DNA from: Candidatus Aenigmatarchaeota archaeon
GTDB lineage: Archaea > Aenigmatarchaeota > Aenigmatarchaeia > QMZP01
Direction of reading: 5' to 3'
DNA: 32,915 bases
NCBI GenBank assembly: GCA_017609225.1
Contig: JAFCEK010000003.1
Span: 1-32,915, forward strand
Each line of letters starts with the position of its first letter. Within the stretch, counting starts at the first letter, position 1. The notes below the pieces were generated by a model. The model was not told the DNA's origin, searched no databases, and saw nothing but the letters and a program-made list of their open reading frames with translations. The translations under genes and the position numbers were made by a program. Of the stretch, positions 1 through 32,915 are shown piece after piece.

Positions 1-44
1 CTCTTAACTGAGCAGGGAAAGAGCTTTCCCACGAAGAACGTATA

Positions 45-105
45 AAACGCCTTAAAGAAGCAGGGATTCCAACAAGGATTGAGAGCAAGAGAGAATAAAT
101 TTTGC
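45..105 (+). repeat. Repeat family A, copy A0 (divergent)
   Basis: AAACGCCTTAAAGAAGCAGGGATTCCAACAAGGATTGAGAGCAAGAGAGAATAAATTTTGC; aligns over its length with A1 at 793. Confidence 0.55.
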
Positions 106-114
106 TCCAAAATA

Positions 115-735
115 CTAAAAAATCATCCAGAGCCATCCAATCTGAAATAATCCTAATTGTGCGAGCCATATAATAAGGTTGTTTGTGGAATGTGCTATCC
201 ATGCGGGGAGTAGGTTTTTCTGGTTTCTTTTATTGGAAGTATAGAAAAAAAGTGCATAAGAACTGCCATTGATAAAGTTGGGTATATTTATTCTCATATG
301 AAAAAGCATAAACAGAACAGATTGGATTAACAGGCCTGAAAGCAGTATTGAGATATAAGTGGGGTGTGACCTTTTCTTATTTTTTGCAAATGTCATGAAA
401 CTTCCAAAAAACATGCCCCGAAAGATCATTTCCTCCATAAGAGGTTGGATTACTACCATCAGTGGAAATATAATAATGGCTGTTGTTAAATCTATTTGAG
501 ATTCTCCAAGAAATGGATAGATTCCGTTCAGAAGGAAGATAACTAAAAAGGGAAAGAGAATTGTCCTGATGGGGTTTCCTAGAAAAATGCTGTATCTGAA
601 AACCCATTTCTTAAGTTTGTTCTGCCTTTTTCTTGGGATTTTTTGCTGATTTTTCTTAGCCCAAAAAAGAAACATTAGGAATAAAATTACAATAATATAT
701 TGAATAGTAAGTTCTAAAAGGTTCATAATCACCAT
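115..735 (-). CDS. CPBP family intramembrane metalloprotease
   Basis: 206 aa multi-TM protein with EExxxR (MEEMIFRG), FHMR and AHSTNN motifs typical of CPBP/Abi proteases. Confidence 0.8.
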   Translation of the reverse strand: MVIMNLLELTIQYIIVILFLMFLFWAKKNQQKIPRKRQNKLKKWVFRYSIFLGNPIRTILFPFLVIFLLNGIYPFLGESQIDLTTAIIIFPLMVVIQPLMEEMIFRGMFFGSFMTFAKNKKRSHPTYISILLSGLLIQSVLFMLFHMRINIPNFINGSSYALFFYTSNKRNQKNLLPAWIAHSTNNLIIWLAQLGLFQIGWLWMIF

Positions 736-792
736 AAAATTAATTATTTATATAAATAAAATAGAGCCAGGTTTTTGTTGTGACCAGCCTCA

Positions 793-853
793 AAACGCCT
801 CCTAAAAGCAAAAATTCCCAAAGGATTGGAGGCAAGAAGGAATAAATTTTATA
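793..853 (+). repeat. Repeat family A, copy A1
   Basis: AAACGCCTCCTAAAAGCAAAAATTCCCAAAGGATTGGAGGCAAGAAGGAATAAATTTTATA; shares AATTCCCAAAGGATTG with A2/A3 and its 3' half with A0. Confidence 0.7.
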
Positions 854-886
854 AACCTAACTGATGTATAATAAAACAATATGTTC

Positions 887-926
887 CCCAGTCTTGCTCC
901 AGGGCTTGTCCCTGGGCGACACTGGG
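887..926. repeat. Nested inverted repeat (hairpin) immediately 3' of the NYN gene; possible transcription terminator or structured RNA
   Basis: CCCAGT-n6-CCAGGG-n5-CCCTGG-n5-ACTGGG; two nested 6 bp stems ending 2 bp from the NYN stop. Confidence 0.55.
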
Positions 927-927
927 T

Positions 928-1520
928 TTATGGTTCTCGTTTATTCTTGGTTTCCCTTAGGCACTCATGAATATAATCATCCAGTCTGATGGATCTGTCA
1001 CAAACCTGCTGAAGGTAATAAGATCCGCTTATTTTGAGATATGCGTTTTCTACTTTCTTTCCCAGCTTTTGGACTTTCCGTATTGCAGGAACGAAATCGC
1101 CATCACCACTTAGAATTATTGCAGTATCATATGCATCTTCATAAGCCATTGAAACAAGGTCTGTAGCCAAATATATGTCATCCCCCTTGACTGTGAATGA
1201 TAGTTTTCCTTTCAAATCCTTTGTTTTTCTCATTCTGCATAAAACCACATGAAAACCTGGTATTTTTCTAAGCTCATCAAAGAATTTCTGTTGCTTGAAA
1301 TAAATTTCTTCATTATATCCCCTATCAAGTGGTGCGTTATAGTAATAAACATCTATCAGCAGCCTTTTGTTTAATAATATGTCTATAATCTTCTGAAATC
1401 TATTTCACTATCCTTGAATCCGAATGTATCTTTTAGACTATGATAAAAATTGCTTCCGTCTATGAATATGACAACTCGTTCCCCAGATTCTGATACTTCA
1501 TCTCTCTTTTTATTGGCCAT
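928..1520 (-). pseudogene. NYN/PIN-like (DUF88) nuclease-like protein, split by one frameshift
   Basis: N-terminal part MANKKRDEVSESGERVVIFIDGSNFYHSLKDTFGFKDSEIDF ends in a stop at ~1390; the adjacent frame continues QKIIDILLNKRLLIDVYYYNAPLDRGYNEEIYFKQQKFFDELRKIPGFHVVLCRMRK...ILSGDGDFVPAIRKVQKLGKKV. VIFIDGSNF and SGDGDF are NYN-type motifs. Confidence 0.75.
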
Positions 1521-1575
1521 TTGAAAAATATTATTTTGTGATTAATAAATTAGTTGATATTCAAACACATGCCTG

Positions 1576-1637
1576 AAATGCATCCAAGAAACAAAAAATT
1601 CCCAAAGGATTGTTTAAGAAGGGATGAAAAGGTTTTA
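1576..1637 (+). repeat. Repeat family A, copy A2
   Basis: ATGCATCCAAGAAACAAAAAATTCCCAAAGGATTGTTTAAGAAGGGATGAAAAGGTTTTA, nearly identical to A4. Confidence 0.85.
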
Positions 1638-1700
1638 CAGTTCCCAGGCCATAAGGCATAAAAGTAATCTTTTTAAAGTAAATGGTTTAATTATTAATTG

Positions 1701-1745
1701 AACAGGGCTTGTGGGGATGTCTACCTGTCCAGGACAGGCCGCCCC
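1701..1745. repeat. Inverted repeat / hairpin
   Basis: CCTGTCC-A-GGACAGG (1724-1738) with flanking GGGG...CCCC; shares CAGGGCTTGT with the 887-926 hairpin. Confidence 0.5.
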
Positions 1746-1911
1746 ATGAGATCATGTTCATTTATGGGTTCATATATCCTTTACCAATTTCTGTATTTCC
1801 TTTAAGGATATTTTTCTTGGTTTAACTACCCCTCTTTTCATACATCCTTTCCGCTGGTATCAATTCCAAAAAGCATATATAATTTTGTTGATTTTACTTA
1901 AATTTGATAAT

Positions 1912-1970
1912 AAACTTCCAAGAAACAAAAAATTCCCAAAGGATTGTTTAGGAGGAGAGAATGAATTCTG
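1912..1970 (+). repeat. Repeat family A, copy A3
   Basis: TTCCAAGAAACAAAAAATTCCCAAAGGATTGTTTAGGAGGAGAGAATGAATTCTG; identical to A2 over CCAAGAAACAAAAAATTCCCAAAGGATTGTTTA. Confidence 0.8.
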
Positions 1971-2006
1971 ATTTCTGCAAATCAATTTATATCAGGCTTT
2001 CTTATA

Positions 2007-2348
2007 TTGTTCATGGTTTTAGAAGATATATATCAGATAAAAAGAAAGCTAAGATCCATAGAAAGAATAAAATTTTCAAAACATGCAGAAAAGAAAATTG
2101 AAACAAGAAAAATAAACAAAGAATTTGTGATTAAAAATCTGAGAGATCCAGAAAAATTAAGAAAATTCTCATCTGAACCTGATAAATATCCTGGTGAAAA
2201 ATATGAGCTTTATTTCTATATCAATAAAAGAAAGAGTCTTAAAGTGGTTGTTAGTTTTTTCTGTAAAGATTTAAATGTAGTAACTTCTCATATAATATTA
2301 AACAAAAGGTTAAAATGGGTGGAAAAATGGCGAAAGAAGCGAAAATAG
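2007..2348 (+). CDS. DUF4258-like / RelE-like putative toxin
   Basis: Basic 113 aa protein with RIKFSKHAEKKIETRKINKEFV and C-terminal VVVSFFCKDLNVVTSHII, characteristic of DUF4258; overlaps the next gene. Start may be ATG 2013. Confidence 0.65.
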   Translation: MFMVLEDIYQIKRKLRSIERIKFSKHAEKKIETRKINKEFVIKNLRDPEKLRKFSSEPDKYPGEKYELYFYINKRKSLKVVVSFFCKDLNVVTSHIILNKRLKWVEKWRKKRK

Positions 2349-2656
2349 ACTATGACAAGGAAAACGATATCCTGTATGTGCATACAGGGCAAAATGTGAG
2401 CGATAGTGTGGATTTCGATAATTTTGTTATTGATTACTCTAGAGAAGGAATGATAGTAGGAGTGGAAATAATGAGAGCTTCTGAATTCATAGAAAAATTC
2501 GGATTATCAAAGGAATTTTTGATTAAGGCGGAAAAGGCTTCTTTAAGTGTTATACAAGGCAGAGAGTATGCATTAATAAAAATAACTGTTTTTGCAGTAG
2601 GAAAAATGAAGGAAATAACTGTTCCTTCACCTGTTCCCCAAATGGTTAAAGTTTAG
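2315..2656 (+). CDS. DUF2283 family putative antitoxin
   Basis: IDYDKENDILYVHTGQ...VSDSVDFDNFVIDYSREGMIVGVEIMRASEF is DUF2283-like; likely start MAKEAK at 2327; overlaps the upstream gene. Confidence 0.75.
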   Translation: MGGKMAKEAKIDYDKENDILYVHTGQNVSDSVDFDNFVIDYSREGMIVGVEIMRASEFIEKFGLSKEFLIKAEKASLSVIQGREYALIKITVFAVGKMKEITVPSPVPQMVKV

Positions 2657-2665
2657 CAACCATCC

Positions 2666-2727
2666 AATGCATCCAAGAAACAAAAAATTCCCAAGGGATT
2701 GTTTAGGAAGGGATGAAAAGGTTTTAT
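2666..2727 (+). repeat. Repeat family A, copy A4
   Basis: ATGCATCCAAGAAACAAAAAATTCCCAAGGGATTGTTTAGGAAGGGATGAAAAGGTTTTA. Confidence 0.85.
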
Positions 2728-2776
2728 TAAAGGGATGTTCTAAAAAGAGAAAGACCTTTTCAGATTTTTGATGATT

Positions 2777-3088
2777 TTAAGGTATAAAAGAAACTCTTTC
2801 ACTTATTACAGAAAAGGAATGAATTTTGAAACATGCAGAGAGGCAATTAAAAAATGCAAAAAATTCATAAGAGAAATTAAAAAGCTGATGGGATTGTAAA
2901 TAAGTAGTAGCACCAAATCCTGTAAAGATAAAAATTATAATAGAAATAAGAAAGCAAACTGTGATTAATATTTTTGTAACCATTATCAGTTTGGGGTTTG
3001 TTAATCTGCTCCAGAGTGTATAAAGATTATAAAAAAGCTTCTCTGAATCTGGTTGTGGATATGGAGGTAACTTTTTCTCTTTCTTCAT
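2777..3088 (-). CDS. Small hypothetical membrane protein
   Basis: 103 aa ORF with one strong hydrophobic segment (TKILITVCFLISIIIFIFTGFGA). Confidence 0.4.
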   Translation of the reverse strand: MKKEKKLPPYPQPDSEKLFYNLYTLWSRLTNPKLIMVTKILITVCFLISIIIFIFTGFGATTYLQSHQLFNFSYEFFAFFNCLSACFKIHSFSVISERVSFIP

Positions 3089-3132
3089 ATTATCATGTAG
3101 AAATTGAATTCATTGATATAAAAATAATAGAA

Positions 3133-3678
3133 TCAATTAAGACTAGGTTCTATATATCTGCCCATTGGAAAGTGTTGCGCAGGTTTTTGCCTTCTTCTGA
3201 GCTTGGCAATGTAAATTCCTGAAGGAAGCTGCTCCTCTGCCATATCTATAAATACATTATCACCACATGGTCCATTAAATTCATATTCTCTTTCTTTGCC
3301 GTTTTCATCCTCCAGCACCAGATTTACATTGTTTGGTTTCAATATAGCAATTTTCCAATTCAATGGAATGAGTCCTGTTTTTTCGTCTTCAATTACCGGA
3401 GTGAACATAACTATATCAACTGGTTTGTCTGTCCTATTAGATTTTTTACCTAATATAGCATGAAACGAGTAAGGGTGTTTTACAACGCTTAGTTGTACTG
3501 TTTCAGGATCCCTATAAGCTATATCTTCAAAATATTGGCCACAGTATGCAGCAACCAGTTTGCCAAAATCGAATTCTAGATAAAAATTTTCAATATGTCT
3601 GTCTAATTCTGCTACGATGTTTGCTGCAGCTTTAAGATATGATTTTAACATCTCCTCAGAGGGGAATTCATCTTCCAT
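3133..3678 (-). CDS. Hypothetical protein
   Basis: 181 aa ORF with balanced composition and no overlapping alternative; family not recognised. Confidence 0.6.
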   Translation of the reverse strand: MEDEFPSEEMLKSYLKAAANIVAELDRHIENFYLEFDFGKLVAAYCGQYFEDIAYRDPETVQLSVVKHPYSFHAILGKKSNRTDKPVDIVMFTPVIEDEKTGLIPLNWKIAILKPNNVNLVLEDENGKEREYEFNGPCGDNVFIDMAEEQLPSGIYIAKLRRRQKPAQHFPMGRYIEPSLN

Positions 3679-3768
3679 GATAAAAATTAAAGCGAAAAAT
3701 TTATAAATAGAACATATTTTTATGCTGCTTCAGGAAAAGAATTAAAACCTATTTACAAATATTTTCTT

Positions 3769-4065
3769 ATGGCAGTATCAGTGCTTTTGAATACAGCAGA
3801 GGAGGAAATTCCTGGATACAGGTGGATTGGAACATTTAATCCTTTTTCTCATCTTGATGAAAAAGAGCCGCCGTATTCTGACAGGGATATAAGGAATCTT
3901 ACTGGGAAAAGATGGGATATACCAGCTGAGGATATAATGATAAGGGATTCAAGGATAATGGAAGGGGGGAGGGCTGTTTATGTGCCTGAAAATGCTTCCC
4001 CGAAAAAGCATGAATTATTGCCCAAACATGAATTAGAACAAGAAATAAAACAAAGGAGCGGATAA
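3769..4065 (+). CDS. Hypothetical protein
   Basis: 98 aa ORF with normal composition; family not recognised. Confidence 0.45.
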   Translation: MAVSVLLNTAEEEIPGYRWIGTFNPFSHLDEKEPPYSDRDIRNLTGKRWDIPAEDIMIRDSRIMEGGRAVYVPENASPKKHELLPKHELEQEIKQRSG

Positions 4066-4419
4066 TTAAAATATATCATCAGCATTATAATCTGCTGGTC
4101 TGGGTTTAGTGTTTTTCCATTCAGGCGGCTTCATGTCATGGAGCTGGAGTAATACTGGTGCTGCGGATTCTGTTTTTTCCTGTTTTGTTCTTTCTTTTTG
4201 CCGGAGTTTTCTTGTCTGGTATTCCCGGCATCCCAAATGCCTTCTGGTAAAGCAAACACGCTCGGCTTCAGGCAGCTCAAACTCATAATCTGCTCCATAT
4301 TCTGAGTCAGGGCCGCATTCTCTTCTGAACGGGCAGCGCCATATTCCAATAAATCTGTATATGGGCATAAATCTCAGGATAGTATTGGCATAAAAATTTA
4401 TAAACCTGATTTTCAGCAT
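4066..4419 (-). CDS. Hypothetical Cys-containing small protein
   Basis: 117 aa ORF, probable start at MPIYRFIGIWRC (~4368); scattered Cys (RCPFRREC...RVCFTRRHLGC). Confidence 0.4.
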   Translation of the reverse strand: MLKIRFINFYANTILRFMPIYRFIGIWRCPFRRECGPDSEYGADYEFELPEAERVCFTRRHLGCREYQTRKLRQKERTKQEKTESAAPVLLQLHDMKPPEWKNTKPRPADYNADDIF

Positions 4420-4473
4420 TTCCTGGGATTTGACAGTATCTTATAATTTAAACATACTATACAATTATTAAAT

Positions 4474-5034
4474 ATGGGTAGTCTTGCTCTGGCTGGGGGG
4501 ATTTGCGCAGTGCTGGGGTTTCTGGTTTTTACTGGCTCTGTGCTTGCAGCAGTGTCCTTGAAGCCAGGCTATGATATAGCAAACCAGTTCCTGAGCCAGC
4601 TGGGTGCAGGGGGGCCATCAGCGCCAGTGTTTAACAATGCAGTGATTCTTTCAGGTATTCTGCTGCTTGTTTTCTTTCTGGGGCTGCACAGCTATCTGGG
4701 CACAGGGAAGTTTGGAGTTCTGTTCGGGGTTCTTGCATCGCTTGCGCTTGTGGGTGTTGGTGCTTTCCCTGTTAACAATGCACTGGGAAGCGGGCAGATG
4801 CATAACTATATGTCTTATGCGTTCTTTATTCTTTAAGCAGCAGCTGTTTTCTTTCTTGGCATCAGGATGGCATTAATGCCTGGAGAGAGAATATATGGGT
4901 TCCTTGGGTTTGTTGTGCTGGGGGTTTTCATTTCACTGGGAATCATAGTTTCGCCTGTAATGCAGAAAATCGGGGTGTTTGCGCTTTTGCTGTGGGTTCT
5001 GGTGCTGGGCGTGCATATGATCAGAAACAGGTAA
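4474..5034 (+). pseudogene. DUF998-like multi-TM protein interrupted by an in-frame TAA
   Basis: Frame +1 encodes ...MHNYMSYAFFIL*AAAVFFLGIRMALMPGERIYGFLGFVVLGVFISLGIIVSPVMQKIGVFALLLWVLVLGVHMIRNR*; stop at 4834-4836 and membrane coding resumes in the same frame. Confidence 0.75.
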
Positions 5035-5042
5035 TTATTCTG

Positions 5043-5817
5043 TTAATACCTTGTCATGACTCCGCTTATTCTGCTTTTTCTCAGGCCCTTTTTGAATGCC
5101 AGGATTCCTATTGCAAGAAATACCAGACTAAGCAAAAATCCTGCAAGCATTTCAAGCAATGGTTCTGCTCCTGAAAAGAATGCCCATGCTGTTTATTGCA
5201 TGTGTGGTTGGAAGAATCTGTGACACTGCCTGCATAGGAGCAGGGAGAACAGAGGCAGGATAATAAACCCCTGAAAATATCATTATAACCCCTGTCATTG
5301 TCCAGATAAGAGACATGTATTTTTCGCTCTGTGATATCAGAAGGCTGTCTATCATCAAGCCTATGCCTGTGGCGAATATAAACACAATAAGAAGGTTTGG
5401 TATGAGCCAGAGCCAGGCACTGAACAGGTTAAATCCGAAAACCAGCAGGCCTGCAGCAGCCACAAGGAAGAATGTAAGCACTGAGCTTATCAGACCGAAA
5501 ACAGAATTGCCCAGTATGAAATGCCTTATTCTGGAATTTCCTGCAAAGGAGTGCCTTAGGCAGTTGCTCCATATGTCAAGGGTTATGCCAAAGGTAATTG
5601 CCCTCTGGGATACATCATAAAAATTCCAGGATATCACACCAACCAGAACATAAAGTATTGAGTCAAGGGGTGCTCCCTGGGTTATAAGGAAGAATGCATA
5701 TATGCCTATTGAAAGGAGGCCTATAAAGGGATATACAAAAATCCAGGCAAGTTCACCCGGCCTTCTACTCATTATCTTCCACTGCTTGTAAATATATGAT
5801 GTTGTTTCCTCAAACAT
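5043..5817 (-). pseudogene. ABC-2 type transporter permease with C-terminal frameshift
   Basis: 221 aa ORF ends SMGILFRSRTIA*; the adjacent frame continues FSGAEPLLEMLAGFLLSLVFLAIGILAFKKGLRKSRISGVMTRY*, a typical terminal TM helix. Overlaps the ABC ATPase stop. Confidence 0.75.
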
Positions 5818-6784
5818 TTTCCCTCCAAATCTCTCCTAGCATGTGCCTGGGACCCCTCTGCCCTATCACGCTTAGAAACACATCCTCAAGGCTTGCCTTC
5901 TTTATCTCAAGGTCTTTTATTCTGAATTTTCTGGATTTCAGGGCTTTTGTTATGGAGTTAAGCCTTTTCAGTCCGGAATCCACTGAAATGAAAACCCCGT
6001 CAGTTACAGCAACTCCCTTAACGCCAGGAATACTCCTCAGGAAGCCAATGTTTTCATATCTGTCAAGGTAAAGGTGTATCACATCAGGTATTCTGAGCTT
6101 TCTCTTTATGTCAGATATATCTCCTTCTTCCACTATGTTTCCCCTGTTTATTATGGCTACTCTCCTGCACATCTCTTCAACCTCATACAGGGAATGTGAA
6201 GTCAGTATAACGGTCATATCCCTCTCTTTTATCATATCTATTATGAAATTCCTCACATCTATTGAAACCTCAACATCCAGGCCTGCAGTGGGCTCATCCA
6301 GAAACAAAACCTCAGGCTCGTTTATCAGTGATTTTGCCACTGCAACCTTCTGCCTCATTCCGGTTGAAAGGTCTGAAAAATATTTGTTGCTGAATTTGGA
6401 TATGCCCAGGTTCTTTATCAGATATTCTATTCTTTTCTTCCTTTCCGGGTTCTTTACCCCGTAAAGCCTTCCGTAATATTCCAGTATCTCCCTGGCAGTC
6501 ATATCCCAGTAAAAGAAGCTTCCACCAAAACAGAGTCCTGTTCTTTTTCTTATCTCATCACCGCCCTTCTCTATATCAAGGCCCAGCACCCTGGCTGTGC
6601 CTGAGGTTGGGAGAAGCAGCGTGGATAGTATGTATATGAGGGTTGTTTTCCCTGCCCCGTTTGGTCCCAGAAGACCGAAAATTTCCCCCTTCTTTATTTT
6701 AAGGTCTATGCCTTTCAGCGCCCAGATGCATTTCTTGTCTGATCTGAAGCATTTCTTCAGGTTTGATACCTCTATCGCATTCAT
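5810..6784 (-). CDS. ABC transporter ATP-binding protein
   Basis: Walker A GPNGAGKTT, signature LSTGMRQKVAVA, Walker B VLFLDEPTAGLD. Confidence 0.95.
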   Translation of the reverse strand: MNAIEVSNLKKCFRSDKKCIWALKGIDLKIKKGEIFGLLGPNGAGKTTLIYILSTLLLPTSGTARVLGLDIEKGGDEIRKRTGLCFGGSFFYWDMTAREILEYYGRLYGVKNPERKKRIEYLIKNLGISKFSNKYFSDLSTGMRQKVAVAKSLINEPEVLFLDEPTAGLDVEVSIDVRNFIIDMIKERDMTVILTSHSLYEVEEMCRRVAIINRGNIVEEGDISDIKRKLRIPDVIHLYLDRYENIGFLRSIPGVKGVAVTDGVFISVDSGLKRLNSITKALKSRKFRIKDLEIKKASLEDVFLSVIGQRGPRHMLGEIWRENV

Positions 6785-6831
6785 ATTGCCTCTATTGAAT
6801 ACTTTTAAGTAATCCGGATAATAAAATTATC

Positions 6832-7665
6832 ATGGTGCTGGAGATTGGGTCTGAGCTTTTTTACCAGATAATTTACAGTATTGGCATTGCTGCAGCAGCG
6901 TTTATAGCAACCAGAATAGTTGGCAGGAGCCTGGCAAAGTTTGCGGAGAGGACAAAGCTGGAAGAGCATACTACAAAGCCAATAAACAGGCTGATAAGCG
7001 CAGTAATTTACATAGTTGCGTTTTTGTTTCTGCTCGGGGTATGGGGCCTCAGGGCAGAGCTTACAGGTCTGCTTGCAAGCGCAGGGTTTGCAGGAATTGT
7101 TATAGGGTTTGCAACAAAGGATATTTTTGAGGATTTGCTTTCAGGCATAATGCTGTTCTTTGACAGGCCATTCAAGATAGGACATGTTATAAACATAGGG
7201 GATCTCTGGGGAACAGTGAAGGATATAGGCATAAGGTCCACCAAGATAAGGACATTTGACGGGAAGTTTGTTACTATACCGAACAGCAGGATTGCAAAAT
7301 CCACTGTAACAAATGTTTCTGTGTATGAGGGAAGAAGGCTTGAGCTGGAGGTAGGGGTTGATTATGATACTGATTTAAAAAAGGCAAGAAAGGCGATAGA
7401 GAGGGCAGTGAAAAAACTGCAAAAAGAGGGAAAAATAAGGGAAGAGCCAAAGGAAAAAATACTGCTCAAGGGCTTTGGTGAAAGCAGCATAAATTTCAAG
7501 GTCTTGTTCTGGTACAACCCTGAATACACAAAGGAAAAGGATCTGTGGTTTGCTGAGATAAAGGGTGACCTTATAGAGGAGATAAAAAAGGAGTTTGACA
7601 GGGCAAAAATAAGCATACCCTTTCCGCAGATTACTTTATCAGAAAGAAGGAAAAAGAAGGTTTAG
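6832..7665 (+). CDS. MscS family small-conductance mechanosensitive channel
   Basis: GLLASAGFAGIVIGFATKDIFEDLLSGIMLFFDRPFKIGHVINIGDLWGTVKDIGIRSTKIRTFDGKFVTIPNS. Confidence 0.95.
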   Translation: MVLEIGSELFYQIIYSIGIAAAAFIATRIVGRSLAKFAERTKLEEHTTKPINRLISAVIYIVAFLFLLGVWGLRAELTGLLASAGFAGIVIGFATKDIFEDLLSGIMLFFDRPFKIGHVINIGDLWGTVKDIGIRSTKIRTFDGKFVTIPNSRIAKSTVTNVSVYEGRRLELEVGVDYDTDLKKARKAIERAVKKLQKEGKIREEPKEKILLKGFGESSINFKVLFWYNPEYTKEKDLWFAEIKGDLIEEIKKEFDRAKISIPFPQITLSERRKKKV

Positions 7666-8315
7666 GCCTTTCTGCATTCTTCTGAATATTCGCAGTAGCT
7701 GCACATCCAGCTCATGTGCTTTTTTTCCTTTGCTTCAGGAGGTGGCATTTTTTTCTCGCTCAGGAATTTGTGAAGCATTTCAAACCTTCTGAGTATTTTG
7801 AATGCCTGGGTTTTGCTGTATTTAACCTGGAACTGCCTGGTCTGGAGCGTGTTTTTTTCAACATAGAGTATAAGGCCATGCTTCAGGCCCAGGGCATGCA
7901 GGTAGAACTGCAGCTGCATCACATGGGATGCCTGGGGCTTATCCACCATCTTTATGGATTTTGTGCTTTTTACCTCAACCAGGATTTTCTTCCTGTTTGC
8001 CTTTACAAGCATCAGGTCATCCACCCTTCCTGAAACCAGGAAATCGCTGGCCTGGTACCTCACAGGAAGCTCGCTTCTGAGCAGCTCAACCTCTGGTGTT
8101 TTCTCTGATTTCAGAACCTCCACAATGAAATCATGCAGTATGTCTCCCATCTTGAAAATTTTTATAAGCTCTGGCTCTGCTTCCTTGGGCTGGTTGTATG
8201 AGAGCCACTGCTTCCTGAGGCACTGCCCTATTGCCGAGGGATAGTATCTGCCAATCCTTTTTGGCCATGATTCCCTGTAAATATGCTTGTCGATTAGCTT
8301 GTTGAAATCAATCAT
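7662..8315 (-). CDS. Cas4/RecB-like PD-(D/E)XK nuclease with C-terminal Cys cluster
   Basis: GRVDDLMLV...ILVEVKSTKS and QLQFYLHALG, plus Cys positions at CLRKQW and CSYCEYSEEC. Confidence 0.8.
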   Translation of the reverse strand: MIDFNKLIDKHIYRESWPKRIGRYYPSAIGQCLRKQWLSYNQPKEAEPELIKIFKMGDILHDFIVEVLKSEKTPEVELLRSELPVRYQASDFLVSGRVDDLMLVKANRKKILVEVKSTKSIKMVDKPQASHVMQLQFYLHALGLKHGLILYVEKNTLQTRQFQVKYSKTQAFKILRRFEMLHKFLSEKKMPPPEAKEKKHMSWMCSYCEYSEECRKA

Positions 8316-8357
8316 TGCACCACAGGAATATTTTATTAATTATAGAATAAAAATCTG

Positions 8358-9599
8358 CTACTCAAATTCCTCCTGCTTCCCTCTTCTCCTTATTATAATA
8401 AATGCAGCCAGTGCCAGAACCGCTGGCACTGCATAAATCAGGTAATCAGGCATGCCCTGGCTCTTCCTGCTGCAGTGCTCATTGGATTCTATTGTATTTG
8501 TTGTGTTCTCTGCTTCAAGGTTATGGGTATTGTAACAGATTGTGTTGTTTGTTATTGTGTTGTTTTTTGCGTTTGCGTCCAGCAGGAGACCATAATTGCT
8601 GTTGCTGTTTATGTAGTTAAACTGGACTGTGTTTCTGGAGCTTTTAAGGAGTATCCCTGAAACCCTGTTTGAGGTTATGTTGTTCGCCTTTATTGTGTTC
8701 AGGTCTGATTTTTCCCTGATTGCCAGCCCTTCATTGTTAAAGCTTATGTTGTTGTATTTCAGGGTTGCGCTTCCTGAATTGTCTTCAAGCAGAATGCCGT
8801 ATTCCCTGTTGTATGAGAAAACATTGCCTGTTATGGCGGACCTGAAGGATGAATGGTATATTCCAAGCCCTGCCATGTTTTTCATTACTGTGTTTCTGTC
8901 TATTCTGTTGGATGTGCAGAAGTTTTCAAGCCTTACCCCATGGCCGCTGCTGTTTGTTATTGTGCTGCCTCTTAATGTGTTACCAACAGAATGATTGAAA
9001 ATGCCTATACCATCCTTTCCGCTCAGGAGTATTGTGATGTTCTCTATGGTGTTACGGCTTGAATTCTCCATGTAAATGCCATAGCCCCTGCTGTCTGAGA
9101 TAATGGAATTTTTTATCTTGTTGTTTTTAGAATCAAACATCTGGATTCCGTTCTCACTGCTTCCCTCAATATAAAGGTGTTCAAAAACACTGTTAAATGA
9201 CTCAAATGCCCTGATTGTGTTGAAATTCCTGATAAAAGTCATGTTTGAAACCCTTATGAAGCTTGCGTTTTTTATGAATATGCCCTTGTCAAACCCATAC
9301 ACACTGCCGTTCATTACTGTTATGTTCCTCCTGTTGTAAAATTCCATGGCATACCGGCTTATATTCCCATGGAGCGAGGCGCCCGAGAAATCAATAGTCA
9401 AATTATCGGGGATGTCAAGGAGAGATTCTGAATAGTTTCCCGAGTCATTAACAAGTATGTAATCCCCGGGGGATGAGGCATTAATCGCCTCTGCTATACC
9501 TGTGTATTCGCATCCCTGCCTGCATACAACAAGCTTCATGGAGCTGGCATGGGGGATTAAAAGGATTAAAATCAAAAGGGAAACCAGGAATGCTTTCAT
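8358..9599 (-). CDS. Secreted/membrane-anchored right-handed beta-helix (NosD/CASH-like) protein
   Basis: Signal peptide, many repeats of the N-x-I-x-x-N-x-G type, C-terminal TM followed by RRRGK. Confidence 0.85.
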   Translation of the reverse strand: MKAFLVSLLILILLIPHASSMKLVVCRQGCEYTGIAEAINASSPGDYILVNDSGNYSESLLDIPDNLTIDFSGASLHGNISRYAMEFYNRRNITVMNGSVYGFDKGIFIKNASFIRVSNMTFIRNFNTIRAFESFNSVFEHLYIEGSSENGIQMFDSKNNKIKNSIISDSRGYGIYMENSSRNTIENITILLSGKDGIGIFNHSVGNTLRGSTITNSSGHGVRLENFCTSNRIDRNTVMKNMAGLGIYHSSFRSAITGNVFSYNREYGILLEDNSGSATLKYNNISFNNEGLAIREKSDLNTIKANNITSNRVSGILLKSSRNTVQFNYINSNSNYGLLLDANAKNNTITNNTICYNTHNLEAENTTNTIESNEHCSRKSQGMPDYLIYAVPAVLALAAFIIIRRRGKQEEFE

Positions 9600-9629
9600 G
9601 ATTAATTATTGTTTCAGCTATCTAAAGTA

Positions 9630-10430
9630 TCATGCTGTGCCTGAGATTATTTTTTCTGCTGTTTCCCTTACTGTGTTTATGGGGATTGAAAAGCCTATGC
9701 CCTGATAGCCGCCTGTGGTGGTTAGTATTGCTGTGTTCATTGCTATCACCTCGCCTCTTGTGCTTATGAGCGGCCCTCCGGAGTTTCCAGGATTTATTGC
9801 AGCATCTGTCTGTATAACACCATTTATTACTATGCCTTTGCTTGTCTGTATGGTCCTGTTTATGGCGCTCACCACGCCCAGCGTGACCGTGTTGTCAAGC
9901 CTGTAAGGGCTTCCTATTGCAATAACAAACTGGCCGGGCTTCACAGTGCTGGAATTTCCAAGAACAGCAGGCATGAGTCCAGGGGCGTTTATTTTTATAA
10001 CTGCAAGGTCATGTGCCGGGTCCCTGCCAACAATCTCTGCACTGTATTCCCTTCCATCAGCAAGCGCAACCCTGAGCTGCTCTGCACCTGCAATCACATG
10101 GTCATTCGTGGCTATGTATCCCTCTCTGCTTATTATAAAGCCGGAGCCTGTTCCCTCCACAGGTACTGGCCTGAAAAAGAAGTCCCATGCTGTTCTGGTT
10201 GAGGTTATGTGCACCACGGAGTCCTTTACGCTGTCTATTATGCCTGCTATTATATCCTCTTCCGTGGCTGTGCCATTCATAACTATATATCTTTCCTCAA
10301 TAATCGTGTTCCCTGCAAGCGTGTTTATGTACAGGAGCTGGAAGAGTATGAAAATCCCTGCACTGACTGCGCCTGCTATAACTGCCACAAGCACCATCTG
10401 CCTGAAATACCTCTCCTCTGAAATCCACAT
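9630..10430 (-). CDS. HtrA/DegP-like trypsin-family serine protease without PDZ domain
   Basis: Catalytic motifs TNDHVI, DPAHDLAVIKI, NPGNSGGPL; N-terminal TM; ends right after the protease domain. Confidence 0.92.
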   Translation of the reverse strand: MWISEERYFRQMVLVAVIAGAVSAGIFILFQLLYINTLAGNTIIEERYIVMNGTATEEDIIAGIIDSVKDSVVHITSTRTAWDFFFRPVPVEGTGSGFIISREGYIATNDHVIAGAEQLRVALADGREYSAEIVGRDPAHDLAVIKINAPGLMPAVLGNSSTVKPGQFVIAIGSPYRLDNTVTLGVVSAINRTIQTSKGIVINGVIQTDAAINPGNSGGPLISTRGEVIAMNTAILTTTGGYQGIGFSIPINTVRETAEKIISGTA

Positions 10431-10452
10431 ATGAATCAGTATTGTTTTAAAA

Positions 10453-11067
10453 TTAAAAAAAATTGTGCCTCTGCCTGAATTCGGGCATCTTTTCCTTCAG
10501 CCTGGCGAAAAAGATTATGAATTCATGCGCCTCTTTTTTCACATAATCAAGTATCTTGTCATATTCCCTGTCATGATACCATACAGGAACCATAAGGCCT
10601 GATGACTCCTTTCCGGTGAATTTATCCAGGCCGGAATTTTTCAGCTGGAAATCATTCATGCCCACCAGTATATGCTTTATATCAATGGTTGGAAGCTGGT
10701 GGTAAATAAACCATTCGCTGTAATTAATGCCATAGCGTCTGGCTCTCCCCCTGAACATGCCCAGGTCAAAATATATGTTGTGGCCCAGGGGTATGAAATC
10801 CCATATTCTCCTGGGATTGAGCAGGCATGCAGCCTTTTTTATTATATCCTCCTCGCTTGATTTCCATTCCCTGAATATTCTGAGCGGGGTTTTGGGCATT
10901 CCATTCTCATCAAGAAGCTGGTACTGGATTGTTATGATTTTGCATATTTCCGGTGTTGGGGACGGTGCTCTGAGCCCGTTTCTCAGCTTTTCAACTATCT
11001 CCGGATTTTCATATCCAATCTCCAGGTCAAAGTACATTATGCTGCCCATAATGTTTCCTCCATGCAC
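10453..11067 (-). CDS. Putative DEDD-type 3'-5' exonuclease-like (RNase H fold) protein
   Basis: Exo I-like MYFDLEIGYE, Exo II-like PLGHNIYFDLGMF, Exo III-like YVKKEAHEF; probable start MGSIMYFDLEI. Confidence 0.55.
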   Translation of the reverse strand: MHGGNIMGSIMYFDLEIGYENPEIVEKLRNGLRAPSPTPEICKIITIQYQLLDENGMPKTPLRIFREWKSSEEDIIKKAACLLNPRRIWDFIPLGHNIYFDLGMFRGRARRYGINYSEWFIYHQLPTIDIKHILVGMNDFQLKNSGLDKFTGKESSGLMVPVWYHDREYDKILDYVKKEAHEFIIFFARLKEKMPEFRQRHNFF

Positions 11068-11083
11068 ATGCCAGGCGAACCTG

Positions 11084-11593
11084 TCAGGTTTTCCATTTTC
11101 CCCCCTTTACATCTGCCCATATTTTCTGGAACAGTGTGTTGATGGTTTCCAGCTTTTTTTCAAAGGCGCTTTCTGATTTTTCATACTCCCCCAGGGAATG
11201 CCAGCGCATTATGTCCCTGTCTGAGGGCGGCGGCTCTATTCCGTAATGCCTGCAGTAGAAATCCAGGCTGTTCAGCTTGCCTTCATTGAGGATTGTAAGG
11301 AAAATGAACAAATCCTCCACATTCGCCATGTTTATTTTCCTGAAAAACTGCTCAAAGCCTTCAAGGTTTTTTGCCTTAAGGAGCAGCAGGGGCAGGTCAA
11401 ACTTCAGTATATTGAACCCTATAACAATCTTGTCATCCATATGCGTGAAAAATTTCATGAAATCCTTAATCATTTCACCCTCTGAAGGGAAATCCCTTAT
11501 TTTCCAGATCCTCATTGTGGCAAGCGTTCTCACTCCTATAAGGAGGGTGTTGGAATTCCATAAAAACCCGTCAGTTGCTATGCTGAAAATCAT
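11084..11593 (-). CDS. Divergent PolB-exonuclease-like protein, probably catalytically degenerate
   Basis: Exo II-like KIVIGFNILKFDLPLLLLKA is clear; Exo I position reads FSIATDG without DxE and no clear Exo III Asp. Confidence 0.5.
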   Translation of the reverse strand: MIFSIATDGFLWNSNTLLIGVRTLATMRIWKIRDFPSEGEMIKDFMKFFTHMDDKIVIGFNILKFDLPLLLLKAKNLEGFEQFFRKINMANVEDLFIFLTILNEGKLNSLDFYCRHYGIEPPPSDRDIMRWHSLGEYEKSESAFEKKLETINTLFQKIWADVKGGKWKT

Positions 11594-11670
11594 AAACCTC
11601 GTATTAGTGTTGGAATGAAAATTAATAAAGGTTAAGCCGGTCCGGCTGCAGAATAAAATATTGCATAAAG

Positions 11671-11690
11671 TATATTTTGTTAAATATATT
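11671..11690. repeat. 20 bp AT-rich direct repeat, copy 1
   Basis: TATATTTTGTTAAATATATT, identical to 11727-11746. Confidence 0.8.
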
Positions 11691-11726
11691 TTTTAATATA
11701 TATTTTATGATTAATTTTATAAAGAA

Positions 11727-11746
11727 TATATTTTGTTAAATATATT
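11727..11746. repeat. 20 bp AT-rich direct repeat, copy 2
   Basis: TATATTTTGTTAAATATATT, identical to 11671-11690. Confidence 0.8.
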
Positions 11747-11768
11747 ATAGCGAATGTTATTCTCCCTC

Positions 11769-12656
11769 TCACAGCCATGACTTCAGCTCTTCTTCAAGAA
11801 GCTGCTCCTGGTTTTCCTTTCTGTAATAGCCATGCGCGGTTCCGTTTATTTCAAGGAATTTTTTCGGCTCTTTTGCCAGGGAGAAGGTTTTTCTGGCAAG
11901 GGATATGGGTATTATTTTGTCTCCTGTGGAATGCATCATCACTGTCTTTCCGGGGGATATTCTGGATATGTATGCGTCCGGGTTTATTGAATTTTCAAAC
12001 CTGGCAAGCTCAGGATCTGCTGCTGGCTCAAAATCATACCCTGATGTGCTTATCAGAAGTGCAGCTGAAATGCCCGGCTCTGTTGCAGCAGCAATTGCTG
12101 CAAACCTGCCCCCTGCGCTTTCCCCTGCTGCATAAATCCTGCCCTTGTCTGTTTCAGGCAGGGATTTCAGTATATCATATCCACTCAGGGCATCATATAT
12201 CATCCTGTGCTGGACAGGCTCCCCGCCCGAGAGGAAGGTTTGGTACTCCTGGCTGAGGCTTGGGATGAATGCAATGGATTCTCCCTGCCCTCTTGTGTCA
12301 AGCGTCAGTGTTATAAATCCCCATTTGTTAAGGTCATGGGAAAGGTATTTCTGCTCCCCTTCCTTTGTAACGCCTGCAGCCGGGAGAACAAGAAAGGCAG
12401 GACAGCCCTCTTTACATGTTTTCGGGAAGGCAAGCAGGCCGTATATGCTGGCATTCCTGGAACGGAAACCTATTTTGTATATAACAGAATTTTCTGTCTC
12501 GTTCCAGAAGGTTTTTGTGTAATTTGCAGGCGGCCTGCCTGTGTATGATACCAGGCCGTAATCCGAAACAGAGTAAACCTCTCCTGCAGGCGCCTGTGTG
12601 CAGCCGGAAACAATGAGAATTAAAGATATCAGGAACAGGATATGAAATGGTTTCAT
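11769..12656 (-). CDS. Alpha/beta hydrolase lipoprotein (dienelactone hydrolase/acyl peptidase-like)
   Basis: Signal peptide with lipobox LIVSGC; nucleophile elbow GESAGG; HSTGDKIIP and GTAHGYY for Asp/His. Confidence 0.85.
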   Translation of the reverse strand: MKPFHILFLISLILIVSGCTQAPAGEVYSVSDYGLVSYTGRPPANYTKTFWNETENSVIYKIGFRSRNASIYGLLAFPKTCKEGCPAFLVLPAAGVTKEGEQKYLSHDLNKWGFITLTLDTRGQGESIAFIPSLSQEYQTFLSGGEPVQHRMIYDALSGYDILKSLPETDKGRIYAAGESAGGRFAAIAAATEPGISAALLISTSGYDFEPAADPELARFENSINPDAYISRISPGKTVMMHSTGDKIIPISLARKTFSLAKEPKKFLEINGTAHGYYRKENQEQLLEEELKSWL

Positions 12657-12847
12657 GAAATATTAAATGTTGTATGGATTTTTAAGATTTTTTGTAAAAT
12701 TAGAGGGATATTTTGGCATTATGAACATTTAAAAACCAAAAATTCAAGGATTTATTAGTGCGTGTGCTTTGTGTTAAGGCAGCGCATCTGGAGGTTTGGG
12801 GGTGAATGCCGGCTGCTGATTCTGCCTGACATGCGGCTGGCTCTGGC

Positions 12848-15313
12848 ATGAAATTTTTTATTCTGGATGCGGACTATGTAATGGAAGAGGTTAAAGGAAA
12901 AAACATACCAGTGGTAAGGCTTTGGGGAAAGGATGAGGAGGGGCGTACTGTTGCCGCCCTTGATTATGGCTTTAAGCCCTATTTTTATGTGCTGCCCAGG
13001 AAAATCACAAGGGACCTGAAGGACCGCATCATGGAACTTAAAATAGACGAGGAAAAGGTCAGCAGGGTTGAAGTGGTGGAAAAAAACATACTGGGCGTGC
13101 CCAGAAAGCTGCTCAGGATTTTTGTGGAGAGCCCTGCAAGCGTTCCCAAATTCCGTGATCTCCTGAAGGACTGGAAGGATATTGAAAATGAATATGAGTA
13201 CACAATAAGCTTCTACAAGAGATACATGATTGACAGGAAGATATCGCCAATGGCATGGCTTGAGATTGAAGGAAGGGAAACAAAAAGGCCTGACATAAAG
13301 GCAGATGTTGTGCTCCGGATTGAAAAAATAAGGCAGCTTGAAAATGAGGATGCCCTGGAAACAAAAAAAATGAAGATTATGGCTTTTGATATTGAGGTTG
13401 TGGAGGTGAAAGGCGAGGAGAAAATAATAATGATTTCCATGGTTGACAGCAGGGGCTTCCAGAAAATAATAAGCTTTGGATACGGGCTCAGGGGCAAAAA
13501 CATAGAGATGCTGAAGAGCGAGCAGGAAATGCTTGAAAGGTTTGTAGAGATTATAAGAAAGGAGGACCCTGACATGATACTTGGCTACAATACCGACAGG
13601 TATGATTTTATAAAACTCAGGGACAAATGCGACAGGTACAGAATTGACCTCTCGCTTGGAAGGGACGGCTCTCATGTGGTTTTCAGGAGAAGGGGCATCT
13701 ACTCCTCTGCGGTTATAGCAGGCAGGCCGCATATAGACCTGTTTGATTTTATTGAGAATATACTGAAGGATAATCTTTCCACAGAGGTTCTGACGCTGGA
13801 CAGGGTTTCAGAGGAGCTGCTGGGAGAAGGCAAGCAGGAAATTGACTGGAAGGATATTGAAAAGGCATGGCAGAAGGGTGATTTGAAGGAGGTTGGAGAA
13901 TACTGCCTGAAGGACTCTGAATTAACGCTCAAGCTGGGCAGGCATGTTCTGCCTCAGATATTCGAGCTTTCAAGGCTGGTTGGCCAGGTTCCCAGGGATG
14001 CTTCAAGAATGACATATTCCCAGCTGGTTGAAAGCCTGCTTATAAGAAAGGCATATGAAACAGGTGAAATTGTCCAGAACAGGCCCAAGTTTGATGAGAT
14101 ACAGAGAAGGAGAAGGGCTGAGGCATACGAGGGCGGATATGTGCACACCCCAAAAGAGGGCATACATAAAAATATTGCACTGTTCGATTTTGCAAGCCTG
14201 TATCCATCAATAACCATAACACATAATGTTTCCCCGGAAACCCTGGACTGCATGTGCTGCAAGGGAAAGAAAAAGGCAAGGGTTCCGGAGGATGGCCATT
14301 ATTTCTGCAGGGAGAAAAAGGGGTTCATACCCAAAATTCTGGAAGAGCTTGTGAGAAGAAGAATGGAGATAAAGAAAAAAATGAAAAGGCTGAAGCAGAA
14401 GACAGAGCTGTACAAATCTCTTCAGAACAGGCAGTATGCCATGAAGATTATAGCCAATGCAAGCTATGGCTATTATGCATATCCCGGATCAAGATGGTAT
14501 TCAAAGATATGCGCAGAGAGCATAACAGCATGGGGAAGGTTTTACATAAAGAAGGTAATAAAGATGGCAGGGGATATGGGATATGAGGTGATATATGGAG
14601 ATACCGATTCCCTGTTTCTGAGAATGGAAAAAAGATCTGAGGTTAAAAAATTCCTGCAAAAGGTAAACAGCAGGCTTCCCGGGGTGATGGAGCTGGATTT
14701 CAGGGACTGGTACAAGGCAGGCATATTCGTTCTGGGCAAATCAGGGATTGCCGCCAAAAAGAGGTATGCACTGATTGATTCCAGAGGCAATATTGTGATA
14801 AGGGGGTTGGAGAAAGTCAGAAGGGACTGGGCAAATATAGCCAAGGATACCCAGGAAAGGGTGCTGCTGGCAATACTAAAGGACAAGTCGCCCCAGAAAG
14901 CAATAAGGATTGTAAAGAGGATTATACAGCAGCTGAAAAGCAACAAGGTAAACAAGGATGAGCTTGTTATTTACACACAGCTAACAAAGCCTGTATCACA
15001 GTACGAGCAGATGGGGCCCCATGTGCTGGTTGCAAAAAAGATTATTGAAAGAGGCGGCTCTGTCAGGGTTGGCTCCACCATATCATACATAATAACAAAG
15101 GGCTCGGGCAGCATAAGCCAGAGGGCAGAACCTGCAGAGGATGCAAAAAATTATGACCCGGATTACTATATTCATAACCAGGTTGTGCCTGCAGCCATGA
15201 GGATACTGGCAGGGCTGGGGTACAGGGAAGAGGATTTCTTCAGGAAGGGGGAAAAGGCAGAGCAGATATCTCTGGAAAAATACATAAAAGCAAAAAAAGA
15301 GCGGGAGGAGTAG
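12848..15313 (+). CDS. polB: Archaeal family B DNA polymerase
   Basis: Exo I MAFDIEVVEV, Exo II LGYNTDRYDF, motif A DFASLYPSI, motif B NASYGYYAYPGSRWYS, motif C YGDTDSLF; 821 aa. Confidence 0.97.
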   Translation: MKFFILDADYVMEEVKGKNIPVVRLWGKDEEGRTVAALDYGFKPYFYVLPRKITRDLKDRIMELKIDEEKVSRVEVVEKNILGVPRKLLRIFVESPASVPKFRDLLKDWKDIENEYEYTISFYKRYMIDRKISPMAWLEIEGRETKRPDIKADVVLRIEKIRQLENEDALETKKMKIMAFDIEVVEVKGEEKIIMISMVDSRGFQKIISFGYGLRGKNIEMLKSEQEMLERFVEIIRKEDPDMILGYNTDRYDFIKLRDKCDRYRIDLSLGRDGSHVVFRRRGIYSSAVIAGRPHIDLFDFIENILKDNLSTEVLTLDRVSEELLGEGKQEIDWKDIEKAWQKGDLKEVGEYCLKDSELTLKLGRHVLPQIFELSRLVGQVPRDASRMTYSQLVESLLIRKAYETGEIVQNRPKFDEIQRRRRAEAYEGGYVHTPKEGIHKNIALFDFASLYPSITITHNVSPETLDCMCCKGKKKARVPEDGHYFCREKKGFIPKILEELVRRRMEIKKKMKRLKQKTELYKSLQNRQYAMKIIANASYGYYAYPGSRWYSKICAESITAWGRFYIKKVIKMAGDMGYEVIYGDTDSLFLRMEKRSEVKKFLQKVNSRLPGVMELDFRDWYKAGIFVLGKSGIAAKKRYALIDSRGNIVIRGLEKVRRDWANIAKDTQERVLLAILKDKSPQKAIRIVKRIIQQLKSNKVNKDELVIYTQLTKPVSQYEQMGPHVLVAKKIIERGGSVRVGSTISYIITKGSGSISQRAEPAEDAKNYDPDYYIHNQVVPAAMRILAGLGYREEDFFRKGEKAEQISLEKYIKAKKEREE

Positions 15314-15317
15314 GTTT

Positions 15318-15906
15318 ATGGATGCAATAGAATGCATCAAGACTAGAAGGGCTGTAAGGGAATATGCAGGAAAGGAAATATCAAAGGAGATTCTGAAGGA
15401 TATAATTGACTGCGCAAGGCTGGCTCCGTCTGCAAGAAACCAGCAGCCATGGGAGTTTGTGGTTGTTACAGAAAAGGAAATGCTGGAAAGGCTGGGGGAT
15501 ATAACAGAATACGGGGATTTTATCAGGAATGCTGCTGCCTGTGTGATTGTATGCTGCGATGGGAGCGCAAAGTACTACCTGGAGGATGGTTCAGCTGCAA
15601 CCGAAAATATACTACTTGCAGCCAGGGCATATGGCATTGGCTCCTGCTGGATTGCGGGGGACAAGAAGCCGCACTGTAGGAATATAAAAAAGCTTCTGGG
15701 AATTCCTGAAAATATAATGTTGCCTCCTTGCAGCTTGGTTCGGCAACAGCTGTTGAACCAGAACCATACATCCATTGTTTGAAATAATGGTTTTCTGGTT
15801 CAACATAAAGATAGTGAGCATAGTTTCCATGGGCTATCCAAAAGGGAAAGCAATGCCGTACGGGAAAAGGAATCTGGAGGATGTTCTGCACTGGGAAAGG
15901 TTCTAG
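15318..15906 (+). pseudogene. Nitroreductase family protein interrupted by a copy of structured repeat element R
   Basis: N-terminal part MDAIECIKTRRAVREYAGKEISKE...LLGIPENI; after removing 15718-15805 plus one TAA, the frame continues KIVSIVSMGYPKGKAMPYGKRNLEDVLHWERF*. Confidence 0.85.
15718..15805 (+). mobile_element. Structured repeat element R, copy 1 (88 bp), flanked by TAA on both sides
   Basis: TGTTGCC...GGCAACAGCTGTTGAACCAGAACCAT...ATGGTTTTCTGGTTCAACA; two hairpins (GTTGCC/GGCAAC and TGTTGAACCAGAA/TTCTGGTTCAACA). Confidence 0.8.
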
Positions 15907-16478
15907 CCCCTGCTCTCTCCCTGTATAATTCTGTAAACAACAAGAAGGAGTATAAAGGAAACTATCATCCCGAAAAACACATTCATGCCACCGAAAAACA
16001 CAGACCCCAGATATCCTGCCCATGCAAGGGTTATATGGGCTATGCATTTTCCAATAAGGCTTGCAGCAAGGAATTTTTTCAGGTTGTATTTTATAATGCC
16101 TGCAAGTATTCCAACAATATCATCAGGCAGGGGGGTGGCGGCAAAGAGCACTATTATAGGGAAGGCGCCATGCCTTTCAAACCATTTTTTGCTCTTTTCC
16201 AGGAGTTTTTTGTGTTTTTTCTTTATTGCCTTTCTGCCCCCAAACCCTATTATATATCCTGTGAGTTCTCCAAGGGCGGCGCCTGCCCCTGCTGTAATTC
16301 CAACAATCCATGGGTTTAGTATTGCCCCGAATGCAATTACAACAGCATAGGAAGGTATGGGGAAGATTATGCTTGCATTACCAAGAACACTCACAATAAA
16401 TATGCCCAGATATCCCCAGCTGTCTGCAAGTGACTGGGCCCATGTAATGAACTGGGTGCCAAGAGATGCAATGTCCAT
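15903..16478 (-). CDS. DedA/SNARE-associated (VTT domain) membrane protein
   Basis: GNASIIFPIPSYAVVIAFGAILNPWIVGITAGAGAALGELTGYIIGFGG...ATPLPDDIVGILAGIIKYNLKKFL. Confidence 0.85.
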   Translation of the reverse strand: MDIASLGTQFITWAQSLADSWGYLGIFIVSVLGNASIIFPIPSYAVVIAFGAILNPWIVGITAGAGAALGELTGYIIGFGGRKAIKKKHKKLLEKSKKWFERHGAFPIIVLFAATPLPDDIVGILAGIIKYNLKKFLAASLIGKCIAHITLAWAGYLGSVFFGGMNVFFGMIVSFILLLVVYRIIQGESRG

Positions 16479-16576
16479 AAAAACTTCTCCACTTTTATAG
16501 TTATATTGTAGACAGCTAAATAAGTGGAGTCTTTAAGTTTATATTATATTTATTTCTACAATAATTAATCGGTATT

Positions 16577-16996
16577 ATGGCTGTTATAACAAAAAAACTA
16601 TCCTTCAGCACAAGGGAGGAAACAGACCTTATAAATATAACAGAGAATGTGCAGAAATTCGTAAAGGAAACAGGGCTGAAAAACGGCATTGCAACTGTTT
16701 TTGTGCCCGGCTCAACCGCCGCAGTGAGCACAATAGAGTTTGAGCCGAATCTTGTTTCTGATTTCAGGGAGGCAATGGAAAGGCTGATACCTTCAGATAT
16801 AAAATACAGGCACACAGAGACCTGGGGCGATGACAATGGAAAGAGCCATGTAAGGGCAGCATTAATGGGGTCGGGAATCACAGTCCCCTTTCAGGAGGGG
16901 CGGCTTGTACTTGGAAAATGGCAGCAGATTGTGCTTATTGACTTTGATGTTCCTGCAAGGGAGAGGGAGGTTGTGCTGCAGGCAATTGGCGAGTAG
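16577..16996 (+). CDS. YjbQ/UPF0047 family protein
   Basis: ITENVQKFVKETGLKNGIATVFVPGSTAAVSTIEFEP...NGKSHVRAALMGSGITVPFQEGRLVLGKWQQIVLIDFD. Confidence 0.92.
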   Translation: MAVITKKLSFSTREETDLINITENVQKFVKETGLKNGIATVFVPGSTAAVSTIEFEPNLVSDFREAMERLIPSDIKYRHTETWGDDNGKSHVRAALMGSGITVPFQEGRLVLGKWQQIVLIDFDVPAREREVVLQAIGE

Positions 16997-17001
16997 AGCA
17001 G

Positions 17002-17583
17002 GTGACAGTAATGGATGTTTATGAGGCGGTTCTGAAGAGAAGGACTATAAGGATTTACAAACAGAAGCCGATAGATTACGATATCCTGGAGAAGTGCGTG
17101 AATGCAGCAAGGCTTGCTCCTTCAGGCGCCAATCTTCAGCCACTGGAGTATGTGATTGCTGATGATGAAAAAATTCTGCCAGGGGTTTTTGAAACCCTGA
17201 GATGGGCGGGTTACCTGAAAAACGGGGCACCGCCAGAGGGAAAAAGGCCAAAGGCATACATTATAATCCTGGGAAACAGGGAAATCAAGAAATCTGGCTT
17301 TGAGTATGATGCCGGCCTTGCTGCAGGCAGTATCTGCCTGACTGCACTTGAACATGGTCTGGGCTCCTGCATAATAGGTGCAGTTGAAAGGAAAAAACTA
17401 AGAAAACTTCTGGGCATACCTGAAAGCAGGGAAATATGCCTTGTGATAGCCCTGGGTTATCCTGATGAAAAATCTGTTGTGGAGGAATCTAAAGGGGACA
17501 TAAAATACTGGAAGGACAAAAACGGGGTATTGCATGTGCCCAAAAGAATGCTGAAAGATATACTGCACAGAAATGGGTTCTAG
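17002..17583 (+). CDS. Nitroreductase family protein
   Basis: DVYEAVLKRRTIRIYKQKPIDYDILEKCVNAARLAPSGANLQPLEYVI...GLGSCIIGAVERKKLRKLLGIPE; probable start MDVYEA at 17011. Confidence 0.9.
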   Translation: MTVMDVYEAVLKRRTIRIYKQKPIDYDILEKCVNAARLAPSGANLQPLEYVIADDEKILPGVFETLRWAGYLKNGAPPEGKRPKAYIIILGNREIKKSGFEYDAGLAAGSICLTALEHGLGSCIIGAVERKKLRKLLGIPESREICLVIALGYPDEKSVVEESKGDIKYWKDKNGVLHVPKRMLKDILHRNGF

Positions 17584-17633
17584 TCCCGGCTTCTGGGCTT
17601 TTCTATTTAAGCCAGTCAGGAGAATATTTTATT

Positions 17634-18605
17634 ATGTTTGAGCTTGCTGTGAGTTTTGCCGTGCTTGTTATAAGCATAGGCGGGCTTGTTTATTTTGCTG
17701 ACAAGGTAATAGATCATGCGGTGAGACTGGCGCATATTCTGGGCATTTCAGGCGCTGTTATAGGCATGACACTGCTCGCGTATGGAACCTCGCTTCCTGA
17801 GTTTGCTGTTTCAATGATTTCATCTTCCATAATGCATGGCAATCTTGCTGTATCCAATGTGGTGGGTTCAAACATAAGCAATATTGCCCTTGTTATTGGC
17901 ATAGCCGCGGTTTTTATGCCTCTGGCTTTCAGAAAGGAAAAATTCATGACTGACGGCATATTCATGATGCTTGCCACCATGCTGCTCATTCTGCTTGCCT
18001 TTTTTGGCGGCATATCCCAGGCAGCAGGGATTGTTATGGTTTTGATTATAGCCGGTTTTACATATTACATACTTAAAACAGCGGGAAGAGAATCAAGATT
18101 CAAGAAGTTCATAAAAAAAGCCGCCAGGCATATCCAGGCAATAAGAAGAAAGGCAGCAACAGCAGAGCATGAGTTTCTTATGGCGTTTCTCTATCTTATA
18201 GGTGTTGGGGTTTCAGGATATTTTGTTGTAAACAGCGCAATAGATGTGGCAAGGCTTCTGGGTGTTACGGAATGGGTTATCGGTGCAAGCATTGTGGCTG
18301 TTGGCACATCCCTGCCTGAGATAGTGGTAAGCCTTGTGTCTGCCAAGAAAAAGCAGCTGGGCATGTCAATAGGAAATATTGTTGGCTCAAACTGCTTCAA
18401 TATCCTGCTTGTGCTTGGGGCATCGGCTGCAGCAGGCCCGCTTGTGCTGGACATAGCAGGCATATGGATTGACCTGGTTTTCCTTGCTGTGCTGACCTCG
18501 CTTTTTTTCATTGCCCTGCTGAGAAGGAATGTAAGCAGGCCTGAGGGCATTTTATACCTGATCATTTACGCCCTGTTCCTGCTGCACCTGCTGAGGTTCT
18601 TCTAA
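17634..18605 (+). CDS. Calcium/sodium (CaCA family, YrbG-like) antiporter
   Basis: Two alpha repeats: GTSLPEFAVSMISS...GNLAVSNVVGSNISNIALV and GTSLPEIVVSLVSAKKKQLGMSIGNIVGSNCFNILLV. Confidence 0.95.
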   Translation: MFELAVSFAVLVISIGGLVYFADKVIDHAVRLAHILGISGAVIGMTLLAYGTSLPEFAVSMISSSIMHGNLAVSNVVGSNISNIALVIGIAAVFMPLAFRKEKFMTDGIFMMLATMLLILLAFFGGISQAAGIVMVLIIAGFTYYILKTAGRESRFKKFIKKAARHIQAIRRKAATAEHEFLMAFLYLIGVGVSGYFVVNSAIDVARLLGVTEWVIGASIVAVGTSLPEIVVSLVSAKKKQLGMSIGNIVGSNCFNILLVLGASAAAGPLVLDIAGIWIDLVFLAVLTSLFFIALLRRNVSRPEGILYLIIYALFLLHLLRFF

Positions 18606-19334
18606 AACAAAGTAAATCCTTCTGTTGTTTTTTCCCTTGTTTACAAAATCAATAAACTTTATCTTCCCAACCTCTTTTGTATTCTTAACATGCGTTCCCC
18701 CGTCTGCCTGGCAGTCAATATCCCCTATTGTTACAATCCTGAACTCTTTGATGTCCTGCGGAAGGCCTTCCAGGCCTTTTGCAAGCTTGGTCATTTTTGG
18801 ATCTTTCATAACCTCATCCCTTGACCTGAATTCAAATTTTATTTCAATGCCTTTATTTATAATCTCGTTTGCCATCTTCTCATAACTCTTCATTTTTTCC
18901 CTGTCAAACTCCGGCACAGAAAAATCAATCCTGCACTTTTCAGTATCAAGCTGGTTTCCTGTAATTAATGCTCCTGTCTCCCTGTTTATTATGCCGCTTA
19001 TTATATGTGCTGCGGTGTGGCTTCTCATTAGCTTGTATCTCCTGTCCCAGTCTATCTTGCATTTTACTTTGTCTCCCTGCCTGAGCTCATCACCGTCAGG
19101 GTTTTCAACCTCATGGGAAATCTGCCCCGAGAATTTGCCAACATAAACAACCCTGAATACCTTTCCGTCTGAAACTCTTGTCATTGTTCCTGTGTCATGC
19201 GGCTGCCCGCCTGAACTGGGGTAAAACGCTGTCCTGTCAAGAACCACATACTTTCCCTCACTTACGCTTTCCACCACTGCTTCAAACTCCTTCAGGTAAC
19301 AATCTTTCAGATACAAAACACTATCCTGCTCCAT
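18552..19334 (-). CDS. alaX: Alanyl-tRNA editing protein (AlaX-M type)
   Basis: SSGGQPHDTG, RSHTAAHIISGI, CQADGGTHVKNTKEVG; convergent overlap with the antiporter C-terminus. Confidence 0.92.
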   Translation of the reverse strand: MEQDSVLYLKDCYLKEFEAVVESVSEGKYVVLDRTAFYPSSGGQPHDTGTMTRVSDGKVFRVVYVGKFSGQISHEVENPDGDELRQGDKVKCKIDWDRRYKLMRSHTAAHIISGIINRETGALITGNQLDTEKCRIDFSVPEFDREKMKSYEKMANEIINKGIEIKFEFRSRDEVMKDPKMTKLAKGLEGLPQDIKEFRIVTIGDIDCQADGGTHVKNTKEVGKIKFIDFVNKGKNNRRIYFVLEEPQQVQQEQGVNDQV

Positions 19335-19368
19335 ATCAATTTATTAGAGAACATAAATAAATATAATT

Positions 19369-19824
19369 ATGGAATACTGGATATGGATGGCATCGCTTAT
19401 ATTTATTGCGGTGCTGAGCTTCTTTGTTACATTTGTTTTTTACAGGAGAACATCCATCGCTGTCTGGGGATATATAGGCGCTTTTCTCCCCGACCTGCCA
19501 ACGCTTGTGCTTGCACCTCTTGGAGCAACAGGCCTCTACACTGTGCAGCTTCTGAGCCATACCATTGGTGTGATATTCTGGCCTGTTATACTGCTGATAA
19601 TTGATGTTTTTCTTATAGAGTTCAGCCTGCTCAGGATTGCAAGGCCTTTTGGCTCTCTCCTTCCAGGGAGCTTCAGGATGGCAATAAAAATTGAGAAGCT
19701 TGTGGAAAGGTTTCAGGATTATTATGCAATACCAAGGCCTGAAAGGCTGAAGGCAGTATACATGTCCGGGGTCACTGCAGGAATAATAAACCTCTTTGTA
19801 GGCTTGGTTATAGGTAGTTTGTAG
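19369..19824 (+). CDS. Hypothetical membrane protein
   Basis: 151 aa ORF with several hydrophobic segments; GAFLPDLPTLVLAPLG. Confidence 0.55.
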   Translation: MEYWIWMASLIFIAVLSFFVTFVFYRRTSIAVWGYIGAFLPDLPTLVLAPLGATGLYTVQLLSHTIGVIFWPVILLIIDVFLIEFSLLRIARPFGSLLPGSFRMAIKIEKLVERFQDYYAIPRPERLKAVYMSGVTAGIINLFVGLVIGSL

Positions 19825-19890
19825 ATTTGATTTTCCTGTTTGAAAAATGAAAGAATGGCTAGTGGGGGTGAATTTTATTTTCAAAACTTC

Positions 19891-21402
19891 TTAGTTTAAC
19901 CCTTCTTCAATTATTGTTTCTTGTGATATTTCATCCGACAACCCAATTTCCTCGGTTATTTGTTTTTGCTTCCATGTTCCTCTTGCAAACCAAACAATAG
20001 TTATAACTGCGGCAGTAACATTAGCTGCCGGGAATGCTATCCACAAACCAATTTCTGCGAGTTTTGTGTGCATAGACAGTATATAAGCTAATGGAAGTCT
20101 TAAAACCCATAAAGATATTATTGATAAAACCATAGAAACCATTGTGTTTCCTGTTCCCCTAAGAGCTCCGCTCAGGGCCATTTGTATTCCTATAAAACCA
20201 AAAGTTAAAGCCATTATCTTAATGAATAAAGCACTTGATTGGATTGTCACGGTTTCTCCGGGAATAAATACTGCAGATATCTGGCTGGCAAAGAAAAATA
20301 CAATTATACCTGCAAGAGTTAAAAAGATGAAACCTACCAGGCTGCTTAGCTTTACAATTTTATCCACCCTGTCTAATTTTTTAGCTCCCATATTTTGTCC
20401 TACTAATGTTGAAGTTGCCATAGACAAACCCATAGCAGGAATAATAACAAAACTCAGAATCCTGCTTCCAATACCAAAAGCAGCAATAGTAAACGTTCCA
20501 AAAGTTGCAACAAGAAATGTCATTATGGTCATTCCTAATGCTCCTGCTGATTGCTCTATTGATGCTGGAAATCCAAGTTTAAACATTTTTTTAATCAGAG
20601 GCACATCTGGTTTCAGGTCTTTCAAATGCAAATGAATTTGATATTTTCCTCTTATCAGTAACACTATTCCGATCATTGCAGCAAGCCCCTGTGTTGCAAT
20701 CGTAGCTATTGCTGCTCCACCAACACCAAAAGCAGGCATTACTCCATAACCGAATATAAACAATGGGTCAAGAATAAGATTTAGCAGAACTGTGCCAAGA
20801 ACAATATAAACTGGGGTTTTTACATCTCCAGCACCCCTCATTAATGACTGAAAAACCATATAAGTAAACATGAATATCATTCCAATAAATGAAATTTTCA
20901 TATAATAAACAGCACCGGAATAAACTCCCGGCTCTGCTCCAATCAGATTAACCATAAAAGGAGTTAAAAAATAGCCAATTACTGCCAATATCACTGAAAT
21001 AATCAAAACCATCATCAAAGTCTGAGAAGTAATATGATCGACAGCCCTTTGGTCATCTCTTCCTTTATATTGTGCAACAAGAATTGTTCCCGCTATGGTT
21101 AAACCCCCGCCAAATGAAATGATGAGAAAAATAAACGGAAAACTGATCGAAACTGCCGCCACGGCTTCTGAACCAAGCCTACCAACCCAAAAAGTATCAG
21201 TTAGTTGATAAGCTGTCTGTAGAATGTTTGCAAAAATTATAGGTATAGTTAAAAACAGTAATGATTTTAAAATTGAACCTTCAGTCAGATTATTTTTTGT
21301 ATTCATGACATTTAAGTATGTGTTGGCTTTATATAAAGTTTCCTTTTTATTAATAAATCTTGTTTGCAGCTCTGATTGCACATAACGGCTGTTAAGTCCC
21401 AA
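19891..21402 (-). CDS. MATE family efflux transporter
   Basis: LTEGSILKSLLFLTIPIIFANILQTAYQLTDTFWVGRLGSEAVAAVSISFP; likely start MNTKNNLTEGS (~21306). Confidence 0.93.
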   Translation of the reverse strand: MGLNSRYVQSELQTRFINKKETLYKANTYLNVMNTKNNLTEGSILKSLLFLTIPIIFANILQTAYQLTDTFWVGRLGSEAVAAVSISFPFIFLIISFGGGLTIAGTILVAQYKGRDDQRAVDHITSQTLMMVLIISVILAVIGYFLTPFMVNLIGAEPGVYSGAVYYMKISFIGMIFMFTYMVFQSLMRGAGDVKTPVYIVLGTVLLNLILDPLFIFGYGVMPAFGVGGAAIATIATQGLAAMIGIVLLIRGKYQIHLHLKDLKPDVPLIKKMFKLGFPASIEQSAGALGMTIMTFLVATFGTFTIAAFGIGSRILSFVIIPAMGLSMATSTLVGQNMGAKKLDRVDKIVKLSSLVGFIFLTLAGIIVFFFASQISAVFIPGETVTIQSSALFIKIMALTFGFIGIQMALSGALRGTGNTMVSMVLSIISLWVLRLPLAYILSMHTKLAEIGLWIAFPAANVTAAVITIVWFARGTWKQKQITEEIGLSDEISQETIIEEGLN

Positions 21403-21498
21403 AAATTTTACAGAGAGTTAAGGAACGAAGCAACGAAGAAGTCCAGAAATCAGTTATTATCAGTGAGTGAATGCGGTTCAATACCTCATGGAATTCCA

Positions 21499-21753
21499 AT
21501 GGATGACGAAAAGATGGCAGAATTTTATAAAAACTTTCTTGCAGAGATGATAGAGCGTGAGGGAGGAGTTTCTCTTGATGTTGAACCACAATTCCAACTT
21601 TTAGACAGGCAACCAGAAAGAGTATTAGGAATTGGGGTTTATATTTTTAAGAATGGAACAGGACATCCAATTGAGACAATTTGGGATTTTAGACAAGCAG
21701 AGATTCCAAGATTTCAGTATAATGGGAATAAACTTACCCAAACCACCAATTAG
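21499..21753 (+). CDS. Hypothetical protein
   Basis: MDDEKMAEFYKNFLAEMIEREGGVSLDVEPQFQLLDRQPERVLGIGVYIFKNGTGHPIETIWDFRQAEIPRFQYNGN; inner start of ORF 21376-21753. Confidence 0.4.
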   Translation: MDDEKMAEFYKNFLAEMIEREGGVSLDVEPQFQLLDRQPERVLGIGVYIFKNGTGHPIETIWDFRQAEIPRFQYNGNKLTQTTN

Positions 21754-21804
21754 TTGTAATTTCTGAATTACATTTAATCTGTAGTTCATTGACTGTCTTT
21801 CTTA

Positions 21805-22650
21805 TCAATCCAATTTCTCAAAAAAAGTAAATTCAATCTTCCTTGGCTTTGTACTACCCGATCTTTGTTCATATGTATAATAATTAATTCCATTCATATC
21901 ATCTATACCAAAGATGTTTCTTATCATTGCCATTTTTCCCCTCTTTGTATAACCTCCAATAATCTCATATGCTTTGGCTTTAAATTCTTCCTGATCTTCA
22001 AACAATATATCCAGAGGTTCTGTAACTAAAATACCGCCTTTCTCCAAACTGTCAACACAGAATCTTAATACATTTTCATAATCTTTGATTCTCCAGTCTT
22101 CTTCTTCCGTTAGAAATTTGTAATCTGTTTCTTTTTCAAGTTGGGGGCATATACCGAAAGGATTTCTTAAAAGAGCAATCTGCATATGTCCGGGTTTCAT
22201 TCCAGATGGAAAATCAGAAGATTCCAGGTCATGAGGAATATAATGTATTCTCGGTGGGAACAAACGACCAACAAGACCTTCAATTTTATCATCAACATAA
22301 ACAGAAAGACGTTTTACCCATTTTTTCTTATCCACTTCATATGCTCTATCTATAAGGAACCACTCAGAACCTCCTAGATGGTACACTATTTCATCTTTAC
22401 CCGCGGCTGGATAAACACCCTTATAATGCTTGCCGGCTCTCTCTTCAAGAAATCTATGCATTAACATTTTAGTGTATCTGTTGTGTCTATTTCCATATGA
22501 TATAAATTTTTTTACAATTTCATCATCATCATATACCGGAAAGCAACCATCATTCTCAGGCTCATGGGTTTCATGAAACTGACAAATAAGGTTATCTAGT
22601 TCAGGTTCTATTTTCCTTGCATGATATAATAAAGTTTTTATCTTATTCAT
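21805..22650 (-). CDS. Hypothetical protein, possibly SAM-dependent methyltransferase-like
   Basis: 281 aa; HYKGVYPAAGKDEIVYHLG resembles a degenerate motif I region, FCVDSLEKGGILVTEPLDILF a later strand; distant by eye. Confidence 0.5.
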   Translation of the reverse strand: MNKIKTLLYHARKIEPELDNLICQFHETHEPENDGCFPVYDDDEIVKKFISYGNRHNRYTKMLMHRFLEERAGKHYKGVYPAAGKDEIVYHLGGSEWFLIDRAYEVDKKKWVKRLSVYVDDKIEGLVGRLFPPRIHYIPHDLESSDFPSGMKPGHMQIALLRNPFGICPQLEKETDYKFLTEEEDWRIKDYENVLRFCVDSLEKGGILVTEPLDILFEDQEEFKAKAYEIIGGYTKRGKMAMIRNIFGIDDMNGINYYTYEQRSGSTKPRKIEFTFFEKLD

Positions 22651-22727
22651 AAAGTATATTTAAATATATCCTTTTTAAATATTACTTTTTAGTAGTTACA
22701 ATTATTTGAAACAAAAATTCATTTCAT

Positions 22728-23120
22728 TTGATCATTGTCAATAATAAATACCCTGTTCAAATTCTTTCATCTTCTTCGGACAGGGGACGTGAAAGTGCAG
22801 AAATTCTGGCATCAGTATTAGAAATCGAGGATATTGAAACATTTGATTATTTATGGTCTGGGGGCGATTCTCCTTTGAAACCTGCTGGAGATATACCAAA
22901 AGTTCATAAATTAGTATCAGAACGAAGAGAACAAGCAACTGGAATAATAATCGTAACACATTCAGAAATAACAGATAATTATCCGAAACATTTTACAAAG
23001 CAAGAATTCGGAAAATTTCTATATTTTGATAAAATCCCTAGAGGAGAAGCATATTCATTAGATCTTAAAGCAAAAGAATGGAAACTATTACCATCAGGGA
23101 TTATTGTCCATAAGATTTAG
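22728..23120 (+). CDS. Histidine phosphatase (phosphoglycerate mutase)-like protein, lacking the N-terminal RHG segment
   Basis: YPVQILSSSSDRGRESAEILASVL and GIIIVTHSE fit the family core; begins directly at the LSSS strand, with an in-frame stop shortly upstream. Confidence 0.5.
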   Translation: MIIVNNKYPVQILSSSSDRGRESAEILASVLEIEDIETFDYLWSGGDSPLKPAGDIPKVHKLVSERREQATGIIIVTHSEITDNYPKHFTKQEFGKFLYFDKIPRGEAYSLDLKAKEWKLLPSGIIVHKI

Positions 23121-23264
23121 CGAGCCGCTGAATTTCGTTGAACATATCATCTTATGCAAAGTTTCCCGAAGGGAAAACCCAAAGCCGCAAGGCAGCACAT
23201 ATTTCGAGTCAATATATAAGGCGCTTAATGATGGTTTATTAAAGATTAAACAATTACTTTTAAT

Positions 23265-23402
23265 ATGGTAAAATTAAAACTTTTGGGAATAGGGAAATCA
23301 GAAAAACATAATTATTATACTTTTTCAAAAACCCAAAAATTTTTCACATTAGCAAGAGAATTATTGAGATGGTTAGGATTTCAGAAATATGGCTTTTTCT
23401 GA
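23265..23402 (+). CDS. Small basic hypothetical ORF (45 aa)
   Basis: MVKLKLLGIGKSEKHNYYTFSKTQKFFTLARELLRWLGFQKYGFF*; below the track length cut-off. Confidence 0.25.
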   Translation: MVKLKLLGIGKSEKHNYYTFSKTQKFFTLARELLRWLGFQKYGFF

Positions 23403-23668
23403 GGATATGGTTAAAAAACATTATCCACACGGATTCTGAGATTAAGATAAATTACCCCTTTTCCACATTTAGCTGATTTTTTATTGAGTTTAATATGCGA
23501 TTAGATGAAGTTGGGAAGGCAAGAGCGCAGTGTGGTGCGGAGTGAAACGGAGTAAGTTGTGAAGGGTCACCATTACTTTTTATCAGCTACTAACCCCATA
23601 CAGACACTTTTATATCCAATCTGTTTAATAGGCATTTATGAATGTGCTGAAAAAACCCATGTGATTGC

Positions 23669-24082
23669 ATGAAAAAGATTAAGGTTATGGTGTTTGGGAC
23701 ATTTGACCATTTCCATAAGGGGCATGAATATTTTTTGAGAGAGGCAAAGAGGCTGGGAGACAGCCTTGTGGTTGTTGTGGCAAGGGACAGCACAGTAAAA
23801 AAACTCAAGGGAAGGCAGCCTGACCAGAGCGGGGAAGAAAGAAAAAAGGCTGTTTCTGATTCTGGAATAGCTGACAGGGTTTTGCCTGGAAGCGAAAAAA
23901 ACATCTATGAGCAGATTGAAAAGGAAAGGCCGGATGTTATTTGCCTTGGTTATGACCAGAAATTTTTCACTGAAAATCTCAGGGAAGAACTGGACAAAAG
24001 AGGTATAAATCCCAGGATTGTAAGGCTGGGCTCCTACAGGCCGGATATATACAAATCCAGCATAATAAAAAACAGAAAATAA
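23669..24082 (+). CDS. ribL: FAD synthase (RibL-type cytidylyltransferase-like)
   Basis: MVFGTFDHFHKGHEYFLREAKRLGD (HxGH), LGYDQKF, GSYRPDIYKSSIIKN. Confidence 0.9.
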   Translation: MKKIKVMVFGTFDHFHKGHEYFLREAKRLGDSLVVVVARDSTVKKLKGRQPDQSGEERKKAVSDSGIADRVLPGSEKNIYEQIEKERPDVICLGYDQKFFTENLREELDKRGINPRIVRLGSYRPDIYKSSIIKNRK

Positions 24083-24194
24083 TGTTGCCTCCGTATATCC
24101 GCGACTAAAGTCGGCGGTTTTCTTGGTGAGGCAACAGCTGTTGAACCAGAACCATACATCCACTGTTTGAAAACAATGGTTTTCTGGTTCAGCA
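24083..24194 (+). mobile_element. Structured repeat element R, copy 2 (112 bp), flanked by TAA
   Basis: TGTTGCCTCCGTATATCCGCGACTAAAGTCGGCGGTTTTCTTGGTGAGGCAACAGCTGTTGAACCAGAACCAT...ATGGTTTTCTGGTTCAGCA; abuts the ribL stop, whose TAA is the left flank. Confidence 0.85.
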
Positions 24195-24300
24195 TAAAGA
24201 TCTCAAAGAGCCAAAAAACTACCTGCTTTAGCTGGCAGATGGATGCCCTGTTTGAGAGATTTGATTTTTAAAGAAAAAAAGTCCATACTTAAGTGGTTTT

Positions 24301-25194
24301 ATGGATAAAGAGGTTTTTGACAGGTACATGAAGGCAGGCAAAATAGCAGCCAGGGCAAGGCAGGAGGCTGAAAAGGCGCTGAAGCCAGGACTTAAGATAC
24401 TGGACCTGGCAAACCTGATTGAAGAGAGCATAAAGAAGCAGGGAGCTGAGATGGCGTTTCCTGTGAACATATCCATAAATGAGGTTGCTGCACATTACAC
24501 GCCTGTGTTTAATGATGCAACTGAAATAAGGGAGGGAGACCTTGTAAAGGTTGATATTGGAACAATGGTGGACGGATATATAGGTGATCTTGCCTTTACA
24601 TACTGCTCTGAAAAAAACAGGCTTGCAGATGCATCAAAAAGGATTCTTGAGGCAGGCATAAAAGCAATAAAGCCCGGAGTTAGGGTTGGGGAGATAGGCA
24701 CAATAATTGAGGAAAAGGCAAAGGAGCTTGGTGTGGGGCTGATTGTTAATTTAACAGGGCATACACTGGGCAAATTTATATTTCATGGCAGCCCCAGCAT
24801 TCCGAATGTGAAAAATGACTCAGGTTACAGCTTCAAGGAGGGAAGCGTGATTGCACTGGAGCCCTTTGTAGCTGAAACCAATGGGTTTGTCAAGGAATCC
24901 GGTGTTACGGAAATATACAGCTTTGTGCAGGAAAGGCCTGTAAGATTAACAGAGGCAAGAGCAATCATGCAGATGGCAAGAGAGCAGTATCACGGGCTTC
25001 CGTTTGCAAAGAGATGGCTTTACAGCAGGATATCCCCTGTAAAGGTTTCGCTTGCCCTGAGGCAGCTTGAAAGGGCAGGGGCTGTTGAGCCTTATCCTGT
25101 TCTCAGGGAGATGGAAGGCAAGAAGATAGCGCAGTCAGAGCATACCATAATAGTGAAGGAAAAGCATGTGGTTACCACTGAAATGGAGGACTGA
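24301..25194 (+). CDS. map: Methionine aminopeptidase, type II
   Basis: NISINEVAAHYTPVFNDATEIREGDLVKVDIGTMVDGYIGDLAFTYCS...LTGHTLGKFIFHGSPSIPNV...VIALEPF. Confidence 0.95.
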   Translation: MDKEVFDRYMKAGKIAARARQEAEKALKPGLKILDLANLIEESIKKQGAEMAFPVNISINEVAAHYTPVFNDATEIREGDLVKVDIGTMVDGYIGDLAFTYCSEKNRLADASKRILEAGIKAIKPGVRVGEIGTIIEEKAKELGVGLIVNLTGHTLGKFIFHGSPSIPNVKNDSGYSFKEGSVIALEPFVAETNGFVKESGVTEIYSFVQERPVRLTEARAIMQMAREQYHGLPFAKRWLYSRISPVKVSLALRQLERAGAVEPYPVLREMEGKKIAQSEHTIIVKEKHVVTTEMED

Positions 25195-25199
25195 ATTTT

Positions 25200-25679
25200 A
25201 TGAAACCTGTTCCTGGCATAGTTTCCGCTGTTTTAAAGGGCAGCCAGGTTCTGCTTCTGAAAAGAAACAAAGAGCCGTTTGCAGGGCTATGGGCTCTGCC
25301 GGGAGGCAAGATAGAATTCGGGGAGCATATATGCGAGGCTGCTGTAAGGGAGATAAAGGAAGAAACCAATCTGGATACAGGGTTTGAAAACTTCAGGGGA
25401 GTGGTTTCAGAGCATGTGAGAGAGAACGGAAATGTAAGGCACCATTTCCTGCTTTTTGTATGCACACTGAGGTTCAGGGGAGGGGTTCCTGTTTCAGGAC
25501 CTGAAGGGGAGCTTGAATGGTTCAATCTCAATGAGCTGGATGGGATAAAAGAAGGGCTGGTTCCAAGCGATTATTTTATATTAAAGGAAATGGTTCTGAA
25601 AAAAGGAGAGAGCCATTACAAAAGCATAATAGAAAAAACAGGGGACAGATACAGACAAAAGGTTTTTGAGTGCCTATGA
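25200..25679 (+). CDS. NUDIX hydrolase
   Basis: NUDIX box GGKIEFGEHICEAAVREIKEETNLD. Confidence 0.95.
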   Translation: MKPVPGIVSAVLKGSQVLLLKRNKEPFAGLWALPGGKIEFGEHICEAAVREIKEETNLDTGFENFRGVVSEHVRENGNVRHHFLLFVCTLRFRGGVPVSGPEGELEWFNLNELDGIKEGLVPSDYFILKEMVLKKGESHYKSIIEKTGDRYRQKVFECL

Positions 25680-25978
25680 ACAGTTTTTCTGAAAGTGTCT
25701 GGAAACTGGCTGGCAAAATTCCCAAGGGGAAGGTAACCACATACAAAGAGATAGCAGGGGCTTTGAATTCCAGGGCATACAGGGCAGTGGGCCAAGCACT
25801 GAAAAGGAACCCCTATGCCCCTGAAATACCATGCCACAGGGTTGTATGCTCGGATGGAAGGCTGGGAGGATACATGGGCAGGCAGAAATCAGGGAAAAAG
25901 GCAGAACTGCTGAAAAAAGAGGGAATAGAAATCAGAAACGGAAAAATAGATTTGAAAAGGTTTCTGCACAGATTTTAG
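25676..25978 (+). CDS. ogt: Methylated-DNA--protein-cysteine methyltransferase (MGMT/Ogt-like)
   Basis: IPKGKVTTYKEIAGAL...RAVGQALKRNPYAPEIPCHRVVCSDGRLGGYMGR; active-site PCHRV. Confidence 0.92.
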   Translation: MNSFSESVWKLAGKIPKGKVTTYKEIAGALNSRAYRAVGQALKRNPYAPEIPCHRVVCSDGRLGGYMGRQKSGKKAELLKKEGIEIRNGKIDLKRFLHRF

Positions 25979-25985
25979 TGTGTTC

Positions 25986-26141
25986 TCAGCTCCAGAAATT
26001 GATTTTTTCATCTTCTTCTGATTCTATTACAATCCCAAACCTGGAGTACAGCGTGGAGCAGTTTGGGCATATAAAGACCTCTGGTTTGTTATTCCATATC
26101 CTGCCATGGGTTCCGCACATTGGGCAGTTTGCCTTAAACAT
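25986..26141 (-). CDS. Small zinc-ribbon protein (51 aa), not in the ORF track
   Basis: MFKANCPMCGTHGRIWNNKPEVFICPNCSTLYSRFGIVIESEEDEKINFWS*; two CxxC knuckles. Confidence 0.7.
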   Translation of the reverse strand: MFKANCPMCGTHGRIWNNKPEVFICPNCSTLYSRFGIVIESEEDEKINFWS

Positions 26142-26194
26142 AAAAACCAGCAAATTGTAAAATATCGGTTATTTTTATTTTTGTTTTAAGCCCC

Positions 26195-26572
26195 TTATAA
26201 AGACATCTGTTCCAGTGTTATTCCTAAATCCTTTGCCTTCTTTATTATCTCTTCTCTTTTCTTTTTTCCAACACCGGACCTTACAACAGCTGCCTCTGTT
26301 TTTGGCTTTAATTTCTCAAGTTCTCCCGGATTGGAAACCATCACGATTTTAAGGCCTTTCTTTGTAAGTCCTCTCACAGCCCTTGGGGAGCGGTAGCCCG
26401 GCCCGGGCTTTCTGCCTCTGGGTTTTTCCCCCTTTCTCAGCTTTGACTGCTTTCCTCTTGGCCTTCTCCATTTTCTCTTGAGCTTTTTGTGCTTGAAATA
26501 CTCCTGCCTCTTGAATTCAGGTTTTTTCTTTTTCCCTTTTCTTCTGATTTTAAGCATGGCTTTTTTATCCAT
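26195..26572 (-). CDS. rpl32e: 50S ribosomal protein L32e
   Basis: FKRQEYFKHKKLKRKWRRPRGKQSKLR...GRKPGPGYRSPRAVRGLTKKGLKIVMVSNPGELEKLKP. Confidence 0.95.
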   Translation of the reverse strand: MDKKAMLKIRRKGKKKKPEFKRQEYFKHKKLKRKWRRPRGKQSKLRKGEKPRGRKPGPGYRSPRAVRGLTKKGLKIVMVSNPGELEKLKPKTEAAVVRSGVGKKKREEIIKKAKDLGITLEQMSL

Positions 26573-27115
26573 TTAATCACCTTCTCCTGCCGGCCTGCAT
26601 TTTTCAATCAGATGGCAGCCGTCCTGGAAAACCCTCCTGTCATATCCTGTTACCTTTGTTGCTATTTCAATGTTGGCTGCTGTCTGTCCAACAAGCCCCT
26701 TGTCAATTCCTGAAACAATGATTTCATCTTTTTTTACTTCAACCTTTACATCACCTGCTATTTTTGATGTTATGTTGCTTTTTCTGCCCATGAAGTTGCC
26801 AATCACAACCCTGTCACCTTCTACAGATACCTTTATTGGAAAATGAGAGTAAACAATCTTGAGTTTTGCCTCCCAGCCGGAGGTAACTCCTGTAATCATG
26901 TTCCTTATATGGGAGACCCATGTTCCCAGGAGCGCGTTCAGCTTTCTTCTGTCTGTGCCTGAGCTGAGTGCTATTTTTCCCTCCTTTATCTGCTTCTTTA
27001 TATCTGAATGCTTGAATTCCCTTGAAAGCTCTCCCTTTGGCCCTTTTACAACTAAGGTGTTGCCTTCAATCTTCACTTCCACTCCTTCCGGAATCACAAT
27101 GGTTTTTTCTGCCAT
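26573..27115 (-). CDS. rpl6: 50S ribosomal protein L6
   Basis: VIPEGVEVKIEGNTLVVKGPKGELSREF...MITGVTSGWEAKLKIVYSHFPIKV; adjacent to L32e. Confidence 0.95.
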   Translation of the reverse strand: MAEKTIVIPEGVEVKIEGNTLVVKGPKGELSREFKHSDIKKQIKEGKIALSSGTDRRKLNALLGTWVSHIRNMITGVTSGWEAKLKIVYSHFPIKVSVEGDRVVIGNFMGRKSNITSKIAGDVKVEVKKDEIIVSGIDKGLVGQTAANIEIATKVTGYDRRVFQDGCHLIEKCRPAGEGD

Positions 27116-27150
27116 GTAACCTTTTTTCGGTTAAATATTTAAATAAATAA

Positions 27151-27263
27151 TGTTGCCTCCGTGTATCCGCCTACTAAAGTCGGCGGTTTTCTTGGCGAGG
27201 CAACAGCTGCTGAACCAGAACCATACATCCGCTGTTTGAAAACAATGGTTTTCTGGTTCAACA
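27151..27263 (+). mobile_element. Structured repeat element R, copy 3 (113 bp), flanked by TAA
   Basis: TGTTGCCTCCGTGTATCCGCCTACTAAAGTCGGCGGTTTTCTTGGCGAGGCAACAGCTGCTGAACCAGAACCAT...ATGGTTTTCTGGTTCAACA; fills the gap between rpoA2 and rpl6. Confidence 0.85.
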
Positions 27264-27275
27264 TAATTAAGCTGC

Positions 27276-29807
27276 TTATTTTCCTGTTTTCTTCTTTGGC
27301 TGCTTCTTTTTTTGTGAGCCTGCTTTTTTTGGCTTTATGCCTGCCTCTGGTATCTTTCCTATAAGCTCAAATGCGCCTGTTCCTATGGGGGCAACCTGGT
27401 TCATCATTATGTTTTCAACTGTTCCCCTCAAGAAATCTGTTTCTCCCTTTATTGCGGCAATCGTGAAGTGTTTTTTTGTTTCCTCGAAGCTTGCTCTCAC
27501 AAGAACAGAGGCCTTCTGGCCTGCGATTCCATATCTTCCTATTGCCTTTATCCTGCCTGTTCTTGTCATGAGGTCTGCAAGAAGCATTATGTACCTTATG
27601 TCAACACCAAGCCCCTGCTCCTCCATTGTGTACTGGGTCTGCCTTATTATTGCATTCCTGGCTGCTTCTATTCCAAGCAGGTCCTGGATTTCAAATATGT
27701 TGTTGCTGTAGGTTCTTGTCTTGTCAACACCATTAATCTCAAATGCCTTTTTGAGGTTTGAGCCCAGTGTGTTTATAACCCATTCATTATCCTCCTTTGT
27801 AACAACAACCTGGGTTATTCCCTTTATTCCTTTTATATATGTTTCAAGAAGGTTGTATTTCAGCTTTCTGAGGTTTTTTATGTCTGATTTTTTCGGAATA
27901 ACAACAAGCTTGTCTTTTTCAAGCTTTACTGATGCTGTTCTCATCTTTATCATTTTTGGAATCCTGTTAACATCAATGTTCAGTGCCCTGATTTTTTCAA
28001 GGTCCAGCCTGCATTCAATAAGAAGCTCTGTCAGGTCCAGGATATCGGAAATTATTATGTCCCTAAGTTTGACCTCTTTTATGTTATTTGCTATCTCTCT
28101 TACCTTTTCCAGGTCCTGGTACTCCTTTTCCAGGTAAATCATCATTGTTGGTGTTCTTGGCTCTTTCCTGGCATCAAAAATCTCAAGCATTCTGGGCAAA
28201 CCCAGAGTTACCTGTATGCCGGCAGTTCCTGCAAAATGGTATGTACGCATTGTGTTATGGGTAACAACGCCTTCAAAAGTGGTGAATGTTTCTGTTCCAC
28301 CAACTGTAAGGTCATACACATATTTGGAGCTTGGCTTTACCTTTTCTATTTTTATTATCTCATCCCATACAACATCAGAATATGCCATCTGCTTCATTAA
28401 GGATATCTCATTTTTAATGTCCACCTTCATACCATTTGCCCTTGATTCAAAAATATTTATGTACCTTAGAAGTGTTTCCCTTCCTATTTTGCCTCTTCTC
28501 GTAAAATTATTTACATATCTTGTGGGATATTTGAGTTTTTTTGCAACATCCATAAGCAGGCTTCCGTATCCGGATATCATATCTGTAAAGTCCTGCCTGG
28601 GCATGGTTCCCATGCTGCACAGCATGTCAAGTTTTTCCTGTTTTTTCTTTACGGAAAATCCTATTTCCTTCCTGAATATTTCTGCATATTTGCAGGGTAT
28701 TATGATTGAGAACTGTTTTCCCTTCTGTTTTGTTGCGAAAATTCCGAATCTGGAGAGAAGAAGCATTACGCCGTTTATAAGCTCCTCGGAATTGGAGGAC
28801 GCTCTTATCATTTTCCTGCCCACTGAAACATTTCCATCCCCGTCAAAATAACCTCTTAATATCCCTGATACAAATTCCCTAGTTGCGCCATATGTGAACT
28901 GCGGTATTCTCTTGTTTTTTGAGCCTGTACCGCATGTTTTCTTGAGGAATTTTGACAGAAGAGATGAGTTTATTCTTATATCATGCCCTCTTGCAAATCC
29001 TCTTGTGTTGTCATATTCATTATATGTAAATCCGTAATGTTCAGCAAATGCTCTTATCTGGGAAAGGAATTCAGGATTTGTATTTGAAATGGACACGAAA
29101 TATCTTGTTGAATTACCCTCAGCTATGTATGCCCCCATAAACCAGCCCAGGAACCTGTCAAGCACCAGAACATCAGGCATTTTTTTCTTTGCATGACATG
29201 TATCTACAAATGATTCGAGTTTCAAAACCTGCGTACAATTATCCCTGATATGCCTGACTACGGGTATCCTCTCTCCTTCTACAAGCTCTGAACCTTTAAC
29301 AGGCACTATTTTGTTATTTTTTCTTACAACAAAGGAATGGGAGTCTGTTGCTGTTATTTTTCTGCCTGAAAGCAGGCTTATCCTTATAAGATGCTCAGGT
29401 GCCCTGTGTCTGCTGCATTCCAGCACCTGCCTCCATTTAATCTTTTCATTGCAGGCAAGGCTTGGAACAAATATCCTGTATGAAGATAAATCGCATACAT
29501 CCCATCCGTTTTCAGTGAATCCTGCCATTTTTATCATTCTGTCAACAAACTTTCCTATTTCTGGTGTTGCTGTAATCCCGTCCTTTTTGAGAATTATTTT
29601 TTCTTTGGAGTCAAGGCTCATCTGCGTGGCTGGCTCGGAAAGTGACTGGGCTGTAACAACCCCTACCGGTTCATAGGGATCGTATATGGATTCCCTGTAA
29701 AGCTTTTTCACTGTATCCACTATTTCTTTCTGTTTCTCAGGGCTGGTTTTGCTTTTGTCAAAATACTCCTTTAATTCATTCTGAATCTTGGGTGGCAGGC
29801 TGTTCAT
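27276..29807 (-). CDS. rpoA2: DNA-directed RNA polymerase subunit A'' with intein
   Basis: Exteins YDPYEPVGVVTAQSLSEPATQM and TMRTYHFAGTAGIQVTLGLPRMLEIFDARK flank an in-frame 455 aa insertion. Confidence 0.96.
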   Translation of the reverse strand: MNSLPPKIQNELKEYFDKSKTSPEKQKEIVDTVKKLYRESIYDPYEPVGVVTAQSLSEPATQMSLDSKEKIILKKDGITATPEIGKFVDRMIKMAGFTENGWDVCDLSSYRIFVPSLACNEKIKWRQVLECSRHRAPEHLIRISLLSGRKITATDSHSFVVRKNNKIVPVKGSELVEGERIPVVRHIRDNCTQVLKLESFVDTCHAKKKMPDVLVLDRFLGWFMGAYIAEGNSTRYFVSISNTNPEFLSQIRAFAEHYGFTYNEYDNTRGFARGHDIRINSSLLSKFLKKTCGTGSKNKRIPQFTYGATREFVSGILRGYFDGDGNVSVGRKMIRASSNSEELINGVMLLLSRFGIFATKQKGKQFSIIIPCKYAEIFRKEIGFSVKKKQEKLDMLCSMGTMPRQDFTDMISGYGSLLMDVAKKLKYPTRYVNNFTRRGKIGRETLLRYINIFESRANGMKVDIKNEISLMKQMAYSDVVWDEIIKIEKVKPSSKYVYDLTVGGTETFTTFEGVVTHNTMRTYHFAGTAGIQVTLGLPRMLEIFDARKEPRTPTMMIYLEKEYQDLEKVREIANNIKEVKLRDIIISDILDLTELLIECRLDLEKIRALNIDVNRIPKMIKMRTASVKLEKDKLVVIPKKSDIKNLRKLKYNLLETYIKGIKGITQVVVTKEDNEWVINTLGSNLKKAFEINGVDKTRTYSNNIFEIQDLLGIEAARNAIIRQTQYTMEEQGLGVDIRYIMLLADLMTRTGRIKAIGRYGIAGQKASVLVRASFEETKKHFTIAAIKGETDFLRGTVENIMMNQVAPIGTGAFELIGKIPEAGIKPKKAGSQKKKQPKKKTGK
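28254..29618 (-). mobile_element. Intein with LAGLIDADG homing endonuclease domain inserted in RpoA2
   Basis: Begins SLDSKEKIILKKDG after TQM, ends FEGVVTHN before TMRTYH; LAGLIDADG-like LGWFMGAYIAEGN and VSGILRGYFDGDG; residues 64-518. Confidence 0.92.
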
Positions 29808-32293
29808 ATCTCAGTCAACCTCCAGTTAAGTTTTCCCCAGTCTGATTTTGACGGGTCTATGCCGTCCTCTCCTGCAGTAAACTGGATTATTTCCCCTGCT
29901 GAATTTCTTATTGTTCTGTCACTCATAACCTTCAGGTCCTGCAAAGCATTTACAAGCCTTCTCTGCATGTATCCTGATTTTCTTGTTCTCAGGGATTTGT
30001 CCATAAGCCCCTCACGGCCGTTCATTATGTTCCAGAAAAGCTCAAAGGGGCTAAGGCCCTGCTTGAATCCCTTTGAAACAAAGCCATGGGCTCCCGGGGA
30101 CAGGTCTCCCTTTTTTATGTGCGGCAGTGTTCTGCCTGCATATCCTCTCTTTATTCTCTTTCCAAGAATGGTTTCCTGGCCCACAACAGCAGCCATCTGC
30201 GTGGTATTTATTATAGAACCCTTTGCTCCGGACTGCAGCATATGTATTATGTCATTCTTTTTTATTTCATTTGCAACAAGCTCTGAAACCCTGCTAACGC
30301 CTGATGCCAGCACATTCATTATCTGCGCCTCAAGGGAGTCAAGAGCTGTCATCCCTGGAAGTATTCTCATCTCACCCCTTTTGTACTTCTCTATGAGTTC
30401 ATTGGATTCCATCTCTGCTTTCTTTATTTCTTCTCTTATTTCCTTTTCCTTTTTGGGAGACAAATCCAGGTCTGAAAGGCCCAGCGAGAATCCTCTTTTC
30501 ATCAGGAATGCAACACCAAGCCTTCCTGTCTGGTCAATAAAATTTCTTATTATGTTCTTGTCGGGAAGCCTGTAAATCTTGTTTATTATCTTCCCCTTCT
30601 CGGGTCCTACAGACATCTTGTCTATTGCGCCTTTCAAAACCTTGCCGTCTTTAATCACAACATAGGCATCATATTTGCATTCCTCCTTTGTGCAGTGTTC
30701 ACAGTTAATGCAGCAGCTTGCCTTGAATTCCATGTTCAGCTCCTTGGGCAGAAGCATGCTGAATATCTCCTTTCCTGTAAAGGTTTCCTTGTCTGGAAGC
30801 TCTATGTCAATTCCAGCATCTCCCAGGAGCTGTGCAGCCTCCTCCCTTTTCAGAACGGTTCCCTCCTTTGTGAGGAGATATATGCCCGATATCTGGTCAA
30901 GGTCGCATCCTATAATGGGTCCTCCAAACTTGGGAGAAATTATGTTTTTATGCACTTCCATCAGGTTTTCTGACTCGCTCCTTGCCTCATCTGTCTGGGG
31001 AACATGCAGGTTCATCTCATCCCCGTCAAAATCTGCATTATAGGGCGGACAGACCTGGGGTGCTATCCTGAATGTCTTGTATGGCATCACCCTGACCCTG
31101 TGCGCCATTATGGAGATTCTGTGCAGCGAGGGCTGCCTGTTAAACAGAACAATATCCCCGTCCTCAAGCTGCCTGTCAACAGTCCATTCAACATCAATGC
31201 TGTTCATAACATCTTTCTTGTTTTCCTTTGTTACCTTTATTCTCCTGCCATCAGGCCTTATAACATAGTTTATTTTATCGGATTTGAACATCTCCTTTAC
31301 TTCCTTTATGTTCATCTTTGTCACAAAAACAGGAACTGTTAATTCCTTTGCAATGGATTGCGGAACGCCTACCTCATTTATTGAAATCTTCGGGTCCGGG
31401 GATATAACTGTTCTTGCCGAGAAGTTAACCCTCTTTCCCAGCAGGTTGCCTCTTATCCTGCCTTCCTTTGCCTTCAGTCTCTGCACTATTCCCTTAAGTG
31501 CCCTGCCTGACCTGTGTCTTGCAAGGGGTGCTCCTGTAAGCTCATTGTCAAAATAGGTTGCAACATGATACTGTATGAGTTCCCAGAGGTCATTGATTAT
31601 AAACTCGGGAGCGCCAATATCAATGTTTTCCTTCAGGCTCTGGTTGATTCTCACTATGTCCACAAGTTTGTGTGTGAGGTCATCCTCTGAACGCTCTCCT
31701 CCCTCCAGGGTTATTGAAGGCCTCATGGTAACAGGGGGTATCGGAAGAAGTGTTAGTATAAGCCATTCAGGCCTACCTCCGTTAAAGCCTATCTTTTTCA
31801 GGTCAGAAGCGGGTATTTTCTCAAACCTTTCTCTTATTGCTGCAGGCGTAAGCTCTTTCTTGTCTTCATAAAATGCATAGGGCTTCACAAAGCTTATTTT
31901 TTTCTGCTTTGTCTTGCAGTGCGGGCATTTGGAGGGAGTAATCAGATGTATTTTTTCCAGAACCTCTCCCTTTGTGTCTTCAACCATTATTCTGTTGCAT
32001 TTCCTGCATGTGAGCTTTAACAGATGATATACTGTTTTTGTGTAAAGGACATGCACCACCGGCTTTGCAAGTTCCAGATATCCAAAATGGCCGGGACAGT
32101 CGCCTATGCCCCCTCCACATGTTCTGCAGTGAAGCCCCGGGTCTATTACCCCGAGTCTCGGGTCCATCACGCCTCCCTCAATGGGATAGCCGTCCGCGTC
32201 ATAAAGGTCCGAAACTACCACCCTTACTCTTGCCAGGTTTTTTATCATCTCCGGGGATATCAGGCTGAATTCCATTTTGTCTATTTTGTGCAT
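29804..32293 (-). CDS. rpoA1: DNA-directed RNA polymerase subunit A'
   Basis: CRTCGGGIGDCPGHFGYLEL, RFRKGRxxGNLLGKRVNFSARTVISPDP-type region, NADFDGDEMNLHVPQ; no intein. Confidence 0.97.
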   Translation of the reverse strand: MHKIDKMEFSLISPEMIKNLARVRVVVSDLYDADGYPIEGGVMDPRLGVIDPGLHCRTCGGGIGDCPGHFGYLELAKPVVHVLYTKTVYHLLKLTCRKCNRIMVEDTKGEVLEKIHLITPSKCPHCKTKQKKISFVKPYAFYEDKKELTPAAIRERFEKIPASDLKKIGFNGGRPEWLILTLLPIPPVTMRPSITLEGGERSEDDLTHKLVDIVRINQSLKENIDIGAPEFIINDLWELIQYHVATYFDNELTGAPLARHRSGRALKGIVQRLKAKEGRIRGNLLGKRVNFSARTVISPDPKISINEVGVPQSIAKELTVPVFVTKMNIKEVKEMFKSDKINYVIRPDGRRIKVTKENKKDVMNSIDVEWTVDRQLEDGDIVLFNRQPSLHRISIMAHRVRVMPYKTFRIAPQVCPPYNADFDGDEMNLHVPQTDEARSESENLMEVHKNIISPKFGGPIIGCDLDQISGIYLLTKEGTVLKREEAAQLLGDAGIDIELPDKETFTGKEIFSMLLPKELNMEFKASCCINCEHCTKEECKYDAYVVIKDGKVLKGAIDKMSVGPEKGKIINKIYRLPDKNIIRNFIDQTGRLGVAFLMKRGFSLGLSDLDLSPKKEKEIREEIKKAEMESNELIEKYKRGEMRILPGMTALDSLEAQIMNVLASGVSRVSELVANEIKKNDIIHMLQSGAKGSIINTTQMAAVVGQETILGKRIKRGYAGRTLPHIKKGDLSPGAHGFVSKGFKQGLSPFELFWNIMNGREGLMDKSLRTRKSGYMQRRLVNALQDLKVMSDRTIRNSAGEIIQFTAGEDGIDPSKSDWGKLNWRLTEI

Positions 32294-32315
32294 ACAATCA
32301 CTTCACTATTAAACT

Positions 32316-32915
32316 CTATACCTCCTTTGTTACCAGTTTGGGGTATATGCCCATTGCCTTCAGTTCATCAAGCGTAAGCTTGAAAGCATATGATGTTTCA
32401 ACCCAGACAACATCGCTCTGCTTGCACATACCGCAGTATGTTCTGTTTTTAATAACATCATATATTGCGATGAGGCCGCATTTTGTGCATATTGGTATCA
32501 TGGTCTTGTCCGAGTCAAACCTTTCCTTAAGCGTGATAACAGAGCCATGCCCCACCAGGCACTGCTGCTCCATTTCACCAAGTCTCAGCCCGCCTCTCTT
32601 TGCCCTTCCTTCTGTGGGCTGTTTTGTAAGCAGTGTTACCGGGCCTCTTGACCTTGCATGTATTTTGTCTGAAACCATGTGGTCAAGCTTCATATAATAG
32701 GAAATTCCCGTGAATATCAGAACATCATACTTTTTTCCGGACCTTCCGTCATAAAGTGTTTCTTTTCCATCATCCCTGAAGCCCAGCTTCTTCATAATCT
32801 TCCTTATGTTTTCCTCTTTCATATGGTCAAACGCGGAAGCATCAAACCTCTGGCCTGAAAGCGCTCCTGTCTTGCCTGCGAGCATCTCCAGCAGATGCCC
32901 GATAGTCATCCTGGA
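32316..32915 (-). CDS. rpoB: DNA-directed RNA polymerase subunit B, C-terminal part (runs off the window edge)
   Basis: SRMTIGHLLEMLAGKTGALSG...YYMKLDHMVSDKIHARSRGPVTLLTKQPTEGRAKRGGLRLGEMEQQCLVGHG...CTKCG. Confidence 0.96.
   Translation of the reverse strand, partial: SRMTIGHLLEMLAGKTGALSGQRFDASAFDHMKEENIRKIMKKLGFRDDGKETLYDGRSGKKYDVLIFTGISYYMKLDHMVSDKIHARSRGPVTLLTKQPTEGRAKRGGLRLGEMEQQCLVGHGSVITLKERFDSDKTMIPICTKCGLIAIYDVIKNRTYCGMCKQSDVVWVETSYAFKLTLDELKAMGIYPKLVTKEV

Follow-up and report, generated by a model that had tools for sequence, protein, structure and literature searches.

Introduction

Integrons and CALINs, the latter without an adjacent intI, are among the described systems closest to the locus analysed here. 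Integrons have been reported from archaeal MAGs, Nanoarchaeota included (PMC9668308). Mobile elements are also known to integrate in tandem at gene 3' ends, with the formation of att direct repeats, the archaeal cases being mostly at tRNA genes (PMC8371274, PMC4158269).

The locus studied here differs from integrons and CALINs in that its genes lie in both orientations and its repeat seems to stem from the 3' end of a protein-coding gene. With tandem 3'-end integration it shares direct repeats that split the acquired DNA, one of which (A0) reads as the 3' end of a gene. Unlike such integrations, its units measure 0.3-0.8 kb and carry no integrase, no complete element is seen, and the apparent target is a zinc-ribbon gene instead of a tRNA gene. 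The gene content, both here and at related loci described below, is like that of TA/defence islands (MNT-HEPN, DUF4258/DUF2283, R-M genes), of which, to our knowledge, an ordered repeat between units is not a general feature.

Organisation of the repeat array

The stretch analysed (the window) is a complete contig of 32,915 bp (G000:C40) from the MAG of an uncultivated small-genome archaeon (880 kb, 79 contigs, estimated completeness 78%), the sole representative of its genus among the genomes searched. The right portion of the contig carries usual archaeal genes, e.g. those for PolB and RNA polymerase A'/A''. Only 44 bp separate the left contig edge from the first repeat; the array may therefore be cut short and continue leftward past the contig end. 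A reading of the sequence alone (the sequence-only reading) had described five repeats of ~60 bp in one orientation, separating small accessory genes. All five were recovered on the + strand, with starts at 45, 793, 1576, 1912 and 2666, and the proposed spacings of 748, 783, 336 and 754 bp are those measured. The features are listed in Table 1.

Table 1. Repeats and genes at the left end of the window.
Feature	Position	Strand	Remarks
Open frame AGKELSHEERIKRLKEAGIPTRIESKRE, then stop	12..98	+	zinc-ribbon C-terminal tail; remainder beyond contig end or lost
Repeat A0	44..103	+	coding
CPBP/Rce1-like membrane protease gene, 206 aa	115..735	-	CPBP/Rce1 E 6.8e-14
Repeat A1	792..852	+	79% to A0; translates to PASKRLLKAKIPKGLEARRNKFYKPN, then stop
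NYN-domain (LabA-like) nuclease gene	928..1521	-	NYN E 1.1e-14; frameshift near 1397
Repeat A2	1576..1637	+	
Gene-poor spacer	1640..1911		23-aa minus-strand peptide at most (MKRGVVKPRKISLKEIQKLVKDI)
Repeat A3	1912..1963	+	91% to A2 over 46 columns
DUF4258-like gene, candidate toxin side of TA-like pair	2007..2348	+	22.5 bits, curated cut-off 25
DUF2283 gene, partner in TA-like pair	2315..2656	+	E 4.9e-11
Repeat A4	2666..2726	+	97% to A2; in frame past TAG stop of DUF2283 gene

The cassette-like layout with accessory or addiction genes is supported, and the CPBP/Rce1, NYN and DUF2283 assignments were matched, whereas the DUF4258 assignment stayed under its curated cut-off. The NYN gene, a piece of which is recognised as LabA-like by PADLOC, is split by a single frameshift, which may indicate a pseudogene or a sequencing error.

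A core of the repeat, AAAATTCCCAARGGATTG, occurs four times without mismatch, against an expectation of 0.39 even with up to three mismatches allowed. The identity of A0 and A1 extends over 63 columns and its ends are sharp; A1 is 75% identical to A2 and 72% to A4. Pairwise scores were compared with the best of 500 dinucleotide shuffles and exceeded it for A0-A1 (53 versus 30), A1-A2 (43 versus 35), A1-A3 (40 versus 28), A1-A4 (37 versus 27), A2-A3 (70 versus 34) and A2-A4 (112 versus 35). A0 showed no direct similarity to A2 or A4 beyond 500 shuffles and a weak one to A3, equalled by one of the 500. Judged from these alignments, the similarity of the repeats is a chain, from A0 to A1 and then from A1 to A2, A3 and A4. 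The near-identity proposed for A2 to A4 holds for A2 and A4, over 61 bp, but is lower for A3. The segments between the repeats, compared with each other, retained no residual similarity clearly above shuffles, so the array is not just a repeat and its gene duplicated in tandem.

Significant copies in the host genome are found solely in window 45-2727. A genome-wide occurrence, named at the outset as an argument against a cassette array, is thus not seen, and a dispersed MITE/REP-like repeat was ruled out on the same ground. Exact-pattern scans returned three single matches in GTDB contigs, all in unrelated bacteria, and two single matches in IMG/VR; plasmid and phage records gave none. While the layout of a cassette array stood, exchange of cassettes was not seen: in 60 relatives the repeat had only chance-level matches at the DNA level, apparently unrelated on reading, and the contig carries no recombinase. 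Neither an empty site nor a circular unit was observed.

The statement that the repeat does not match attC was upheld, as window 1-3000 contains no R'/R'' boxes (RYYYAAC + GTTRRRY pair). Single-strand folding of the repeats, calculated with RNA energy parameters for both strands, gave z-scores of -1.4 to 1.0 relative to shuffles. With attC boxes, a fold beyond shuffles and an integrase on the contig all absent, the locus lacks the features that define integrons.

The first repeat as the tail of a zinc-ribbon gene

A0 had been taken for a plain repeat. Its reading frame matches the C-termini of small zinc-ribbon proteins from relatives at E about 1e-6, and we recognise it here, from this homology, as the coding 3' end (SHEERIKRLKEAGIPTRIESKRE, then stop) of a zinc-ribbon gene family with a patchy distribution. 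The gene body would lie beyond the contig end or has been lost. An in-frame TGA stands just ahead of the tail, so A0 may or may not be the end of a living gene. Of 156 genomes from the phylum, 28 have a member of the family at E <= 1e-4, a count that includes the window's own A0 tail. Among intact members most of the variation falls on third codon positions, as expected under protein-level selection on the tail.

A tail profile for which only seven intact zinc-ribbon genes were used, with the window sequences left out, finds A0 at 41 bits. The same profile fails to detect A1-A4, so that their tie to the tail runs only through the similarity of A0 to A1 and then of A1 to A2, A3 and A4. The relatives carry intact zinc-ribbon genes without repeat copies or a second tail copy nearby, synteny with the window not being established, and no zinc-ribbon protein was found in viral contigs. 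A different cysteine-rich protein (L069 5959-6267, G011:C9) has a similar C-terminal tail (REERVKRFMESGMPLRIEG, then stop).

Solo tails in related genomes

The tail profile also revealed solo tails, in which the gene body is absent, in three relatives of other genera, with scores ranging, A0 included, from 24 to 41 bits. Their neighbours are TA or defence genes. In G016 one solo tail (C89, 40 bits) overlaps an MNT-HEPN pair at its 3' end and, over 58 bp, shares 90% identity with the tail of an intact zinc-ribbon gene on contig C37, the two contigs having no overlap; another (C17, 30 bits) lies just ahead of a further MNT-HEPN pair. The solo tail of G022 (24 bits) lies 15 bp past a Schlafen-g3 helicase and that of G033 (35 bits) adjoins an Mrr-like nuclease. 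The solo tails resemble the array repeats in extent, with 5' boundaries that vary, that of G033 being longer than those of G016 or G022. In G033 and at G016:C89 the neighbouring gene is joined out of frame to the tail DNA. An array of several solo tails was seen in none of the relatives.

The same MNT-HEPN pair is flanked by a tail in two genomes, 5' of the pair in G029 and 3' of it in G016. Across 41 genomes, two of the four copies closest to the G016 HEPN gene are near a tail, in different families and on opposite sides of the gene, for which the probability by chance is about 1e-5 (about 13 tails, about 38.5 Mb), an estimate that uses rounded genome sizes, counts the query among the four copies and comes from a test picked after the case was seen. 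In G029 (C42, L187 316-3926) the genes after the zinc-ribbon gene are, in order, MNT-HEPN, a pair containing DUF2283 and a second MNT-HEPN, and this locus is like the window in the DUF2283 partner type common to both. Intact zinc-ribbon genes also adjoin R-M genes (G001, G017). The zinc-ribbon gene itself may belong to defence loci, in which case the remnants of it found there could simply have decayed. The tail loci, the window among them, lie nearer to contig ends than expected from a uniform distribution (KS p 0.006), a pattern compatible with repeats or with variation between strains.

Recombinases

The host genome encodes three tyrosine recombinases, all on contigs other than the window, and no integrase was found beside an att-like repeat on the window contig. 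The recombinases of the host include a XerA-like one (G000:C27) and one of 179 aa (G000:C43). Tyrosine recombinases occur widely across the order, with no clear co-occurrence with the tail. Two adjoining short genes at L189 3723-4855 (G016:C17) encode tyrosine recombinases, one confirmed and one apparent, about 6 kb from the solo tail. At L063 4273-5554 (G002:C39) a XerA-like recombinase gene is followed directly downstream by an intact zinc-ribbon gene with its tail.

Origin of the array

We tentatively favour, at somewhat less than even probability, an accessory-gene island that grew as insertions recurred at a site descended from the 3' end of the zinc-ribbon gene, because five repeats of one orientation are confined to the locus, A0 has homology to the protein tail and solo tails occur elsewhere. 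The array in the window would be the surviving right-hand part of such a small island. The target would have been one ~60-bp site, the gene's 3' end as present in A0, with every insertion adding a short unit (CPBP, NYN, DUF4258/DUF2283) plus a further, like-oriented copy of the site. Units would join through a single crossover within the site (Campbell-type), and both a trans-acting recombinase and ordinary homologous recombination would fit as its agent. The copy joined to the gene body would be the only one that has to remain coding, so that A0 reads as a conserved protein tail; A1 to A4 would drift or copy one another, which would explain the near-identity of A2 and A4. The main weakness lies in the descent of A1-A4 from the tail via A1, which we infer from chains of pairwise similarity. 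The evidence suggests a gene-collecting site as opposed to a classical integron. A bolder version, which we regard as doubtful, would be a cassette system of small-genome archaea independent of IntI and attC, in which a dedicated recombinase acting in trans inserts TA/defence modules at the ~60-bp zinc-ribbon 3' end. If insertion is the correct reading, these archaea gather addiction and defence genes by a route invisible to standard integron searches, since the site is not an attC and is partly hidden within a coding gene; the tail peptide and the tail DNA would then offer a concrete handle for finding further loci of this kind.

Much of the same evidence is covered by decay plus local copying in a defence/TA island, a serious possibility and only somewhat less likely than insertion. 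Zinc-ribbon genes would lose their 5' parts by illegitimate joins, the 3' remnants would be duplicated or gene-converted, and the genes in between would reflect ordinary turnover. The differing 5' boundaries of the solo tails, the out-of-frame fusions at G033 and G016:C89, which look like illegitimate joins, the frameshifted NYN gene and the R-M neighbours of intact zinc-ribbon genes all speak for decay. It requires, however, several separate events, each leaving about the same ~50-60 bp, all oriented alike, to either side of four unrelated spacers, and neither clear duplicated DNA nor a zinc-ribbon body remains in the inter-repeat segments. The repeats might also be no more than short stretches of homology that let RecA-type recombination exchange accessory genes, without the help of a dedicated recombinase. 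The 61 bp shared by A2 and A4 would provide enough homology and no recombinase lies nearby, yet we consider such a hot spot unlikely, as it accounts neither for the origin of the first copies nor for the coincidence of the block with a gene 3' end in several genera.

Explanations that do not involve the zinc-ribbon tail fare worse. A functional RNA, terminator or regulatory element recurring at each gene would suit the position of the copies, all intergenic or at gene ends, and the AT-rich, promoter-like DNA after several of them. Such an element is very improbable given that no relevant Rfam match appeared at gathering or permissive thresholds, that the fold is no better than shuffles, that the repeat keeps one orientation while genes occupy both strands, and that copies elsewhere in the host genome are lacking. 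Most improbable of all is a true CALIN, an integron cassette array whose attC sites have diverged: the spacing, the single orientation and a similarity that is higher inside a genome than across genomes have their counterpart here, but the missing RYYYAAC..GTTRRRY pair, the lack of a stable fold and the absence of IntI from the contig stand against it.

Other features of the contig

The window contains another repeat family of 94 nt (15716-15809, 24104-24197 and 27173-27266), two copies of which are 96% identical and one 67%, holding an inverted repeat GAACCAGAACCAT...ATGGTTTTCTGGTTC. The RNA polymerase A''-type gene at 27276-29807 has an intein inside, with a LAGLIDADG-type domain.

Follow-up and report, generated by a model that had tools for sequence, protein, structure and literature searches.

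A short repeat of two hairpins interrupts a nitroreductase gene in the archaeal DNA analysed here (the window, a stretch of 32,915 nucleotides). It belongs to a dispersed family that is probably a non-autonomous, ends-only derivative of the IS200/IS605 type, similar to the palindrome-associated transposable elements (PATEs) and mobilised by a Y1 transposase acting in trans. The repeat family is new; the PATE, or ends-only IS200/IS605, type is already known.

Interrupted genes and dispersed copies

The nitroreductase gene extends over positions 15318–15907 of the plus strand and consists of 133 codons, the element, and the displaced last 32 codons (15809–15907, stop included), as delineated by comparison with orthologues. 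The repeat is present at 15718–15805, where an earlier note made from the sequence alone had located it. Deletion of 91 nt (15718–15808, TGTTG...CAACA and one TAA), as proposed in that note, restores a frame of 165 codons and leaves one ATAA. The restored C-terminus reads LLGIPENI followed, across the junction, by KIVSIVSMGYPKGKAMPYGKRNLEDVLHWERF and the stop codon. The joined reading matches the nitroreductase family PF00881 (Pfam, 4.8e-26). It aligns without gaps across the junction, and with the same C-terminus, to intact orthologues in at least four genomes (G034, G026, G040 and G032), with 47–58% identity upstream of the junction and 12–15 identical residues out of 32 downstream. The empty allele that the note recommended seeking in related genomes is thus represented by these orthologues, none of which carries the inserted segment. 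The note had relied on the intact paralogue at 17002–17583 (plus strand); the orthologues are the better reference.

The insertion accounts for the truncated reading frame. A conserved basic pair in the C-termini of the orthologues is absent from the truncated protein, and the gene was probably inactivated by the removal of the 32 residues. The remainder of the frame shows no damage, and the element and its nearest copy share 99% identity in the 67-nt segment that was compared, so that a recent insertion is plausible. A second gene is interrupted with an equally exact empty site, where the copy at C10:4012–4131 splits a 409-codon PQQ/beta-propeller frame. Once the two parts are joined, the protein has a match to PQQ/beta-propeller families that spans the junction (PF13570, 1.2e-58), where the repeat pattern of the protein is continuous. 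Another copy, on contig C47, is found right at the beginning of a chorismate-mutase-like frame and is ambiguous as an interruption.

The genome holding the window (G000, the window being on contig C40) amounts to 880 kb in 79 contigs and is 78% complete. Sequence searches found the two-hairpin repeat at about 40 dispersed places in it, three of them within the window, and not merely at three conserved positions. The true copy number is probably higher, because several copies sit at contig ends; some of the contig breaks are probably due to the repeat itself. The 34 complete long copies have a mean pairwise identity of 95.5%. The short form comprises three copies, including the one in the nitroreductase gene, and is devoid of the inner stem of the first hairpin. 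The two other copies of the window are long and intergenic, on the minus strand and with ATAA at both ends, at 24079–24197 (repeat from 24083) and at 27147–27266 (repeat from 27151), the latter between the frames of rpoA'' and of a ribosomal-protein-like product. Most copies in the genome are found outside large reading frames, and their flanks are ordinary genes and intergenic DNA rather than IS605 or PATE palindromes. With 91–121 bp, the copies are too short for a transposase gene, in agreement with the earlier view that the repeat encodes no protein. The description as a mobile unit with defined ends is borne out by the roughly 40 unrelated loci, the two frame-exact interruptions, the empty orthologous alleles and the fixed ends.

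Some copies and neighbouring features depart from this general picture. On contig C75 (L070 1289–1485), two elements are fused head to tail, the first being broken at ACATCCA and joined to the GTTGCC of the second, perhaps by recombination or a nested event. At C63:10053–10111 (L039 454–512), hairpin 2 occurs alone, without hairpin 1, between flanks TTTATGC...GCATAA, and is possibly a solo end. It was dismissed as the end of a full transposon, as no transposase-like frame was noticed beside it. Within the window, the RNA polymerase subunit A'' frame (27276–29807, minus strand, 843 aa) contains an intein with splicing and LAGLIDADG domains (PF14890, PF14528). A second repeat family of 61 nt has three copies at 1577–1637, 1911–1971 and 2666–2726. 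The gene pair found in that region (2007–2656) encodes a DUF4258-like protein, below cut-off, and a DUF2283 protein, an arrangement reminiscent of toxin-antitoxin pairs.

Ends and fold of the element

ATAA precedes 36 of the 37 complete copies and also ends 36 of the 37, for a background frequency of 0.93% (P about 3e-72). Its orientation relative to the element is the same in all complete copies. On the minus strand, this corresponds to copies located after 5'-TTAT-3', with TTAT again as their last bases. In the nitroreductase gene, ATAA occurs at 15714–15717 and 15805–15808, the first A of the right-hand site being the last base of the stem, and the short copy with both sites occupies 15714–15808. 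With the IS200/IS605 convention, this element is the minus strand from 15804 to 15714 (91 nt), located 3' of the TTAT at 15808 to 15805. The earlier note had described the direct repeat at the ends as TAA triplets, whereas its length is four nucleotides: ATAA is a fixed 4-nt site and not a TAA duplication.

The sequence at 15718–15805 has the form TGTTGCC...GGCAACA GC TGTTGAACCAGAA...TTCTGGTTCAACA and consists of two hairpins separated by two bases. Hairpin 1 (15718–15748, stem TGTTGCC/GGCAACA) is the right end on the minus strand, as indicated by its fold and by compensatory change in relatives. In this copy it is devoid of the inner guide hairpin present in the long copies. Hairpin 2 (15751–15805) is the left end on the minus strand, and its stem TGTTGAACCAGAA/TTCTGGTTCAACA surrounds an IS605-type palindrome. 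This inner palindrome, GAAAACCATTATTTCAAACAATGGATGTA (15767–15795, minus strand), has a predicted guide AAAA at 15794 to 15791 and an AT after the stem. Palindromic hairpins are therefore found near both ends of the element, the short copies having a single IS605-type inner palindrome. On the minus strand of the long copies, both inner hairpins conform to GAAAACC-stem-GGATRTA, with AAAA directly 5' of the CC...GG stem and AT following it. In a pattern scan, the inner hairpin had 70 matches in G000 versus 0–1 in three relatives. The fold is much more stable than those of shuffled sequences, with a z of −5 for the copy in the nitroreductase gene and of −3 to −8 for copies and relatives. A search of the window with Rfam yielded no family over threshold; psRNA14 in one flanking locus (E 0.6) was under its cut-off and was discarded.

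Relatives were sought with a covariance model across 156 genomes of the phylum. Matches were obtained only in G012 and G024, which belong to other genera, and 153 of the 156 genomes had none. Several relatives are compact, with 61 bp that retain both stems and the ATAA ends and differ in the loops. In the compact forms of G024, the guide hairpin is missing from both hairpins and ATAA is still found at both ends. Over 13 related sequences, 97.9% of the stem cells are paired, four pairs have changed on both sides, and the covariation score was unmatched by any shuffle, values that are to be read with the size of this set in mind. The occurrence of compact, covarying relatives in two other genera indicates that the repeat family is old. 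A further relative on contig C34 of G024 (L158 1501–1631, 131 nt) has an additional pair of long stem-loops in the first hairpin; inserts are evidently tolerated in the loop region. Pattern scans of viral contigs gave no match. In GTDB genomes, from which the source genome was possibly left out, the sole match was in Brucella and was rejected as it came without the other parts of the element. Comparable elements of DPANN archaea were sought in the literature, and nothing on point was returned.

Predicted guide sequences, candidate transposases and proposed mechanism

The guide of IS608 is situated at the 5' foot of the hairpins and recognises the cleavage site by base pairing (AAAG for TTAC, GAAT for TCAA), assisted by base triplets that involve A+42 and T+43 (PMC5934647). 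By the same pairing rule, a TTAT site calls for an AAAA guide, and AAAA is found at both hairpins of the long copies. AAAA and TTAT may thus be a guide/target pair by analogy with IS608, although this agreement is less than decisive alone because it concerns A-rich sequence near AT-rich ends. An IS605-like element of the genome G014 provides an independent link. The palindrome just downstream of its Y1 tnpA (PF01797, 2.7e-42) matches hairpin 2 at 24 of 29 positions, a score reached by none of 3937 control windows. This palindrome is also nested in an outer stem and TTAT lies beyond it. A tnpB-like frame, judged by sequence reading, is located beside the tnpA.

The genome G000 contains one intact Y1 TnpA gene, with the HVH motif and the tyrosine, across contigs C54 and C50. 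The resident IS200-like element is split over C50 (L044 1–230) and C54 (L042 1240–1841), which overlap by about 107 nt. Its CCACCAGT hairpins are both preceded by the guide AATT, and TTAA occurs close to either end, which fits the IS608 pairing rule. Its ends differ from those of the repeat, and so do those of the degenerate Y1 gene on C63; both were discarded as parents on this ground. Judged from its sequence, the resident Y1 TnpA is nevertheless a candidate mobiliser. An autonomous element with the outer stems of the repeat was not found in G000, at 78% completeness, and a search of this genome for TnpB gave nothing over cut-off.

The following mechanism is proposed. The gene-free minus strand would carry hairpin 2 as left end and hairpin 1 as right end, two bases apart. 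When this strand is single-stranded, a dimer of a Y1 HUH transposase supplied in trans would bind both hairpins. At each end, TTAT would pair with the AAAA located at the 5' foot of the inner hairpin, and the position of cleavage would thereby be set. The element would be excised as a single-stranded circle, with the expected junction GGCAACATTATGTTGAACC, and the donor would be sealed. The circle would then be inserted 3' of another TTAT without target duplication. As one TTAT is the target and the other is the right cleavage site of the element itself, its loss leaves a single TTAT.

Several features are not readily accommodated. The three short copies and the compact forms of G024 keep the ATAA ends without full guide hairpins, for which the guide model does not account; either these forms have lost their mobility, or part of the work is done by the outer stems. 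The outer stems abut the cleavage sites, a layout that differs from that of IS608. Finally, the 5-bp inverted end of the hairpins (TGTTG/CAACA), which arises because both stems begin alike, runs against the definition of PATEs as lacking inverted ends.

Alternative explanations and known elements

A variant of single-strand transposition, in which the stems abutting TTAT place the cleavage sites and the IS605-type palindromes are optional inserts, is considered unlikely. For this variant, the outer stems flush against TTAT show compensatory changes that preserve them in three genera, the guide-less forms of 61 bp included. Also unlikely is a small mobile repeat like SMR-A of Haloquadratum, which measures about 110 bp and has inverted ends, no duplication and an unknown mobiliser (PMC3119063). 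The outer stem pair beside TTAT would be recognised and the inner hairpins would be passengers. Size and copy number, in the tens, agree with SMR-A, and the compact forms of G024 consist of the outer stems alone, still between ATAA sites. However, SMR-A is set apart by description, as it inserts into IS605 or PATE palindromes and not at TTAT, and the guides agree with the target in about 34 long copies.

A classical MITE is very improbable; it would owe its movement to a DDE transposase and its flanking repeats to duplication of a TAA or ATAA target. The flanking direct repeat and the inverted end TGTTG/CAACA in nearly every copy are what such an element would display. Yet the supposed duplication is invariant (ATAA in 36 of 37) and never occurs in the opposite orientation, although the ends would be equivalent; a single orientation is not expected of a DDE element with symmetric ends. 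The inverted end is only 5 bp long (the element ends being TGTTGCC/GGTTCAACA). The paired hairpins and the IS605-type palindromes are also left unaccounted for. Least probable of all, with hardly any weight, is a dispersed RNA or DNA element with a regulatory or structural role, such as a terminator or a REP-like sequence, selected in place and now immobile. The majority of copies outside large reading frames and the structure kept across genera by compensatory changes would suit such an element, but two genes are interrupted by copies whose empty sites are exact, the insertion site is invariant, no Rfam family corresponds to the repeat and nearly all genomes of the phylum (153 of 156) have no match.

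Like the repeat, PATEs, described in Haloquadratum walsbyi (PMC3119063), are devoid of a transposase gene, carry IS605-type palindromes close to both ends, terminate in a fixed oligonucleotide that is part of the target, without duplication, and occur as many near-identical dispersed copies, some ends-only forms measuring about 52 bp. One PATE, or ends-only sequence, is known in Halanaerobium (PMC7290912). Unlike in PATEs, each palindrome of the repeat is inside a second long stem abutting the insertion site, the ends are 2 nt apart, with the 5-bp inverted end as a result, the compact forms retain the outer stems and lose the palindromes, and the lineage is different. As the nesting of the stems and the spacing of 2 nt are matters of detail, the repeat is placed within the known kind. 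The repeat resembles IS200/IS605 elements such as IS608 and ISDra2 in being inserted 3' of a fixed tetranucleotide, in having a hairpin at either end with a guide at the 5' foot by the IS608 pairing rule, and in the AT after the stem. It differs by the absence of tnpA and tnpB and by the same guide and cleavage site (AAAA/TTAT) at both ends. Hairpin pairs dispersed by a Y1-type enzyme are also found in REPs and REPINs with TnpA-REP (RAYT). In REPs the foot is a conserved tetranucleotide (GTAG in E. coli), and REPINs consist of inverted pairs, whereas the repeat has a TTAT site and tandem hairpins; no GTAG foot was found at the ends of the aligned copies, and no linkage to a RAYT gene was noticed.

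The repeat adds a well-defined ends-only family of the IS200/IS605 type in an archaeal lineage with small genomes. It provides exact empty sites in two genes and a predicted guide/target pair that is directly testable. As long, short and compact forms occur naturally, they can be compared to learn which parts of the hairpins a Y1 transposase needs.
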